Below are positions 1 through 64,000 of a stretch of DNA of 64,000 nt, piece after piece. Numbering within the stretch: position 1 is the stretch's first letter; every line of letters begins with the position of its first letter. Made by a program: the position numbers and the translations under genes. Under the pieces are notes generated by a model. It did not search any database. It was not told where the DNA came from and was given only the letters and a program-made list of their open reading frames with translations. The stretch comes from Herbiconiux sp. VKM Ac-1786 (GTDB lineage Bacteria; Actinomycetota; Actinomycetes; Actinomycetales; Microbacteriaceae), in contig NZ_JADKSG010000002.1 in assembly GCF_015350805.1 (NCBI RefSeq), positions 186,001 to 250,000 of the forward strand. Direction: 5' to 3'.

Positions 1-878
1 AGCACGGGCGAGTTCCCGAGCGCGGCCGCCGGCGAGGCCCCGAGAGCGTCGGGGAAGTTGTTGCCCGTCGCCACGAAGACCCCGTCGGGGTTGGGGATAC
101 CGTATTGACTGGTCGTCAGATTGCGGGACACCTCGAAGCGGTCGGCGCCGCCGATGCGGGTGACGGTGGTGGCGGTGCCGAGCGCCATCGCGACCTCGTC
201 CATGACGGTCGTCGACACGGCACGTGGACCGCCGAGGATGATCACGTTGCCCGGCGCGAGACGCTTGAGCTCATCGAGGACCTCGATGGTGATGTGGGCT
301 GAGGGTGTGAGGAGGAGAGGGGCGTCCAGCCGGCCCGCGACCGAGGCGGCGCTCAATGCGTCCGGGAACTTCTCTCCACTGGCGAGGTACACGCGGTCGA
401 CCTTCGTGAAGCTGGCCTTCGACACGAGGGCGCTCTGCTCGAAACGATCCTTCCCTCCGATGCGCGAGACGACCGGAGCCGGACGGACCGTGACCGTGCA
501 GGTGCTCGCGCTGGTCGTGCCGTTGCCATCATCGTCCACCGTTGCCTTGACGGTGAAGGTCAGCGTCTGGACCGTTGTCGGCGTGCCGTAGATGTAGGCC
601 CGGTGCGAGTCGTTGTAGACGTGCAGACCGTCCGGCAGGGCCCCTTCGACGGTGGCCGTCAGCTCGACGGGTGCGGGGACCGGCGGGATCACGTCTTCGG
701 CAGAGATGGGGAACCCGACGGCTGCGAGAGCCTGGGGACAGGTCGGATTGGGCATGGCCGCGGCACGAGCCGATTCCGGAACCGCGAGCACGAGCGACGC
801 TCCCAAGATCGCCGCGACGGCGAGACCGCCAGGGGCGACCCGCCGCCCGGTCGACCGCGCGGAGGAGTGAATAGGCAT
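1..878 (-). CDS. Secreted cell-wall-binding repeat 2 protein, C-terminus outside window
   Basis: Reads from ATG at 878 to the window edge (292 codons visible, no stop). An N-terminal signal peptide (about residues 1-41, twin Arg at 12-13, hydrophobic core 18-33) is followed by an Ig-like stretch (about 45-132, with LPDGL at 81-85). At least two cell-wall-binding repeats follow, each opening with R-I-G-G-x-D-R-F-E (139-147 and about 237-245) and carrying FPDALS/FPDALG. CWB2 repeats are known from surface proteins of Gram-positive bacteria; the cargo function here is unknown. It is a paralogue of the next gene, in the same order and orientation, and most likely arose by duplication. Start chosen because the preceding in-frame sequence lacks a better candidate and the signal peptide begins here. 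Confidence 0.9.
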   Translation of the reverse strand, partial: MPIHSSARSTGRRVAPGGLAVAAILGASLVLAVPESARAAAMPNPTCPQALAAVGFPISAEDVIPPVPAPVELTATVEGALPDGLHVYNDSHRAYIYGTPTTVQTLTFTVKATVDDDGNGTTSASTCTVTVRPAPVVSRIGGKDRFEQSALVSKASFTKVDRVYLASGEKFPDALSAASVAGRLDAPLLLTPSAHITIEVLDELKRLAPGNVIILGGPRAVSTTVMDEVAMALGTATTVTRIGGADRFEVSRNLTTSQYGIPNPDGVFVATGNNFPDALGASPAAALGNSPV

Positions 879-1104
879 GGGATTCGGCTTTCATCTGGGG
901 CGGCTAATTGAAGGTGCGAATTCTGCGGCTTCGCGCGACCGGTTGGACCGGCGACTGCGGCTAGTGCGGTGACTGAATCGATAGCGCAGGTCTATTGGCC
1001 CCCGACAAGTCAGGTCCACATGATGGTGCGGTGGTGATCGGGAAGAGGCGGTCGTGTGTGAGTAGGTCGAGGTGATCGTGTCTGAAGACCTGGGGACAGG
1101 TGCA

Positions 1105-1130
1105 GCGGGGCTCCCTGGTGGGAGCCCCGC
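1105..1130 (-). terminator. GC-rich hairpin downstream of the CWB2 gene
   Basis: A perfect 10-bp stem (GCGGGGCTCC with its complement) and a 6-nt loop lie 16 nt beyond the stop codon of the minus-strand CWB2 gene. There is no obvious U-tract on the minus strand, so it is either a U-less intrinsic terminator or a 3'-end stabilising hairpin. Confidence 0.6.
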
Positions 1131-1146
1131 CAGTGGTGCGAGAGAG

Positions 1147-2454
1147 TTACTCCGCGGGGCAGATGGAGAGGCTGTCGAGTGCCGTGCCCAGGCTGGCCGT
1201 GCCGCCCAGGATGACGACCTTTGACGGGACGAGGCGGCCGATGCTGAAGGCCGTGGCGCCCGAGACGCAGGTGGTCTCGGTGATCGCGAGCGGGTTGCCC
1301 TGGACGCCGGCCGCCGCGCCGCCGCTGAGGGCGTCGGGGAAGTTCGCACCGCTGGCGAGGTAGAGGGTGTCGACACCCGGCTTGAAGGCGGCCGCGTTGA
1401 GGCCCGCGTTGACTTCGAAGCGGTCGCCGCCGCCGAAGCGGGTCGTCGTGTACGACTTCGCCAGGTCGGCTTCGAGGGCAGCGCTGACGGCGAGGGGCCC
1501 GCCGACCACCGCTGCGGCTTTCACACCGAGCGAGGTCAGAGTCGACTTCTCCGGAGCGGTCAGCGCCGTCGCTTCGCCATTGACGAGCAACACGGGCGCG
1601 TCGGCGAGTGCGGCCGCCGGCGAAGCACCCAGCGCATCGGGGAAATTGGTGCCTGTCGCGACAACCAGGCTGTCGGAGGCCGGGATGCCGAAGGTGCGGT
1701 CGCCGATCAGCTTGCGCGAGACCTCGAAGCGGTCCGCTCCGCCGATGCGGGTGATCGTGGACGAGGTGCCGAGGGCCGCCCCGAGCTGGTCGACGACGGC
1801 CGGTGCGACGGCGAGCGGACCGCCCACGACGACGACGTCCTTCGGCGCGAGGCGCTTCAGTTCGGCGACGACCTCGTCGGTGACACGGGCCGAGGTGGTG
1901 AGCAGGAGCGGCGCCGAGTGGTCAGCGGCGACCGAGGCGGCGCTGAGGGCATCCGGGAACTTCTCGCCGCTCGCCAGGTAGACCGTGTCGGCCGTGGCGA
2001 AGGTGGCCTTCGAGACGAGGGCGCTCTGCTCGAAGCGGTCTTTGCCCGCGATGCGGGTGACGGTGGGGGCGGGCTTGACGGTGATGGTGCACGCGGTCGT
2101 GCCGGTGGTCGTCGTGCCGCCGGCGGTGACCTTCGCCGTGAGGGAGAAGGTGGCGGTCTGCGCCTTGGTGGGCTTGCCGGAGACGTAGGCGCGCTCGGCG
2201 TCGGCGTAGAGCGAGAGACCGTCGGGAAGGGCGCCCGTGAGCGTGACGGCGAGGGTGGTGGGAGGCGTGACGGGCGCGACGATGTCGGTCGCGGTGACCG
2301 GGAAGCCGACGGCCGCCAGGGTCTGCGGGCAGGCGGGCGAGACGGCCTCGAGGGCCGACGCCGACGTGGCGACGGCGGGCAGGAGGGCGGCGCCGAGCAC
2401 GGCGGCCGTGGCGAGGCCACCGAACGTCAGGCGGCGGGTGGAGGTGAGGGGCAT
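1147..2454 (-). CDS. Secreted cell-wall-binding repeat 2 protein
   Basis: A 435-residue exported protein. The signal peptide spans residues 1-34 (TRR at 6-8, hydrophobic 12-28, cleavage probably after SASA). An Ig-like domain of the LPDGL...VSGKPT type lies at about 36-128. Three CWB2 repeats of about 100 residues follow, each starting R-x-x-G-x-DRFE at 134, 235 and 338 and each containing a VxLASG/VVATG strand and FPDAL. Three CWB2 repeats are the usual number for non-covalent wall anchoring in this family. It follows a closely similar gene on the same strand 268 bp away. The protein is almost entirely anchor plus Ig-like domain, with no recognisable enzyme, so it may be structural or a surface adhesin. 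A hairpin follows its stop. Confidence 0.93.
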   Translation of the reverse strand: MPLTSTRRLTFGGLATAAVLGAALLPAVATSASALEAVSPACPQTLAAVGFPVTATDIVAPVTPPTTLAVTLTGALPDGLSLYADAERAYVSGKPTKAQTATFSLTAKVTAGGTTTTGTTACTITVKPAPTVTRIAGKDRFEQSALVSKATFATADTVYLASGEKFPDALSAASVAADHSAPLLLTTSARVTDEVVAELKRLAPKDVVVVGGPLAVAPAVVDQLGAALGTSSTITRIGGADRFEVSRKLIGDRTFGIPASDSLVVATGTNFPDALGASPAAALADAPVLLVNGEATALTAPEKSTLTSLGVKAAAVVGGPLAVSAALEADLAKSYTTTRFGGGDRFEVNAGLNAAAFKPGVDTLYLASGANFPDALSGGAAAGVQGNPLAITETTCVSGATAFSIGRLVPSKVVILGGTASLGTALDSLSICPAE

Positions 2455-2535
2455 GAGAGGTCGCTTTCGATCGAGTCGGGGTAGAGAAACGATCCTGACG
2501 GCGAAGCGACCGGGGGAGTTATGAGTACTTGGTAC

Positions 2536-4017
2536 TCAGTCGAGCTCGGTCGGGCGCGGCGACTCCGCCAGCAGCGCCCGCGCCACCAGCCCGATCACCG
2601 CGCTGTAGGTGGGGTACGCGAACCGCACGTTCGCGAGCGTCGAGACGTCGACACCGGCAGCCATGGCCGTCGTCACCGACTGCACCACCTCGATCGCGTT
2701 CTCGCCGACGGCATGGGCGCCGAGGATGAGCTCCCGCCGCCGGTCCGCGATCAGCTTGAGGAAGCCGGTCTCCCGGTCGTCGATCACGGCCCGGTCGACC
2801 CCGCTGAACGGCACCGTCGCCACGACGCACTGCGGGTCGCGCTCCCGCGCCTCGACCTCGGTGAGCCCGACGCCCGCGTAGTCGGGATCGGTGAAACCGC
2901 CCGCCGGGAGCAGGTGCTGCGGGGTGCGGCGGTTCACGCCGAGCACCGCGTTCTCGGCGGCGGCCTCGCCCTCGAACTGGGCGGCCTGCACGAGCATGTC
3001 GCGTCCGTTCGCGTCGCCGACCGCGAAGATGTGGGGAACGGCCGTGCGGAAGTACCGGTCGGCCGGGATCGCCGACCGCACGACCTCGACGCCCGCCTTG
3101 TCGAGACCGAGGTCGTCGACGTCGGCGGGCCATCCGGTGGCCATGATCACGGCGTCGACCGTCTTCGACGCCGAGACGCCGGCCGCGCGCCATGAGACAT
3201 CTATACCCGATATACCCGAAGAAGAACGAGAAAGCCGCTCGACCGTCTCGATCCCCGTGTGCACCTCGACGCCCTGCCGGGCGAACGCGTCCGACACCAC
3301 CGCGGAGATCGCGGCATCCGACGCCATCAGCACGCGCGGCGCCACGTCGAGCAGCGTCACGTCCGACCCGAACGAGCTGAACACCGTCACCAGCTGCGCG
3401 CCGGTGTTGCCCGCCCCGATCACCGCGACGCGGCGGGGCAGCTCGGGCAGGTGCAGCACGTCCTCGGGCACGGTCGCGAGCTCGGCCCCCGGGATCGGCA
3501 GCCGCCGCGAGTGCCCACCGACACAGATCAGAACGGATGCGGCCCGCACCCGCCGCCCGCTGTCCAGCACCAGGGTCGTCTCGTCCTCGAAGCGCGCGCG
3601 ACCCTCCTGCACGAGGGTGATCCCGGCCGCGGCGAAGCGCTCCGCCTCGCGCTTGATGTCGCGCACCCGGTCGACGCGGGCGTGCACGTTCGCGACGGTC
3701 GCGGCCCAGTCGATCCGGGGCGCCCCGAGCTGGATGCCGTAGTCGTCCGCGTGCCGCGCGTCCCGCATCAGCCGCGCGGTCTTGGCGAGCACGCGCGTGG
3801 GCACGCAGCCGGTGTTGACGCAGGTGCCGCCCACACGGCCCGCCTCGAGCACGACGACCCGCGCTCCGAGCTCGGCGGCGCGCAGGGCGGCCGCGGTCCC
3901 GGCCGGGCCGGCGCCGATCACGGCGACGTCGAACGAGTCGGCTTCGGCGATGGTTCCGGATGCGGTGGTCGCCGCTGCGACGTCGGCTGAGGTGGGTGGG
4001 GTGGTCGGCTCGGGCAT
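2536..4017 (-). CDS. FAD-dependent pyridine nucleotide-disulfide oxidoreductase, lacks LPD-type His-Glu
   Basis: A 493-residue class I flavoprotein disulfide reductase of the dihydrolipoamide dehydrogenase/mercuric reductase group. It has an FAD GxGxxG at 35-40, a redox pair in GGTCVNTGC (C66 and C71), a second Rossmann motif GAGNTGAQ in the NAD(P)H domain, an FAD-binding FAVGDANGR, and a C-terminal dimerisation domain. The C-terminal HPTxSE motif that supplies the catalytic His-Glu dyad in lipoamide dehydrogenase reads A-Y-P-T-Y-S-A here, so a true LPD is unlikely and the substrate is unknown. It stands alone, with no pyruvate dehydrogenase neighbours. The first 29 residues are Thr/Ala-rich, so a later start is possible. 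A short A+T-rich patch (3191-3235) encodes an SRSSSGISGID insert in the NAD domain. Confidence 0.85.
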   Translation of the reverse strand: MPEPTTPPTSADVAAATTASGTIAEADSFDVAVIGAGPAGTAAALRAAELGARVVVLEAGRVGGTCVNTGCVPTRVLAKTARLMRDARHADDYGIQLGAPRIDWAATVANVHARVDRVRDIKREAERFAAAGITLVQEGRARFEDETTLVLDSGRRVRAASVLICVGGHSRRLPIPGAELATVPEDVLHLPELPRRVAVIGAGNTGAQLVTVFSSFGSDVTLLDVAPRVLMASDAAISAVVSDAFARQGVEVHTGIETVERLSRSSSGISGIDVSWRAAGVSASKTVDAVIMATGWPADVDDLGLDKAGVEVVRSAIPADRYFRTAVPHIFAVGDANGRDMLVQAAQFEGEAAAENAVLGVNRRTPQHLLPAGGFTDPDYAGVGLTEVEARERDPQCVVATVPFSGVDRAVIDDRETGFLKLIADRRRELILGAHAVGENAIEVVQSVTTAMAAGVDVSTLANVRFAYPTYSAVIGLVARALLAESPRPTELD

Positions 4018-4128
4018 GGTGCGGCGTCCTTCGGGTGAGGCTGCGCATCCGTCGTCTCGGAGCGCTCGCGGCTGAGGGCCTGCCTTCAGGCAATCACGCT
4101 TCGCGCGCCGGCACCAGGGAATGGGTGA

Positions 4129-4905
4129 CTAAGGGCGCGCCGCCGCCTCCGCCGCCCGGCGCGCGTCGCGGGCCGCGTCGGCCGCCGCTGCCTCCTCCGG
4201 GGTGGGCGCCGTGCCGCCGAGGTGGCGCGGCTGCCACCAGGCTCCGGTGCCGTCCGCGGGGTAGGAGCGCTGCAGGGCATCGGTCTGCGACGCCAGGGTG
4301 TCCCGGAGCCGGGAGGTGGCCTCCGCCGGGTCGTCGGTGGGCGCGACGACGAGCGGGGCGCCGAAGGAGAAGTGCACGGGGATGCCGATGCGGTCGCGCA
4401 TCCTGAGCTTTCGGTTCTTGGTGAGCAGGCGCTGACCGCCCCAGACCGCGACCGGGATGACCGGCACGCCCGCCTCGGCGGCCAGTCGCACGGCACCGGT
4501 CTTCAGCGACCGCACGGTGAAGCTCGCGCTGACGCCGGCCTCGGGGAAGACGCCGATCAGCTCGCCGCGCTTCAGTGCGAGAACGGCCTGGGCGTAGGCC
4601 TCGCCGCCGGCCGACATGTCCACCTCGATGTGCTTCATGCCGCGCAGCAGCGACCCGACGACCGGCTTGTCGAAGGCGCGCTTGGTGGCCATGAAGCGGA
4701 TGCGCCGGCGGTTGTGCAGCCACGTCTGCCACTCCACCAGCGCGAACTCGAGGTAGCCGAAGTGGGTCATGGCGACGACCGCACCACCCGTGGACGGGAT
4801 GTTCGACAGGCCGGTCGCGTGCCGCTTCAGGCGCCAGGAGGCGAACAGGGTGCGGCCGATCGCGATGGCGGCGGCGTAGACGGGCTCGGGTCGGCGGCGG
4901 GTCAT
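4129..4905 (-). CDS. PlsC-family 1-acyl-glycerol-3-phosphate acyltransferase-like protein
   Basis: A 258-residue lysophospholipid acyltransferase-family protein, expected to move acyl chains from acyl-CoA or acyl-ACP to a glycerolipid acceptor at the membrane. The catalytic motif I is T-H-F-G-Y-L-E (H48, E53), so HX4E rather than the canonical HX4D. Motif III is FPEAGVS (120-126) instead of FPEGTRS. The KRAFDKPVVG block and VPVIPVAVWGG are typical of the family. A Glu/Ala-rich tail ends the protein. It diverges from the ECF sigma factor gene with 51 bp between starts, so both promoters must overlap. The substitutions point to a subfamily with an unassigned acceptor. Confidence 0.85.
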   Translation of the reverse strand: MTRRRPEPVYAAAIAIGRTLFASWRLKRHATGLSNIPSTGGAVVAMTHFGYLEFALVEWQTWLHNRRRIRFMATKRAFDKPVVGSLLRGMKHIEVDMSAGGEAYAQAVLALKRGELIGVFPEAGVSASFTVRSLKTGAVRLAAEAGVPVIPVAVWGGQRLLTKNRKLRMRDRIGIPVHFSFGAPLVVAPTDDPAEATSRLRDTLASQTDALQRSYPADGTGAWWQPRHLGGTAPTPEEAAAADAARDARRAAEAAARP

Positions 4906-4956
4906 GCTGCAACGCTAGGGCGGCCAGATGGGAAAGCGCCGGTGCCGTGAACGAGA

Positions 4957-5586
4957 ATGGAACCGATCGGGGGCGCGCGGACAGTAGTGGGTATGGGGAC
5001 GGAGAGTTTCGACGAGGCGGAGACCTGGGCTGCCGCCATCGGAGGTGATTCCGGGGCGTTCGCGCGGGTGTTCGACGCGCATCGCGACCGGGTGTTCGGG
5101 CAGGCGCTCCGGCTGATGAGGTCGCCGCACGACGCCGAGGACGTGACCGCGCTGGTCTTCCTCGAGGCGTGGCGGAAGCGCGACGCGGTGCGGGTCGTCG
5201 ACGGCTCGGTGATCGGCTGGCTGCTCGTCACGACGAACTACGTCGTGCGCAACCTCAGCCGCAGCACCCGGCGCTACCGGGCCGTGATCGACCGCCTCCC
5301 GGCACCGACGAACACTGACGACCACGCCGACGAGGTGGCCGACCGGCTCGATCGCGAGGGCCGTGACGCACAGGTGCGGGTCGCCTTCGCGCGGCTGAGC
5401 AAGTCCGATCAGGACGTCATCACCCTCTGCGTGCTCGAGGAGCTCTCGACCGGTCAGGCCGCCCGCGTGCTCGGCGTCCCGGCCGGCACCGTGAAGTCGC
5501 GGCTGTCGCGGGCGAAGCAGCGCTTCACCGTCCACACCACCGAAGTCCTGGGTCAGACCGCGAGTGCCACTGGAGGTGCCAAATGA
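4957..5586 (+). CDS. ECF-family RNA polymerase sigma factor
   Basis: A sigma-70 family group 4 factor. Region 2 (FDAHRDRVFGQALRLMRSPHDAEDVTALVFLEAWRKRDAVR split over about residues 40-80) and region 4 (LSKSDQDVITLCVLEELSTG... then the HTH core QAARVLGVPAGTVKSRL) are both clear. There is no extra C-terminal domain. The ATG at 4957 opens the longest frame, but ATG 4993 (MGTESFDEAE) fits family length better and is compatible with the candidate GGAACC promoter element upstream, so the true protein may be 197 residues. Its stop overlaps the start of the next gene by ATGA, so the two are translationally coupled. The partner has a transmembrane segment, which suggests it is the regulator or an output of this sigma factor. 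Confidence 0.92.
   Translation: MEPIGGARTVVGMGTESFDEAETWAAAIGGDSGAFARVFDAHRDRVFGQALRLMRSPHDAEDVTALVFLEAWRKRDAVRVVDGSVIGWLLVTTNYVVRNLSRSTRRYRAVIDRLPAPTNTDDHADEVADRLDREGRDAQVRVAFARLSKSDQDVITLCVLEELSTGQAARVLGVPAGTVKSRLSRAKQRFTVHTTEVLGQTASATGGAK
4959..4987 (+). promoter_or_regulatory. Possible ECF-type autoregulatory promoter
   Basis: GGAACC at 4959-4964, the common -35 element of ECF sigma factors, is followed about 16-17 bp later by CAGTAG. If it is real, translation of the sigma gene must begin at ATG 4993 or later. The -10 element is not a strong match. Confidence 0.3.
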
Positions 5587-7289
5587 CCGAATTCGATCCC
5601 ACCCGCAGCGACGCCATCCGCTCGCTGCTCATCGAGACCGTCGAGCAGACGCCCCGCCGCGACCACCGGCGGCACCTCCGCATCGCGATCATCGCGGTGC
5701 TCGCGGCCCTCGGCGGCGGGCTCGGCACGGCCGCGGTGGCCGTCGCCGTCACGGGCGGGGTCGGGCTTCCGGATGCGCTGTCCGGCCCTCCGGCGGCGAC
5801 CGCCCCCGCGGCGCCGACCGCTCCCGCGACCCCGGCGCCCCCGCCCCCGCCGACCGCCCCGGTCCCGACGGCGCATCCGCTCGTGCTCAGCGACGACGTC
5901 ATCGTGCCGCACGACGTGCTCTCGGCGCCGGCCGCCGATCCGCTCTGGACACTCGCCCTGCCGAGCTGGCGCCAGGAGTGCGACTACGTGTCGGTGCTCA
6001 GCGTGGCCGACGGCTACGCGCTCATCCAGGTCGGTCCGACCGCGCAACCCGAGGATCTGAGCTTCGACTGCGATCTGGGTTCGGTGCGCCTCGGCCTGTC
6101 GCTCGTGGACACCACCACAGGGGTGGCGAGATGGAACCGCGAGTGGACCTGGCAGAACGACCAGCAGGGTGCCCATTTCGGTGGGGACCTGCAGGTGAAG
6201 CTGCTCGGAACCTCGGGTCGGGTCCTCGTCTCCTCGACCTATCGGGACGTCGGCCCCCAGGAGGTGCTCGACCTGGCGAGCGGCGCGACGCTCGGACCGG
6301 TTCATCGGTCGGCGGCCGCGTGGGCATCGATGCAGCCCCTCCAGCCGGTCGGCGGCTCGTCGTCGGACGTCATCGAGGTGGCGGCGGCCGAGCTCGATGC
6401 GAGCGGACAGCCGACGGGCCCCTGGACCGTGCAGCGCGCCGACCCGCTCGACCTCTCGGCTCCCTCGTGGACCTACGCGGTGGCGGCCACGGGGCTGACG
6501 GCGCGGGCCCCGGGCAACGGCAGCTTCCTGCTGGAGCTGGGCCACCAGGATGCGACCGGGCGGCGGTCGACCGACGTCCTCGACATCGACAGCGGTTCCG
6601 TCATGGTGCAGGACTCGGTGGATCGGAGCTATCTCCACGGAGACCGGTTCTCGGTGCGGGAGAGCGATCTCGACTCCGATGGCCGCCCGCACACCGTTGC
6701 GGGGATCGACCCCGCCGGCAACGAGCTCTGGACCCGTTCGAGCGACACGGCGCTGGGGATCTCGCTCGCGGGGGAGACGGGAGTCCGGCCGGGCTCACCC
6801 GTGCCCATCGCATCGACCGTGCTCCTGTTCGGCGACGACGGCCGCATCGAGGCCGTCGACGGGCTCACCGGTGAGACCCGGTGGGTGGCGGACGACTCGG
6901 CCTGTCTCGGTTACGGGGGTGCGACCGACGGTCTCCCGTCCCGGGAATTCGCGGTGGACGGGGCCGGCGTGCTCCGCCAGCAGTACCAGTCGGGGGGCTG
7001 CGCGTTCGACCTCGCGACCGGGAAGGCGGTCGACGCCCCCGAGGTGCCGAGGTCGACGACGGACGGCGCACTGGCCCGCTATCGACTGACGGGCGGCTTC
7101 GGCACGGGTGGCCTGTGGACGTACAAGTGGGAGCAGACCGACCCGTCGGTGCCCGGCTCGGGCACGGTGTACGACATCACCACCGGCGCCGAGCTCTGGA
7201 GCCGGCCGATCGCCTACGACGAGAGCTGGACCTTCGCGGGCGGGCGCCTCGTGAGCATCACGGGCACGACCATCGCCGGGCTCGGCTAG
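5583..7289 (+). CDS. Membrane-anchored beta-propeller-like protein coupled to the ECF sigma factor
   Basis: A 568-residue protein with a short cytoplasmic N-terminus (about 1-36), one transmembrane helix (about 37-62, IAIIAVLAALGGGLGTAAVAV), an Ala/Pro-rich linker (about 68-98) and a large extracytoplasmic domain. That domain contains recurring motifs such as GETRWVADD, GIDPAGNELWTRS and ITTGAELWSRP, which resemble PQQ-enzyme-like/WD-type beta-propeller blades. There is no zinc-binding anti-sigma motif (HxxxCxxC). The ATGA overlap with the sigma factor suggests one regulatory unit in which the N-terminus could hold the sigma factor and the propeller sense the envelope. That is inference; it could equally be a lipoprotein-like sensor or a target gene. 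It ends just before a convergent gene. Confidence 0.75.
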   Translation: MTEFDPTRSDAIRSLLIETVEQTPRRDHRRHLRIAIIAVLAALGGGLGTAAVAVAVTGGVGLPDALSGPPAATAPAAPTAPATPAPPPPPTAPVPTAHPLVLSDDVIVPHDVLSAPAADPLWTLALPSWRQECDYVSVLSVADGYALIQVGPTAQPEDLSFDCDLGSVRLGLSLVDTTTGVARWNREWTWQNDQQGAHFGGDLQVKLLGTSGRVLVSSTYRDVGPQEVLDLASGATLGPVHRSAAAWASMQPLQPVGGSSSDVIEVAAAELDASGQPTGPWTVQRADPLDLSAPSWTYAVAATGLTARAPGNGSFLLELGHQDATGRRSTDVLDIDSGSVMVQDSVDRSYLHGDRFSVRESDLDSDGRPHTVAGIDPAGNELWTRSSDTALGISLAGETGVRPGSPVPIASTVLLFGDDGRIEAVDGLTGETRWVADDSACLGYGGATDGLPSREFAVDGAGVLRQQYQSGGCAFDLATGKAVDAPEVPRSTTDGALARYRLTGGFGTGGLWTYKWEQTDPSVPGSGTVYDITTGAELWSRPIAYDESWTFAGGRLVSITGTTIAGLG

Positions 7290-7322
7290 GCGGCGGCGGG
7301 CGGCGGCCGGCGGGCAGGCCCG

Positions 7323-8225
7323 TCAGGCCGGGAAGATCTGGCCGACGGGTTCGCGCTTCTCCGCCTGGAAGGCGTCCTCGGCGCGGCCGTGGGCCCAGTA
7401 GGCCGAGAGCGAGAGGCGGGCCCGGGGGAGGCCCCAGGTGTCGAGCAGCAGCGGCCGCAGCGCCTTCATCGCGCCGCGCTCGCCGTGCACGAAGGCCTGG
7501 GTGTCGCCGGTGGGCGCCGGCAGGGCGGCGAGGGCGTCGACGAGGGCCGTCGAGGTTCCGGCCGCTGCGCCGCCGCGGTGCAGCCAGGTGACGCCGACGC
7601 CCGAGGGTGCCGTGAGGGGCAGCTCGTCGGCCGGGCCATCGACCTCGATCAGGGCGAGCCCGCGTGCGTCGGCCGGCAGTGACTCGAGCGCGGCGGCGAT
7701 GGCCGGGATCGCCGACTCGTCTCCGGCGAAGAGGTGGGACGACGCGGACGGGTCGGGCGCGTAGCCCGAGCCGATGCCCGAGATCACGACGTCGTCACCG
7801 GACTGAGCGGCCGCGGCCCACGGCCCGGCGACGCCCGAGGTGCCGTGCACGACGAAGTCGATCCAGACCTCGTTGCGCGAGACGTCGACCCGCCGCACCG
7901 TGTAGGTGCGCTGCGACGGCAGCTCGACGGGATCGTGCGTCGCGCGCAGGGCCGCGAGGTCGTACGGCGGCCGCAACGTCGAGCCGGCGGGCGCGAAGAG
8001 CATCTTCGCGTACCGGTCGGTGTGCGGCGACGACGGGATGCCCGCCACCGCCTCCCCGCCTACCACCACCCGCACGAGGTGCGGCGTCAGCTGCTCGGTG
8101 CGCCGCACCTGCAGCACGCGCTGGGGCTGCGGCGGGCGGGCGGGCCGGCGTCCGGCGTCGGTGGATGCGGCAGAGCCGGGTGCGGCCGAGGCGGGTGCAG
8201 GGGCGGCGGGGGCGACGTCGGTCAT
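7323..8225 (-). CDS. Siderophore-interacting protein (FAD-dependent ferric-siderophore reductase)
   Basis: A 300-residue ViuB/SIP-family flavoreductase that releases iron from ferric siderophores in the cytoplasm using NAD(P)H. The FAD-binding motif RTYTVRR and a GDDVV-GxGSGYAPDP block are followed by the SIP C-terminal domain ending SAYWAHGRAEDAFQAEKRE. The N-terminal 35 residues are an Ala/Pro-rich extension. No siderophore transporter lies in the window. A DtxR/IdeR-like box sits about 95 bp upstream, so iron repression is expected. It is downstream of an SDR gene on the same strand, but the 103-bp gap and box suggest its own promoter. Confidence 0.93.
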   Translation of the reverse strand: MTDVAPAAPAPASAAPGSAASTDAGRRPARPPQPQRVLQVRRTEQLTPHLVRVVVGGEAVAGIPSSPHTDRYAKMLFAPAGSTLRPPYDLAALRATHDPVELPSQRTYTVRRVDVSRNEVWIDFVVHGTSGVAGPWAAAAQSGDDVVISGIGSGYAPDPSASSHLFAGDESAIPAIAAALESLPADARGLALIEVDGPADELPLTAPSGVGVTWLHRGGAAAGTSTALVDALAALPAPTGDTQAFVHGERGAMKALRPLLLDTWGLPRARLSLSAYWAHGRAEDAFQAEKREPVGQIFPA

Positions 8226-8317
8226 GGGGGGCTCCAGGGGTTCGCGCGAAGGCGTGTCGAGAGGGCAGCGGATGCACGGGCATCCGTCGCCCCCACGACC
8301 ACGCTAGCGGTTCCGCC

Positions 8318-8336
8318 TGAGGGTACCCTTACCTTC
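8318..8336 (-). promoter_or_regulatory. Candidate DtxR/IdeR iron box
   Basis: Read on the minus strand, the 19 bp matches the degenerate iron-box consensus TWAGGTWAGSCTWACCTWA at 15 positions. It lies upstream of the siderophore-interacting protein gene, where iron control would be expected, and it overlaps the stop codon of the preceding SDR gene (8329-8331). Confidence 0.5.
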
Positions 8337-9165
8337 CGAGGAACTCGGCCCCGGCGGCCGCCACGTCGGCGGCGAAGGTGCCCTGCGTCACCGCGGTCGC
8401 GCCGCCGTCGACGGGCACCACGGCCCCCGTCATGAAGCGCGAGAGGTCGCTGGCGAGGAACACGGCGACGTCGGCGATGTCCTCGGGCTGGCCGACCCGG
8501 CCGATCGGCTGGGTGGGGCCGAGGCGCTCGCCGAGGAAGTCGGTGAACTCCTCTGCGCGCTCGAGCGGCACGCCGAACGAGCGCGCCATGATCGGCGTCA
8601 TGATGATGCCCGGGGCGATGGCGTTCGAGCGGATGCCCAGCGGCGCCAGCTCGGCGACGGCCTGCCGCACGACCCCCACGACGGCGTGCTTGGCGATGGT
8701 GTAGCCGGCGGCGCTCCAGCCGCCCTGGAGCGCGGCGGCGCTGGCCGTCGAGACGATCGCGCCACCGGTGCCCTGCGCCTGGAACTGGCGGGCGGCGTAC
8801 TTGTGGCCGAGCAGCACCGAGCGGGTGAGCAGCGCGAGGGTCTTGTCGAAGCCCTCTGAGCCGACCTCGAGGATCGTCGACGGGTCGCCCTGCGCTCCGG
8901 CGTTGTTGTGGATGACGTCGAGCTTGCCGAAGCGGTCGACGGTCGTGGCCACGAGGGCCTCGATCGCCGCCTCGTCGGTGACGTCGGTGTGCACGTAGAG
9001 GGCCGCGTCGCCGAGCTCGGCGGCGAGGGCGGTTCCCAGCTCGTCGGAGATGTCGGCGATGGCGACCTTGGCGCCCTCCTCCACGAAGCGTCGCACGGAG
9101 GCGAGGCCGATTCCGCTGGTGCCGCCGGTGACGATGGCGACCTTGCCGGTCAGGAGCCCGGTCAT
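8329..9165 (-). CDS. SDR-family oxidoreductase
   Basis: A classical short-chain dehydrogenase/reductase of 278 residues. NAD(P)-binding TGGTSGIG lies at 13-20, NNAG at 87-90, and the catalytic set is S142, Y155 and K159 (YTIAK). The C-terminal part includes PGIIMTPIM and the VDGG block. The acidic Asp38 (ADIS) after the second strand favours NAD. ATG 9165 is chosen because AAGGA lies at the right distance and the Rossmann fold starts directly after it; the longer frame reads through a repeat. It lies downstream of a TetR gene on the same strand and is probably its target. The substrate cannot be deduced. Confidence 0.92.
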   Translation of the reverse strand: MTGLLTGKVAIVTGGTSGIGLASVRRFVEEGAKVAIADISDELGTALAAELGDAALYVHTDVTDEAAIEALVATTVDRFGKLDVIHNNAGAQGDPSTILEVGSEGFDKTLALLTRSVLLGHKYAARQFQAQGTGGAIVSTASAAALQGGWSAAGYTIAKHAVVGVVRQAVAELAPLGIRSNAIAPGIIMTPIMARSFGVPLERAEEFTDFLGERLGPTQPIGRVGQPEDIADVAVFLASDLSRFMTGAVVPVDGGATAVTQGTFAADVAAAGAEFLGR

Positions 9166-9180
9166 GGTGATTCCTTCTTT

Positions 9181-9240
9181 CTTTCTCTCGGTGGTTCTTT
9201 CTCTGGGTCGTTCGTTCTCTGGGTCGTTCTTTCTCCCGGT
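9181..9240. repeat. Tandem 16-bp repeat between tetR and the SDR gene
   Basis: Nearly four copies of a 16-bp unit (type CTTTCTCTGGGTCGTT), pyrimidine-rich on the plus strand and purine-rich in the transcript. It lies in the leader of the SDR gene, just after the TetR stop codon. Confidence 0.85.
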
Positions 9241-9803
9241 CAGAGCGAGGGGATGCCCGCTCCGAAGTGCCGGAGGTGCAGGGCGAAGGCGGCGGCGGGG
9301 TCGCGACCGTCGGCGACGAGATCCTCGAGCGCGAGCCGGGTGGCGCTCGCGACGGCGGCCGCGGCGACCCGGGCGGCGGAGGACGCGGGGTCGAGCTCGA
9401 GACGCCGGGCCAGGGCCGGCACGAGGGACAGCTCGCCGACGTGGACCGCGCGCAGGAACACCGACCACATCTCGTCGTCGCGGAAGACGAGCGGGAAGAG
9501 GAGGCGGGTGCGCTCCGCGACCGCACCGCCGAGCATCCGCTCGAAGCCGGAGCGCAGCAGCTCGTCGAGGGAGCCGGCGGGTGCGGTCGAGACGTGGTCG
9601 TTGAAGGCGGCTGTGGTCCAGTCGAAGACCGGCTGGACGCAGTCGGCCTTGCTGGCGAAGTAGCGGTGGAAGGTGCGGGTGGGCACGCCCACGGCGGACG
9701 TGATCTCGGCGACCGTCAGTTTGGTGGTGCCCCGCTCGATGAAGAGGGCGCAGACGGCCTCGGAGGCGCGGAGCCGGGACTCGTCGACGCGCACACTGGC
9801 CAT
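9240..9803 (-). CDS. TetR/AcrR-family transcriptional regulator
   Basis: A 187-residue TetR repressor. The N-terminal HTH is clear (LTVAEITSAVGVPTRTFHRYFASKADCV, about residues 29-56), followed by an all-helical ligand domain. It is co-oriented with and upstream of the SDR gene, which is likely in the same transcript and co-repressed. A long inverted repeat begins four bases upstream of its start codon, with a core TGGCA-N5-TGCCA that would fit a TetR operator and hence autoregulation. The ligand is unknown. Confidence 0.92.
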   Translation of the reverse strand: MASVRVDESRLRASEAVCALFIERGTTKLTVAEITSAVGVPTRTFHRYFASKADCVQPVFDWTTAAFNDHVSTAPAGSLDELLRSGFERMLGGAVAERTRLLFPLVFRDDEMWSVFLRAVHVGELSLVPALARRLELDPASSAARVAAAAVASATRLALEDLVADGRDPAAAFALHLRHFGAGIPSL

Positions 9804-9807
9804 GGCG

Positions 9808-9858
9808 ACGACCCTACGCCGGTTCTGGCAGATTGTGCCAAAACCGGCGCAGGGTCGT
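9808..9858. promoter_or_regulatory. Long inverted repeat: TetR operator and/or terminator of the beta-glucosidase gene
   Basis: Arms of 23 nt pair at 21 positions across a 5-nt loop (GATTG). The inner part TTCTGGCA...TGCCAAAA has the symmetry and length of a TetR operator. The whole element, 34 bp beyond the beta-glucosidase stop, could also act as a terminator, although no U-run follows. Confidence 0.6.
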
Positions 9859-9891
9859 TCGACGGTGCCGGCGACCCGGCCGAGGGCCGGG

Positions 9892-11337
9892 CTACGCGGC
9901 CGGGATCGCCCTCGACGCGATCAGGGCCGCGTACCAGAGCGCGCTGTCCTTCAGCGTGCGCTCCTGCGTGTCGTAGTCCACGCGGATGATCCCGAACCGC
10001 TTCGAGTAGCCGTAGCCCCACTCGAAGTTGTCCATCAGGCTCCACACCTGGTACCCGCGCAGGTCGACCCCGGCTTCGAGCGCCCGGTGCGCGGCGGTGA
10101 AGTGGCGCCGCAGGTAGTCGACCCGCAGGGGGTCGTGCACCCGCGCCTCGCCGTCGGCATCCGTCGTGGGGGTGTCGTCGAAGGCCGCGCCGTTCTCGGT
10201 GATCATCAGCGGCTGCGACGGGAACTCGGCGTGCAGCTCGAGCAGCAGCTCCTCGAGCCCCGAGGGGTCGATGTTCCATCCCATCTCGGTGTACGGCCCC
10301 GGCTGGGGGAGGAACTCGATGTCGTCGGCGCCCGGCCACGGCGAGCCGCCGGCGTCCTTGTGGCCATCCGCCATCTGACGGGGCGAGACGCCGTCCCACA
10401 CCGCCACCAGGGTGGTCGAGTAGTAGTTGACGCCGAGCACGTCGAGCGGCTGGTTGATGATCTCGAGGTCGCCGCTCTCGACGAACGACCAGTCGGTGAT
10501 GGACGCCGTGTCGGTGAACAGGTCGGGCGGGTAGGCCCCGTGCAGCAGCGGCCCGGTGAAGGCGCGGTTGGCGATGGCGTCGATGCGGCGCACGGCCTCG
10601 GCGCCCTGGTCGCCCGAGCCGCGCAGCACGTGCAGGTTCAGCGTGATCGAGTACTGGGGGTCGTTCGTGACGACCTCCCGCAGCGCCTGGATCGCGAGCC
10701 CGTGCGCCAGGTTCAGGTGATGCACGGCCTGCAGGGCGGCCAGCGGCGAGGTGACCCCGGGGGCGTGCGCGCCCGAACCGTAGCCGAGGTAGGCCGAGCA
10801 CCAGGGCTCGTTGAGCGTCGTCCACACGGCGACCCGGTCGCCGAGCGCCGAACCCACGAGGCGGGCGTAGTCGGCGAAGGCCTCGGCGGTCGTGCGCACG
10901 GTCCAGCCGCCCTCGTCCTCGAGCGCCTGCGGCAGGTCCCAGTGGTAGAGGGTCGCGATCGGGGTGATCCCGCGGCTGATCAGGCCGTCGACGAGCGTGG
11001 AGTAGAAGTCGAGCCCCGCCTGCACGGCCGGCCCGCGACCGGTCGGCTGGATGCGCGGCCACGCGATCGAGAACCGGTACGACTCGAGCCCGAGCTCCAC
11101 CATCAGGTCGAGGTCGCTCTCCCAGCGGTGGTAGTGGTCGTCGGCGACGTCGCCGGTGTCGCCGTTCCAGACCTTGCCGGGGGTGTGGCTGAAGGTGTCC
11201 CAGATCGAGGGGCCGCGGCCGTCCTCGTCGTAGGCGCCCTCGATCTGGTACGACGCGGTGGCCGAGCCGAACAGGAAGCCGTCGGGGAACGTCAGCCCCG
11301 AGTCGCGGTAGTCGGGGTTGCCGGTGGTGGAGCTCAT
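9892..11337 (-). CDS. GH1 beta-glucosidase
   Basis: A 481-residue family 1 glycoside hydrolase with no signal peptide, so a cytoplasmic enzyme that hydrolyses imported beta-glucosides such as cellobiose. N-terminal signature [15 protein letters not shown] (21-35), acid/base E177 in TLNEPW, nucleophile E381 in ITENG, and the aglycone-side [13 protein letters not shown] near 432-444 are all present. ATG 11337 is chosen because the conserved N-terminus begins about 15 residues later; the upstream frame is Pro/Arg-rich. A LacI/CelR-like operator lies about 90 bp upstream. With the secreted GH5-CBM2 enzyme elsewhere in the window it suggests use of beta-glucans. Confidence 0.96.
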
Positions 11338-11427
11338 ACCGGGAGGGTCGCCTTTCCGTCGGACGACGACCTGGGGCCGTCGCGATTCGTGCGGGCGCAG
11401 CGGTGCGCCCTGGGTCCATGATGCCCG

Positions 11428-11441
11428 TGAGAGCGCTCTCT
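11428..11441 (-). promoter_or_regulatory. LacI/CelR-like operator upstream of the beta-glucosidase gene
   Basis: TGAGAGCGCTCTCT pairs at six of seven positions around a central CG, the hallmark of LacI-family operators. It matches the actinobacterial cellulose-utilisation box TGGGAGCGCTCCCA at 11 of 14 positions. It lies about 90 bp before the GH1 start. Confidence 0.65.
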
Positions 11442-11518
11442 GTCGATCCCCCCGGTGGGGTGAGGGGGATGCTCGGCCGGCGCTCTCGGCGGGAGTGACG
11501 TTTCGCGCGCTAGGGTTC

Positions 11519-11603
11519 GGGCGGGCCGGTTCGGGTGCTGCCCGGGCTGGTCTGTTCGGGCACCGCCCAGGCGGGTCGGTTCGGCGCTGCCCGGGCGGGT
11601 CGG
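11519..11603. repeat. Imperfect 24-bp tandem repeat
   Basis: About three and a half degenerate units built on GGCGGGTCGGTTCGG...CTGCCC lie in the leader of the following two-TM protein gene, ending 23 bp before its GTG start. It shows regular alternation of GGTTCGG and CTGCCC. Confidence 0.6.
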
Positions 11604-11626
11604 GATCATCGAGGTGGAGGCGGAAC

Positions 11627-12289
11627 GTGGATCGCAGGCTGATGGTGGCGGTGTGGGCGCTGTCGGGGTTGACCACGCTCGTGTTCGCGGGGTACTGGGC
11701 TTGGTACGCGGTGCAGCTCGCGGGTGCCTCGGCGGGGGCCGGCTCGGGCTCGGGCTCGGGCTCGGGGTCTGGGTCTGGGCTGCCGGCGGGGTCGTCCGGT
11801 TCGGCTGACGGTTCGCAGCTCGCGGGGGCCCCGGCCGTGGTGGGCGTCGCCACGGCGGTGGTCGTCGTCGTGCTGCTGATCGCGATCAGCGGACAGCTGC
11901 GGCTGAACCGGCTGCAGCGCCGCTTCCCGGAGTCGTCGATCGTGCGCGCCCGGCCCGTCGGCGGCCTCGACGCCTTCGCCGACCGCTACTGGCTCGACAC
12001 CGGCCGCCCGCTGCCCGCGTTCTCGGGCCCGCTGTACGCCTCCTTCGGCCCTCGGATGCTCACCCTGCTCTCCGGCGAGGGCACCGAGGTCGTCTCGTTC
12101 GACACCGCCTACGCCCGCCTCGGCGTCGAGGAGCGCGGCGGCTTCGGCGGCGGCGACGCGACGGTGGCCGTGGCGGTCGAGGGGTATCCGCGGCTGGTGC
12201 TCGGGTTCCCGCGCGCGTGGTCGCTCGGGGCGCTGCCGCTGCCGTCGTCGGCGGTCGAGGCGCTGGTGGCGCGCACGCGCTCGCGCTGA
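11627..12289 (+). CDS. Two-TM membrane protein of unknown function with Gly-Ser linker
   Basis: A 220-residue protein not assigned to a family. A first transmembrane helix (about 6-28) is followed by a (GS)n linker encoded by a DNA minisatellite (about 38-52), a second helix (about 68-87), and a C-terminal soluble domain containing [31 protein letters not shown] and a [19 protein letters not shown] segment. GTG 11627 is chosen because GGAGG lies just upstream and the first helix starts right after it. The hydrophilic tail is probably cytoplasmic. It is convergent with the following gene. Confidence 0.7.
11741..11779 (+). repeat. In-frame GGCTCG minisatellite (Gly-Ser linker)
   Basis: Six-base units GGCTCG/GGGTCT are repeated about six times and encode the alternating Gly-Ser linker of the surrounding two-TM protein. 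Copy number is likely to vary between strains. Confidence 0.75.
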
Positions 12290-12329
12290 GCGGCGGTCGT
12301 CGGCACGGCGTGCGGTGCGGGGTGCGCCG

Positions 12330-13469
12330 TCAGGCCGCGGGGGCCGGCAGGGCCGCCTCCACCGCGTCGGCCAGGGCGTCCACCCGGGCGAAGGTGCCGA
12401 GCGAGCGGGTGACGAACGCGAAGGAGTAGTCGCGCCCCGGCGAGTACCACGCCGAGCTCCCGCCGATGCCGCCCATGCCGATCTCGCCGCCGTCGATCCG
12501 CAGGCCGAGCGACCACTCGACCGGTCCGTCGACGAAGAGGTCGTGCCCGACGGCCTGCGGGGCGAGGTACTCGGCGTGCAGCGCGGATCCGAGTCGAGCC
12601 GCGACCCGCCCGTTCGCGCGGTGCACGTCGTCGTAGAAGCGGGCGAGGCTCGACGCCGTCGTGAACAGGCCGGTCGCCGGCATCGAGGCGGCGCGCCAGG
12701 GGGCCGAGTTCAGCCGCGCAGGGTCGAGGTGGCCGCGGGGGCGGTCGAGCATCCGCTGCCCGCCCTCGCGTGCCAGGTAGGGGGCCGCCCAGTCGGGGTC
12801 GATCGCCTCGAGGTCGGCGACCAGCGGATGCTCGTCCCTCCCGACCCCGAACCGCAGCTCGACCGGGCCGTCGCCGGGCGCGGCGCCCGTGGCCCAGAGG
12901 GCCTCCAGTCGCGCGGCGGCGGTTCGCGCATCCGGAGCCCCCGCCTGCGCGAGCAGCCCGTCGATCAGCGTGCCGTAGGTGAGCGCGTGCTCGGCGATGA
13001 CCTCGCCGGGCGGGGCGATCGGGGTCGAGGCGACGAGGTCGTCGAGCAGCGCCTCGGCGTCGAGGGCGTCGATCTGCTCGGCCGCGGGGGAGAAGGAGGG
13101 GAGGCCGGCGCGATGGCTGAGCAGGTGGCGGAGGGTCGTGGCCGCTTTGCCGCGGGTCGCGTAGGCGGGCCACCAGCGGCCGAGGGGGTCGTCGAGGGTG
13201 AGGTGTCCGTCGGCGACAGCGGTGAGGGCTGCGAGGGCGGCGACCGGTTTGCCGGCCGAGAACACGCGGGTGAGGGTGCGGTCGGTGAAGGGGCGGGTGC
13301 GCTCGGTGTCGGCCCAGCCGCCGGCGGCGCTCAGCAGCGTCTGCCCGCCGCGCATCACGGCCAGTGAGCTTCCGGCGTCCAGCCCGTCCGCGAGCAGGGC
13401 GCGGAAGACGTCGGCCGCGGGCTCCAGCTCGGGCACGGCGACGACGGTCAGGGGCGGGGTGGGTGGCAC
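12330..13469 (-). CDS. Class C beta-lactamase-like serine hydrolase
   Basis: A 379-residue penicillin-binding-protein/esterase-type serine hydrolase. The nucleophile motif S-x-x-K is FSAGKPV (about 81-87), and the Y-x-x motif is ALTYGTL. The conserved LLSHRAGLPSF follows the GRWWPAY segment. The C-terminal HGG-type motif is not obvious; GIGGSSAWYSPGRDYSF occupies the place where HGGxxxG is usual, so Gly-Ser replaces it. There is no signal peptide, so a cytoplasmic esterase or amidase is more likely than antibiotic resistance. GTG 13469 was chosen for its strong GAGAGGAG ribosome site six bases upstream. Confidence 0.88.
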   Translation of the reverse strand: MPPTPPLTVVAVPELEPAADVFRALLADGLDAGSSLAVMRGGQTLLSAAGGWADTERTRPFTDRTLTRVFSAGKPVAALAALTAVADGHLTLDDPLGRWWPAYATRGKAATTLRHLLSHRAGLPSFSPAAEQIDALDAEALLDDLVASTPIAPPGEVIAEHALTYGTLIDGLLAQAGAPDARTAAARLEALWATGAAPGDGPVELRFGVGRDEHPLVADLEAIDPDWAAPYLAREGGQRMLDRPRGHLDPARLNSAPWRAASMPATGLFTTASSLARFYDDVHRANGRVAARLGSALHAEYLAPQAVGHDLFVDGPVEWSLGLRIDGGEIGMGGIGGSSAWYSPGRDYSFAFVTRSLGTFARVDALADAVEAALPAPAA

Positions 13470-13591
13470 GGAGCTCCTCTCGACAGCCCACCAGTCTGCC
13501 CGATCGGGCGCCGTCGGTGGGGCGCGGGCGGGGAAGGGGGTGCAGGCTTGAGGTGGGCGGCGCATCCGGTGCGGCTCGACGGGAGGCAACG

Positions 13592-13831
13592 ATGACCGAG
13601 CACCACGACGGCAGCGGCGACGAGCACGACACCCCGGGCACCGTGCCCGACACGGATTCGACCTCCGCCGGGCAGGCGCCCTCGTCGTCGTCGGACGGCA
13701 ACGGCTCCGACGATCACGAGCCCGCCTCGCCCGGCGGCACGGCCGACACGGGCCCCGACCCCTACGACATCGAGTCCGACCTCGGGCCCGACGGCGTGCC
13801 CACCACCGAGCCCGAACCCGGCTCGGAGTGA
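13592..13831 (+). CDS. Small acidic, disordered protein
   Basis: A 79-residue polar protein rich in Asp, Glu, Ser, Pro and Gly, with no Cys and no hydrophobic segment, so probably disordered. A good ribosome site (GGGAGG) precedes the ATG. Its TGA overlaps the next start (GTGA), so the pair is translationally coupled. The C-terminal DPYDIESDLGPDGVPTTEPE resembles short linear tails found beside stress-type small proteins, but no family is recognised. Confidence 0.6.
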   Translation: MTEHHDGSGDEHDTPGTVPDTDSTSAGQAPSSSSDGNGSDDHEPASPGGTADTGPDPYDIESDLGPDGVPTTEPEPGSE

Positions 13832-14181
13832 CCGCGGCCCCGCAGAGCCCGGGCGCGGCGGATGCCGCAGCGGCCGCCGGCGCGCCCGACACCGCAGCGA
13901 CCGCCGGCGCGCCCGACACCGCCGGGCAGCCGTACACGCGCGACGGCGGTGGGCCCGATCCGGAGAACCCGCCGACCATCATCGGCGACGACGCTCAGAA
14001 CGTGGTCATGGTGCAGACCTCGGGTTCGACCTGGGACGTCCGCGTCAGCGGCACCGACGACGTCGTCGGCACCATCACCAAGACCGACCAGCTCTACACG
14101 GCGACGGATGCGCGGGGCGCCGATCTCGGCGGCTTCGACTCTCCCGAGCTGGCCATGTTCGGGGTCATCGCGCACAGCTGA
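13828..14181 (+). CDS. Small protein with the W-x(n)-G-x-DLGGF domain
   Basis: A 117-residue protein. An Ala/Gly/Asp-rich N-terminus with a repeated GAPDTA unit (about 13-34) leads into a compact C-terminal domain of about 50 residues: TWDVRVSG, VVGTITKTDQLYTATDARG, ADLGGFDSPELAMFGV. The same pattern occurs in the small proteins at 15204-15551 and 35812-36168. GTG start overlaps the stop of the preceding gene. No transmembrane segment. Function unknown. Confidence 0.65.
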   Translation: MTAAPQSPGAADAAAAAGAPDTAATAGAPDTAGQPYTRDGGGPDPENPPTIIGDDAQNVVMVQTSGSTWDVRVSGTDDVVGTITKTDQLYTATDARGADLGGFDSPELAMFGVIAHS

Positions 14182-14303
14182 GCTTCGGCCTAGCCGGCGT
14201 CCGCTCCCTGGATGGCGTCGGCCCTGCAGGGAGCGTTCTTCGGGCGGCGGCGCTTCCCAGCGGCGTCGGTCTTGCCGGCGGCGCTCTTCGGGCGGCGACC
14301 GCC

Positions 14304-14582
14304 TCAGGCGGCGCTGCAGCGGGCGGTTGCGGCGTCGATGAGCTCGTCCATCGAGCGCAGGTGCTCGGTGCGCGGCTCGGGGGAGAGCCACACCACGTCG
14401 AGGCCGGTGCCCGAGGACTGCGCGAAGCCCAGCAGGCCGAGGGCGTCGGCCTCGCTGCGGCTGCGGTCGCGCATCCGCCAGCCGTCGGGCAGCACCGGGA
14501 CCATCTCGAGGCGATCCCGGTCTCGGTCCCGGTTCGGGTCGGCCGGCGTGCGAAGTCGGGCGGGGTGGTCGTTATGGGGCAT
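14304..14582 (-). CDS. Small hypothetical protein
   Basis: A 92-residue soluble protein with an Arg/Asp-rich segment (DPNRDRDRDRLE, about 15-26) and a C-terminal domain that runs LPDGWRMRDRSRSEADALGLLGFAQ and ends in a helix LRSMDELIDAATARC. The mix of Trp, hydrophobic core residues and amphipathic helix suggests a folded domain. ATG 14582 is chosen over the longer frame; the ribosome site is weak. No family recognised. Confidence 0.55.
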   Translation of the reverse strand: MPHNDHPARLRTPADPNRDRDRDRLEMVPVLPDGWRMRDRSRSEADALGLLGFAQSSGTGLDVVWLSPEPRTEHLRSMDELIDAATARCSAA

Positions 14583-15203
14583 GGGGGCTCGCAAGGTGCT
14601 CGTGTCGTGTCGTGCTGAGGGTCGAGGCCGGTTGCCTCGTGCCCGGGGCCGGGCGCTGGATTCCGGCCGGTGGACGCCGTCGAGACGGCGTCGGCTGAGG
14701 CATTCGCCGGTCACGGCATCGCCAGAATGGGGCTGATGTCGATCGGCTGGGTCTCGGTGGAGACGGCTGCGTCGGCGGAATCGGGCAGCCGGGCCGAGCC
14801 GGAGGGATCGGCGTTCGACGCAGGACGGGCAGCGTGGGCGAGATCGGCGGACGGGGCGGGACGGTCTGCCTGGTGGGCCGGGCGGGGGAGATCGGCGGCG
14901 GCGGCAGGTGCGGGCACAGGGCCTCCTCGGTGCATCGGGGTGTCGAAGGGTTGCGATCGTGGTCGCGGGTTCCGGAACGCTCGAAGCGGACCGACCTCTC
15001 CAGCCTGCGGTCGACGACCGACTTCCGACGAGGGACTTTACAACTCGCCGAGCAGCGGTTACGCGGTGCCGCCTCCCACGGGCACCGGTTCAGATGGTGC
15101 GTACTGTGCCGCTCGGGGAAGCGCACCGCGGAGGTGATGTCAAGCGGGTGGCGGGATCCGGCGAGCGGTCTTTGCTGGAAGGACCACGAGTGGAGGGCGG
15201 TCG
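14583..15203. other. Gene-poor stretch with one candidate small ORF
   Basis: About 620 bp without a convincing long gene. It holds the short minus-strand ORF at 14711-14917, and 5' of that a region with no recognisable promoter, RNA gene or repeat. Longer open frames here on both strands are Arg/Ala/Pro-rich and look like shadows of the high G+C composition. Confidence 0.5.
14711..14917 (-). CDS. Candidate small Ala/Pro/Asp-rich protein
   Basis: A 68-residue ORF starting at GTG 14917 with a strong GAGGAGG ribosome site a few bases upstream. The composition is Ala/Pro/Asp/Ser-rich, ending in the hydrophobic PIDISPILAMP. It is in tandem with the small gene at 14304-14582. It could be a genuine disordered small protein or chance; the ribosome site is the main support. 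Confidence 0.4.
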   Translation of the reverse strand: MPAPAAAADLPRPAHQADRPAPSADLAHAARPASNADPSGSARLPDSADAAVSTETQPIDISPILAMP

Positions 15204-15551
15204 ATGATGATCGGATACCAGGAGATGACAGCGACGCAGACAGCTGAGACGACGGCGACCCGCACGGCTGACATGACGGCGGTGCGCACGGCTGAGACGA
15301 TGGCCACGCGCATGGCCGGCAGGACGGCGACGCGCACGGCCGCGCGGACGACGACGGAGGCGGGGTCGGCGGTGTCCTGGCGGTGCGTGCAGGCGGGGCT
15401 GTGGGTCGCGTCGGGTGAGCACGGCGAGCCCCTCGGCATCGTCTCGGAGAACTGGGGACGCGGCTTCGCGGTCACCACCGCCTGGGGCCTCGACCTCGGA
15501 CTCCATGCCACACTCGCGGACGCCAAGTCGGCGCTCGAGCAGGCCCACTGA
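15204..15551 (+). CDS. Small protein with octapeptide repeats and the DLG domain
   Basis: A 115-residue protein. Residues 9-48 are five degenerate copies of an octapeptide T-A-T-R-T-A-E-T. The C-terminal domain (about 54-110) reads LWVASGEHGEPLGIVSENWGRGFAVTTAWG then LDLGLHATLADAKSAL, matching the small-domain pattern at 13828-14181 and 35812-36168. A GGAGGG ribosome site lies before the ATG pair. The repeat may be a Thr-rich linker. No signal peptide. Confidence 0.65.
   Translation: MMIGYQEMTATQTAETTATRTADMTAVRTAETMATRMAGRTATRTAARTTTEAGSAVSWRCVQAGLWVASGEHGEPLGIVSENWGRGFAVTTAWGLDLGLHATLADAKSALEQAH
15228..15347 (+). repeat. In-frame 24-bp tandem repeat (five units)
   Basis: Five diverged 24-bp units encode the T-A-T-R-T-A-x-x octapeptides of the surrounding small protein. 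The units keep the reading frame, so the repeat is under coding constraint. Confidence 0.75.
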
Positions 15552-15592
15552 GGTCCGCGCCTCCGGCCGGGTTCGCCCGCAGCCGGAGGCGG

Positions 15593-16261
15593 TCACTCGT
15601 CCTCGTCGGACTCGAGCGGGATCAGCTCCACCTCGAGCATCGGCGGCGGTGACCGGTCGCGCGAGGGCGGCTCGACGTCGGCGTCGGGTGGCCCGTCCGC
15701 CGGCGGGTGGCGGCCGAGTGCGGCGGGGAAGGCGAATCGGCTGTCCGGAGTGATGACGGGTGGTCGTTGCGGACGGCGTCTCGGCGTCGGGTCGTCGGGG
15801 CCTCCGAAGCGCACGGTGACGATGGTGTCGTCGTGCTCGTCCAGCTCTCCGAACGGTTGGATGCCGGCCGGCGACGCCCAGCCGGTCTCGCCGCCGAGTC
15901 GCGATGGCGCGGTGGGGTGGAAGGAGGGTGGAGAGGCGGTCGCCACCCGGGTCGGTGGGCACGAGCATCCGTCAGCCTGGACGCCACGGCGAGTGACGTC
16001 ATGGTCGAGGTGGGTGTCGAGCAGGTGGTGATGTCGCGCGGGTGCGACGCAGGTGCATCGGCACCGTTCGCGTTGCCGCCAGCGCCCCCGGGCTCCCGGT
16101 CGGTCACGCCGGGATGTCGCTGCGAGGGTCAGGGCCATCGCCGCCAGCCCGGTCAACAGCGCGGCCGAGACCGTCAGCGCACCCCACGCGAGCACGAGCT
16201 CCGGGCTCACGGTGCGCCCCAGCCGTCGAGTCGGCCTCGACCGAAGTCGAAGCAGGCGCAC
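15593..16261 (-). CDS. Single-TM hypothetical protein
   Basis: A 222-residue ORF with a basic N-terminus, one transmembrane helix (about 20-48, LVLAWGALTVSAALLTGLAAMALTLA) and a long polar tail rich in Pro, Arg, His and Asp that ends in a strongly acidic LESDEDE. The tail has C-x-C and HHHLLDTHLDHD clusters (about 68-88) that could bind metal. It is convergent with the small DLG-domain gene. A GTG at residue 18 is an alternative start. No family recognised. Confidence 0.45.
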   Translation of the reverse strand: MRLLRLRSRPTRRLGRTVSPELVLAWGALTVSAALLTGLAAMALTLAATSRRDRPGARGRWRQRERCRCTCVAPARHHHLLDTHLDHDVTRRGVQADGCSCPPTRVATASPPSFHPTAPSRLGGETGWASPAGIQPFGELDEHDDTIVTVRFGGPDDPTPRRRPQRPPVITPDSRFAFPAALGRHPPADGPPDADVEPPSRDRSPPPMLEVELIPLESDEDE

Positions 16262-16450
16262 ATGAAGACGCTCGCGCCAGAGCCCAGCCCCGGCCGACCT
16301 GACCTATGACCACCCACCGCCCACCCCTCCTTCCGCCGCCCATTCCCGAGGGCACGCCGAACCTACCGGCGCCGACGACGAACCGCCGCCGCCCACCCAC
16401 AGCTGTGGACGAGCGGCGGCGGCCGCGGGATGTGCAGGAGGAGACGCGGG

Positions 16451-17617
16451 TCAGCGCGAGGAGTGCTCCTCGTGCGCCCGTTCGACGGCCGACTTCAGCG
16501 ACTCGTCACCGAGCACGGCCTCGCGGTGCTTCGGCGGAAGAGCCGACGCCTTCGAGTGGGTCTCGCGCAGGCGGTCGAAGGCGGCGGCACGCTCGGGCGT
16601 CGGCTTCGTGGTGTCGACCGCGTCGGTCGCGTGCCGGCGGATCGCCGACGCGAAGTTCTGCGCGCGCCCCTTGGGGCTGAGCAGCGACGCGACGACCGTG
16701 ACGACCAGGATGCCGACGATCACCGACAGCGACAGCCCCGTGCTGATCTCGAACACCGGCACGTGCTCGCCGCCGTTGATGAACGGCAGCGTGTTCTCGT
16801 GCAGCGCGTGCAGCACGAGCTTCACACCGATGAACGCGAGGATCGCCGCGAGACCGATCGAGAGGTACACGAGCCGGTCGAGCAGTCCGTCGATGAGGAA
16901 GTACAGCTGCCGCAGACCCAGCAGCGAGAACGCGGTGGCCGTGAACACGATGAACACGTTCTCGGTCAGGCCGTAGATGGCGGGCACGCTGTCGAGCGCG
17001 AACAGGATGTCGGTGAGGCCGATCGCCACGATCACGAGCAGCATCGGCGTGAGCACGCGCTTGCCGTTCTCGACCGTGAAGAACTTGTCGCCGTCGTAGT
17101 TGTCGCTCGTCTTGATCATGCGCTTGGCGAGCCTGACCATGAGACTGTCGCCGGCGTGCTCGTCGTGCGGCCGCAGCAGGTTGATCGCCGTGACGATCAG
17201 GATGGCGCCGAACAGGTAGAACACCCACGAGAACGCCGAGATCGCGGCGGCCCCGATCAGGATGAAGCCGGTGCGGGCGATCAGCGCGAAGACGATGCCG
17301 AACAGCAGCACCTTCTGCTGATCCGCGCGCGGCACGGCGAAGCTCGACATGATGATCAGGAACACGAAGAGGTTGTCGACCGACAGGGCCTTCTCGGTGA
17401 TGTAGCCGGCGAAGTACTCGCTGCCGGCGGTGGCTCCGCCGAAGACGAGCACGCCGATGCCGAACAGGATGGCGATGCCGACGTAGATCGACGACCAGAT
17501 GGCCGCCTCTTTCAACGTCGGTTCATGCGCTTTTCGCACATGGAAGATGAAGTCGAAGGCCAGCAGGCCGATGATGCCGACGATGGTCAGCGTCCAGACG
17601 TATCCGGGGACGTCCAA
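16451..17617 (-). CDS. TerC-family integral membrane protein
   Basis: A 388-residue TerC/Alx-type protein with about nine transmembrane helices; family members are linked to tellurite resistance and to manganese or other metal export that protects secreted metalloproteins. The family signatures SVDNLFVFLIIM and ALDSVPAIYGLT carry intramembrane Asp residues. The C-terminal about 70 residues are a basic cytoplasmic tail (TKPTPERAAAFDRLRETHSK). TTG 17617 is chosen because it gives the usual MDVPGYVWTLT N-terminus and has GAGGA at the right spacing; an upstream ATG would add 21 basic residues. No yybP-ykoY-like riboswitch fold was evident upstream. Confidence 0.92.
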   Translation of the reverse strand: MDVPGYVWTLTIVGIIGLLAFDFIFHVRKAHEPTLKEAAIWSSIYVGIAILFGIGVLVFGGATAGSEYFAGYITEKALSVDNLFVFLIIMSSFAVPRADQQKVLLFGIVFALIARTGFILIGAAAISAFSWVFYLFGAILIVTAINLLRPHDEHAGDSLMVRLAKRMIKTSDNYDGDKFFTVENGKRVLTPMLLVIVAIGLTDILFALDSVPAIYGLTENVFIVFTATAFSLLGLRQLYFLIDGLLDRLVYLSIGLAAILAFIGVKLVLHALHENTLPFINGGEHVPVFEISTGLSLSVIVGILVVTVVASLLSPKGRAQNFASAIRRHATDAVDTTKPTPERAAAFDRLRETHSKASALPPKHREAVLGDESLKSAVERAHEEHSSR

Positions 17618-17825
17618 TTTTCCTCGTTTCGGGGAGCGGGGCGGGCGTGAGCGGGTACCGGGTGGTAGTACTGCGAACAATAATCAGCTCGCCTGAGAAG
17701 GTACTGGGGTGGGCTGCCGCAGAACGACCCGATGAGGGGCCGGATGCGCCTCCCGGCTCGGCCCGCCCACCGACCCCCGGCCAGCCGACCGTTCCCCGGC
17801 CCGCCGGCATGGCAGACTCGGGGTC

Positions 17826-19229
17826 ATGGCACCGCGGCTGCTGCGTCACCGCGTCGCGGGCGTCACGACCCTCGATCCCGCCGCCGTCTTCCGGGCGCTG
17901 CACGACGACCCGTCCTCGGACGCGTTCTGGCTCGACGACGCGCACGGCTGGAGCGTCATCGGAACCGGCCCGCGCTGGCGGATCGACGGCCCGTTGCTGC
18001 CGGCGCTCGCCGCCCGGGAGGAGGAATGGCGCCACGATCCCTTCACGGTCGACAACGGCTGGGACGCACCTCCCTTTCGCCCCGGTCTCGTCGGCTGGCT
18101 GGGCTACGAGGTGGCCCGCGAGACGATGGGGGTTCCGGATGCGCGCCCCACCCGGCATCCCGACGCCGCGTTCCTCGAGGTCGACCGTGCCGTGGCCCTG
18201 GGCCCGGTCGTCGAGGGCGCGCGCCGCGTCGAGCTGCTCGCCGCCGCGTCCTCCTGGACGGGCGAGCTCGGCTCCTGGCGGCAGCGCACTCTGGACGCCC
18301 TCCGCAGCCTGACCGAAGACCCGCCGCGGATCCCGCCAGCGCCGTCCGTCCGGCCGACGGTGCGCTGGCGCGACACCCGCCCCGAGTACCTCGCCGCCGT
18401 GCGCGATTGCCAGGCGGCCATCACCCGCGGAGACGCGTACGTGCTCAACCTGTCGACCGAGATCGAGGTGACCGCCGCATCCGCGACCGGCTTCGACCCG
18501 CTCGACGTCTACGACCGACTTCGCGCGATCTCACCCGCCCCGCACGGCGGCGTTATGCGTATCGGCGGCGTCACCCTGCTCAGCTCGTCGCCGGAACGCT
18601 TCGTGCGCATCTCGGGCGGCACGGTCACGACCCACCCCGTGAAGGGCACGCGGCGGCGGTCGACGGATGCCCGCGACGACGCCGCCCTCCGCGCCGACCT
18701 CGCGGGAAGCGTCAAGGAGCGGGCCGAGAACGTCATGATCGTCGATCTGATGCGCAACGATCTCGCCCGGGTGAGCGTGCCGGGCGGCGTGGAGGTGACG
18801 TCGCTGCTGGCGGTGGAGACGCATCCGCGGGTGCACCAGCTCGTGAGCGCGATCGCGGCCCGGCTGCGGCCCGGTGCCGGGGTGACCGAGGTGCTGGAGG
18901 CGGCCTTCCCGGCGGGGTCGATGACGGGGGCTCCGAAACGGAGTGCCGTCCAGATCCTGGACGGGCTCGAGCAGCGGGCCCGCGGGCTCTACTCGGGCGC
19001 GTTCGGCTGGATCGGCCGTGACGGCAGCGCCGACCTCGCGATGACCATCCGCTCGATCGTGCTCGACGCTCCCGCTCCCGCTCCCGCGCTGGCGTCGCGA
19101 CCCCTGCGACCCACCCGCGCCACGATCGGCGTCGGAGGCGGCATCACGGCCCTGTCGATCCCCGAGGAGGAGTACGACGAGGTGCTGCTGAAGGCCGCCG
19201 CCCTGCTCGAGGCGCTCGGAGCCGACTGA
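17826..19229 (+). CDS. pabB: Aminodeoxychorismate synthase component I (chorismate-binding)
   Basis: A 467-residue chorismate-utilising enzyme of the PabB/TrpE/MenF superfamily. The motif PVKGT (P271-K273) carries the Lys typical of PabB, which distinguishes it from TrpE (PIAGT). ERAENVMIVDLMRNDL, FPAGSMTGAPK (about 361-371) and RGLYSGAFGWIG...DLAMTIRS are all present. It would convert chorismate plus ammonia to aminodeoxychorismate for folate. No pabA or pabC lies in the window, so the glutaminase must be elsewhere. It is divergent from terC. Confidence 0.93.
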   Translation: MAPRLLRHRVAGVTTLDPAAVFRALHDDPSSDAFWLDDAHGWSVIGTGPRWRIDGPLLPALAAREEEWRHDPFTVDNGWDAPPFRPGLVGWLGYEVARETMGVPDARPTRHPDAAFLEVDRAVALGPVVEGARRVELLAAASSWTGELGSWRQRTLDALRSLTEDPPRIPPAPSVRPTVRWRDTRPEYLAAVRDCQAAITRGDAYVLNLSTEIEVTAASATGFDPLDVYDRLRAISPAPHGGVMRIGGVTLLSSSPERFVRISGGTVTTHPVKGTRRRSTDARDDAALRADLAGSVKERAENVMIVDLMRNDLARVSVPGGVEVTSLLAVETHPRVHQLVSAIAARLRPGAGVTEVLEAAFPAGSMTGAPKRSAVQILDGLEQRARGLYSGAFGWIGRDGSADLAMTIRSIVLDAPAPAPALASRPLRPTRATIGVGGGITALSIPEEEYDEVLLKAAALLEALGAD

Positions 19230-19235
19230 CGGGGA

Positions 19236-19721
19236 TCACCCCGCCAGCAGGTCGTCGATCTGGCCCATCGCCTCGCGCATCCCCTCGTCCATGCCCATCG
19301 CGAGCAGCTGCTCGAGCTGCTCGAGCGAGGCGAACGTCGACACGGTGGTCATCGTCGTCACGCCGTCCGACTCCTCGAGCGTCACGACCGCGTGCGTCAC
19401 GGGCATCGAGGGATCAGGCTGCCCGTCGGCGTCGGCGAAGCCGTCCTCCCACTCGAACCGCTCGGTCGGCCGCACCTCGATGGCACGCCACCACCCGCCG
19501 GCCCTCGTGCCGTCGGGGCCGGTCATCACGTAGCGCGACTCCCCGCCGGCCACGAAGTCGTGCCGCTCGAAGGTCGCCGGCCAGGTCGGCGGACCCCACC
19601 AGCGCTCGAGCTGACGCGGATCCTCCCAGACCTGCCAGACGCGCTCGGCCGGGGCATCGAACCGGGCCACGATGGTGAGGGTGAGCGCCTCGGTGTCGCG
19701 CTCGGTGCTGATGACGGGCAT
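19236..19721 (-). CDS. SRPBCC (AHSA1-type) family protein
   Basis: A 161-residue START-like/AHSA1 domain protein with the typical VARFDAPAERVWQVWEDPRQLERWWGPP opening and GGWWRAIEVRPTERFEWED. These small helix-grip proteins bind hydrophobic ligands; a specific ligand is not known. The ATG at 19721 has GGAAGGAA before it. The stop codon of the preceding ArsR gene lies 15 bp upstream of this start, so the two are an operon, the common ArsR-SRPBCC pairing. Confidence 0.93.
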   Translation of the reverse strand: MPVISTERDTEALTLTIVARFDAPAERVWQVWEDPRQLERWWGPPTWPATFERHDFVAGGESRYVMTGPDGTRAGGWWRAIEVRPTERFEWEDGFADADGQPDPSMPVTHAVVTLEESDGVTTMTTVSTFASLEQLEQLLAMGMDEGMREAMGQIDDLLAG

Positions 19722-19735
19722 GGTCGTTCCTTCCT

Positions 19736-20140
19736 TCAGGGGTCGGTTGAGGGGTGAGTCGAGGGGTGTTCCTCGGATGCACGTTCCGATGGCTCGCCGT
19801 CGAGCAGCAGGTCGATCCGGCCCACGCGGTAGCGCCACAGCCGCTCGAACTCGGCGAGCAGGCCTGAGGCCTGCGCGATGCGCTCGACACGCGCGCTGAC
19901 GAGCTGCTCCTTCCCGAACCGCTGCTTCTCGACGAGCCCGCAGCGGTCGAGCACCGTCACGTGCTTCTGCACGGCGGCGAAGCTCATCTCGTAGCGCCCG
20001 GCCAGGGCGCTGATCGACTGCGGCCCGGTGAGTGTGCGCCGCAGGATGTCACGGCGGGTGCCGTCGGCGAGCGCCCGGAAGACCGCGTCGGCGTCGTCGT
20101 CGCGGAGGCGCTGCGGGGGATCCATCGTTCGTGCAACCAT
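19736..20140 (-). CDS. ArsR-family HTH transcriptional regulator
   Basis: A 134-residue winged-helix repressor of the type that pairs with SRPBCC proteins. Motifs are DADAVFRALADGTRRDILRR, SISALAGRYEMSFAAVQKHVTVLDRCGLV (recognition helix) and the wing. It lacks the CVC metal site of classical ArsR, so it does not respond to arsenic. ATG 20140 lies inside the operator, so ATG 20125 (MDPPQRLRDDD, 129 residues) is the more likely start. Autoregulation through the palindrome is likely. Confidence 0.93.
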   Translation of the reverse strand: MVARTMDPPQRLRDDDADAVFRALADGTRRDILRRTLTGPQSISALAGRYEMSFAAVQKHVTVLDRCGLVEKQRFGKEQLVSARVERIAQASGLLAEFERLWRYRVGRIDLLLDGEPSERASEEHPSTHPSTDP

Positions 20141-20150
20141 TTGGTTGTAC
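20131..20150. promoter_or_regulatory. ArsR-type palindromic operator
   Basis: GTGCAACCATTTGGTTGTAC pairs at eight of ten positions, centred 5-6 bp upstream of, and overlapping, the first possible start of the arsR gene. CAACCAxxTGGTTG is the form expected for the ArsR regulators that control SRPBCC partners. Confidence 0.75.
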
Positions 20151-20187
20151 GTTAGACCTCGGCGAACGCGGCGTCAAGGCCTCGAGC

Positions 20188-21801
20188 TCAGCGTGCGCGC
20201 GTCGTCGTGTGCGCGGCCGGCGTGCCGCCGAGCAGCTGCTGCACCGTGACGAGCGTGAACCCGCGCCCGAGCAGCCCGTCGAGGATCGCAAGCGTCATCC
20301 GCGCCGTGTTCTCGTGCACGTCGTGCAGCAGGATGATGTCGCCGGGGTCGACGCTCGTGACGGCTCGGCCGAGCAGCACGTCGTCGTCGGGGAGCTGCCA
20401 GTCGAGGGTGTCGACGGTCCAGAGGATGGCCGGCAGCGCGGTGTCACCGAGCACCCGCTGGTCCACGGCGCCGTAGGGCGGGCGGAAGGTGCTGGGCGGG
20501 GCGCCGATCGTGGCCTTGATCAGGGCGCTCGTGCGCTCGAGCTGCGACTTCACCTCCTCGTCCGGGAGCTTCGTGAGGTCGGGGTGGTTCCAGGTGTGGT
20601 TGCCGATCTGGTGGCCTTCGGCGTCGGCGCGCACGAGCATCCCGCGATTCTGCTCGACCCGGTAGCCCTGCACGTAGAAGGTCGCCGCGGCCCGGCGCTC
20701 GGCCAGGGCGTCGAGCACGGCGCCGGTGTACTGGCCGGGGCCGTCGTCGAAGGTCACGGCGACGCAGGCGAAGACGGCGCAGTCGACGGTCTCGTCACCG
20801 CGCCAGCCGGCGGCGGGCAGGCTCAGCGGGGCGCCCGAGGTGAGCGCCGCCTGGATCTGCCGGCCCTGCTCGCTGAGCAGCGGCGTCGCGAGAGCGGCGG
20901 GCACCGTGACGACGTGGGGTCGGTCGGTGGCGGCGCGCGCGGCGGCGAGGGCGTCGAGCTCGGGCACGGTGAATCCGGCGGCGACCCGCACGGTGAGGGA
21001 GCCGTCGGCGCCGAGGGCGAGATGCGAGAAGAGGTCGCGCAGCTGATCGGGGGCGAAGTCGTCGGTGCTCTGCACCATCTCGGGCCGCATCGCCCCGGCG
21101 CCCGCCTTCAGCGACTGGACGGTGTCGCGGAGCAGCTGCCGGAGCCCGTCGTCGCTGAGGAACGCGTCGCTCGTGACGGTGAACGCCCCGGAGGTCTCGG
21201 CGAAGTAGACGGTGGTCTCGTCGGAGGTGACCTGGCCGGCCGCCGAGGTGACGATGCGGAGGGCCTCGGCGATCACCGTGCCGGCGCCGGCGACGACCTC
21301 GCAGGTGATCGTGAGCGTGGGGGCGCCCGCGCTCGACGGGGGAGTGAAGGCCGGGTCGGCGAGGAGGTCGGCGGCGGGCTGCGACGTGGATCCGGCCACG
21401 CAGCCCCGCGTCTCGGGCGGCAGCTCGGCTGCATCGGCGGCGGAGGTGTAGGGCACCCCGGTCGCGGCGGCATGGTCGGCGACGGCGGCCAGCACGCGGC
21501 CGCGCAGCAGCTCGGTGAAGCCGGCGTTCCCCGGGATCTCGCCCCACCGCGCCGCGACCGGCGAGGCCGGGTCGGCGTTGTAGAGCAGGCGGGCGTCGAA
21601 GCCGGGGGCCGACTGGCCGACCGCGGCCTGTCCGGTGGTTCCGGATGCGGTGGTCGCCCCGTCGTCGACCGTCACGCTCACGACGGCCGGCTCGCTGTGC
21701 CGCGGCTCCCACGGCCCGGCGGCCGGTGGCACGCTCGCGCATCCCGCCAGCAGCCCGACGACCACGGCGGCGCCGACGGCCGTGCCCGCCCGCCGCCTCA
21801 T
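20188..21801 (-). CDS. Lipoprotein polysaccharide deacetylase (CE4/NodB family)
   Basis: A 537-residue exported lipoprotein (LLAGC lipobox, Cys21). The C-terminal half (about 345-520) is a NodB domain: motif 1 TFDDGPG with D352 and D353, the zinc histidines H402 and H406 in HTWNHPD, RPPYG with R440, WTVDTLDW and ILLHDVHENT with H493. The active site is complete, so it should remove acetyl groups from peptidoglycan or a related glycan. The N-terminal about 320 residues form an additional domain that resembles the regulatory region of some Gram-positive deacetylases. Its start ATG overlaps the stop of the upstream gene (ATGA), so the two are coupled. Confidence 0.93.
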   Translation of the reverse strand: MRRRAGTAVGAAVVVGLLAGCASVPPAAGPWEPRHSEPAVVSVTVDDGATTASGTTGQAAVGQSAPGFDARLLYNADPASPVAARWGEIPGNAGFTELLRGRVLAAVADHAAATGVPYTSAADAAELPPETRGCVAGSTSQPAADLLADPAFTPPSSAGAPTLTITCEVVAGAGTVIAEALRIVTSAAGQVTSDETTVYFAETSGAFTVTSDAFLSDDGLRQLLRDTVQSLKAGAGAMRPEMVQSTDDFAPDQLRDLFSHLALGADGSLTVRVAAGFTVPELDALAAARAATDRPHVVTVPAALATPLLSEQGRQIQAALTSGAPLSLPAAGWRGDETVDCAVFACVAVTFDDGPGQYTGAVLDALAERRAAATFYVQGYRVEQNRGMLVRADAEGHQIGNHTWNHPDLTKLPDEEVKSQLERTSALIKATIGAPPSTFRPPYGAVDQRVLGDTALPAILWTVDTLDWQLPDDDVLLGRAVTSVDPGDIILLHDVHENTARMTLAILDGLLGRGFTLVTVQQLLGGTPAAHTTTRAR

Positions 21802-22646
21802 GACGTCCCCCGTCCGTCCCGCGCGGCGGGCCCGTCGACGGGGTTCCGCGCGCCGGTCGAGGTGGCGGTCGCGGTGGGGGTCTGCGTGACGGTCGAGGCG
21901 GGGGTGAACGCGGCGGTGGAGGCGAGGTCGGCGGTCACCGTGCGGTAGCGAGCGGCGTCGGTGGTCGGCACGGTGGCCACGAGGGCGAGCGCCGGCGCAC
22001 CGGCCGGCTCGGCAGGCGGGGCGACCAGCGCGACCGTGGTCGTGTCCGAACCGCTGACGATGTCGGCGTAACTCACCGTCACGCCGCTCGCCAGCACCTC
22101 GCGGCTCCACTCCGCGACCGGACGTGGCGCGCCGGAACCGCGGGAACCGCCGGAGCCCGTGGGCGAGGGCCCTGTCGATGCGGCGCCCGTGGCCGAGGGG
22201 TCGGTCGGTGCGTCGTCGCCGGCCGACGCTGCATCCGCCGCGCCGGTGCGGGCGAGGAGCGCCTCGAGCGCGTCCGGCTCGAGCCCGGGCGGGGAGCTGG
22301 GGTCGGCCCCGGCGAGCGGCGTGGGGACGGGGGCGAGCGTCACCACGAGCCGGTACGCGTCGTCGGGTGAGACGAGGGTCTGGGCATCCGTCGGCAGGAA
22401 GGGGCCGACCCCGAGCAGCAGCCAGCCCGCGCCCGGGGTCAGCGTCGCCGCGGTGGTTCCGTCGTGCACCGTGACCGTCGGGGCGGCCGTCGTCAGCCGC
22501 TCACGCGGGGTGCCGGCGAGCACGGGCGGCAGCAGCCAGAGCCCGAGCGCCGCCGTGACACCGAGCAGGAGCGCCAGCACGCCCGCGACCACCGCGACGA
22601 TGCGCCCGGCCGATCGGCGGCGATCGAGGAGGTCCCTGCTGGACAT
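21798..22646 (-). CDS. Single-TM envelope protein coupled to the polysaccharide deacetylase
   Basis: A 282-residue protein with a short basic cytoplasmic N-terminus (about 1-15), one transmembrane helix (about 16-45, IVAVVAGVLALLLGVTAALGLWLLPPVL) and an extracytoplasmic domain with an Ala/Ser/Thr/Gly-rich linker (about 131-175). No enzyme motif. The four-base overlap with the deacetylase gene suggests a joint role in the wall, perhaps as partner or anchor. ATG 22646 is picked because the helix begins just after it; the ribosome site is weak and a more upstream start is possible. Confidence 0.7.
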   Translation of the reverse strand: MSSRDLLDRRRSAGRIVAVVAGVLALLLGVTAALGLWLLPPVLAGTPRERLTTAAPTVTVHDGTTAATLTPGAGWLLLGVGPFLPTDAQTLVSPDDAYRLVVTLAPVPTPLAGADPSSPPGLEPDALEALLARTGAADAASAGDDAPTDPSATGAASTGPSPTGSGGSRGSGAPRPVAEWSREVLASGVTVSYADIVSGSDTTTVALVAPPAEPAGAPALALVATVPTTDAARYRTVTADLASTAAFTPASTVTQTPTATATSTGARNPVDGPAARDGRGTS

Positions 22647-22902
22647 GCGACTGTTCCCGGGCCGGTTTCGCTCGGCGGCGACCGCACCCCGCGTCGCCGG
22701 GACACGCGCTCGCGACCGCCCGAGGCCGGCGAGTGCCGCATCCGCCCTCAGGGTAGGGGAGCCGGGCGACGCCGGGGTGTCGGCGCGGCGCATCGCACCC
22801 GAACTGGGGGTCGGGCCGCCGCCGCGCCCGGGCTGCCGCTCTGCCACCATGAGGGCACGCGCCGGCCCCGGCGGCACGCCCGCCACGAGCTCGGAGGACC
22901 CG

Positions 22903-23487
22903 ATGACGCACACCCCGCCCCGCTCCACCCGCACCGCCGTGCGCTCGGCGCTCGCCGCGACGGGGCTGGCCCTGCTGCTGGCGGTCTCCGGATGCTCGGC
23001 GGCGGCCCCCTCCGACACCGCCGCCTCGACCGTCCCGACGCCGACGGCCGACGTCTCGACGTCCGCGGTCACGCCCACGCCGACCGCCCCCGCGACCGAC
23101 GCGCCCATCGTGGTCGAGGAGCTCGGCAAGGGCGAGCAGGACGCCGCCGTCGACGTGGAGGTCGCGGGGCCCACACAGGTGGCGTTCCGGCGCATCACGA
23201 TCAAGCCGGGCGCGGGCACGGGGGAGCACTGCCACGCGGGGCAGCTCGTCGCGGTCGTGGAGCAGGGCGAGCTGACCCACTATGCGCCGATCTACCCGGG
23301 CGGGGTGCACGTGTACGAGACGGGGGACTCGATCGTGGAGGGCGAGGGGTACATCCACGAGGGGATCAATGAGGGCACGGAGGACGTGGTGCTGCTCGTG
23401 ACCTACGTCATCGCCGAGGGCCAGCCGCTCGCGCAGACCGACCTGAGCCAGTGCGACCCCCTGGCGACGCCGCTCCCCACACCCTGA
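22903..23487 (+). CDS. Cupin-domain lipoprotein
   Basis: A 194-residue exported protein with a lipobox (VSGCS, about 28-32) and a Thr/Pro/Ala-rich linker (about 40-64). The cupin fold shows the first metal motif GEHCHAGQLVAVVEQGE (about 105-121) and the second, near YIHEGIN (H and E). His and Glu residues capable of metal binding are present. It is divergent from the deacetylase operon. The ribosome site GGAGGA lies just before the ATG. The ligand or substrate is not predictable. Confidence 0.85.
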   Translation: MTHTPPRSTRTAVRSALAATGLALLLAVSGCSAAAPSDTAASTVPTPTADVSTSAVTPTPTAPATDAPIVVEELGKGEQDAAVDVEVAGPTQVAFRRITIKPGAGTGEHCHAGQLVAVVEQGELTHYAPIYPGGVHVYETGDSIVEGEGYIHEGINEGTEDVVLLVTYVIAEGQPLAQTDLSQCDPLATPLPTP

Positions 23488-23635
23488 CCCCATCCGGGTG
23501 GCACCGCTCCTCCTGACCGACCCGCCTCTCAGACCCCGCTACCGCCCACCCTGCTGGCGCGCGCCAGCGCGGTGACGGGTCTCTTCGTCGTCCCTGGGAC
23601 GACCCTGCACCCGACCCCCGACAACCGGCGTCGAC

Positions 23636-23710
23636 GCGAAAAAAGAATCAGAGGATTAATCAGAAAAGCATGTGGCACGAACGCCATATGTGTCTAAGCT
23701 GTGCATGCGG
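23636..23710 (+). promoter_or_regulatory. A+T-rich promoter region
   Basis: A local A+T-rich stretch (for example GAAAAAAGAATCAGAGGATT) stands out in the G+C-rich background ahead of the secreted protein gene at 23752, followed by a spaced TGTGTCTAAGCT. It looks like the promoter of that gene; no confident -35/-10 pair could be fixed. Confidence 0.4.
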
Positions 23711-23751
23711 ACAGGCCGGGGGAACGGTTCACTCCGACGAAAGGTCACTCG

Positions 23752-24948
23752 ATGTCACGACTCCACCGACCCCTGCTGCGGCGCGCCTCCGCGGCGCTGG
23801 CCGTGGTCGCGACCGCTGCGGCGGCCACCCTAATCACCCTCCCCGCCGGCGCGCTCCCCGCGACGGCCGCCACCACGAACCCACCGCTCACCGACCCCGC
23901 TGCCGTCATCGGGCGGGTCGCGCCCGAGCTGCTCGGTGAGACGAGCCGCCCGCCGACGACCGCCGAGGCCGACGCCATCGCGGCCGAGCAGGGAGCCCGC
24001 CCGTTCGAGCTGCGGCTCTCGACCGGCGACGGCGCCCCCGTCGTCGACCTCTCGCCCCCGCAGACGGAGGGTGCCGGCCTCCCGATCTCCCTCTCCATCG
24101 ACGACGCGCGCGGCCCGGCGACACGGGGCCCGGGCGACGCGGGCATCGACTCGTTCGCGATCGGCCAGAGCGCCGCCGCCTACGTGCAGCCGCTGATGAA
24201 CGGCGTGCGCCTGCTGACCGCCCTCACCGGCCCCGCCGCGGGAGGCGACTTCGACTACACGTTCGACCTCCCCGACGGCGCCACCCGCACCGAGCTCCCC
24301 GACGGTGACACCCTCCTCGCCGACGCCGCCCACCACTACATCGGCACCCTCGCCGCCCCCTGGGCTCGTGACGCGGCCGGCCGCGACCTCCCGACCCGCT
24401 ACGAGTGGACGGGGAACACCCTCACCCAGCACGTCGACCTCGACGCGCAGACGGCCTATCCGGTGCTGCTCGACCCCAACTGGTACTACTCCTACGACTT
24501 CTCGGCCGCGCTCCCGCTCTACAGCGCGCGCTACCCGAAGGCCACCGAGCTCGCCGCCAGCCACCTCCTCCACAATTGCTTCAACTGCTCCTTCCCGATC
24601 TTCGGCGCCCCGCGCGGCTACCCCGTCGACGGCCAGGTGCTCAACCTCAACGCGAGCCCTTTCTCACTGCGGGCCTTCGCCGCCCCGGTCAAGGTGCAGA
24701 CGGCCAACGGCGGCGCGATGCAGTTCGTCGCCCTCCCGGGTCACTTCGACGGAGCCGGCTCGCTCATCACCTTCTCCTGGTACAACGACCCGAGCGGCTA
24801 CCTTCATCTCTATGTGCACGCGATGGTCAAGGTCGACAACGGTCCGACGGTGAACATTGCCAACTCCCACGTCGCCGCCGCGAACTGGATGCTCTTCTGG
24901 CAGCGTGTCGCCGACCACGCCGGCGCCTCGGGCGGCGGCGGTGTGTGA
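23752..24948 (+). CDS. Secreted hypothetical protein
   Basis: A 398-residue exported protein with a Sec-type signal peptide (basic RLHRPLLRR then a hydrophobic core, cleavage about ATAA). The middle carries a block DLDAQTAYPVLLDPNWYY found in many actinobacterial exported proteins. The C-terminal domain includes CFNC (about 284-287), NLNASPFSLRAF, VALPGHFDGAGSLITFSWYN and a short beta-rich end. No catalytic motif is recognised. The GTGTGA end overlaps the next start by four bases, so it is coupled to the membrane protein that follows. Confidence 0.72.
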   Translation: MSRLHRPLLRRASAALAVVATAAAATLITLPAGALPATAATTNPPLTDPAAVIGRVAPELLGETSRPPTTAEADAIAAEQGARPFELRLSTGDGAPVVDLSPPQTEGAGLPISLSIDDARGPATRGPGDAGIDSFAIGQSAAAYVQPLMNGVRLLTALTGPAAGGDFDYTFDLPDGATRTELPDGDTLLADAAHHYIGTLAAPWARDAAGRDLPTRYEWTGNTLTQHVDLDAQTAYPVLLDPNWYYSYDFSAALPLYSARYPKATELAASHLLHNCFNCSFPIFGAPRGYPVDGQVLNLNASPFSLRAFAAPVKVQTANGGAMQFVALPGHFDGAGSLITFSWYNDPSGYLHLYVHAMVKVDNGPTVNIANSHVAAANWMLFWQRVADHAGASGGGGV

Positions 24949-25448
24949 GCTCGTCTGAGGCGCAGCGCCCGGGCATCGCATCGCGCGGTGCCCGGGCGCC
25001 CGCCGCGTTCTTCGCCCTGCTCGCGATCGCGGGCGGGATCGTGGAAGGTGCCTTCTTCGGGTCGTTCTTCGCTCTCATCGCCTTCCTGCCTCCACAGCTC
25101 TTCGACCCGTCGAGCGCCGGCGGCACCGGGTCGGCTGGGCTGACATCCACCGCGATGCTGATCGGCGCGGCCGTCGGAGCCGTCTCGGGCGGCTTCCTCG
25201 CGGTGCCGGCCGCGCTCGGGCTGCTGCTCGCCTGGGCGCTCCGGCTCGCGGCGCCGTGGGCGGTCGCGCTGGCGTCCGCGGGGCTGGTGCTCGGGCTCTG
25301 GGTCTACCTGTTCGTGCTCTTCCCGCCGGATGCGCAGCTGATCGCCCTGGCGTCGGCCGCCCTCCTGCACGCCGTGGCCGGGCTCGTGGTGATCGACGGC
25401 CTCGGGTGGCCGTGGCCCGACGCACAGGGGCGGGGGAGCATCCGGTAA
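24945..25448 (+). CDS. Small polytopic membrane protein
   Basis: A 167-residue protein with about four transmembrane helices (near 20-45, 66-90, 95-115 and 125-150) and a short hydrophilic N-terminus. The GTG start overlaps the upstream TGA (GTGA). Coupling suggests that it works with the secreted protein encoded before it. No family recognised. Confidence 0.7.
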   Translation: MSSSEAQRPGIASRGARAPAAFFALLAIAGGIVEGAFFGSFFALIAFLPPQLFDPSSAGGTGSAGLTSTAMLIGAAVGAVSGGFLAVPAALGLLLAWALRLAAPWAVALASAGLVLGLWVYLFVLFPPDAQLIALASAALLHAVAGLVVIDGLGWPWPDAQGRGSIR

Positions 25449-25483
25449 CACGGGCGAAACGGGGCGACCGGTAGCGTCGTCGT

Positions 25484-26053
25484 ATGAGCGGCACCACCGG
25501 GGGCACCGAGCAGGGCGACGCGGCCGTCGCGGCCGGGCTCGACGCCCTGCTCGCGGGCACCGTGGCGGCCCTGAAGCGAGCGGATGCGCGCACCGAGGCC
25601 CTGGCCCGCTTCGACGAGCGGCGCGCGATCCTCGGCATCCGGCGGGGCCCCGTGATGACGCCGCTCGGTCGCGTCTGGCGGCTCGGCGTGCTCCTGCTCG
25701 ACACGGATGCGCGGCTGCACGGCGTCGGCCGGGTCACCCGCGCGATCGAACCCGGCCGCGTCACGAACCAGAACCCCCGGGCGGAAGAACGCCGCGACTA
25801 CCGGCGTGCCGCCCACGGACGCTTCGCCGAGGGCGACACCGTCAACTTCGACACCGTGGCGCTCGCCCTCGATCCGCCGACCCTCCGCGCGCAGGCGGCG
25901 GCGGTGCAGGCGGGCGACCGCACGCCGCTCGTGATTATGCGGGGAGACACCGTCGCGGTGCGCTGGAACGCGCAGCCCGGCGAGAACGCCTTCACCGCGC
26001 TCGGCCCCTACCTCGCCGAACGCGCCGAGCTGCTCACCGCGCCCCCGCCCTGA
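25484..26053 (+). CDS. Conserved-looking hypothetical protein
   Basis: A 189-residue soluble protein with alternating charged helices (LKRADARTEALARFDERRAILGI), a core of VMTPLGRVWRLGVLLLD, and later ALALDPPTLRAQAAAVQAG and PLVIMRGDTVAVRWN, which look like a folded alpha/beta domain. No Cys, no signal. It is co-directional with the mannosidase operon, but 230 bp before it. Function unknown. Confidence 0.6.
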   Translation: MSGTTGGTEQGDAAVAAGLDALLAGTVAALKRADARTEALARFDERRAILGIRRGPVMTPLGRVWRLGVLLLDTDARLHGVGRVTRAIEPGRVTNQNPRAEERRDYRRAAHGRFAEGDTVNFDTVALALDPPTLRAQAAAVQAGDRTPLVIMRGDTVAVRWNAQPGENAFTALGPYLAERAELLTAPPP

Positions 26054-26083
26054 CCCGACCCCGAGACGAACACGAGGAGCCCC

Positions 26084-26287
26084 ATGGAACCGCACCGCAC
26101 CCGGCCGTCGCATCCGTTCGCCGTCCGTCCACCTTCGGTTCACCGCGCGGTACCCGGCGGAACCTACGCTCCGACGATCACCGCCACCGCAGCCACGACC
26201 GACACCTCCGGCACGACCGCCACCGCAACAACGGCCGACACCGCCGGCCAGAACCCCGCCCGACCCCGAAGGAGCCCCCGCGCATGA
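26084..26287 (+). CDS. Candidate short leader ORF ahead of the GH92 gene
   Basis: A 67-codon frame with a strong CACGAGGAG ribosome site, Thr/Ala-rich (TATAATTDTSGTTATATTADTAG). Its stop overlaps the ATG of the mannosidase (ATGA), so it could act as a coupling leader. The low-complexity product argues against a folded protein. Confidence 0.35.
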   Translation: MEPHRTRPSHPFAVRPPSVHRAVPGGTYAPTITATAATTDTSGTTATATTADTAGQNPARPRRSPRA

Positions 26288-28803
26288 TCGACCGCGTCGA
26301 CCCCTTCATCGGCACCGAGGCCACCGCCCTCCCGCCCCAGACCGGCCTCGCCGCCACCTGGTGGTGGCCGAAGCCGCAGATCGGCAACACCCACCCGGGC
26401 GCGACCTACCCGCTCGGCATGGTCTCGGCCTGCGCCTACTCGGGCGGCTACCCCACGGGCTACGGCCGCTACGACCTGAGCCTCGAGGGCATCCCGAGCA
26501 CGATCCACGACACCCTCCTGGCCAGCGGCTTCACGCACTTCCAGCAGTCGGGCACCGGCGCCATCCGCAAGTACTACAACTACTTCCGCGTCACGCCGAT
26601 GGTCGAGCCGCTCGACGTGCTCGGCCGCAGCTGGGACATCACCGAGGAGAGCGCGAGCCCCGGCTACTACTCCGCCACCCTCGACTCGGGCGTCACCGCC
26701 GAGATCACGGTCGGGCCGAAGAGCGCCGTGCACCGGTACACCTTCCCGCGGCACTCGAACGCCCGCGTCGTGATCGACTTCTCGCTCGGTGGTCTCGGCA
26801 TCCCCTACGGCGCGACCATCCCGCTGCGCGCGAACCTCGAGACCCTGGAGCCCGGGGTCGCCCGCGGCGAGATCGTCGCCGAGGGCGCGCCGATCGCGGT
26901 GCACATCGAGTGCGACACCCCGCAGTGGCGGCAGATGCTCTGGTACGACCGGCGCCTGATGCCGGGCGGAACGAAGCTGGCGCTCGACCATATCCGGCCG
27001 ACGACGCTGCGCCCGTTCGGCCTGATGTGGGCGGGCCCGAGCGAGCCGGGCCAGACCATCGAGCTGCGCATCGGCTTCTCGCTGCGCGGCGTCGAGCAGG
27101 CCGAGCGCAACCTCCGCGCCGACTGCGGACCGGGCCCCGGCCGGTTCGAGGCGCGCCGGGAGCGCACCCGCAAGACCTGGCGCAAGCACCTCAAGACGAT
27201 CTCGGTCGAGACGCCGAGCCCCGAGCGCAAGACGGTGTTCTCGACCGCGCTCTACCACTCCCTGATCAAGCCCTGCTTCGCCGACTCCGAGAGCCCGTTC
27301 TGGCCGAGCGAGGGGCCGTTCGCCTTCGACCTCTCGACGATGTGGGACATCTACCGCACCCAGCTGCCCCTGCTGATCACGCTCTTCCCCGACAAGGCGG
27401 TCGAGCTGGCCAACGCGCTGCTGACGATCTGCGAGGAGGAGGGCAACTTCCCGATCGGCTACCGGCTCGCCCGCGGCGGCGACCGCTTCTCGCGCCAGGG
27501 CAGCGCGCTCGCGCACACCTTCCTGGCCGAGCTCTGCCAGGCCGGGCTCCCCGGCATCGACTGGGAGTGGGCGCTCGTGCACATGAGCGACGACCTGCGC
27601 CGCACCTACGGCGAGGAGTTCCTGCTGCGCGGGGAGGCGCATCCGATCAGCCACACCCTCGACCTGGCGTTCGGCTACTGGTGCACCGCCAAGGTCGCCC
27701 GGCACGTCGGAGACACCGCGCTCGCGGCGCAGTTCGAGGCGCTCGCCGCCCGGTGGATCAACGCCTACGACCCCACCTCGGGCCTGCTGAAGGACTCGAC
27801 CTACTACGAGGGCAGCCGCTACAACTACTCGTTCCGGCTGCAGCACGACATGGCCGGGCGCATCGAGGTGAGCGGCGGCCGCGACCGCTTCGTCGAGCAG
27901 CTCGACGCCTTCTTCGGCTACGGCGCCGAGCCTGTGGTGCAGCCGGGCAACAAGCCCGACGCCCAGGAGCTGCTCGCGGGCTACGTGCTGGGCCGCTTCG
28001 AGGGGCTCAACAACGAGCCCGACATGGAGGCGCCCTGGGCCTACCACTACGCCGGCCGCCCCGACCGCACCGCCGAGATCGTGCAGAACATCGTGCACCA
28101 GCAGTTCGGCACGGGCCGCGGCGGCCTGCCGGGCAACGACGACTCGGGCGGGCTCAGCTCGTGGTTCGTCTGGGCGTCGCTCGGGGTGTTCCCGGTCGCC
28201 GGGCAGAACCTCTTCCTGGTGAACGCGCCGTCGTTCCGCGAGTCGACGGTGGCGGTGGCCGGGGGAGACTTCGCCATCCGCACCGAGAACTTCGTCGAGC
28301 CCGTCGCGGGCGGGCCGGTGCAGTACGTGCAGCGGATGTGGCTGAACGGGCATCCGCTCGAGCGCAGCTGGCTGACGGGCGACGAGTGGCACCGCGGCGG
28401 GCAGCTGGTCGTCGAGCTCGGGCCCACCCCGAGCGACTGGGGCACGCGCGACGTGCCGCCCTCGCACCCGGTCGCGGCGGGTGCCTCGGGGCCGACCTCG
28501 GCCGAGGCGGGGGCGGCGGCCGCCTTCGCGACGGCGCAGCAGGTGGCGTCGCTCGTGGCCGAGGCCCTGCAGACCGAGCCCTCCGCCCAGCCGGAGCAGC
28601 CTACGCCGCGTGAGGTTCCGGATGCTCCGCCCGCCGCCTCCCCGGAGGACACCCTCCAGCTCCCTACCGGTGCGGTCGAGACCGAATCCGAACCCGACCT
28701 CGACGACGAACGACCCACCCCACCGACCCCGGCCGAACCGGCCACCCCCTCGAGCACCGAGCAGCAGCCGGGCGCCGCCCGCACGACAGGAGACACCCCA
28801 TGA
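26284..28803 (+). CDS. GH92-family alpha-mannosidase
   Basis: An 839-residue glycoside hydrolase family 92 protein, a calcium-dependent alpha-mannosidase family acting on alpha-1,2 or related mannosides. The catalytic region is recognisable: NEPDMEAPWAYHYAGRP (E about 578) and GNDDSGGLSSWFVWASLGVFPV (about 617-638), plus the WDIYRTQLPLL core. There is no signal peptide, so this copy is cytoplasmic. The C-terminal about 110 residues are Pro/Glu/Thr-rich and disordered. It precedes a GT4 gene with a four-base overlap, which suggests a glycan-recycling or remodelling unit. Confidence 0.92.
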   Translation: MIDRVDPFIGTEATALPPQTGLAATWWWPKPQIGNTHPGATYPLGMVSACAYSGGYPTGYGRYDLSLEGIPSTIHDTLLASGFTHFQQSGTGAIRKYYNYFRVTPMVEPLDVLGRSWDITEESASPGYYSATLDSGVTAEITVGPKSAVHRYTFPRHSNARVVIDFSLGGLGIPYGATIPLRANLETLEPGVARGEIVAEGAPIAVHIECDTPQWRQMLWYDRRLMPGGTKLALDHIRPTTLRPFGLMWAGPSEPGQTIELRIGFSLRGVEQAERNLRADCGPGPGRFEARRERTRKTWRKHLKTISVETPSPERKTVFSTALYHSLIKPCFADSESPFWPSEGPFAFDLSTMWDIYRTQLPLLITLFPDKAVELANALLTICEEEGNFPIGYRLARGGDRFSRQGSALAHTFLAELCQAGLPGIDWEWALVHMSDDLRRTYGEEFLLRGEAHPISHTLDLAFGYWCTAKVARHVGDTALAAQFEALAARWINAYDPTSGLLKDSTYYEGSRYNYSFRLQHDMAGRIEVSGGRDRFVEQLDAFFGYGAEPVVQPGNKPDAQELLAGYVLGRFEGLNNEPDMEAPWAYHYAGRPDRTAEIVQNIVHQQFGTGRGGLPGNDDSGGLSSWFVWASLGVFPVAGQNLFLVNAPSFRESTVAVAGGDFAIRTENFVEPVAGGPVQYVQRMWLNGHPLERSWLTGDEWHRGGQLVVELGPTPSDWGTRDVPPSHPVAAGASGPTSAEAGAAAAFATAQQVASLVAEALQTEPSAQPEQPTPREVPDAPPAASPEDTLQLPTGAVETESEPDLDDERPTPPTPAEPATPSSTEQQPGAARTTGDTP

Positions 28804-30092
28804 ACCCCATCCGAAACCGCCTGGTCATCGTGGTGCGCGCCGATCCGGTGATCTGCGGACACTCGGTCGAGGGCCGCAACCTCGCCGAGACCGCCCTCAC
28901 CCGCGGCTTCGACGAGGTGCGCATCGTCACCTGGCCGATCGACCGCCTCGAGGCGGCGGGCCTGCCGCTCAAGCCGCTGGACTCGATGCTGCCCTACAGC
29001 GACGGCATCATCGTCGAGCGCCCGGCCCCGGTCGGCGACTACAAGGTGCCCGACGGCCGCTACCTCGCCGGCATCACGGGACGCCTCGTCGAGCTGTTCA
29101 CCGACGGCGTGCCCACGGTCGCGCTCTCGCTCTACCTCAGCCCGCACACCATCGCGGTGGCCGACGCCGTGCGCGCCGCCTGGGGCACGGGCCTGCCGGT
29201 GAACGTCACCACCATCGCCGAGGCGGTCGGCAGCGACGTCACGAACGTGGTGCGCACCGCGGTCGAGGAGGGCCGGCTCGGGGCGGCCGCGCACATCCTC
29301 TCCTCCTACCTCTCGCAGGACCACTGCGTCGCCGTCTCCGAGTACACCCGCGACCTCATCGTCAGCGAGGCCGAGCGGGTCGACGAGCAGCACGGCACCC
29401 GCTTCGCCGACCAGTGCCGGGAGCGCATCGAGGTGTCCTACCCCGCGATCGACGCCGCCCAGTACCTCGACCTCGACCCGGGGGCGAAGGCCGCCGAGCT
29501 CGAGTCGCGGGGGCTCGTCGACGACGGCTACCTGCTGTTCCTCTCGCGGCTCACCGACGCGAAGGGCGTCGACGACCTGATCGCCGGCTTCGAACGCAGC
29601 GAGGTCGGTCGCACCACCGAGCTGCCCCTGATGATCGCGGGCCGGGGGCCCCAGGCCGAGGCCTTGCAGGAGCTGGCGGCGGCCTCGCCGCTGGCCCACC
29701 GCATCCGTTTTCTCGACGATGTGGGCGACGCCGAGAAGCCGTACCTGATGGCCGGATGCGCGGCCTTCGTGCTGCCGTCGAAGCCCCGCCCCGAGTTCGT
29801 CGAGACCTTCGGCATCGCCCTGGCCGAGAAGATGCTGGCGGGCGGCGGCCCTGTGATCACGACCCTCACCGGAGGCATCGGCGAGGCCATCGGCGACCAC
29901 GCGATCGTCGTGCCCGTGAACGACCCCGACGCGGTGGCCGCGGCCATCGACCGGGCCGTGCTGCACACGACCCCGGAGCAGCGGCGGCAGTGGGCCGACG
30001 AGGCGCGGGAGTACGCGCTGCAGTTCGACCGCCACGCGGTCTTCGACAAGCTCTTCGCCCGCTTCCCCCGCCCCGAGGAGGTCTCGGCCTAG
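28800..30092 (+). CDS. GT4-type glycosyltransferase
   Basis: A 430-residue family 4 glycosyltransferase. The C-terminal Rossmann domain has FLSRLTDAKGVDDLIAGF and the EX7E-type motif EFVETFGIALAEKM (about 336-350), followed by GGIGEAIGDHAIVVPVNDPDAVA. The N-terminal acceptor domain begins VVRADPVICGHSVEGRN. The start overlaps the GH92 stop (ATGA). The donor and acceptor are unknown; coupling to the alpha-mannosidase makes a mannosyl-type glycan plausible. A perfect hairpin follows its stop. Confidence 0.9.
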   Translation: MNPIRNRLVIVVRADPVICGHSVEGRNLAETALTRGFDEVRIVTWPIDRLEAAGLPLKPLDSMLPYSDGIIVERPAPVGDYKVPDGRYLAGITGRLVELFTDGVPTVALSLYLSPHTIAVADAVRAAWGTGLPVNVTTIAEAVGSDVTNVVRTAVEEGRLGAAAHILSSYLSQDHCVAVSEYTRDLIVSEAERVDEQHGTRFADQCRERIEVSYPAIDAAQYLDLDPGAKAAELESRGLVDDGYLLFLSRLTDAKGVDDLIAGFERSEVGRTTELPLMIAGRGPQAEALQELAAASPLAHRIRFLDDVGDAEKPYLMAGCAAFVLPSKPRPEFVETFGIALAEKMLAGGGPVITTLTGGIGEAIGDHAIVVPVNDPDAVAAAIDRAVLHTTPEQRRQWADEAREYALQFDRHAVFDKLFARFPRPEEVSA

Positions 30093-30101
30093 CGCAGAGC
30101 G

Positions 30102-30161
30102 GTCGACCCGTCGGAAAACGCCCTCTCAAGGCTCTGAGAGGGCGTTTTCCGACGGGTCGAC
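30102..30161. terminator. Bidirectional hairpin terminator with perfect 27-bp stem
   Basis: Arms of 27 nt (30102-30128 and 30135-30161) match perfectly around a 6-nt loop, AGGCTC. The stem carries A4 and T4 runs flanking the ACGCCCTCTCA core on either strand, as in bidirectional intrinsic terminators. It lies between convergent genes. Confidence 0.85.
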
Positions 30162-30177
30162 GGAGGGAGCGGGCGGG

Positions 30178-32568
<2,391 letters not shown>

Positions 32569-32576
32569 CTAAAACT

Positions 32577-32591
32577 TTTCGCAACGCGAAA
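32577..32591. promoter_or_regulatory. Inverted repeat, candidate TetR operator
   Basis: TTTCGC-AAC-GCGAAA in an A+T-rich segment directly upstream of the TetR gene, where the -35 region would be. It would suit TetR autoregulation. Confidence 0.5.
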
Positions 32592-32629
32592 GAAAGCGGC
32601 CCTCGAGGTGTCGCCGTACTGTCGAGGGG

Positions 32630-33055
32630 ATGGATGCGTGCTCCCGGCTCTGCTCACTCGTCGCGGCGATCGACGAGGGTGCCCCGGCGCGCTGGTCGAC
32701 CCGTCGCTTCCTCGTCGAGATCGGTCGGGCCGGGGCCGGTGTGAGGCTCGGTCCGCTCTGGATGCTCGACGCGGCGACCGGGGGCCGCAACGTCATCCGG
32801 GGCCGCGGCTTCGCCCCGGAGTACGACGACGCCACCCGCGGGCAGGCGCGGCACTTCGCGGGGATCGTGGCGGTGGCAGCACGGGTGGGGCCGGGCGCGG
32901 CGCGCTGGGCGAGCATCCGGATCGGGGGCGACCGGCCCGATTCCGCCGACGGGCGGCTGACGGATGCGGCGGTCGAGTTCACCCGCCTGCTGTGGTCGGG
33001 CGGGCTCCCGCGCTCCGAGGCGGCCGACTGGCTGCGCGAGCGGCTCTGCGCCTGA
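32630..33055 (+). CDS. Small hypothetical protein
   Basis: A 141-residue soluble protein of alpha/beta character with GPLWMLDAATGGRNVIRGRGF and RHFAGIVAVAARVGPGAARW. No signal, two Cys near the N-terminus (C4, C8). A GAGGGG sequence precedes the ATG. It is not obviously related to its neighbours. Confidence 0.5.
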   Translation: MDACSRLCSLVAAIDEGAPARWSTRRFLVEIGRAGAGVRLGPLWMLDAATGGRNVIRGRGFAPEYDDATRGQARHFAGIVAVAARVGPGAARWASIRIGGDRPDSADGRLTDAAVEFTRLLWSGGLPRSEAADWLRERLCA

Positions 33056-33093
33056 GCCCGCGAACGATTAAGCTGGGGTCGAGGAGGCGCACC

Positions 33094-33729
33094 ATGGCAC
33101 GGCGGCGAGCGAAGAGACCTCGCTGGCTGGCGAGCGGTGAGCCGATCGCACCCCCCGAGCCGCTGTCGGCCGACGAGATCGACGCGGCCATCGCCGACGG
33201 GCTGCTGATCGCCCGGTTTTCGGCCGTGCTGGCGCTGAAGAACCGGCTGATCGTCTCGGCGCTCCGCGACGACGAGTCGTTCGACCGCGACCGGGCCGCC
33301 CGGGCTGCACGGGAGGTGCTCGAGGAGCTCGCCGAGGAGCAGGAGAACAATCTCGAGCACGCCCTCGAGGTGATCGAGGAGGCGCAGAGCGACCGCGGGG
33401 TCGCCCGGCACCAGCACGACTACAAGGCGCGCGACCTCGAGCTGCTGTCGGCGCGGCGTCGGGTCTACCGCGACGTGGCCGAGAGCATCCGTCGTGACGC
33501 CGCCGACGACGTCGCCGTGGCGCTGCTCGTCGACGACGCCCGCAAGCGGACGTGGGAGGAGATCTCGCGCGAGATCGAGGCGCGGCTCGACCAGGTTCGG
33601 GCCTCGTCGAACCTCGTGGTCGACGAGGAGTACCGCCGGCACCGCGCCGAGCGCATGCGGCGGGTGCGCGAGTTCGACCTCTGGGAGCTCGAGGACAGCC
33701 GGGCCCTCAAGGCGCGCCGCCGGCGCTGA
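33094..33729 (+). CDS. Coiled-coil hypothetical protein
   Basis: A 211-residue, highly charged, alpha-helical protein. A basic N-terminus (MARRRAKRPRW) is followed by a predicted long helix with heptad-like charge spacing (EVLEELAEEQENNLEHALEVIEEAQ, about 72-96) and another (WEEISREIEARLDQVRASSNLVVDEEYRRHRAERMRRVREF, about 148-192). GAGGAGG lies before the ATG. No known catalytic motif. It precedes the CD-NTase-like gene by 87 bp. Confidence 0.65.
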   Translation: MARRRAKRPRWLASGEPIAPPEPLSADEIDAAIADGLLIARFSAVLALKNRLIVSALRDDESFDRDRAARAAREVLEELAEEQENNLEHALEVIEEAQSDRGVARHQHDYKARDLELLSARRRVYRDVAESIRRDAADDVAVALLVDDARKRTWEEISREIEARLDQVRASSNLVVDEEYRRHRAERMRRVREFDLWELEDSRALKARRRR

Positions 33730-33816
33730 GCCCCGCCCCGCACCCGGCCCCCGCCGCTGACCCCTGCCCCGCACCCGGCCCCCGCCGGAGTAGGTTCGTC
33801 CTCGGGAGGTCGAGCC

Positions 33817-34713
33817 GTGCCGGATGATGTCGCCGAAGCCATACGCTCCTACGGCGACGCCCTCACGCCGTCGTCGATCGTGGTCGACGAGACGCGGCTG
33901 CTGCGATCCCACGTCGGCGGCGCGCTGCTGCACAGTCCGCGGGTGCGCCGCATCCTCGACACCGGATCGTTCGCGCACGGCACCGCGGTGGCCGGCCGCA
34001 GCCGCCTCGACTGCCTGGTCGTGCTCGATGGCCCGAAGCCCCGCACCCTCGCCAAGGCGATCGACACCCTGCGCGCCGCCCTCGTCGAGGGGGCCGGGTC
34101 GACCGGCGCCCCGGCGTCGGCGCTCGGCGTCTTCGCCTCCCGCCTCGAGAACGGCGACTCGCTCGTGATCGACCGACCCGGCACGGCCGGCCTCCGACTG
34201 ATCCCCTCCTACGAGGCGAAAGACGCCGGAACCGTCGACACCGTCTGGGTGCCCGACGCGGCGCACCGCTGGGTGCCGCACCTGCCCGGGTCACGGGAGC
34301 TGCTGCTGTCCCGCATCGACGACGACGGGGCGCTCCGGGCGCTGATCCGGCTGCTGATCGCGTGGAAGCACGAGCACGGCATCGGCATCACCTCCTACTA
34401 CCTCGAGACCATCGCCCTGCGGCAGGCGCTGCAGCAGCGCTCCTTCAGCCTGCTCTGGGACGTCTGCTGGGTCTGGGAGCGGCTCGCCAACGACGGCCTG
34501 CTGCCGCTGCCCGATCTCACGAGCCCCACCGGCACCCAGCGGGTGCTGCCCAAGGCCTCGCTGGCGCGGTCGATCGAGGAGCAGTTCGCCGTCGAGCGGG
34601 CGGCCTCCACCGCACGCGGGGCGATCAACGCCTACATGGACGGCGACTCCGCGCAGGTGGCCCGCTGCCTCCGCGCCCTCTTCGGCCCCGCGTTCCCGGG
34701 GGTGGGGGAGTAG
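33817..34713 (+). CDS. CD-NTase-like nucleotidyltransferase-fold protein with degenerate active site
   Basis: A 298-residue protein that resembles the cGAS/DncV-like and OAS-like nucleotidyltransferases: G50-S51 in DTGSFAHGTAV, a downstream SRLDCLVVL, and helical C-terminal region. The expected GS-X(n)-D-x-D is R63-L64-D65 here, and the third acidic residue that usually sits in a VDVxP strand is G-L-R-L-I-P (about 125-130). So two of three catalytic acids are Arg or absent. A YxPD..RWVPHLPG segment follows, as in CD-NTases. No CBASS effector is adjacent. It may be catalytically dead and function as a scaffold or sensor. Confidence 0.6.
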   Translation: MPDDVAEAIRSYGDALTPSSIVVDETRLLRSHVGGALLHSPRVRRILDTGSFAHGTAVAGRSRLDCLVVLDGPKPRTLAKAIDTLRAALVEGAGSTGAPASALGVFASRLENGDSLVIDRPGTAGLRLIPSYEAKDAGTVDTVWVPDAAHRWVPHLPGSRELLLSRIDDDGALRALIRLLIAWKHEHGIGITSYYLETIALRQALQQRSFSLLWDVCWVWERLANDGLLPLPDLTSPTGTQRVLPKASLARSIEEQFAVERAASTARGAINAYMDGDSAQVARCLRALFGPAFPGVGE

Positions 34714-34738
34714 CGACCCCCCTGGTACGGTCTCGGAG

Positions 34739-35710
34739 ATGACCGCACCCCGAGCAGCGCTCGTCTACAACCCCATCAAAGTCGACCTCGACGCCCTGAA
34801 GGCCGCCGTCGCGGCCGAGGAGGCCGAGGCGGGCTGGGCCGAGACCCTGTGGCTCGAGACCTCCGTCGACGACCCCGGTCAGGGCCCCGCGAAGAAGGCG
34901 CTCGACGAGGGCGTCGACCTCGTGATCGCCGCCGGGGGCGACGGCACCGTGCGCGCGGTCGCCGAGGTGCTCGGCGGCACGGGGGTGCCGCTCGGGCTGC
35001 TCCCGTCCGGCACGGGCAACCTGCTCGCGCGGAACCTCGACCTCACGCTCGACGACGTCGAGAACGCGCTGCAGACGGCCTTCCGCGGCACCGAGCGGGC
35101 CATCGATCTGGGGCTGGTGCGCATCCGTCACGAGGACGAGAAGGTCACCCAGCACGCCTACCTCGTGATGGTCGGGCTCGGCCTCGACGCGAAGATGCTC
35201 GCCGCCACCGACGACGAGCTGAAGGCGAAGGTCGGCTGGCTGGCCTACGCGAAGGCGATCGCCACCGTGCTCCGCGACAAGAACCAGCTGCGGCTGCGCT
35301 ACAGCCTCGACGGCAAGGCGCCGCGGAGCGTCCGGGCGCACACGATCATGGTGGGCAACTGCGGGTCGCTGCCGGCGAACATCCTGCTGCTGCCCGACGC
35401 CGCGGTCGACGACGGCCTGTTCGACATCGTGCTGCTGCGACCGGAGGGCTTCTTCGGCTGGCTGCAGATCATGGGCAAGATCTTCTGGGAGAACGGCGTG
35501 CTGCGGCGCACGGCCGTTGGCCGCCGACTGATGGGCTCGGCCCGCGAGGTGCGGGCGCTCAACTACCTGCGCGGCAAGGAGCTCGTGCTGCGCCTGCGAC
35601 GGCCCGAGGAGATCGAGCTCGACGGCGACGGCTTCGGCACCGCGATCGCCATGAAGACCTGGATCGACCCCGGCGCCCTGCGCGTCAAGGTGCCGCAGAA
35701 CGAACAGTGA
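34739..35710 (+). CDS. Diacylglycerol kinase-family lipid kinase
   Basis: A 323-residue DAGK/sphingosine-kinase-like protein. The nucleotide-binding GGDGT (66-70) is preceded by VYNPIK and followed by LPSGTGNLLARNL, and the C-terminal domain ends with a GDGFGTA segment. It would phosphorylate a lipid such as diacylglycerol or a polyprenol. GGAG sits four bases before the ATG. Confidence 0.92.
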   Translation: MTAPRAALVYNPIKVDLDALKAAVAAEEAEAGWAETLWLETSVDDPGQGPAKKALDEGVDLVIAAGGDGTVRAVAEVLGGTGVPLGLLPSGTGNLLARNLDLTLDDVENALQTAFRGTERAIDLGLVRIRHEDEKVTQHAYLVMVGLGLDAKMLAATDDELKAKVGWLAYAKAIATVLRDKNQLRLRYSLDGKAPRSVRAHTIMVGNCGSLPANILLLPDAAVDDGLFDIVLLRPEGFFGWLQIMGKIFWENGVLRRTAVGRRLMGSAREVRALNYLRGKELVLRLRRPEEIELDGDGFGTAIAMKTWIDPGALRVKVPQNEQ

Positions 35711-35750
35711 GTGCTACACCAGTCGAATCTTTCTGACAAGCCCGTATAAC

Positions 35751-35779
35751 CTGACGAACTTATTGCTAGTCTCTCTAAT
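35751..35779 (+). promoter_or_regulatory. Sigma-70-like promoter of the small DLGGF protein gene
   Basis: CTGACG (-35) and TCTAAT (-10) with a 17-bp spacer lie in an A+T-rich stretch 33 bp before the ATG of the small gene at 35812. The -10 matches the consensus at five of six positions. Confidence 0.6.
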
Positions 35780-35811
35780 AATCAGTCGGCGTTACACGGG
35801 AAGGCTTCGTC

Positions 35812-36168
35812 ATGGCACTGCTCACGAACATCACCGCAGTGCGGGCACCGCGCATCGAGGAGTCCGCCACCGTCACGCCGATCGCCGCACCGCTCAGCTG
35901 GGCCACCCCCGAGTCGAAGCTCTGGATCGCCTCGCGCAACGGGGAGTACGCCGGAATGATCGAGTACACCGAGGGCCACTTCCTGGCCACGGGTGCCACC
36001 GGCTTCGACCTCGGCGGCTTCAGCGACCTCGGCCAGGCCATGGCTGCCGTCGACCGCGGCCCGATCGCCGGGCGTCTGCCCGTCGGCGTGCTGTCGAACG
36101 TCGCCATCGTCTCGGCGGTCGTGGCGCTCTCGATGGTGGGCATGGGCCTCACCGTCATCGCCGCCTGA
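35812..36168 (+). CDS. Small tail-anchored protein with the DLGGF domain
   Basis: A 118-residue protein. The soluble domain (about 30-80) reads ESKLWIASRNGEYAGMIEYTEG then HFLATGATGFDLGGFSDLGQAM, the same pattern seen at 13828-14181 and 15204-15551. A single hydrophobic helix (about 92-118, GVLSNVAIVSAVVALSMVGMGLTVIAA) closes the protein, so it is probably C-terminally membrane anchored. Good promoter and a GGGAAGG ribosome site. Function unknown. Confidence 0.75.
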   Translation: MALLTNITAVRAPRIEESATVTPIAAPLSWATPESKLWIASRNGEYAGMIEYTEGHFLATGATGFDLGGFSDLGQAMAAVDRGPIAGRLPVGVLSNVAIVSAVVALSMVGMGLTVIAA

Positions 36169-36181
36169 CCCCCATCCCACG

Positions 36182-36931
36182 GTGCTGACGGCGGGGGTCG
36201 ACCTCGCGGCTGAGACCGCCGGCACCGCCCTCGCCACCGTCCAGTGGTCGTCGTCGGCGGCCGTGCTGCGCTCGCTCGAGAAGGCTGTTCCGGATGCTCG
36301 GATCGCCGCCGTGGCCGAGACCGCCGTGTCGACGGGCATCGACTGCGCCTTCGGCTGGCCCGACGAGTTCGTCGCCTTCGTCGCGGCCCACGCCCGGGGC
36401 GAACGGATCGCCGGCGAGCTCGCCGGCATGCCCTGGCGCCGCACCCTCGCCTATCGCGAGACCGACCGAGTGACGCGCGAGGTCACCGGCCGCTGGCCGC
36501 TCAGCGTCTCGACCGACCGCCTCGGCCTGACCGCCATGCACTGCGCGGCCCTGCTCGAGGGCATCGCCGATCGGATCGGCCCGGTCGACCGCTCGGGCGC
36601 GGGCCCCGTCGCCGAGGTGTATCCGGGGGCGTCGCTGCGGCTCTGGGGCTTCGACACGCGGGGCTACAAGACCGACGCCGCGGTGCGGGCCGGCCTCCTG
36701 GCCCGGTTCGGCGAGCGGATGCCCTGGCTCGACCTCGGGTCGTTCGCCGACCTCATGGTCGCCGACGACGACGCGTTCGACGCCGTGGTGGCGGCGCTCG
36801 TCGCCCGGGCGCACGCGCTCGGACTCACGCCCCCGCCGCCCGCCGAGCACCTCGACCGCGCGCGCCGCGAGGGCTGGATCGCCCTTCCGCCCCGCGAGCT
36901 CGCCGCGATCGCGCCGCGCCCGGCGCCGTGA
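36182..36931 (+). CDS. DUF429-family protein
   Basis: A 249-residue protein of the DUF429 family, predicted RNase H-like fold. Motifs AGVDLAAE (about 4-11), IDCAFGWPDEFVAF and MHCAALLEGIADRIG, EVYPGASLRLWGF are typical. GTG 36182 begins at the conserved first strand, which would hold the first catalytic Asp. It follows the DLGGF gene by 13 bp, so they may be co-transcribed. Confidence 0.8.
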   Translation: MLTAGVDLAAETAGTALATVQWSSSAAVLRSLEKAVPDARIAAVAETAVSTGIDCAFGWPDEFVAFVAAHARGERIAGELAGMPWRRTLAYRETDRVTREVTGRWPLSVSTDRLGLTAMHCAALLEGIADRIGPVDRSGAGPVAEVYPGASLRLWGFDTRGYKTDAAVRAGLLARFGERMPWLDLGSFADLMVADDDAFDAVVAALVARAHALGLTPPPPAEHLDRARREGWIALPPRELAAIAPRPAP

Positions 36932-36938
36932 CGACCGC

Positions 36939-38345
36939 TCAGAGCGCCCGGCGCTCCGCCTTCTTCAGCCGGGGCCGCCGCGCGTAGTCCCGCGCCCGCC
37001 CGCTCGACAGCGCGATCAGGATCAGGATGTCGAGCGACACCCCGATCAGGTTCGTGCCGAGCGTGATCTGCGCGCCACCCAGGTGGTCGATCAGCGCGAT
37101 CACGATGTTGATGGTGCTGAACAGCATCACGAGCACGCGGGCCACGTTGCTGCCGAAGAACATCAGCACCCCGAACAGCAGCTGCGCCAGACCGAACAGC
37201 GCCGAGATCACGACGACGCCCCAGAGCACCACCTCCCGCGCATCCACCCCCGCCGGCAGCACGTCGTCGGAGTCGATCGAGATCAGGTCGCGCACGCCCT
37301 GCCAGTCGAACACCACGGCGGCGATGACGAACAGCGGCGAGAACGCCCGCAGCACCACCACGGCCGCACCGAACACGATCTGCGCCGGGCGCCGCACCGT
37401 CTTGTCGGGCACGGGAGAGGCGTTCGGGCCGACGTGCGGCGTCGGCACCGGCGCGTGCGTCTGGGCGGCGGCCTCCGCGGTCGGCGTCACCGCCCGCAGG
37501 TCGATCACGGGTAGGTCGCCGTCGGTGACGATGGCGTCGCCGCCGCCGTTCCGCGAGTGGTAGCCGGTCGCGAAGTCCTTCAAGAGGTCGATCTCGGCCG
37601 CCGGCACCGACTGCTCGATCGTGGCGACGATGTGGTCGCGCTCGACGTCGGTGTTCTCGTCGATCTTGTGCGTGACCTGCAGCGTGAACAGCGAGAAGCC
37701 GACCGCTCGGTCGTAGGTGCCGGCCGCGAGCCAGTCGGTCGAGTGCCCGCCGGGCAGCAGCCAGTCGTCGGGGCAGCGCCAGAACCGCACGTGGTGGCGC
37801 TTGGACGGGTTGCCCTTCACCTCCTGCTGGTAGGCGAAGTCCTGGTTGCGGCCGAACAGCATCAGCGGGCTGACGGGCGCCTCGTCGTAGCTCCGGCGGA
37901 GCACGGTGGAGCGCACGATCCGCAGGCCGCTGCGCAGGCTCAGGTCGTCGGCGCGGGTCCAGCCCGCGGCCCTCATCGCCGTGTGCAGCTGCTCCTCGGC
38001 GCCGAGCAGGCCGAGGTTCACCGGGTCGCCGAGCAGCCCGTCGCTCGTGCGGGTGCGGCCGATGAAGTAGTTCGGCACGTAGATGTTGGTCAGGATGCGG
38101 TGCAGCCGCGGCAGCGCGATGTAGGCCACGAGCACCCAGAACACGAGGTAGAACCAGACCTGCGCCCAGCCCGACTCGAAGCCCTGGGTGAGCACCAGGT
38201 AGGCCAGCCAGACCGAGGCCGCTCCGGCGATGACGAAGAAGAGGTTGTCGAGCACCGCGTTGATCGAGAAGCGACGCAGCCGGGTGCGCGGGCCGTGACC
38301 TGGAACGCGCTCGCCCACGGCGGCGGGGGCCGGCGTCTCGGGCAT
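36939..38345 (-). CDS. LssY C-terminal domain membrane protein
   Basis: A 468-residue protein with N-terminal helices (about 29-55, 62-85), a large LssY_C-type soluble domain (about 100-270; GLLGAEEQLHTAMRAAGW, DEAPVSPLMLFGRNQDFAYQQ, KRHHVRFWRCP, HSTDWLAAGTYDRAVGF) and C-terminal transmembrane segments with a Pro/His-rich linker (about 285-310). The LssY_C domain is associated with PAP2-type lipid-related proteins, but no PAP2 motif is visible here. ATG 38345 is chosen over the longer reading. Function uncertain. Confidence 0.8.
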   Translation of the reverse strand: MPETPAPAAVGERVPGHGPRTRLRRFSINAVLDNLFFVIAGAASVWLAYLVLTQGFESGWAQVWFYLVFWVLVAYIALPRLHRILTNIYVPNYFIGRTRTSDGLLGDPVNLGLLGAEEQLHTAMRAAGWTRADDLSLRSGLRIVRSTVLRRSYDEAPVSPLMLFGRNQDFAYQQEVKGNPSKRHHVRFWRCPDDWLLPGGHSTDWLAAGTYDRAVGFSLFTLQVTHKIDENTDVERDHIVATIEQSVPAAEIDLLKDFATGYHSRNGGGDAIVTDGDLPVIDLRAVTPTAEAAAQTHAPVPTPHVGPNASPVPDKTVRRPAQIVFGAAVVVLRAFSPLFVIAAVVFDWQGVRDLISIDSDDVLPAGVDAREVVLWGVVVISALFGLAQLLFGVLMFFGSNVARVLVMLFSTINIVIALIDHLGGAQITLGTNLIGVSLDILILIALSSGRARDYARRPRLKKAERRAL

Positions 38346-38451
38346 GTCCCCACGATAGCGGCCCGCCGTGTCACGCCGTGCGGCGGTTCGCCGACGGGAT
38401 GCGGCGGCCGCGCATCCGCTCGGATGCGCACCCGCCCAAATGCGCATCCGC

Positions 38452-39204
38452 TCAGATCGGGCGGGCGATCGTGACGCGGGTCAGGTACGGCAGCGGGTAG
38501 CGGTCGAGGCCGGCGAGGTCGGGGTGGGTGTCGAGCAGCTCGTCGAGGGCGGCGAGCAGCTCGGCCCGGGCCGGCTCGTCGAGCGCGATGACGCTGCTGC
38601 GGGAGCTGACGAGGGAGTGCAGGGCGGCGCGGTCGAGCTCGTTGGTCCAGCGGAACTCGGCGTAGGCGTCGCGGCGCAGCGGCTCGGCCACCGGGGGAGC
38701 GGACGTCTCGTACTCGTCGGCGATCGAGGCGCCGATCACCGCGGTCAGGCGCCGCACCCAGTCGACCTCCTCGTCGCGCACGTTCCAGACCAGCGCCAGC
38801 ACGCCACCCGGCCGCAGCACCCGCGCGGCCTCCCGCGACGCCGCCCCGACGTCGACCCAGTGCCACGACTGGGCGTAGGTGACCACGTCGGCCGAGTCCT
38901 CGCCGAGCGGCAGCTGCTCGCCGGTGCCCTCGACGGCGACCACCGTCGGCAGCTTGGCGGCCAGCCGGGCGCGCATCAGCTCGTCGGGCTCGACGGCGGT
39001 GACGGATGCGCTGCGGCCCACCAGCGACGCCGTGAACTTGCCCGTCCCGGCTCCCACGTCGACCACGTCGGGCCGGGCGTCGTCGTCGGTGGCGGCGCGG
39101 GACAGCAGCCACTCCACCGCGTCGTCAGGATAGCCCGGTCGGCCGGCGTCGTAGGCGGCGGCCTCGGTGCCGAAACTCAGTGCGTACTGCGGATCCTTCG
39201 CCAT
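38452..39204 (-). CDS. Class I SAM-dependent methyltransferase
   Basis: A 250-residue Methyltransf_11-type enzyme. SAM-binding motif VVDVGAGTGKFT (about 47-58), AVEPDELMRARL and the acidic motif with YAQSWHWVD (about 108-117) are present. The VLALVWNVRDEEVDWV region is typical of the Trans-aconitate/UbiE-like small-molecule group. It is divergent from the GH5 gene. Its substrate is not predictable. Confidence 0.9.
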   Translation of the reverse strand: MAKDPQYALSFGTEAAAYDAGRPGYPDDAVEWLLSRAATDDDARPDVVDVGAGTGKFTASLVGRSASVTAVEPDELMRARLAAKLPTVVAVEGTGEQLPLGEDSADVVTYAQSWHWVDVGAASREAARVLRPGGVLALVWNVRDEEVDWVRRLTAVIGASIADEYETSAPPVAEPLRRDAYAEFRWTNELDRAALHSLVSSRSSVIALDEPARAELLAALDELLDTHPDLAGLDRYPLPYLTRVTIARPI

Positions 39205-39302
39205 GCGACCATCCTCGCACCGCAGGCTCGGCGGGCGGGTAGTCTCGTGCGAGCAGGCACGGGCTGCGAGCCGGCACGAGCCGCGCGGGGACGGGGGACG
39301 AC

Positions 39303-41234
39303 GTGGTGGGATGGCGGGCCGGAGCGGTCGCGATGCTGCTCGTCGCGGCCGTCGTGGGCACGGCCTCGGTCGCCTCGGCGTCCGCGCTGCCGGCGGGCGC
39401 GGCCTCCGCACTGCCGGGTGACACCGCCCCGACGTCGTCACCGCGCCACAGCGGCACCGCGGGCCCCGGCCCCATCGGATCGGGGGAGACCATGTCACCG
39501 CTGCCCGCCACTCCGCAGAGCGACCCGGCCACGCCGCCGCCCGCGTCGGCATCCGGAACCGCCCCGGACGCCTCGGCCCCGGCAGCCCCGCCCGCTGTGC
39601 CGCTCGCGGGCGACCTCGCAGCCACCCTGCCCGGCCCGCTGCACACCGACGGCGGCCGCATCGTCACCGCCGACGGCAGCACCTACGTGATCAAGGGCAT
39701 CTCGTGGTTCGGCATGGAGACCACCAACTGCGCCCCGCACGGCCTCTGGTCGATCAGCCTCGACGCCGGGCTGGCGCAGATCGCGTCGCTGGGGTTCAAC
39801 ACGATCCGGCTGCCGTTCTCGAACGAGTGCCTCGCGCAGTCCGTGACGACCTCGATCAACGCCTTCGAGAATCCGACCCTCGTCGACCTCACGCCGCTCG
39901 AGCTGATGGACGCCATCGTGCAGGCGGCGAAGTCCTACGGCCTGAACGTCATCCTCGACCGGCACCGGCCCGATTCGGCCGCGCAGTCCGACCTCTGGTA
40001 CACCGAGCGCTTCCCCGAGGAGGCGTGGATCGCCGACTGGCAGATGCTCGCCGAGCGCTACCGCGGCGAGCCGTCGGTCATCGGGGTCGACCTGCACAAC
40101 GAGCCGCACGGCGCAGCCTGCTGGGGCTGCGGAGACTCCTCGGTCGACTGGCGGGCCGCCGCCGAGCGCGCCGGGGACGCCGTGCTCGCCGTGAACCCCG
40201 AGCTGCTCGTCATCGTCGAGGGCGTCGAGCGGCAGGGCTCGGGCGGCACCACCTGGTGGGGCGGGGGTCTGGCGGATGCGGGCGGCGACCTCGTCTCGCT
40301 CGCCGTGCCCGACCGGGTCGTCTACTCGCCGCACGACTACCCGGCGTCGATCTACGCGCAGACCTGGTTCTCCGACCCGGCCTACCCGGCGAACCTGCCC
40401 GGCGTGTGGGACGCGAACTGGGGCTACCTCGCCCGCGAGGGCATCGCCCCGGTGCTCGTCGGCGAGTTCGGCTCGAAGCTGCAGACCACCAGCGACCGGC
40501 AATGGTTCGAGAACATCGTGTCCTACCTCGGCTCGACCGGCATCAGCTTCTCGTACTGGTCGTTCAACCCCAACAGCGGCGACACCGGCGGCATCGTGCA
40601 GGACGACTGGGTCACCCCGCAGGCCGAGAAGGTCGCCGCGCTCGGGCCGCTGCTCGGGGCGGGCACGACCGTCGCGCCGCACGCCGCGGCTCCGTCGGCG
40701 GGCGGGTCGTCGTCGCCCACGCCCACGTCTTCTCCCACTCCCACTCGTTCTCCGGCTCCGGATGCCCAGCCCGGCACCCCCGGCACCGCCACCCCCTCGG
40801 GCGCCGCTCCCGCCCGCCCCGCGACCCCCGGTGCCCGCATCGGCGGAACGGCCCGCGACGGCGCACCCGGACCGGTGACCGCCCCCGGCTCGCCCGCCCC
40901 CACTCCCACGCCGACCACGCCCGGATCGGCCTCCGCCGACGACCTCTCGGCCGCCTGGTCGCTGCAGAGCACCTGGGACGAGGGCTACGTCGCCGAGCTC
41001 AAGGTCACCAACACGGGCGGATCGTCCGGCTGGACGGCCTCCTGGTCCGACCCGGGCGCCACCGCCGTCGTGAACTCCTGGGGCATGCGCTGCGAGCTCG
41101 CCGCCGGCGTGATCACCTGCACGGGCGCCGACTGGGGCACCTACATCGCCCCGGGCCAGACCATCACGGTCGGCGCGCAGGTGCAGTCGACGTCGACCCC
41201 GGCGTCGCCCGAGGTCACGCTCACCGCGAAGTAG
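39303..41234 (+). CDS. Secreted GH5 endoglucanase with C-terminal CBM2
   Basis: A 643-residue exported cellulase. The GTG start precedes a signal peptide (about 1-27) and a Pro/Ala/Ser-rich linker (about 40-100). The GH5 catalytic domain spans about 105-455, with IKGISWFGMET, acid/base E267 in DLHNEPHG and nucleophile E388 in VGEFGSK. A Pro/Thr/Ser linker (about 462-540) connects to a CBM2-like domain (about 545-640; GYVAELKVTNTGGSSGWTASW). With the GH1 enzyme it forms an outside-inside pathway for cellulosic substrates. GTG pair at 39303/39306 is ambiguous by one codon. Confidence 0.94.
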   Translation: MVGWRAGAVAMLLVAAVVGTASVASASALPAGAASALPGDTAPTSSPRHSGTAGPGPIGSGETMSPLPATPQSDPATPPPASASGTAPDASAPAAPPAVPLAGDLAATLPGPLHTDGGRIVTADGSTYVIKGISWFGMETTNCAPHGLWSISLDAGLAQIASLGFNTIRLPFSNECLAQSVTTSINAFENPTLVDLTPLELMDAIVQAAKSYGLNVILDRHRPDSAAQSDLWYTERFPEEAWIADWQMLAERYRGEPSVIGVDLHNEPHGAACWGCGDSSVDWRAAAERAGDAVLAVNPELLVIVEGVERQGSGGTTWWGGGLADAGGDLVSLAVPDRVVYSPHDYPASIYAQTWFSDPAYPANLPGVWDANWGYLAREGIAPVLVGEFGSKLQTTSDRQWFENIVSYLGSTGISFSYWSFNPNSGDTGGIVQDDWVTPQAEKVAALGPLLGAGTTVAPHAAAPSAGGSSSPTPTSSPTPTRSPAPDAQPGTPGTATPSGAAPARPATPGARIGGTARDGAPGPVTAPGSPAPTPTPTTPGSASADDLSAAWSLQSTWDEGYVAELKVTNTGGSSGWTASWSDPGATAVVNSWGMRCELAAGVITCTGADWGTYIAPGQTITVGAQVQSTSTPASPEVTLTAK

Positions 41235-41279
41235 CTCGCGCCTCCGTCAGTCGGGCGACGACGCGCGAGGCGCGGGCCG

Positions 41280-42512
41280 TCAGGCGAGGCGGCGGGCGAC
41301 CGCACGCGCGATCGGGTGCCGTGCCACGCGGGCGAGCGAGGTCTCGCCGCGGCAGAAGCGCGCGAACCAGCGCGCGCCCCACCGTGTCCGCAGCAGCGAG
41401 TGCACGAGGCCGCGCCGCGTCTCGAAGAAGCGCAGCAGTTCGGCACCCAGCACCTGCTCGGGTTCGAGCGCGCGGCGGATGCGCTCCGCGTAGGCGTCGA
41501 GGTCGGGCATCCGCTCGTCTGACCCGGACGCACCCCCTGCACCCGCCACCCCTGCTGCGCCGGCCGCAGGCGTCGCGACCGCCGCGGCCGCCGCCTCGCC
41601 CGCCCAGGTGCCGGAGCGGAGGGCGAACGAGATGCCCTCGCGGGTCCACGGTTCGAGGAGGCCGGCGGCGTCGCCCGCCACGAGCACGCGTCCGCGGCGC
41701 ACGGGGGAGCCCGCCACCCGCCACTGCGTGAGGTGCCCCGAGGAGTGCAGCGTCTCGGCGTGCTCGAGTCCGAGGTGCCGGCGCCAGGCGGCGAGGTACT
41801 CGCGGGTCTCGTCGGGCCGGCCCTTCCGCTGGATGACTCCCACCGTCAGCGAGTCCCGCTTCGGGAACACCCAGGCGTAGCTGCCCGCCGCGCCGCCCCA
41901 GTCGAGGCGCACCCGGTCGCGCCAGGCGGTGGAGTCGGCGGGCATCGCGACCTCGTCCTCGAGCCCGAGGTCGACGCCGCCGATCTCGACGCCCACGTGC
42001 CGGGCGGTGCGTCCGCCGGTCCCGTCGGCGCCGATGACGACCCGCGCCGCCGCCGTCGCCGTGGCCGTGCGCACGAGCACCGGTCGGGCCGGGTCGTCAT
42101 CCGCCTGGATCTCCCGCACCGCCACCCCGTCGACGAACACCGCCCCCGCCTCGGTCGCGGCCTCGACCAGCGCCTGATCGAACTCGGATCGCCGCACCAT
42201 CGCGAGGTACGGCGACGGCCGCCGCAGCTCGAACGCCCGACCGAACCGCTCGGTCACGAGCGACGCCCGCACCCGCGATTCGATCGTGTGCCGGGCCGCC
42301 TCGGGCACGTACCGCAGCGACTCGCCGAGCAGCCCCCCGCCGCACGTCTTGTACCGCGGGAACGTCGCCCGATCGACCAGCAGAACGGATGCTCCGCCCT
42401 CCGCCGCGGCCCGCGCCGCACTCGCCCCGGCCGGCCCCGCGCCGATCACGATCACGTCCCACACGACGCGGTCGGCCGACCACTCGGGCGCAGACGCATC
42501 GTTCTCGGGCAT
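41280..42512 (-). CDS. Geranylgeranyl reductase-family FAD-dependent oxidoreductase
   Basis: A 410-residue flavoprotein of the GGR/FixC family. It has the FAD GxGxxG (IGAGPAGASAA, about 23-34), the family signature YKTCGGGL (about 54-61), the middle ATG-like block VIGADGTGGRTARHVG and GRVLVAGDAAGLLEPWTREGISFALRSG. Actinobacterial relatives reduce isoprenoid double bonds such as menaquinone side chains. An Ala/Gly linker at about 326-345 is a local expansion. It is divergent from the MpaB-like gene. Confidence 0.9.
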   Translation of the reverse strand: MPENDASAPEWSADRVVWDVIVIGAGPAGASAARAAAEGGASVLLVDRATFPRYKTCGGGLLGESLRYVPEAARHTIESRVRASLVTERFGRAFELRRPSPYLAMVRRSEFDQALVEAATEAGAVFVDGVAVREIQADDDPARPVLVRTATATAAARVVIGADGTGGRTARHVGVEIGGVDLGLEDEVAMPADSTAWRDRVRLDWGGAAGSYAWVFPKRDSLTVGVIQRKGRPDETREYLAAWRRHLGLEHAETLHSSGHLTQWRVAGSPVRRGRVLVAGDAAGLLEPWTREGISFALRSGTWAGEAAAAAVATPAAGAAGVAGAGGASGSDERMPDLDAYAERIRRALEPEQVLGAELLRFFETRRGLVHSLLRTRWGARWFARFCRGETSLARVARHPIARAVARRLA

Positions 42513-42570
42513 GCCCCCGAGCCTACGTGCCCCGCGCCCCCTGCCAGGGGCCGGTGGTAGCGTCGGCGGC

Positions 42571-43464
42571 ATGGTCGGGCTCGCGGACATCGCGCCGGAG
42601 GGCATCCTGCTCGCCGGTGCCGGCCGGGCGATCCTGCTGCAGATCGCGCTGCCCGGCGTGGGCTACGGAGTTGCGCGGCACAGTGACTTCGCGTCGCGGC
42701 CGATGAGCCGCCTGAACGCCACCCTCAGCTACGTCTACGCGCTCTCGAACGGCTCGGCCGACGACGTCCGCCGGATGCGCAAGGCCGTCAACCGGGCACA
42801 CGCCCCGGTCGCGAACCCGCCGCGCGGCCCCGCGGCCGCCCGCCCGCCCGGCGCCGGCCGGCCCGGTGCCCAGCCCACGGACGACGCCACCGTCGCAGCC
42901 GTCGCATCCGTCGCCGACGCCGATACGCGGGACCACCGGACGTCGGGCGACCCGCGGTACGACGCGCGGGACCCCGAGCTGCAGCTGTGGGTGGCGGCCA
43001 CGCTCTACGACACCGCGATCTCCGTGTACGAGCGGGTGTTCGGGCCGCTCGCCCCCGACGAGGCCGAGCGGGTCTACCGCGAGTACGCCGTGCTCGGCAC
43101 CGCGTTGCAGATGCCGGCCGAGCTCTGGCCGGCCGACCGCGCGGCCTTCCGCGCGTACTGGCACGGGATGCTGCCGCGGCTTCGGGCCGACCCGCCGATC
43201 CGCGCGGTGGCGCGCGAGCTGCTGAAGGCCGAGAAGGCGGCGCTGCCCATCCGGGTGGTGATGCCGCTCGCCCGCTTCGCGACCATCGGCCTGCTGCCGC
43301 CGAGCGTCCGCCCCCTCTTCGGCTTCCGCTGGACCCCCGCCCAGCAGCACCGCCTCGACCGCCTCTTCCGCGTCATAGCCCCCGTCTACCGCCGCCTCCC
43401 GCGCCCCCTCCGCCACCTCCCGCAGCGCCGCTACCTCGCCACCCTGGCCCGCCGCTACCCCTGA
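42571..43464 (+). CDS. MpaB/latex-clearing-like (DUF2236) oxygenase-family protein
   Basis: A 297-residue protein of the oxygenase MpaB family (helical, heme-associated relatives). It has ARHSDFASRP, the helix RRMRKAVNRAHAPV, and the core DPELQLWVAATLYDTAISVYERVFGPL with AELWPADRAAFRAYW. The segment about 75-130 is an Ala/Pro/Asp-rich insert between the expected His and the core. The substrate is unknown; distinctive is the lack of a neighbouring transporter. ATG 42571 has a weak ribosome site. Confidence 0.85.
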   Translation: MVGLADIAPEGILLAGAGRAILLQIALPGVGYGVARHSDFASRPMSRLNATLSYVYALSNGSADDVRRMRKAVNRAHAPVANPPRGPAAARPPGAGRPGAQPTDDATVAAVASVADADTRDHRTSGDPRYDARDPELQLWVAATLYDTAISVYERVFGPLAPDEAERVYREYAVLGTALQMPAELWPADRAAFRAYWHGMLPRLRADPPIRAVARELLKAEKAALPIRVVMPLARFATIGLLPPSVRPLFGFRWTPAQQHRLDRLFRVIAPVYRRLPRPLRHLPQRRYLATLARRYP

Positions 43465-43857
43465 CCCCTGTGTGGAGCCTTACCGGCCGCGTCCGCACTC
43501 GCGGTGCCGGCACCCCCGGTGCCCGCACCCGCCATGTCTCCACCAGCCGTGCTCCGACCTGCGGCGCTCTCCTACCCGCGGCTCCTGCCACACGTCCATT
43601 CACCGAGCCCCACGTGGTAGCCCGCGGTTGCGGGCTGCTCGGACCGTTGCGCACGAGCCGCCTCGGCGGTGGCGTCCATCGGTGGAGGGGTCACAGCGAT
43701 CGTCTCCTGCGAGACTCGCCGCGCGTTCATCTCACGCTCTGGCAGGGTCGGATCGATGGGGGTTGCGGTGGGGGTGGGCGGGACGCGCATCCGTCACCCA
43801 CCCGCGGGCGAGGGCGGGACGCGCATCCGTCACCCGGCCGGGCGGGGCCGGCGACGG
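43465..43857. other. Non-coding stretch with short direct repeats
   Basis: About 390 bp between two convergent genes. It contains the direct repeat at 43776-43835 and, on the minus strand, a Pro/Thr-rich open frame (43572-43790, 72 codons) without a clear ribosome site. No RNA gene or promoter recognised. Confidence 0.5.
43776..43835. repeat. 24-bp direct repeat, two copies
   Basis: GGGCGGGACGCGCATCCGTC followed by ACCC occurs at 43776-43799 and again at 43812-43835, a perfect 24-bp repeat with a 36-bp period. It includes the recurrent GCATCC word. Confidence 0.75.
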
Positions 43858-44778
43858 TCAGGGGCGGTGGGCGCCTGAGCGGGCGTGCCAGCGGCCGCGG
43901 TGGTGCTCGATGTCGATGGGGTGGGCGAAGGTGGCCGTGACGTTCGCCGTGGTGAGCACGTCGGTGGCCGGGCCGATCGCCGTGACGCGGCCGTGCGCGA
44001 GCAGCATCGCGTGGGACGTCGTGCTCGGCAGCTCCTCGAGGTGGTGCGTCACGAGCACCGAGGCGAGGCCGGGGTGCGTCTCGCGCACGCGGTCGAGGGT
44101 GTCGAGCAGCTGCTCGCGGGCGGCGACGTCGAGGCCGGTGGACGGCTCGTCGAGCAGGAGCAGCTGCGGATCCGTCATCAGCGCCCGCGCGATCAGGGTG
44201 CGGCCGCGTTCGCCCTGCGAGAGCGTGGTCCACGGCTCGGTGGCGCGGTCGGCGAGCCCGAGCAGCTCGATGAAGGCCTCGGCGCGGTCGCGATCATCCG
44301 CACTCGGTGCCCACCGCGGCACGATCTCGACCGAGCCGGTCAGCCCGGTGAGCACCACCTCGCGGATGCTCAGCCCCGACCCGAGCGGATGCCGCGGATT
44401 CACGTGCCCGATCGACCGCCGCAGCGCCTGGAGCTCGACGCGCCCGATGCGCTGCCCGAGCACGTGCACCTCTCCGCTCGACGGATGCTGCACCGCCCCC
44501 GCGAGGCTGAGGATCGTGCTCTTCCCGGCCCCGTTCGGCCCGATCAGCGCCCAGTGCTCGCCGGACCGCACCTCGAACGACACGTCATCCAACAGCACCC
44601 GCCCCTGCCGCACGAACCGCACCCCGCGGAACTCGAGCACCGCCGCACCCGCGCTCGCGGGCGCCTCGATGTCGGTTGGCGCACGCGTGGCGCCGACCGA
44701 GCCGCTATGCGCCTCGGTGGGCGTCTCGCGTGGTCGAACCCGCGCGCCGGGGTCGGGGGAGGAGGGTGGGACGCTCAT
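43858..44778 (-). CDS. ABC-transporter-type ATP-binding protein (no adjacent permease)
   Basis: A 306-residue protein with one ABC domain: Walker A GPNGAGKST (80-88), signature LSQGERGR, Walker B LLLLDEPSTGLD and the switch His in VTHHLEELP. The N-terminal 45 residues are a Thr/Pro/Ala-rich extension. The arrangement is close to YbbA/ModF-like ATPases. No permease or substrate-binding protein lies nearby, so the partner is unlinked or it is a cytoplasmic stand-alone ATPase. Confidence 0.9.
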   Translation of the reverse strand: MSVPPSSPDPGARVRPRETPTEAHSGSVGATRAPTDIEAPASAGAAVLEFRGVRFVRQGRVLLDDVSFEVRSGEHWALIGPNGAGKSTILSLAGAVQHPSSGEVHVLGQRIGRVELQALRRSIGHVNPRHPLGSGLSIREVVLTGLTGSVEIVPRWAPSADDRDRAEAFIELLGLADRATEPWTTLSQGERGRTLIARALMTDPQLLLLDEPSTGLDVAAREQLLDTLDRVRETHPGLASVLVTHHLEELPSTTSHAMLLAHGRVTAIGPATDVLTTANVTATFAHPIDIEHHRGRWHARSGAHRP

Positions 44779-44850
44779 CCGTCCATTCTCACCCGGGCCG
44801 GGGACGCAGGTGGTGCGCGCAGGCCGCGCGGTCGGCGGCGGGCGGCGCGG

Positions 44851-45279
44851 TCAGCGGCGGGACGCGTCCTTGACGCGGTCGACGAGGTCGCGCCAGGGGC
44901 CGTCGAGGTGCTGCTCGGGCACGCGGGCACCGTGCGAGACCTCGGGCTCGTCGGGCGCGTCGACGAGCACCCGGATCGTGTAGACGAAGCGGTCGGCACC
45001 GGATGCTCCGGCTCCGTCGGGCCCGGATGCTCCGCTATCGTCCGCCGGGTCGGGGGCGTCCCACGGACACGACTCCACGAGCGAGAGCCACGAGTCGACG
45101 TCGTTCTCCTCCGACGCCTCGATGCTCCACTTCGGCGACACGCCGGCGACGCCGCCCGACCGCGCCACCGTGATGCGCAGCTCGCGCCCACCACCACCAG
45201 CAGGCGCGGCGGCGGCGCCCGCGGGCTGCGGTGCTCGCGCGGGGTCGGCGGCGGATTCAGGCGGGGTCTGGTCGGTCAT
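44851..45279 (-). CDS. Emfourin-like inhibitor of protealysin-type proteases
   Basis: A 142-residue protein of the emfourin type (small inhibitors of M4 protealysin-like enzymes). The beta-rich core (about 32-110) includes RELRITVARSGGVAGVSPKWSIEA, SWLSLVESCPW and RFVYTIRVLV. It follows the M4 protease gene on the same strand with a 23-bp overlap, the classic protease-inhibitor arrangement. An acidic, Gly/Ala-rich N-terminus and a D/G/A-rich insert (about 74-97) are local features. Family assignment rests on this context plus the beta pattern. Confidence 0.78.
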   Translation of the reverse strand: MTDQTPPESAADPARAPQPAGAAAAPAGGGGRELRITVARSGGVAGVSPKWSIEASEENDVDSWLSLVESCPWDAPDPADDSGASGPDGAGASGADRFVYTIRVLVDAPDEPEVSHGARVPEQHLDGPWRDLVDRVKDASRR

Positions 45280-46324
45280 CGCTCCTCACGCCCACGGTAG
45301 CCCATGCCGTCACGATCGCGGCAGCCTCCGTGGAGTCGTCGCCGAAGCGCGAGCGAGCAGCCGACACGGTGGCTTCGGCGAACGCCGCGAAGTCGGCCGT
45401 CGGCGCGAGCGACCCGGTGATCGCGTCGTACCAGACCTGCCCCGCGCGCTCCCACGCGAAGCCGCCGAGCTCGATCGCCGCGAGCGCGAACGCCCGGTTC
45501 GGGATGCCCGAGTTCAGGTGCACCCCGCCGTTGTCGTCGGCGGTGTCGACGTAGTCGTCCATCGACGCCGGCTGCGGATCCTTGCCGAGCACGTCGTCGT
45601 CGTAGGCCGTGCCGGGCGAGAGCATCGAGCGCAGCGCCCGCCCCTCCACGGCGGCGGTGAACAGCCCCTCGCCGATCAGCCAGCTCGCCTCGTCGGCGGT
45701 CTGCCCGAGTCGGTGCTGCTCGACGAGCGCCCCGACCACGTCGCTGAACGACTCGTTCAGCGCCCCCGACTGCCCCTGGTACTCCAGCGCGGCCGTGTAC
45801 TGGGTGACCCCGTGCGCCAGCTCGTGCCCGATCACCGACAGCGACGCCGTGAACCTGCCGAAGACCTCGCCGTCGCCGTCGCCGAAGACCATGCGCTGCC
45901 CGTCCCAGAAGGCGTTGTCGTAGTCGACCCCGTAGTGCACGGTGGCGTCGAGCGGCAGGCCGCGCCCGTCGATCGAGTCGCGCCCGAAGGCCTCGGCCAG
46001 CAGCGCGTGGGTCGCGCCGAGCCCCTCGTAGGCCTCGTTCACGGCCGGGTCGCCCGACACCGCATCTCCTTCGCGCCGCACCACGCGGCCGGGCAGCGTC
46101 TCGGTGCGACCCGCGTCGGAGATCGTGCGCAGCGGCGCCGCATCCTCCGCCGCCACCGGCTGCCCGGGCACCGGCGGCACGAACGCCTCCCGCCGGCGCT
46201 CCTCGCGCAGCGGCGGATCGGCCAGCAACGACCGTCGCGCCGCCTGAGCGGCCCGCTGCATGCCGTCGGCCTCGGTCTCGGCGATGCGGGCCAGCAGATA
46301 CGGGGGAACGATCGAGTGCGCCAT
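45257..46324 (-). CDS. M4-family (protealysin-like) metallopeptidase
   Basis: A 355-residue thermolysin-family zinc protease. Zinc motif HELAH (H167, E168, H171) and third ligand E191 in GALNESFSD, with catalytic H269 in GGVHLNSGIPN. The N-terminus MAHSIVPPYLLARIAE carries the PPYLL segment of the short protealysin propeptide; no signal peptide is present, as in protealysins, which stay inside the cell or leave by an unknown route. The inhibitor gene overlaps its 3' end by 23 bp, so the products are matched in the same transcript. Confidence 0.94.
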   Translation of the reverse strand: MAHSIVPPYLLARIAETEADGMQRAAQAARRSLLADPPLREERRREAFVPPVPGQPVAAEDAAPLRTISDAGRTETLPGRVVRREGDAVSGDPAVNEAYEGLGATHALLAEAFGRDSIDGRGLPLDATVHYGVDYDNAFWDGQRMVFGDGDGEVFGRFTASLSVIGHELAHGVTQYTAALEYQGQSGALNESFSDVVGALVEQHRLGQTADEASWLIGEGLFTAAVEGRALRSMLSPGTAYDDDVLGKDPQPASMDDYVDTADDNGGVHLNSGIPNRAFALAAIELGGFAWERAGQVWYDAITGSLAPTADFAAFAEATVSAARSRFGDDSTEAAAIVTAWATVGVRSDDRPDPA

Positions 46325-46489
46325 GCCCCGACCCTACGGCCACCCTCCGACACCCGCTCGCGTCGAGCCGCCGAGCCGACGAGCCGTCGAGCGAGTCGAG
46401 CCGCCGACCCGGTCGATCCGCCAGACCACCCCACTGCCATGTCCGATTCCCGCTAGAACCGAGCGGATGCCCGTGCGAGACTCCCTCTC

Positions 46490-48076
46490 ATGGACTTCGC
46501 CGAGCGCTACCGCATCATCTCCTCGCGCGACCCCCGCTTCGACGGACAGTTCATCACCGCCGTCCGCTCCACGGGCATCTACTGCCGCCCCAGCTGCCCC
46601 GCGCGCACCCCCAAGGAGCAGAACGTCACCTTCTACGAGACCAGCGCGGCCGCCCACGAGGCGGGTTACCGCGCCTGCAAGCGCTGCCTCCCCGAGGCCG
46701 TCCCGGGCACTCCCGCCTGGAACCTCCGCGACGACCTGGCCGGCCGATCGATGCGCCTCATCTCGGACGGCGTGATCGAGCGCGAGGGCGTCGACGGCCT
46801 CGCCCGCCGCCTCGGCTACTCCACCCGTCACCTCACCCGCGTGCTCACCGAGGAGCTCGGCGCCGGCCCCCTCGCCCTGTCCCGCGCCCACCGCGCGCAG
46901 ACCGCCCGCACGCTGCTCACCTCGACCGACCTGCCGATGGCCGACATCGCCTTCGCGGCGGGCTTCTCGAGCATCCGCCAGTTCAACGACACCGTCGCCG
47001 AGGTGTTCCGGCTGACCCCGACGGCGATCCGCGAGCGCCAGTCCCGCCACGACACGGCCGCCCCCGGCTCGATCACCCTCGCCCTGCCCTACCGCGAGCC
47101 CCTCGACATCGACGGCCTCTTCGTCTGGCTCGCCGTCCGCGCCATCCCGGGCGTCGAGCAGCTCGGAACCGACGCCGAGGGCCGCCTCGACTCCTACTCC
47201 CGCTCGCTCGCGCTGCCGGGCGGCCCCGCGTGGTTCAGGGTGCGACGGATGCCCGGCGGCACCACCCCGCGCCTCCTCCTCGACGCCCGGCTCACCGCCC
47301 TCGGCGACCTGCCCGTGCTGGTGTCGCGCATCCGCCGCCTGTTCGACCTCGACGCGGATCCGGTGGCGATCGACGAGGCGCTGTCGGTCGGCGCCGAGGC
47401 GATCGCCGCCGAGGGTGGCTCGTCGGCGGTGGCCGGGCGCGCGCTGGCGGCCCGGGTGGCGGCGACCCCGGGCATCCGGATGCCCGGCGCCGTCGATCCC
47501 GCCGAGATGCTGTTCCGCGCCATCGTCGGCCAGCAGATCACCGTCGTCGCGGCCCGCACCCTGCTGCACCGCCTGACGCTCGCCGCCGGGTCGACCTTCC
47601 CCGCCCCGCCGCCGGGCGCCACCCCGGACGCGTCCGCGCCGACCCTGCTCTTCCCCACGCCCGCGCAGATCGCCGAGCACGCCGGATCCGTGCTCACCGG
47701 CCCCCGCGCGAAGATCGCCACCGTCGTGAACACGGCCGAGCTGCTGGCGTCCAGCGCCCTCGAGCTCTCGTTCGGCGACGACGCGGCCGAGCAGCGCCGC
47801 CGCCTCGTCGCACTCCCGGGCATCGGCGACTGGACCGCCGGCTACCTCGCCATGCGCGTGCTGAAGAACCCCGACGTGCTGCCCACCGGCGACGTGGCGC
47901 TGCGAACCGGCGCCCGCCGCCTCGGGTTCCCGGATGCTCCGCGAGCCCTCGCGGCCTGGGCCACCCCCTTCGCGCCGTGGCGCACCTACCTCTCGCTGCA
48001 CCTCTGGTCGGCGTCGGCCCCACCGCCCCGCCCCGAACGCGACACGTCCACCACCCCCACCGAGGAGACCCCATGA
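46490..48076 (+). CDS. Ada-AlkA fusion: methyl-phosphotriester-sensing regulator with 3-methyladenine glycosylase II
   Basis: A 528-residue fusion. The Ada Zn domain has C32, C36, C63 and C66 (methyl-phosphotriester acceptor is one of these). The AraC-type HTH region follows (about 100-185). The AlkA N-terminal fold and the HhH-GPD glycosylase ([11 protein letters not shown] about 442-452, catalytic D about 468 in LPTGDVALR) complete the protein. It should sense alkylated DNA and also remove 3-methyladenine and related bases. The ogt gene follows with an ATGA overlap, so the pair is an adaptive-response operon. Confidence 0.95.
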
Positions 48077-48576
48077 CCGCCCTGATCCAGTTCGTCGACA
48101 CCCCCGACGGGCCGTTCGGCCTGATCGCCGACGCCGACGGCCGCGTCATCGCGTCCGGCTGGACGGCCGACCCCGCCGCGCTCCTGGCGCGCCTCGCGCC
48201 CGCGCTGCGGCCGACCGAGCTGCAGCCGGGCGTGACCGGCGCGGCGGAGGCGGTCACCGCTTACTACTCCGGCGACGTCCGGGCGATCGACACGGTCGAG
48301 GTCGCCCAGACGGGAGGCGGATTCCACCGCGCCGGATGGGAGGCGCTGCGGACGATCGAGCCCGGGCATCCGCTCAGCTATCAGCAGTTCGCCGCGCACC
48401 TCGGACGCCCCACCGCCGTCCGGGCGGCGGCCAGCGCCTGCGCGCGCAACGCGGTCGCGTTGTTCGTGCCGTGCCACCGGGTGCTGCGCACCGACGGCAC
48501 CCTCGGCGGCTTCGCCTGGGGCACCGCCGTCAAGCGCTCCCTCCTCGCCCGCGAGGCCGAAGCCGTCGCGGCCTGA
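48073..48576 (+). CDS. ogt: Methylated-DNA-protein-cysteine S-methyltransferase
   Basis: A 167-residue O6-alkylguanine-DNA alkyltransferase with the acceptor C134 in PCHRVLR and the HTH helix [13 protein letters not shown]. The 4-bp ATGA overlap with the ada-alkA gene indicates translational coupling, so repair of O6-methylguanine and 3-methyladenine is joint. Its length is that of Ogt-type enzymes with no additional domain. Confidence 0.95.
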
Positions 48577-48629
48577 GGCGGCCCGGTCGGCCCGGCTCGC
48601 CGACCGCGCCGATGCGGCGGCAGTGAAGG

Positions 48630-49682
48630 TCAGGCCGGAACCGGCGCCTCCGCCAGCAGCTCCCGCACCCGCGGGATGACCTGTGTGCCGTACAGCTCGA
48701 TGCTCGTCATCAGGTTCGCGTGCGACAGCGGCCCGTTGCCGTACTTGAGGTCGAAACGGTCGACCCCGAGCACCCGCACGGCCGACGCGATCTTCTGCGC
48801 CACCGTCTCCGGGGACCCGACGTAGAGCGAGCCGTGCGGCCCCGCCTCCTGCTCGAAGTGCGCACGCCCCATCGGCGACCAGCCGCGCTCGCGCCCGATG
48901 CGGTTCATCTGCGACTGGTAGTGCGGCCAGAGCTGCTCGCGGGCCTCCTCGTCGGTGGCCGCGACGTGCCCGGGGGAGTGCACGCCGACCGGCTGGCGGT
49001 CGAAGCCGAACTGGTCGAGCGCGCGGTGATAGAGGTCGGCGAAGGGGGCGAAGCGCGCGGGGTCGCCGCCGATCACCGCGAGCATCAGCGAGAAGCCGTA
49101 GCGGGCGGCGCGCACGACCGACTCGGGGCTGCCGCCGACGCCGACCCAGGTCTTCAGCAGCCCGGTCTCGAGCTGCGGGAAGACCTGCTGGCCCTTCAGG
49201 GGAGCACGCGTCGAGCCCTCCCAGGTGACGGGCTCGCCCGAGCGCACGGCGGCGAAGAGGTTCAGCTTCTCCTCGAACAGGCGCTCGTAGTCGCCCAGCT
49301 CGAAGCCGAACAGCGGGAACGACTCGGTGAACGACCCGCGCCCGAGGATGACCTCCGCGCGCCCGTTCGACAGCGCATCCAGGGTCGAGAAGCGCTGGAA
49401 CACCCGCACCGGGTCGTCGCTCGAGAGCACGGTCACGGCCGAGCCGAGGTGGATGCGCGAGGTGCGCGCCGCCACCGCCGCCAGCACGACCTCGGGGGCC
49501 GAGACGGCGAAGTCGTCGCGGTGGTGCTCGCCGAAGCCGATGAAGTCGACGCCCACCTCGTCGGCGAGCACGGCCTGGTCGACGAGGTTCCGCAGCACCT
49601 GCGCGGCGGGCAGCAGGCTGCCGTCGGGGGCGGCGGTCACGTCGCCGAAGGTGTCGAGTCCGAGCTGGAGCTGCTCTGCCAT
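48630..49682 (-). CDS. LLM-class flavin-dependent oxidoreductase
   Basis: A 350-residue bacterial luciferase-like F420/FMN oxidoreductase. Motifs FIGFGEHHRDDFAVSAPEVVLAAVAARTSRIHLGSAVTVL, RAEVILGRGSF and the C-terminal GSPETVAQKIA are typical of the alkanesulfonate-monooxygenase-like subgroup. ATG 49682 gives the normal family N-terminus QLQLGLDTFGDV. The substrate is not predictable. It is divergent from the USP gene. Confidence 0.92.
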   Translation of the reverse strand: MAEQLQLGLDTFGDVTAAPDGSLLPAAQVLRNLVDQAVLADEVGVDFIGFGEHHRDDFAVSAPEVVLAAVAARTSRIHLGSAVTVLSSDDPVRVFQRFSTLDALSNGRAEVILGRGSFTESFPLFGFELGDYERLFEEKLNLFAAVRSGEPVTWEGSTRAPLKGQQVFPQLETGLLKTWVGVGGSPESVVRAARYGFSLMLAVIGGDPARFAPFADLYHRALDQFGFDRQPVGVHSPGHVAATDEEAREQLWPHYQSQMNRIGRERGWSPMGRAHFEQEAGPHGSLYVGSPETVAQKIASAVRVLGVDRFDLKYGNGPLSHANLMTSIELYGTQVIPRVRELLAEAPVPA

Positions 49683-49831
49683 GGTCTGAAGTCCTGTCCG
49701 TCGATGCCGCGCCTCACGCCCATTATCCATGCGTGTGTATGAAAGCAGACAACCGGATGCTCGTCAGCAGTATTCCGCGCGGCCCCCGCCTGCCAGACTG
49801 GAGCCCCGTCACCCGTCGTGAGGAGCCACCC

Positions 49832-50701
49832 ATGTCCGCCCACATCCTCGTCGGATTCGACGGCTCGACCGCCGCCCAGACCGCCCTCGACTGGGCCCTC
49901 CGCCGCGCGGAGGCCACCGGCTGCGACGTCGAGGTGCTCTACGTCGCCGACACCTCGTGGGACTCGGAGGCGTTCACGGCCGCCCCGCTGCTGCAGCAGA
50001 AGGGCGAGGTCGTGGCCGCCGAGGCCGCGTTCCACGCCGACAGCAAGGCGCCGCACGTCACCGTCACGTCGAAGGTGCGGCGGGGCAACCCCGTCACCGA
50101 GCTCGTCGCCGAGGCCGAGGCGATCGGCGCGAGCCTGCTGGTGGTCGGCAGCTACCGCAAGGATCTGTACGAGCGCCTGACCACGAGCGCGGTCAGCCTC
50201 CGGGTCGCGGCGTCGGCCACGGTGCCGGTCGCGGTCATCCCCGACCTGCCCGCGACCAAGCGCCACGGCGTGGTCGTCGGCGTCGACGGCGGGCCCTCCT
50301 CGGCGCGGCTCGTGCGCACCGCGCTCGCGGAGGCGGCCCTGCTCGGCGAGCCCGTGCGCATCCTGACCGCGTGGACGCTGCCGCCCCTGATGCAGCCCGA
50401 GTTCACCGACGGCTCGGAGCTCTACGAGGCCCTCGAGCAGCGCGCCAAGGACGTCGCCGAGGAGACCGCGGGCCAGGCGCAGCGCGAGGACGGCAGCGGC
50501 GTCGTCGTCGAGACGCAGGTCGTGCTCGCCGCTCCGTCGGCCGCGCTGGTGACCGCGGGCAAGGAGGCGGCCCTGCTCGTCGTGGGCAGCCACGGCCGGC
50601 ACGGCATCGGCCGGTTCCTGCTCGGCTCGGTGAGCCACGACGTCATCCTCGGGGCGCAGTGCCCGGTGCTCGTGCTGCGGGTGACCGACAAGGCGGCCTG
50701 A
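49832..50701 (+). CDS. Tandem universal stress protein
   Basis: A 289-residue protein with two UspA domains (about 1-140 and 148-289). Each opens with a G-x-D-G-S-type strand (VGFDGSTAA, VGVDGGPSS) and closes with the ATP-binding GSxxxG/GSVSHDVILGAQCPVLVLR block. The first domain lacks the full G-2x-G-9x-G(S/T) motif (SYRKDLYERLTTSA), the second has GSHGRHGIGRFLLGS, so the second is likely the nucleotide-binding half. GAGGAG lies before the ATG. Confidence 0.95.
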   Translation: MSAHILVGFDGSTAAQTALDWALRRAEATGCDVEVLYVADTSWDSEAFTAAPLLQQKGEVVAAEAAFHADSKAPHVTVTSKVRRGNPVTELVAEAEAIGASLLVVGSYRKDLYERLTTSAVSLRVAASATVPVAVIPDLPATKRHGVVVGVDGGPSSARLVRTALAEAALLGEPVRILTAWTLPPLMQPEFTDGSELYEALEQRAKDVAEETAGQAQREDGSGVVVETQVVLAAPSAALVTAGKEAALLVVGSHGRHGIGRFLLGSVSHDVILGAQCPVLVLRVTDKAA

Positions 50702-50820
50702 CCCGTGGAGGCCGAGCCGGCCGCGGCAGCTGCTGAGCCACCAGGCGGGCGGGCCACGGCGCCGATTCCGCTCTGCGCGCATTCGGCGAACACCCCGGAA
50801 ACGCCCGGTATCGTGAACGC

Positions 50821-51837
50821 GTGTCCGACAGCCCTCTCGCCCAGAGCCCCTACGAGGTGCTCGGCGTCGGCGCGGCTGCGACCCAGGACGAGCTGAAGAA
50901 GGCCTACCGCCGCCTGCTCCGCGAGACCCACCCCGACACCGGGGGCGACGCCGTGCGCTTCGTCGCCGTGCAGCGCGCCTGGGAGCTCGTCGGCAGCCCC
51001 GACGACCGCGCCGCCTACGACCGCGGGTCGCGCGGCGGCGGCTCCGGCAGCACGCACGCCGCCGGGGCCTCGGGCTCGGCGTCGACCCCGGGGTCGGGTT
51101 TCGGCCCGGCGACGGGCGGCCGCGCATCCGGTCGCCCCGCCAGCTCGACCGTGAAGGCCCGCACCTACGGGCACCCCGGCGGCCAGGAGCGCGAGGTCTA
51201 CCTCACGCTGCTGCGCGAATGGGTGGGCCGCGGTGTCGAGATCGCCGACCCCTACGACGCGGCGCTCGTGCGCAGCGCCCCGCGCGAGATCCGCGGCTGG
51301 CTCGCGAAGGCCATCGCCGAGGAGTCGACCGCGGGCCTCGTCTCGACGCTCGGCATCGGCTACACGATCTGGAACAACGTGCTCTCGGGTCGCTCGGCGA
51401 ACGGCGTCCCCGAGACGATCGACCACGTCGTGCTCGGCCCCTCGGGCCTCTACGCCATCCAGTCCGAGGACTGGGGCGGCGAGGTGCGCCTGAAGAAGGA
51501 CGAGCTCGTCGGCGAGACCGTGCACCCCGACGACGAGCCGCTGCACGAGCTGCACCGCGCCGCCAAGTCGCTCGGCCGCTCGCTGGGCGTGAAGTTCACC
51601 TCGCTCGTCGTGGTGGTTCCGGATGCCGCACTCGCCGAGCCCGCGGAGACCGTCGATCGCGGCCGGCTGTCGGGCTCGATCGTGGTGCGCCGCTCGCTGC
51701 TGCCGCAGCTGCTGCGGAACGGCGTCGACGGAGCCGCGGGCGGGCGCGGCGGCTGGGGCGGCGGCGCCGAGCGCACGAGCATCGACCGCGTCTTCGAGCT
51801 GCGCACCCGGCTGCAGAACGGCATCCGCCTGGCCTGA
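50821..51837 (+). CDS. J-domain and NERD-domain fusion protein
   Basis: A 338-residue protein with an N-terminal J-domain (HPD at 37-39, YEVLGVGAAATQDELKKAYRR), a Gly/Ser-rich linker (about 68-118) and a C-terminal NERD-like domain (TIDHVVLGPSGLYAIQSEDWGGEVRLKKDE about 198-230). J-domains stimulate Hsp70 ATPase, and NERD domains are nuclease-related. The combination implies recruitment of DnaK to a DNA- or nuclease-related task, which is inference. The GTG start follows a 120-bp gap after the USP gene. Confidence 0.85.
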   Translation: MSDSPLAQSPYEVLGVGAAATQDELKKAYRRLLRETHPDTGGDAVRFVAVQRAWELVGSPDDRAAYDRGSRGGGSGSTHAAGASGSASTPGSGFGPATGGRASGRPASSTVKARTYGHPGGQEREVYLTLLREWVGRGVEIADPYDAALVRSAPREIRGWLAKAIAEESTAGLVSTLGIGYTIWNNVLSGRSANGVPETIDHVVLGPSGLYAIQSEDWGGEVRLKKDELVGETVHPDDEPLHELHRAAKSLGRSLGVKFTSLVVVVPDAALAEPAETVDRGRLSGSIVVRRSLLPQLLRNGVDGAAGGRGGWGGGAERTSIDRVFELRTRLQNGIRLA

Positions 51838-51863
51838 TCGGCCGGAGCGACCGGAGCGACCGG

Positions 51864-52847
51864 CTAGACCACGAGCAGGATCTTGCCGATGTGCGCCGAG
51901 GACTCCATCAGCCGGTGCGCCTCGGCCGCCTCCGCGAGCGGGAAGCGCGCCCCGATCACCGGCCGCACGCGCCCGTCGGCGACGAGCGGCCAGACGTCCT
52001 CGAGCACGCTGCGGATGATCTCGGTCTTCTCCTCGGCCGGCCGGGCCCGCAGGCTCGTCGAGCGGAGCGTGCCGCGCTTGCGCATCAGCGCCCCGAGGTC
52101 GAGGGCGGCCGGCCCGCCGCTGGAGGCGATGTTCGCGATCCGCCCGTTCACCGCCAGCGCGGCGACGTTGCGGTCGAGGTAGTCGCCGCCCACCACGTCG
52201 AGCACGACGTCGGCGCCGCCGGCCTCGCTCTGCACCCGCTCCACGAAGTCGTCCCGGGTGTAGTCGATCAGGATGCTCGCCCCGAGCTCCCGGCACGCCT
52301 CGAGCTTCTCGGCCGAGCGCGCCGTCACCGCGACCCGGGCGCCGAAGGCGCGGCCGAGCTGCACGGCCATCGTGCCGATGCCGCTCGAGCCGCCGTGCAC
52401 GAGGAGCGTCTCGCCCGAACGCAGCCCGGCGAGCTGGAAGACGTTCGACCACACGGTCGCCACCACCTCGGGCAGCCCCGCGGCGTCGACCAGGTCGACG
52501 GAGTGGGGCACCGGCAGCACGTGCCCGGCGTCGACCACGACGCGGGTGGCGTAGCCCCCGCCGCCCAGCAGGGCGCAGACCCGGTCGCCCACCGCGAAGC
52601 CCGACGACTCGGCACCCGCGCCGAGTTCGGCGACCGTGCCCGACACCTCGAGCCCCGGCCACGCGGGCGCTCCCGGCGGCGGTGGGTAGTGCCCCTGCCG
52701 CTGGCTGACGTCCGCCCGGTTCACCCCGGCGGCGGCCACCTCGATCAGCAGCTGACCCGGCCCGGGGCGCGGGTCGTCGACGTCGGAGAGCTCGAGAACG
52801 GATGCGTCGCCGGGGTGGGCGATCAGAACGGCCTGCATGACGGCCAC
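51864..52847 (-). CDS. Zinc-independent quinone oxidoreductase-like NAD(P)H dehydrogenase
   Basis: A 327-residue medium-chain dehydrogenase of the PIG3/QOR family. It has GVNRADVSQRQGHYPPPPGA, PGLEVSGTVAELG, GDRVCALLGGGGYA and a nucleotide-binding VHGGSSGIGTMAVQLGRAFGARV. There are no catalytic zinc Cys/His clusters of alcohol dehydrogenases, typical for quinone reductases. It is divergent from the acyl-CoA ligase gene. ATG 52847 or 52838 (MQAV) are equally possible. Confidence 0.92.
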   Translation of the reverse strand: MAVMQAVLIAHPGDASVLELSDVDDPRPGPGQLLIEVAAAGVNRADVSQRQGHYPPPPGAPAWPGLEVSGTVAELGAGAESSGFAVGDRVCALLGGGGYATRVVVDAGHVLPVPHSVDLVDAAGLPEVVATVWSNVFQLAGLRSGETLLVHGGSSGIGTMAVQLGRAFGARVAVTARSAEKLEACRELGASILIDYTRDDFVERVQSEAGGADVVLDVVGGDYLDRNVAALAVNGRIANIASSGGPAALDLGALMRKRGTLRSTSLRARPAEEKTEIIRSVLEDVWPLVADGRVRPVIGARFPLAEAAEAHRLMESSAHIGKILLVV

Positions 52848-52898
52848 GCTACGCCTCTGTCCGCCCTCGGCGCCGCACCCGCGAGAACGCCGGGGAAC

Positions 52899-52928
52899 TT
52901 GCGAGAACTCCTCGATTCGGTGTCGAAT
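52899..52928 (+). promoter_or_regulatory. Possible promoter of the acyl-CoA ligase gene with direct repeat
   Basis: TTGCGA (-35) and TCGAAT (-10) spaced by 18 bp precede the ligase start. An 8-bp direct repeat GCGAGAAC (52881 and 52901, 20 bp apart, two helical turns) overlaps the -35 and may be an activator or repressor site. Confidence 0.35.
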
Positions 52929-52957
52929 AGGCCAACGACTATCGAAGGAGATAGCTC

Positions 52958-54556
52958 ATGACCCGTTCGTCCTACCCCGACGTCGACATCCCCGACCTCA
53001 GCGTCTACGACGCCCTGTTCTCCGGCATCGCCGAGGCCGACCTCGATCGGGTCGCGCTCGTCGACGGCCCGAGCGGCGACGAGACCAGCTACCGCGCCCT
53101 GATCGCCCAGATCGACGCGCTCGCCGGCTCGCTCGCGGCCCGGGGCTTGGCGGTCGGCGACCGCGTCGGCATCCTCTGCCCGAACGTGCCCGCGTTCGCG
53201 ACGGTGTTCCACGGCGTGCTGCGGGCCGGCGGCACCGCCACCACGATCAACTCCCTCTACACCGCGGGGGAGATCGAGAACCAGCTCACGAGCGCCGGTG
53301 CCACCTGGCTGTTCACCGTCTCGCCGCTCTACGCCCACGCCGCCGAGGCCGCCTCGAAGGCCGGTATCGACGCCGACCACCTCGTCGTCATCGACGGTGC
53401 CGAGGGCCACCCGTCGCTCCGCGATCTGCTGTTCGAGCGGGCGGCGCCGCCGGAGGTCTCGTTCGACCCGGCGACGCACCTCGCCGTGCTGCCGTACTCC
53501 TCGGGCACCACCGGGCGGCCGAAGGGCGTCATGCTGACGCACCGCAACCTGGTGGCGAACATCCACCAGTGCCGCGACGTCATCCCGCTCTCCCGCGACG
53601 ACCGGGCGCTCGCGGTGCTCCCGTTCTTCCACATCTACGGCATGTCGGTGCTGCTCGACTACGCCCTCCTGCAGCGGGCCGCCCTGGTCACCATGCCGAA
53701 GTTCGATCTGGCCGAGTTCCTGCGCACGGTGAGTGAACAGCGCTGCACGTGGGTGTTCATCGCGCCACCGATCGCGGTCGCGCTGGCCAAGCATCCGCTC
53801 GTCGACGAGTACGACCTCTCGGGCGTCGAGGTGATCTTCTCGGGAGCCGCCCCGCTCGACCGGGAGCTCGCGAAGGCGGTCGCCGGCCGCATCGGCTGCC
53901 AGGTGCGCCAGGGCTACGGCATGACCGAGACGAGCCCGGTCACGCACGCCATCCCGATCGAGGGCGACATCGACCTGTCCTCGATCGGGCTGGCCATCCC
54001 GAACACCGAGTGCCGGCTCGTCGACCCCGAGACCGGCGCCGACATCGAGGTGCCGGATGCGGGCACCAGCGCGGCCGGTGAGCTCCTCGTGCGCGGTCCC
54101 CAGGTGATGAGCGGCTACCTCAACGACGAGGAGGCGACGGCCCGCACCATCGAGCCCGACGGCTGGCTGCACACCGGTGACATCGCGACCGTCACCTCGG
54201 AAGGCGTCTACGCCATCGTCGACCGGCTGAAGGAGCTGATCAAGTACAAGGGCTACCAGGTGGCCCCCGCGGTGCTCGAGGCGGTGCTGCTCTCCCACGC
54301 CGACGTGGTCGACGCGGCCGTCGTGGGCGTGCCCGACGAGGACGCGCAGGAGGTGCCCAAGGCCTTCGTGGTGCGCCGTCCCGACGCCGGGGACGACTTC
54401 GACGAGGCCGCGGTGATGGCCTTCGTCGCCGAGCGGGTCGCCCCGCACGAGAAGGTGCGACTGGTGGAGTTCATCGACGCCATCCCGAAGTCGACCTCCG
54501 GCAAGATCCTGCGGAAGGACCTGCGCTCGCGGGTGGGGCGGCACGCTCTGACCTGA
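52958..54556 (+). CDS. AMP-dependent acyl-CoA ligase (4-coumarate-CoA ligase-like)
   Basis: A 532-residue ANL-superfamily enzyme. Motifs are YSSGTTGRPKGVMLTHRN (about 180-197), the core GYGMTETSP and the C-terminal PKSTSGKILRK lysine motif. It activates a carboxylate to an acyl-CoA; the group is close to 4CL and long-chain ligases, but the side chain is not predictable. A strong GAAGGAG ribosome site lies eight bases before the ATG. Confidence 0.94.
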   Translation: MTRSSYPDVDIPDLSVYDALFSGIAEADLDRVALVDGPSGDETSYRALIAQIDALAGSLAARGLAVGDRVGILCPNVPAFATVFHGVLRAGGTATTINSLYTAGEIENQLTSAGATWLFTVSPLYAHAAEAASKAGIDADHLVVIDGAEGHPSLRDLLFERAAPPEVSFDPATHLAVLPYSSGTTGRPKGVMLTHRNLVANIHQCRDVIPLSRDDRALAVLPFFHIYGMSVLLDYALLQRAALVTMPKFDLAEFLRTVSEQRCTWVFIAPPIAVALAKHPLVDEYDLSGVEVIFSGAAPLDRELAKAVAGRIGCQVRQGYGMTETSPVTHAIPIEGDIDLSSIGLAIPNTECRLVDPETGADIEVPDAGTSAAGELLVRGPQVMSGYLNDEEATARTIEPDGWLHTGDIATVTSEGVYAIVDRLKELIKYKGYQVAPAVLEAVLLSHADVVDAAVVGVPDEDAQEVPKAFVVRRPDAGDDFDEAAVMAFVAERVAPHEKVRLVEFIDAIPKSTSGKILRKDLRSRVGRHALT

Positions 54557-54585
54557 CTGTCGGCGGGGAGTGGTAGACCGAGACC

Positions 54586-55347
54586 ATGACCGACTACAGC
54601 CCGACCCACCAGGCCCTGCTCGACACCGTCCCGCTCCCCGCGGGTGCCCGCATCGAGGGCGAGCGCATGCACTACGACGAGAGCGGCACCGCGCTCGACG
54701 GCTTCCTGGTCGCCGACGCCGCGACCGACGGCCCGCGTCCGGCGGTGCTGGTGCTGCACGACTGGACGGGGGAGCAGGAGTACACCCGCGTGCGTGCCGA
54801 GATGCTCGCCCGCCTCGGCCTCGTCGCCTTCGCCGCCGACCTGTACGGGGCCGGGGTGCGCCCCACGGGCGACGACGCGGCCGCCGAGGCGGGCAGGTAC
54901 TACGGCGACCTTCCGCTGCTCCGTCGCCGGGTGCAGGCCGCCTACGACGTGCTCGCGAGCGATCCGCGGGTCGACCCGTCGCGCATCGTCGTGATCGGCT
55001 ACTGCTTCGGCGGCTCGGCCTCGATCGAGTTCGCCCGCACCGGGGCGGCGCTCGCCGGAGCCGTCAGCTTCCACGGCGGTCTCGTCACGCATGATCCGGC
55101 CGACGTCGAGAGCATCCGCACGCCCCTGCTGGTGCTCACCGGCGCCGACGACCCGGTCGTGCCCGACGAGGCGGTCGTGGCGTTCGAGGACGAGCTGCGG
55201 CAGAACCCCGCGATCGACTGGCAGATCGTGCTCTACAGCGGTGCTCCGCACGCCTTCACGCTGCCCGAGGAGTCGAGCTGGCGCCCGGTGGCCGACGCAC
55301 GCAGCTGGCGGGCGTTCCGGGCGTTCCTCGACGAGGTGCTCGCCTAA
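54586..55347 (+). CDS. Dienelactone hydrolase-family protein
   Basis: A 253-residue alpha/beta hydrolase of the DLH type. The nucleophile is Cys140 in GYCFGG, with an acid near D189 and H222 in PHAFT. These form the Cys-Asp-His triad of dienelactone hydrolases. It follows the acyl-CoA ligase by 29 bp and may be in the same transcript. The substrate is likely a small ester or lactone, not defined further. Confidence 0.93.
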   Translation: MTDYSPTHQALLDTVPLPAGARIEGERMHYDESGTALDGFLVADAATDGPRPAVLVLHDWTGEQEYTRVRAEMLARLGLVAFAADLYGAGVRPTGDDAAAEAGRYYGDLPLLRRRVQAAYDVLASDPRVDPSRIVVIGYCFGGSASIEFARTGAALAGAVSFHGGLVTHDPADVESIRTPLLVLTGADDPVVPDEAVVAFEDELRQNPAIDWQIVLYSGAPHAFTLPEESSWRPVADARSWRAFRAFLDEVLA

Positions 55348-55382
55348 CCCGTCACCCGGAGGTCTTCACCCGCCACCGGCCC

Positions 55383-55396
55383 GGGGGGGGGGGGGG
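55383..55396. repeat. Fourteen-base G homopolymer
   Basis: An uninterrupted run of 14 G lies 55 bp before the VOC-family gene, in the leader after the hydrolase gene stop. Such a tract is prone to slip-strand mutation and can fold as a G-quadruplex; it may also be an assembly or sequencing artefact. Confidence 0.85.
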
Positions 55397-55424
55397 CCTT
55401 TACCCGCCGCCGGAGCCGTGGCAT

Positions 55425-55441
55425 TGTGGACACTGTACACA
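55425..55441. promoter_or_regulatory. Inverted repeat, possible operator of the VOC gene
   Basis: TGTGGACACTGTACACA is a 17-bp near-palindrome (seven of eight pairs) that ends at the first base of the AGGAGG ribosome site of the VOC gene. Bound by a repressor it would block translation and transcription start. Confidence 0.4.
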
Positions 55442-55451
55442 GGAGGTGCGC

Positions 55452-55838
55452 ATGCTCACGACCAGCCACGGTTTCAGCGGTTTCAGCGTCACGGACGTCG
55501 ACGAGTCCCGGCGGTTCTACCAGGACGTCCTCGGGCTCGAGGTCTCGATGAACGAGATGGGCATCCTCGACATCGCGCTGCCCGCGAACGGCGCGCACGT
55601 GCTCGCCTACCCGAAGCAGGATCACGTGCCGGCGGTGTTCACCATCCTGAACTTCGCCGTCGACGACATCGACCGGGCGATCGACGAGCTCGAGGCCGCC
55701 GGCGTGAGCCTGGAGCGCTACGAGGGCATGCCGCAGGACGAGCGCGGCGTGATGCGGGGCAAGGCGGCCGGCCAGGGCCCCGACATCGCGTGGTTCCTCG
55801 ACCCCTCGGGCAACATCCTGTCGATCCTCAGCGACTAG
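55452..55838 (+). CDS. VOC-family (glyoxalase-like) protein
   Basis: A 128-residue vicinal-oxygen-chelate fold protein with the N-terminal GFSVTDVDESRRFYQDVLGLEV and C-terminal AWFLDPSGNILSIL. Metal ligands of the glyoxalase I type are not all obvious, so it may be a ligand-binding relative. ATG 55452 has a perfect AGGAGG five bases upstream. Its last codon overlaps the stop of the convergent GNAT gene by four bases. Confidence 0.9.
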   Translation: MLTTSHGFSGFSVTDVDESRRFYQDVLGLEVSMNEMGILDIALPANGAHVLAYPKQDHVPAVFTILNFAVDDIDRAIDELEAAGVSLERYEGMPQDERGVMRGKAAGQGPDIAWFLDPSGNILSILSD

Positions 55839-56173
55839 AGCGACGCGCGCAGTTCGATCGACACCGGGTCGATGATGTCGTCGAAGTCGTGGTGCTTCTC
55901 GACGTAGCGCTCGACGAAGGGGCAGATCGCCACCGCGCGCAGGCCCGCGTCGCGCACCTGCTCGAGCGTGCCCTTGATCAGGGTGCTGCCGTAGCCGTGG
56001 CCCTCCTGAGCCGGGTCGATCTCGGTGTGCAGGAACACACGGTCGATGCCGCGGTCGGTGTAGACGGTGAACCCGACCTCCTCGCCGTCGACGAGCAGGG
56101 CGTAGCGGTTCTGCTCGGGCTGGGGCACGACCTCGACGGTCGCCTGCGGGTTGTCGCTCTCGTTCTCGGTCAT
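55835..56173 (-). CDS. GNAT-family N-acetyltransferase (small YjdJ-like type)
   Basis: A 112-residue GCN5-related N-acetyltransferase-like protein, with FLHTEIDPAQEGHGYGSTLIKGTLE and RAVAICPFVERYVEKH typical of the short N-acetyltransferase (YjdJ/YidJ-type) family. It is convergent with, and overlaps by four bases, the VOC gene. ATG 56173 is chosen because the conserved fold starts at residue 13. The acceptor is unknown. Confidence 0.88.
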   Translation of the reverse strand: MTENESDNPQATVEVVPQPEQNRYALLVDGEEVGFTVYTDRGIDRVFLHTEIDPAQEGHGYGSTLIKGTLEQVRDAGLRAVAICPFVERYVEKHHDFDDIIDPVSIELRASL

Positions 56174-56232
56174 GTCCCCAGCGAAGCAGATTCCGAGCGG
56201 ATGCGCGAGCGGCACGCGTGGCCCCGCCGGGG

Positions 56233-56940
56233 TCACCTCGGCGAGCCGTCGGGCGCCCACACCCCCGAGCTGCCCCTCCGGTGGCTGCCGACCAGATGCG
56301 TGTCGACGATGCCGACCGCCTCCATCAGCGCGTGCATCGTGGTGGGCCCGACGAAGCGGAACCCCTTCGCCCGCAGCGCCGCCGCCAGCGCGGTCGACTC
56401 GGGGCTGATCGTCGGCACCTCCGCCATCGTGCGCGGCAGCGGGGTGCGGGCGGGCCGGAACGACCAGATCAGCCCGGCCAGTCCGCCTGGCGTTCCGGGG
56501 TCGTCGCGGAGGGCCACGGTCGCCCGGGCGTTGCCGATCGTCGCCAGGATCTTGGCGCGGTTCCGCACGATTCCCGGGTCGGCCAGGAGACGCGCGACGT
56601 CGTCGTCGCCGAAGCCGGCCACGGTGTCGGGGTCGAAGTCGCGGAACGCGGCCCGGAACGCCGGCCGCTTCCGCAGGATGGTGGCCCAGGACAGTCCCGA
56701 CTGGAAGCCCTCGAGGCTCAGCCGCTCGTACAGCCCGCGCTCGTCGTGCACCGGCACACCCCACTCGGTGTCGTAGTACTCGCGCAGCAGCGGATCGACC
56801 GACGCCCAGGCCGGGCGGGCCAGGCCGTCGGGACCGGTCACGACGTCGGGGCTGGACACGACCTCGGGGCCCGACACGGCGGGGGAGGCGGCGGGGGCAT
56901 TCTCTGCGGGCGGCACCCGTCTAGTATTGAACGAAGCCAC
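56233..56940 (-). CDS. tag: DNA-3-methyladenine glycosylase I lacking most zinc ligands
   Basis: A 235-residue Tag-family base-excision glycosylase. The catalytic E77 and the surrounding LEGFQSGLSW, IVRNRAKILATIGNARA and the helix region are kept. Compared with enteric Tag, the zinc ligands at the first (RCxW here R-P-A-W), second (Y-H-D here Y-Y-D) and fourth (HVVGC here HLVGS) sites are absent, and only the third His (DTH) is kept. The N-terminus has about 40 additional residues, Ala/Pro/Ser-rich. Most likely a zinc-free variant. Start GTG 56940 or GTG 56916 are possible; it is divergent from a small membrane protein gene. Confidence 0.88.
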   Translation of the reverse strand: MASFNTRRVPPAENAPAASPAVSGPEVVSSPDVVTGPDGLARPAWASVDPLLREYYDTEWGVPVHDERGLYERLSLEGFQSGLSWATILRKRPAFRAAFRDFDPDTVAGFGDDDVARLLADPGIVRNRAKILATIGNARATVALRDDPGTPGGLAGLIWSFRPARTPLPRTMAEVPTISPESTALAAALRAKGFRFVGPTTMHALMEAVGIVDTHLVGSHRRGSSGVWAPDGSPR

Positions 56941-56959
56941 TACTGAGGAGGATCACCGG

Positions 56960-57121
56960 ATGAACGTGCTCGCTGCCATCGGAGCCATTCTGCTGTTCCT
57001 CCTGGGCATGTTCCTGTTCGGCACGCTCGCCAACGCGTGGGTCTTCTTCGCCGGCATCCTGTGCGTCTCGGGCTCGGTCTTCCTGGCCACGTCGATCCTC
57101 TCGACGCAGCGCCGCCACTAG
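56960..57121 (+). CDS. Small two-TM membrane protein
   Basis: A 53-residue protein of two hydrophobic helices (about 3-24 and 26-46) with a short basic C-terminus. The ATG has a strong GAGGAGGA ribosome site. No family is recognised. It is divergent from tag and shares its upstream region. Confidence 0.75.
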   Translation: MNVLAAIGAILLFLLGMFLFGTLANAWVFFAGILCVSGSVFLATSILSTQRRH

Positions 57122-57137
57122 CCGCGAAGCATCCGGC

Positions 57138-57575
57138 TCAGGAGACCAGCTCCTCCAGCGCCTTCGCCAGGCGTCGCTCGCGCGTGGCGTCGGTCTTCGC
57201 GTCGACGATCGACGTCGCGATGCGCTTCTTGTTCGTGTACGAGAGCGCGGCGAACGCGGCCGCGGCATCGGCGTCCCCGGCCAGAGCGGCGGCCAGAGCA
57301 TCCGGAAGCTCGACCTCGCGCGGCGCCTCGTCGAGCTCGACCCCGACCACGACCGTGTCACCGGCGGCGACGCCCGCGGCCGCCCGGTTCTCGGCGCTCA
57401 GTGCGATCAGGAACTGCCCGGTGTAGAACACGATCGAGCTGCGGTAGCTGTGGCCGCCGATGGTGACGACGACCGGGATGCGCTTGCCGCGGTCGAGCGC
57501 CGTCACCACGCTCTCGGGCACCGGGATGCCCGTGTTGTTCTTGCCGCTGGCGAGGATCGTCGTGCTGAACTCCAT
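57138..57575 (-). CDS. DUF1905/YdeI-like protein
   Basis: A 145-residue protein with an N-terminal DUF1905 domain (FSTTILASGKNNTGIPVPESVVTAL, SYRSSIVFYTGQFLIAL) and a C-terminal YdeI-like helical tail ending in the KKRIATSIVDAKTDATRERRLAKALEEL block. The family is linked to bacteriocin protection or stress and lacks a known activity. It lies 28 bp after the ferritin-like gene and may end the same transcript. Confidence 0.85.
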   Translation of the reverse strand: MEFSTTILASGKNNTGIPVPESVVTALDRGKRIPVVVTIGGHSYRSSIVFYTGQFLIALSAENRAAAGVAAGDTVVVGVELDEAPREVELPDALAAALAGDADAAAAFAALSYTNKKRIATSIVDAKTDATRERRLAKALEELVS

Positions 57576-57603
57576 GTCAGCAGTATGGCCCAGCGAAATG
57601 GTG

Positions 57604-58398
57604 TCAGGCGGCGATGCCGCGTGCGTCCAGCGCGTCCTGCACGATGGTGAGACCCTCGAGCCCCGGCATGCGGGCGATGTGCGCGTCGATCTTGGCGGCC
57701 TCGCGACGACCCTCGGGCCCGCCCATCAGGTGGCCCATCACATGCTTCACCTCGTCGTCGCTCATCACGCCCGAGCCGACGGGGCCCCAGAAGTTCTTCA
57801 GCGCGAAGCGCGCCAGCACCTGGGCCTTCTTGCTCTTGCCGAGACGCTCGCGGGCCTGGGTGGCGTAGAAGGCGACGTGACGCGCCTCCTGCTTCGCGAT
57901 GCGGCGCAGCAGCTCGGCCAGCACCGGATGCGCCTCGAGGTCGGCGAGCCGGTTGTAGGCGGCGACGGCCGACCACTCGTTGGCCGCGCCCCACACCATG
58001 TGCACGGCGATGAAGCCCGAGCCGACAATGTTGCCGAGCAGGGACTGCTTCACCGGGTCGAGACGGTCCTTCCAGCCGAGCTTCAGGCGGGTGGCCTTCA
58101 GCTCGTCGAAGTCGACGATCACGTCGTGCTCGGCGAGCACGGCCGCGAGGGCCTCGCCGTGCCAGAACTCCTCGCGGTTCCACATGGTCATGAACGCCGT
58201 GACGTCCTCGTCCTTGTGGGAGGGGGTGACGAGCATGTCGCGCAGGTAGCAGACCGTGTGGTACTCGATGTCGCACATGTAGCGGAGGCTCCGCAGGGTG
58301 CCCTCGGGAAGGGGGTGCTCGCGGAAGTCGGAGAAGTCGAGGTCCTGCCACGCGACCTTGGTGGAGGTCTCCGTGTACTTGTCGATGTCGAATGCCAT
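57604..58398 (-). CDS. Ferritin-like diiron protein with complete ligand set (possible lipid desaturase or oxygenase)
   Basis: A 264-residue all-helical protein. The pattern E45, E77-x-x-H80, E141 and E171-x-x-H174 supplies four Glu and two His, the complete set of diiron carboxylate enzymes such as acyl-ACP desaturase and arylamine oxygenase relatives. It is the last or second-last gene of the minus-strand lipid operon, downstream of the FAR-HAD gene by 18 bp. A role in oxidising or desaturating a fatty or ether chain is inferred from context. A paralogue without the ligands lies two genes upstream. ATG 58398. Confidence 0.85.
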   Translation of the reverse strand: MAFDIDKYTETSTKVAWQDLDFSDFREHPLPEGTLRSLRYMCDIEYHTVCYLRDMLVTPSHKDEDVTAFMTMWNREEFWHGEALAAVLAEHDVIVDFDELKATRLKLGWKDRLDPVKQSLLGNIVGSGFIAVHMVWGAANEWSAVAAYNRLADLEAHPVLAELLRRIAKQEARHVAFYATQARERLGKSKKAQVLARFALKNFWGPVGSGVMSDDEVKHVMGHLMGGPEGRREAAKIDAHIARMPGLEGLTIVQDALDARGIAA

Positions 58399-58416
58399 GG
58401 GTGTGTCGGGAGAGCG

Positions 58417-60768
58417 TCAGGTGGCGCTCGACCGGTCTCCTTCCTCGGGTGCGGATGCCGGTGCGTCGGGCAGCAGAGCCAGATTAGCCGGTGCGACGGG
58501 GCGGTCGGACGATCGTCTCGTCCAGTCCTCCACCGTCCACTTCATTCGTTGCGCGTGCCGATACAGATCGGTGTCGGGATTCACGACTGTGGCGTTTCCC
58601 AGCAGCTTCAGCCAGGACACGTCGGCGAGGCTGTCGCCGTAGCCGTACGACTGCGTCAGGTTCGCCCCGTGGGCGCCCGCGTACTCGCGGAGCCACGCGG
58701 CGCGCGCCTCGTCGACCAGCGGGGGAGCGGCGAGATAGCCGGTGAGCACGCCCTTGGAGGCGTGCATTTCGCCGGCGACGACCTCGTCGAAGAACGCGGA
58801 GAACGGCTCGGCGGCCGAGCTCATCGCACCCGTGACGAGCACGGTGCGGTGCCCGGCGGCGCGGTGCTGGGCGACGCGGTCCAGCGCATCCGGAATCGCC
58901 CGGCTCAGCATGGCGGCGCCGAAGCGGCCCTGCACGAGCTCCTGCAGCTCCTCGACGCGGATGCCCTTGTAGCGGCGCACGAGGGTGCGGATGAACTCGC
59001 CGCGGTCGCGCCGCTCGGCGCGCAGGTAGGCGGGCACCGAGACCAGGAGGCTCGCGAACTCCTGCGGCCACTGGGCCTTGGGGGTCATGCCGAGGCGCAT
59101 CCAGAGGTACTGCTCGACGAGGTTCGACTCGACGACGGTGCCCTCGAAGTCGAAGACGGCCAGCACGTCGCTGCGAACGGGCAGCGCGCGCTTGGCGCGG
59201 GCGCGGCCGGCGGGGCGCTTGGCGAAGGCCTTCGTGAGCCCGGTGATCGAGGGGAAGTGGATGCTCTGGAAGTACTCGTGCCAGTCGATCTCGGCCACGT
59301 CGAAGCCGCGGTCGGCCTTCAGCTCGTCGGGGATCGAGGCGTGCAGCGCCCGCGTGTTGCGGTCGTCGAAGATCAGCTCGGTCTGCACGTAGGCGCGGTA
59401 GAGCTCGGCGAAGTAGCGCAGCTGATCCAGGCCCTGCTGGCGGCGGCGGAGCGTCTCGGTCCACTGCCGCGTGCGCGGGTTCGAGGGCATGCGGATGACC
59501 GCCTGGTCGGCGACCGAGGCGAGGCGCTCCTGCAGGCGGAGCGTGCGCTCGACCGAGCGGCCGCCGGGGAAGCGCCACGACGGCACGGCGATGCCGCCGT
59601 CGTCTCCGGGCATGGGGTTCTCGGTGAAGAACTCCTTGACGTTCTCGTACATCGTGTGGAACGGCAGCGGGTTCCGCGCACCGGACACGACCTGGTAGTA
59701 CTGCGGCTCGTCGACGGGCGCCGGGGTCACGGCGGCGGCGAGGATCGCGTTCACCACGAAGTCGACCGGGATGACGTCGAGGATCGAGTCGGGCACGCCC
59801 GGGAACTCGGGCAGCTGGCCGCGGCCGTAGGCCATGATCAGCGGGTCGGCGACCTTGAAGCCGTCGAGCCAGCCCGGGAACGGGTGGCGCAGGGCGCTCT
59901 CGATGATGGAGGGGCGGACGATCGACAGGCGGTGTCCGGCCGTGCCCCACAGCTCCTCGGCGGCGCGCTCGGCGAAGGCCTTGGTGAGCGTGTAGACGTC
60001 GGTCCAGCCGAGGGACTCGGCGCGGATGCGGCCGTGGTCGATCAGGCGCTTGGTGACCCACTCGATGCGGGCGGCCTCGGCGTCGGCGGCGACGGCCTGC
60101 GGGCCGACCTTGCCGAGCTTCGCACGGCTCTTCGCGAGCAGGCCCCGCAGCACCTCGGGCTGGCGGGACGCCATCTCCACGCGTCGGCGCGCCGACCTGG
60201 CGGCGGCGTTCTCGGCGCGCCAGTCGATCTCGTGCTCGAGCGACGCCTCGGGCGAGACGCCCTTGCGCATGCCGCCGACGTAGGCGGTGGAGACGTGCAC
60301 CACGTGCGGGTCGCTGCCCGAGGCGAGCAGCGCGCCGTAGAGGCCGGTGGCCCCGTCGACGTTGGTCTGGAAGGCCTCGTCGATCGGCGGGTCGAACGAG
60401 ACGGTGGAGGCGCCGTGCAGCACCACGTCGATGTCGCCCGGCAGCTCGCCCGGGTTGGCCAGGTCGCCCTGGATGACGGAGAGGCGCTCGCGGATCGTGC
60501 GCTCGACCTCGGCCTCGCCGACGGCCTCGCGCCAGGTGCGGAACACCGGCTTCTTCAGCAGCGTCTGCAGGCGGGTCTCACCGGTGGTGCGCGACTTCGG
60601 CCGGATCAGCAGCGAGACGCGGGTGTCGGGGTGCGAGGAGAGCAGCCGCTCCAGCACCGCCTGGCCGACGAAGCCGGTGGCGCCCGTGAGCAGCACGTGC
60701 GAGCCGCCCAGAGAGAAGGCGGGGTCGGCGGGGGTCGTCGTCGGGTCGGTGGGGGTGGCGTCGGTCAT
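58417..60768 (-). CDS. Fatty acyl reductase fused to HAD-type phosphatase domain
   Basis: A 783-residue two-domain protein. N-terminal about 20-460: SDR-type thioester (fatty acyl-CoA/ACP) reductase with GATGFVG at 29-35, S160/T161, catalytic Y259-x-x-x-K263 and the male-sterility-type C-terminal region. C-terminal about 530-760: HAD-IB fold with D540-x-E542-G-T, T646 and GYGDSLAD (D712, D716), so the second catalytic Asp is Glu, which may alter or abolish phosphatase activity. It would make fatty alcohol or aldehyde. ATG 60768 overlaps the stop of the preceding gene (ATGA). The Tyr/Lys pair and the alkyl-DHAP-synthase neighbour suggest alkyl donors for ether lipids. Confidence 0.9.
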   Translation of the reverse strand: MTDATPTDPTTTPADPAFSLGGSHVLLTGATGFVGQAVLERLLSSHPDTRVSLLIRPKSRTTGETRLQTLLKKPVFRTWREAVGEAEVERTIRERLSVIQGDLANPGELPGDIDVVLHGASTVSFDPPIDEAFQTNVDGATGLYGALLASGSDPHVVHVSTAYVGGMRKGVSPEASLEHEIDWRAENAAARSARRRVEMASRQPEVLRGLLAKSRAKLGKVGPQAVAADAEAARIEWVTKRLIDHGRIRAESLGWTDVYTLTKAFAERAAEELWGTAGHRLSIVRPSIIESALRHPFPGWLDGFKVADPLIMAYGRGQLPEFPGVPDSILDVIPVDFVVNAILAAAVTPAPVDEPQYYQVVSGARNPLPFHTMYENVKEFFTENPMPGDDGGIAVPSWRFPGGRSVERTLRLQERLASVADQAVIRMPSNPRTRQWTETLRRRQQGLDQLRYFAELYRAYVQTELIFDDRNTRALHASIPDELKADRGFDVAEIDWHEYFQSIHFPSITGLTKAFAKRPAGRARAKRALPVRSDVLAVFDFEGTVVESNLVEQYLWMRLGMTPKAQWPQEFASLLVSVPAYLRAERRDRGEFIRTLVRRYKGIRVEELQELVQGRFGAAMLSRAIPDALDRVAQHRAAGHRTVLVTGAMSSAAEPFSAFFDEVVAGEMHASKGVLTGYLAAPPLVDEARAAWLREYAGAHGANLTQSYGYGDSLADVSWLKLLGNATVVNPDTDLYRHAQRMKWTVEDWTRRSSDRPVAPANLALLPDAPASAPEEGDRSSAT

Positions 60769-61721
60769 CCGGTCGCTCCGCCTTTCGTGGAGGTCGAGGT
60801 GGTCGAGGTCGAGTTCGTGGTCGGGGTGGCGCCGGTCGAGGCGGGGCGCGCGGGCGCCAGACGGTGGCGCAGCCCGGCGAGGCGGCGGCCGAGGGCGTGA
60901 CCGGCTCCGCGCGACGGGGTGAGCGCGCGCTCCCGAGCGGCCCGCACGACGTGCAGGGCGCCGAGCCCGGGGAGCTCGCGCACCTTCGCGTCGACGCCGG
61001 CGGTGAGCTCGGCGTCGAGGAGCTCTTCGTAGAAGAAGGCCGAGGCGGATTGCTGCACGCTCGCGGCCCCGATCGGCCACGGGGTGCGCGGCAGGGCGCG
61101 GCGGGCGAGGTTCTGCGCCCGGCGCGAGGCGGTCAGGCGGGCGCGGGCGTCGGGCTCGACGAACGCACGGTGCCGCTTCTTCACCTCGAGGATGCGCTCG
61201 AGCAGCGAGACCAGCTCGGGGTTCGGGTCGAGCGTCTTGAGGCGGAGGTACGCAGCCTCGGTCATCCACTCGTCGACCGCCACCGTGGTGAGGTGCACGC
61301 CGATCACGTCGGGGCCGATGGCGTTCGCGCGGAACGACTCGACGATGGGCGTCGCCCGCTCGGAGAGCTCGAGCGCGAGGGCCTTGAAGCGGGGGAGCTC
61401 CTCGATCGCGGTCGGGTCGACGCCGTGGGCGCGCACGATCACCTCGAGGGCGTCGGCGATCCAGTACTTCTCGAACGCCCAGGTGGTGAGGAACGCGGTC
61501 ACCCGCGCGTCCTTGTGCGTCGGCGTGACGAGCACGTTGCGCAGGTAGGTCATGGTCGAGCGCTCGAGCTCGCGCAGGTAGGCGAGCAGGCGCACGGTGC
61601 GATCGGTGAGCGGATGCTCGGCGAACGCCGCGAGATCGATCTCGCCGCGGTGGCTGCCGACCGCGGTGCGGGCGAAGTCGCGCACGTCGAAACGCTCGGG
61701 AACTCGTTCTTCGACGGACAT
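60765..61721 (-). CDS. Ferritin-like protein with degenerate diiron site (paralogue)
   Basis: A 318-residue protein whose first about 260 residues align with the diiron protein at 57604-58398. Residues equivalent to E77 and H80 are K85 and I88, and E171 is K181, while E53, E151 and H184 are kept. Three of six ligands are therefore missing, two replaced by Lys, so a normal diiron centre is unlikely. A Pro/Arg/Thr-rich tail (about 275-318) is added. It opens the minus-strand operon and precedes FAR-HAD by a four-base overlap. A structural or heterodimer partner is possible. ATG 61721 with GGAGAG upstream. Confidence 0.85.
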   Translation of the reverse strand: MSVEERVPERFDVRDFARTAVGSHRGEIDLAAFAEHPLTDRTVRLLAYLRELERSTMTYLRNVLVTPTHKDARVTAFLTTWAFEKYWIADALEVIVRAHGVDPTAIEELPRFKALALELSERATPIVESFRANAIGPDVIGVHLTTVAVDEWMTEAAYLRLKTLDPNPELVSLLERILEVKKRHRAFVEPDARARLTASRRAQNLARRALPRTPWPIGAASVQQSASAFFYEELLDAELTAGVDAKVRELPGLGALHVVRAARERALTPSRGAGHALGRRLAGLRHRLAPARPASTGATPTTNSTSTTSTSTKGGATG

Positions 61722-61790
61722 CTGGTCTCTCCGGAGGCGGGCGGTCCCCGGCGTGGTCGGCGAGGAGGGGTGAACGGATGCGCTCGTCTA

Positions 61791-61811
61791 ACGCTACGCA
61801 CTCCGTAGCGT
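61791..61811. promoter_or_regulatory. Shared palindromic operator of the divergent lipid operons
   Basis: Perfect 8-bp arms ACGCTACG and CGTAGCGT flank CACTC. The right arm runs into TATCCT (61811-61816), a -10-like element eight bases before the ATG at 61824. The element is the only conserved symmetry in the 102-bp region between the two operons, and has the size of a TetR-family site. Confidence 0.7.
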
Positions 61812-61823
61812 ATCCTAAGCACC

Positions 61824-62624
61824 ATGGCGACGGCTCTGGTGACCGGTGGAACCTCGGGGATCGGTGCAGCATTCGCCCGAGCCCTCTCCCTTCGAGGGTA
61901 CGACCTCGTGCTCGTCGCTCGCGACGAGGAGCGGCTGCGCGAGACGGCCGCCGAGCTCTCCCGCGACGGGGCGACGAAGGTCGAGACCATCTCGGCCGAC
62001 CTCTCGGTGCGCGCCGACGTCGACCGCATCGCCGAGCGGCTCGAGTCGACGGAGTCGCCCATCGACTTCCTGGTCAACAACGCCGGCTTCGGCATCCACG
62101 GCTCGCTGCTCGAGCGCGACATCTCGATCCACGAGCGGGCGCTGTCGGTGATGTGCCTCGCGGTGCTCGTGCTCGGCGGTGCGGCCGGCCGCGCCATGAA
62201 GGCCAGGCACAAGGGCACCATCCTCAACGTCTCGAGCGTCGCCGGCACCATCGCCACGGGCAACTACTCGGCCGTGAAGGCGTGGACGACGGCGTACACC
62301 GAGGCGCTCGCGGTCGAGCTGAAGGGCACGGGCGTGCAGGTCACGGCGGTGCTGCCGGGCTGGGTGCGCACCGAGTTCCACGACCGGGCGGGCATCCGCA
62401 CCAAGTCGATCCCCGACTTCCTCTGGCTCGACGCCGACGCGCTCGTCGAAGAGTGCCTGCGCGACGTCGCCCACGGCAAGGTGCTCTCGGTGCCCTCGAA
62501 GCGGTTCCGCTTCCTCATGCTCTTCACCCGCCACCTGCCCCGCCGCACCATCCGCTGGGTCTCGGGCCGCATCTCGTCCAGCCGCAGCAAACCGATCGTG
62601 CCGTCGGAGGCGAAGACCTCATGA
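61824..62624 (+). CDS. SDR-family reductase (candidate acyl/alkyl-DHAP reductase)
   Basis: A 266-residue short-chain dehydrogenase with TGGTSGIGAA (7-16), NNAG, and Y148-x-x-x-K152 in GNYSAVK. It resembles NADP-type SDRs of lipid metabolism, including relatives of the mammalian acyl/alkyl-DHAP reductase, but the family does not fix the substrate. Its first base is close to a -10-like element, with no ribosome site, so the transcript may be leaderless. Its stop overlaps the start of the acyltransferase gene (ATGA). Confidence 0.88.
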   Translation: MATALVTGGTSGIGAAFARALSLRGYDLVLVARDEERLRETAAELSRDGATKVETISADLSVRADVDRIAERLESTESPIDFLVNNAGFGIHGSLLERDISIHERALSVMCLAVLVLGGAAGRAMKARHKGTILNVSSVAGTIATGNYSAVKAWTTAYTEALAVELKGTGVQVTAVLPGWVRTEFHDRAGIRTKSIPDFLWLDADALVEECLRDVAHGKVLSVPSKRFRFLMLFTRHLPRRTIRWVSGRISSSRSKPIVPSEAKTS

Positions 62625-63355
62625 TGACCCACAACCACCCGCACCTCATCCGTGCCCCCAAAGACCGCTTCACGAGCAGCGTCATGGCGAACATGCGCTT
62701 CGTCGCGCAGCGGATGCTGCTGAAGCCGGTGGTCTGGTCGATCACCCGCGTGACCGTGCGCGGCCACGACGCGGTCAAGGGCGTGCAGGGTGCGTTCATC
62801 GCGGTCGCGAACCACTCCAGCCACCTCGACGCGCCGCTGATCATGTGCGCGCTGCCGCGGCGCATGGGCCGGTACCTGGCGGCCGGAGCCGCTGCCGACT
62901 ACTTCTTCGACATCTGGTGGCGGCGCATCCTGACCGCCCTGTTCTTCAACGCCTTCCCGATCGACCGCACCGGCACCGCGCAGAAGCAGGGCGTGTCGAA
63001 GAAGCTGCTGAACCGCGGGGTGCCGCTGCTCGTCTTCCCCGAGGGCACCCGCTCGAAGACCGGCGAGATGGCCGACTTCAAGGCCGGGGCCGCCGCCCTC
63101 TCGCTCTCCTGCAACGTGCCGCTCGTGCCCGTCGCCCTGGTCGGCGCGAGCGCCGCCATGCCGCGCGGCCGCAACTGGCCGATCCCTGGGCGCCCGCCGG
63201 TGGCGGTCGTCTTCGGGGAGCCTATGATCGGACTGCCCGGCGAGACGCCCGACCAGTTCTCCCAGCGCATCAGGGCCGAGGTGCAGCGACTGCACTCGAC
63301 CGGAGCCGCCACCGCCGACGGCTCACCCCGCAGCACCCCGAAAGGAATCGCATGA
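62621..63355 (+). CDS. PlsC-family acyltransferase
   Basis: A 244-residue 1-acylglycerol-3-phosphate-O-acyltransferase-family protein with the complete motif I NHSSHLD (H65, D70) and motif III FPEGTRS (139-145). It would acylate a glycerol- or DHAP-type phosphate. Four-base overlaps with both neighbours put it in one operon with the SDR and the alkyl-DHAP-synthase-like gene. Together they would make and modify the DHAP backbone. Confidence 0.93.
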   Translation: MMTHNHPHLIRAPKDRFTSSVMANMRFVAQRMLLKPVVWSITRVTVRGHDAVKGVQGAFIAVANHSSHLDAPLIMCALPRRMGRYLAAGAAADYFFDIWWRRILTALFFNAFPIDRTGTAQKQGVSKKLLNRGVPLLVFPEGTRSKTGEMADFKAGAAALSLSCNVPLVPVALVGASAAMPRGRNWPIPGRPPVAVVFGEPMIGLPGETPDQFSQRIRAEVQRLHSTGAATADGSPRSTPKGIA

Positions 63356-64000
63356 CCGACGTGAAGCACATGAAGTGGTGGGGCTGGGGCCTCGAGGGCG
63401 TCGGATTCCACTTCGAGGACAAGCCCGACTTCGCCCCCTTCGTGAAGAAGGCCGTGGCGCTCGACATCAGCGTCCCGCCGGTGCCGCCGCTGGCGTTCGA
63501 CGAGCTCACCGTCGAGCCGCCGCGCCTGACACCGTCGTTCGAGGCCGAGCTGGTCGCCATCGTCGGCGAGGCCAACTCCACCACGGATGACATGGCCCGT
63601 GTCGTGCACACCTATGGCAAGAGCATCCGCGACCTGCTGCGCGTCCGCCGCAACGAGATCGCCCGCGTGCCCGATGTCGTCGTCTACCCGGCCGACGAGG
63701 CCGAGGTGCAGCGCATCGTCGACGCGGCCATCACCGAGGGCGCCGTGCTCATCCCGTTCGGCGGCGGCAGCAACATCGCCGGCAGCCTCGAACCCCTCGC
63801 CGACGAGAAGCGCACCATCGTCTCGCTCGACCTGGGGCGCCTTCGTCGCGTGCTCGACATCGACGAGGGCTCGGGTCTCGCCCGCATCCAGGCCGGTGCC
63901 CAGGGCCCCGACCTCGAGGCGCAGCTGAACGCCCGCGGCTGGACGCTCGGTCACTTCCCCGACAGCTTCACCCACTCCACGCTCGGCGGCTGGGTCGCGA
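63352..64000 (+). CDS. Alkyldihydroxyacetonephosphate synthase-like FAD-binding oxidase, C-terminus outside window
   Basis: The first 216 codons are visible. The N-terminus HMKWWGWGLEGV and the FAD-binding PFGGGSNIAGSLEP (about 134-147), then DLGRLRRVLDIDEGSGLARIQAG and DSFTHSTLGGWVA match the alkyl-DHAP synthase (AGPS) group of the VAO/FAD_binding_4 family. AGPS replaces the acyl chain of acyl-DHAP by a fatty alcohol to make the ether bond. The ATG overlaps the stop of the acyltransferase gene (ATGA). It is the key piece for ether-lipid synthesis; its catalytic C-terminal half is not in the window. Confidence 0.9.
   Translation, partial: MTDVKHMKWWGWGLEGVGFHFEDKPDFAPFVKKAVALDISVPPVPPLAFDELTVEPPRLTPSFEAELVAIVGEANSTTDDMARVVHTYGKSIRDLLRVRRNEIARVPDVVVYPADEAEVQRIVDAAITEGAVLIPFGGGSNIAGSLEPLADEKRTIVSLDLGRLRRVLDIDEGSGLARIQAGAQGPDLEAQLNARGWTLGHFPDSFTHSTLGGWVA

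Follow-up and report, generated by a model that had tools for sequence, protein, structure and literature searches.

A probable TetR-controlled, oxygen-using ether-lipid gene cluster with a soluble diiron protein in Herbiconiux

We describe a six-gene locus of Herbiconiux (Microbacteriaceae) that we read, with a probability of roughly 0.6, as a TetR-controlled, oxygen-using pathway to ether lipids by the alkyl-DHAP synthase (AGPS) route, in which a soluble diiron protein, FerA, would then oxidise the alkyl chain. The core genes very probably constitute an alkyl-ether pathway, and it is likely that FerA acts on the lipids which that pathway makes. To our knowledge, plasmalogens have rarely been reported from oxygen-breathing bacteria; dimethyl acetals (DMA), the expected products of vinyl ethers, have long been recorded in aerobic Microbacteriaceae, Subtercola among them. 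The locus offers a testable genetic cause for this chemotaxonomic oddity and possibly a second, soluble class of plasmanyl desaturase.

Organization of the locus

The window, that is, the whole stretch of 64,000 nucleotides analysed, comprises bases 186001–250000 of contig 2; the genome measures 3.89 Mb. From 57604 to 64000 it holds two divergent, tightly packed gene sets, six genes in all, with a palindrome in between (Table 1): ferB, FAR-HAD and ferA are read leftward, SDR, PlsC and AGPS rightward. Neighbouring genes overlap by 4 bases (ferB/FAR), 1 base (SDR/PlsC) and 4 bases (PlsC/AGPS). An earlier note on this DNA had proposed an ether-lipid locus split into two divergent operons around a shared palindrome; all six genes lie where it placed them, and the proposal finds support in the families of the encoded proteins, in their catalytic residues and in the synteny, which is conserved. 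Beyond position 64000 the AGPS gene, of which that note had only the beginning, runs on to a complete 577-residue protein with the catalytic residues of an alkyl-DHAP synthase.

Table 1. Features of the locus and its continuation beyond the window
Feature	Position	Strand	Description
ferA	57604..58398	-	soluble ferritin-like diiron protein, 264 aa
FAR-HAD	58417..60768	-	fatty acyl reductase with C-terminal HAD phosphatase-type domain, 783 aa
ferB	60765..61721	-	FerA paralogue, diiron site lost, 318 aa
Palindromic operator (putative)	61792..61810	.	CGCTACG-N5-CGTAGCG, in the divergent promoter region
SDR	61824..62624	+	short-chain reductase (266 aa), acyl/alkyl-DHAP reduction proposed
PlsC-type acyltransferase	62624..63355	+	243 aa; acylation of DHAP or of sn-2 proposed
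AGPS (alkyl-DHAP synthase)	63352..64000	+	first 216 residues; gene cut by the window end
AGPS, whole	L009:7353-9086	+	577 aa, completed from the same genome
Two TetR genes	L009:9097-9687 and 9784-10437	opposite to AGPS	3′ of AGPS

Core enzymes

The FAD enzyme is of the alkyl-DHAP synthase type, and the exchange activity is predicted for it from its sequence. It carries the Pfam domains FAD_binding_4 and FAD-oxidase_C; phmmer aligns residues 42–551 of its 577 with the solved AGPS of Dictyostelium (ADPS, 2uuu; E = 5.7e-122, 411.5 bits) and matches it to peroxisomal AGPS (4bby) at 5.1e-82. Catalytic roles have been assigned to the motif residues of AGPS, FAR, HAD, PlsC and SDR enzymes; for AGPS we take the catalytic residues to be the His and Asp of GHxPDS, an Arg, a Tyr and a run of three His. 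All 59 full-length sequences compared keep GHxPDS, the Arg of TRV/TRI, LYF and SHHH (motif counts cover the Herbiconiux protein and those named loci, the best 80 of 236 confirmed relatives, that gave a full-length reading). That the enzyme is instead an ordinary glycolate/lactate-type dehydrogenase, in a locus for wax or alcohol metabolism, is highly improbable: GlcD is indeed its top NCBIfam match, but at 115.9 bits it falls far under the GlcD cut-off of 567.9, glycolate oxidase scores only 72.7 bits (2.5e-19) against the 411.5 of solved AGPS, and the AGPS-type residues, SHHH included, are invariant among the homologues, so that a glycolate/lactate dehydrogenase identity was rejected on scores and residues.

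The fatty acyl reductase named in the earlier note has the expected NAD_binding_4 domain (2.1e-48) with its YxxxK (63/63 sequences); it is not a stand-alone enzyme, being fused to a C-terminal HAD domain (6.7e-31). The HAD nucleophile Asp is kept in all 63 sequences and is followed two positions later by Glu (57 sequences) or His (6 sequences). Against the Sterile domain (PF03015) the fusion protein scores 29.7 bits, the gathering cut-off being 35.4. The SDR (adh_short, 5.4e-40) keeps its YxxxK in 64 of 64 sequences; its best NCBIfam model is mycolate reductase, at 172 bits with a cut-off of 380. The PlsC protein (PF01553, 1.5e-23; HX4D in 62/62) is an acyltransferase as the note had said. The role in DHAP acylation that the note gave it is not the only one proposed: the protein could be a DHAP acyltransferase or an sn-2 acyltransferase.

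A diiron protein and its ligand-poor partner

FerA is a soluble diiron protein that resembles acyl-ACP desaturases. The ligands E45, E77, H80, E141, E171 and H174 are present in 81 of 81 sequences, and their arrangement (E..ExxH..E..ExxH) is presumably the diiron ligand pattern of acyl-ACP desaturases (PF03405). All 33 members scanned are weakly similar to PF03405, at E 0.01 or better: the Herbiconiux protein scores 18.6 bits, under the gathering cut-off of 22.7, and a FerA-type protein of Kocuria 23.3 bits. Pfam matches of FerA to rubrerythrin and acyl-ACP desaturase are sub-threshold. A predicted model built from 33 sequences is all-helical (mean pLDDT 84.6, pTM 0.86); in a Foldseek search of the PDB acyl-ACP desaturases and R2-like oxidases (R2lox) rank first, the best E being 2.1e-3, with no match at E ≤ 1e-3 and query-normalised TM scores of 0.47–0.63 to the listed desaturases. 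FerA thus shares the ligand pattern and general fold of acyl-ACP desaturases and R2-like ligand-binding oxidases, but among the matches listed the desaturases are only 14–19% identical to it and, unlike either group, FerA is often paired with a ligand-less paralogue.

That paralogue, FerB, is 37% identical to FerA, gives no Pfam match at E 0.1 and forms a single clade with support 1.0 in a tree of 32 FerA and 25 FerB sequences. When FerB columns are matched to FerA numbering through a joint alignment, E77 is replaced in 67 of 70 sequences (K in 59, Q in 7, L in 1) and retained in the other 3; replacements affect H80 in at least 69 of 70 (I in 60, L in 6, M in 2, S in 1) and E171 in all 70. FerB is conserved and yet has three ligands replaced, and we therefore regard it as a ligand-poor partner of FerA. 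The two ferritin-like diiron proteins of the earlier note are thereby reduced to one, since FerA keeps the full ligand set and FerB does not; an active diiron pair was rejected on the same ground. Neither protein matches the CarF/PEDS1 family (Lipid_desat, PF10520) at E 0.1, a family that we take to comprise membrane plasmanyl desaturases with histidine motifs.

As a separate observation, and a counterpoint to the FerA role, Jiangella and others have FerA and no FerB: four Jiangella genomes, Haloactinopolyspora alba and genomes G051 and G463 yield just one match of the FerA/FerB type, which lies at the FerA position.

Distribution and co-occurrence

The earlier note did not recognise this gene set from actinobacteria; in fact it is widespread. 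FerA is matched in 28 of the 79 genomes of the relatives search (our own included), among them 16 of 16 from its own genus, and, counting weak matches, in 135 of 398 genomes and 33 of 85 genera of the family; ferA is also present in Herbiconiux gentiana, which like H. solani and H. moechotypicola has the locus. All six genes fall within the fetched stretch at 59 of the 80 named loci, which are not a random sample of the 236 because the query was led by the FerA of Occultella. A further 5 of the 80 have short contigs or lack one gene at the cut-off used, and at the remaining 16 ferA stands alone, with or without ferB. Thirteen of these 16 genomes were checked, and in 10 an AGPS of at least 60% identity is encoded elsewhere; the exceptions are Tamaricihabitans, whose AGPS-like match is 35% identical, and Agromyces terreus and Haloactinopolyspora alba, with weak matches only.

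Gene order varies. Occultella and Ruania carry the whole six-gene set in a single orientation behind TetR1. Six further loci were read: at four (Jiangella, Georgenia, Kocuria and Naasia, one genome each) FAR-HAD, SDR, PlsC and AGPS are clustered and ferA lies elsewhere, one has all six genes, and one, in Kineococcus radiotolerans, has AGPS and SDR. Since the core four often occur with ferA elsewhere, and ferA (with ferB) sometimes occurs alone, the cluster appears to consist of two units that are often joined.

Across 198 genomes of the order, FerA and AGPS are both present in 24, FerA only in 4, AGPS only in 20 and neither in 150 (Fisher p = 4.5e-15); among the relatives other than the own genus the corresponding counts are 9, 2, 4 and 48 (p = 1.4e-6). 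Neither p value is corrected for shared descent. Presence was scored at limits of at least 300 bits for FerA and at least 600 bits for AGPS, chosen after the gap in scores had been seen, and distant AGPS-like proteins (34–38% identity) count as absent. FerA is thus mostly accompanied by AGPS while AGPS is often found without FerA, the pattern expected of a downstream step. The four FerA-only genomes of the order are G051, G124, G186 (with a 36% AGPS-like match) and G463 (73% complete); together with G039, Agromyces terreus, Haloactinopolyspora alba and Tamaricihabitans, which likewise have FerA without a close AGPS, they rule out a strict rule that FerA needs AGPS.

The available part of one earlier study (PMC11868695) already lists AGPS homologues in metagenome bins of Actinobacteria, so that any novelty would seem to reside in the cluster as a conserved unit, in the fusion of FAR to HAD and in the FerA/FerB module. 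Among the literature matches listed for ether lipids, plasmalogens, dimethyl acetals and these bacteria, no title or abstract opening contains the gene set.

A shared palindrome and its probable regulator

The palindrome that the earlier note saw between the operons lies 13 bases before the SDR start and is conserved: with up to two mismatches it recurs in 29 of 57 homologous divergent intergenic regions, where base shuffles lead one to expect about 0.1. A TetR1 gene is found in the fetched stretch of 27 of the 29 regions with the palindrome and of 2 of the 28 without it. Where the arrangement differs and TetR1 lies beside ferA, a related palindrome with two mismatches occurs in the TetR1–ferA stretch at 8 of the 8 loci read, a count made with no shuffle control and with L034 and L035 left out. 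On the strength of this co-occurrence TetR1, encoded just after AGPS in Herbiconiux, is the probable regulator, which would bind the palindrome.

Proposed pathway and its relationship to known systems

Families, catalytic residues, synteny and operator are read from sequence; the reactions and the identity of the lipid we infer. In the proposed scheme FAR-HAD would reduce acyl-CoA to fatty alcohol, the PlsC-type enzyme would form acyl-DHAP or else fill the sn-2 position later, and AGPS would exchange the acyl group for the alcohol to give alkyl-DHAP. The SDR would then reduce alkyl-DHAP to 1-O-alkyl-glycerol-3-phosphate, which would pass into phospholipid synthesis, and the HAD domain might remove phosphate from a lipid intermediate. 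FerA, often with ligand-less FerB as partner, would oxidise the alkyl chain, most likely by C1′–C2′ desaturation to a vinyl-ether lipid (plasmalogen).

In the peroxisomal pathway of animals FAR1, GNPAT, AGPS and PexRAP are followed by PEDS1. The bacterial cluster encodes four enzymes of these kinds (fatty acyl reductase, acyltransferase, SDR, and an AGPS that keeps the catalytic residues), but it adjoins a TetR gene, its reductase is fused to a HAD domain, and a soluble diiron protein takes the place of PEDS1, a family to which the genome search gave no match, with its controls silent too. The other relevant system is that of Myxococcus xanthus, for which the accessible part of PMC9131029 describes the elb operon (with ElbB as the HAD protein), MXAN_1676-1674 and CarF. 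Going by that account, the two have in common an aerobic life, branched chains, FAR, acyltransferase and HAD (ElbB) parts, and an AGPS gene next to one for FAR/acyltransferase; the actinobacterial cluster differs in lacking the multidomain ElbD, in the FAR-HAD fusion and in having FerA/FerB in the place expected of CarF.

Dimethyl acetals and the possible role of FerA

In the portion of PMC5945732 available to us, four Subtercola species contain i16:0 DMA at 6.9–17.0% (17.0% in S. vilae DB165, 6.9% in S. lobariae) and a15:0 DMA at 3.2–11.0%; Agreia has small amounts of DMA and Frondihabitans lacks it. The complete six-gene set occurs in S. vilae DB165, the very strain of that report, in S. lobariae, in three S. 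boreus strains and in Agreia bicolorata. Two other papers are silent on the matter: a later one on Subtercola fatty acids mentions DMA 0 times (PMC9287328), and none of the whole words dimethyl, DMA, plasmalogen, ether and alkyl occurs in the paper on the S. vilae genome (PMC6518244).

Other vinyl-ether enzymes were sought in 13 genomes, a set that includes S. vilae, S. lobariae, two S. boreus and A. bicolorata, and no Kineococcus. The plsA-type HGD-D domain (PF06050) is found in 0 of the 13, with controls positive in 2 of 14; the product class could match that of the anaerobic plasmalogen reductases PlsA/PlsR, namely vinyl-ether lipids, but the route here would need alcohol and oxygen chemistry. 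The CarF/PEDS1 family (PF10520) is likewise found in 0 of 13, a result that does not establish absence as control genomes were equally silent. A membrane desaturase (PF00487) is encoded at least once in all 13. S. vilae DB165 has published dimethyl acetals, carries the complete cluster and lacks a plsA-type domain, so that FerA may be a plasmanyl desaturase without kinship to CarF/PEDS1. We tentatively suggest, at somewhat worse than even odds, that FerA with a dead structural partner, FerB (in most lineages), is a soluble plasmanyl desaturase, independent of CarF/PEDS1, behind the dimethyl acetals of Microbacteriaceae.

Kineococcus does not fit a strict rule that DMA needs FerA, and the rule was discarded. 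According to the part of PMC7472656 at hand, K. rubinsiae has 2.9% anteiso-15:0 DMA by GC-MS, and the MIDI system labelled the a15:0 DMA peak as C14:0 2OH; DMA may therefore be under-reported. From Frigoribacterium both C14:0 2OH and a15:0 aldehyde/DMA are reported in what is available of PMC12823222. At least 11 Kineococcus genomes encode AGPS (58–61% identity), and 0 of the 11 has a FerA match of at least 300 bits, so that either DMA arises in some other way as well or FerA plays no part in it; should K. rubinsiae resemble these 11, its vinyl ether would require a different enzyme.

This exception feeds the strongest alternative, to which we give a substantial chance, if less than an even one: the core would make alkyl ethers, FerA/FerB would do other chemistry (internal desaturation, hydroxylation or aldehyde handling), and the vinyl ether would come from another enzyme, such as a PF00487 desaturase. 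It accounts for a genus with DMA reported (in a partially available source) and genomes that have AGPS without close FerA, for the PF00487 proteins in 13 of 13 genomes and for the few genomes in which FerA is not accompanied by a close AGPS. However, the single PF00487 gene of the Herbiconiux genome (C2:1060638) lies ~0.8 Mb from the cluster, whereas FerA sits within the AGPS cluster at most named loci and mostly tracks AGPS across genomes. Much the less probable is a pathway that in Herbiconiux stops at alkyl ethers, with FerA/FerB serving the oxidative turnover of fatty aldehydes or alcohols. An aldehyde-deformylating oxygenase (6d9f) does appear among the Foldseek matches of FerA, at rank 33, and no DMA report for Herbiconiux is among the literature matches listed, but in Subtercola the same gene set accompanies high DMA, as far as the available part of that report goes. 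Kineococcus, the ubiquity of PF00487 among the 13 genomes and FerA without close AGPS are why, within the preferred reading of an AGPS pathway followed by FerA, vinyl-ether formation by FerA is held to be possible though somewhat doubtful, and the alkyl-ether function of the core very probable.

Weak FerA matches occur in 4 of the 11 Kineococcus AGPS genomes and in some other genomes. The protein behind them is a distant FerA-like diiron protein which, as read from three of the four Kineococcus genomes and from two others, is ~24–31% identical to FerA. The one such protein scanned has no Pfam match, and by eye the one 6-kb stretch read contains no ether-lipid genes; all six diiron ligands are kept in 5 of the 5 sequences aligned.

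Genes surrounding ferA and further FerA-like proteins

Among the genes past ferA, the gene for the soluble ferritin-like diiron protein FerA, is one that encodes an acyl-CoA ligase-type product that could act as a supplier of the fatty acyl reductase (FAR). The Subtercola-type cluster (genome G022, from the genus of Subtercola) contains additional genes, both between the gene for the FAR–HAD fusion and ferA and beyond ferA.

Genes accompanying ferA, and ferA-like genes at other loci
Feature	Position	Remark
AMP-binding acyl-CoA ligase type	window 52958-54556	about 3 kb past ferA
DUF1905/OmdA (YdeI-like) protein	window 57138-57575	same strand as ferA, immediately downstream
Lar_N (lactate racemase-like) protein	within L036:11547-15824	added gene, Subtercola type
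Second PF01553 acyltransferase	within L036:11547-15824	added gene, Subtercola type
DAGK_cat/YegS-type lipid kinase	within L036:11547-15824	added gene, Subtercola type
Further FerA-like gene	L159:4574-5326	genome G486; 44% identical
ferA of genome G051	L033:8101-8907

The genome with the further FerA-like gene also carries a 55% identical FerA together with alkyl-DHAP synthase (AGPS). A distant FerA-like family is found in Kineococcus and other members of the order (loci L155, L156, L160, L161 and L162): identity to FerA is about 24–31%, all six diiron ligands are retained, and a Pfam scan of one member returned no match.

The ferA of G051 has no ether-lipid genes around it; it adjoins genes that, judged by eye, resemble those of phenylacetate catabolism.
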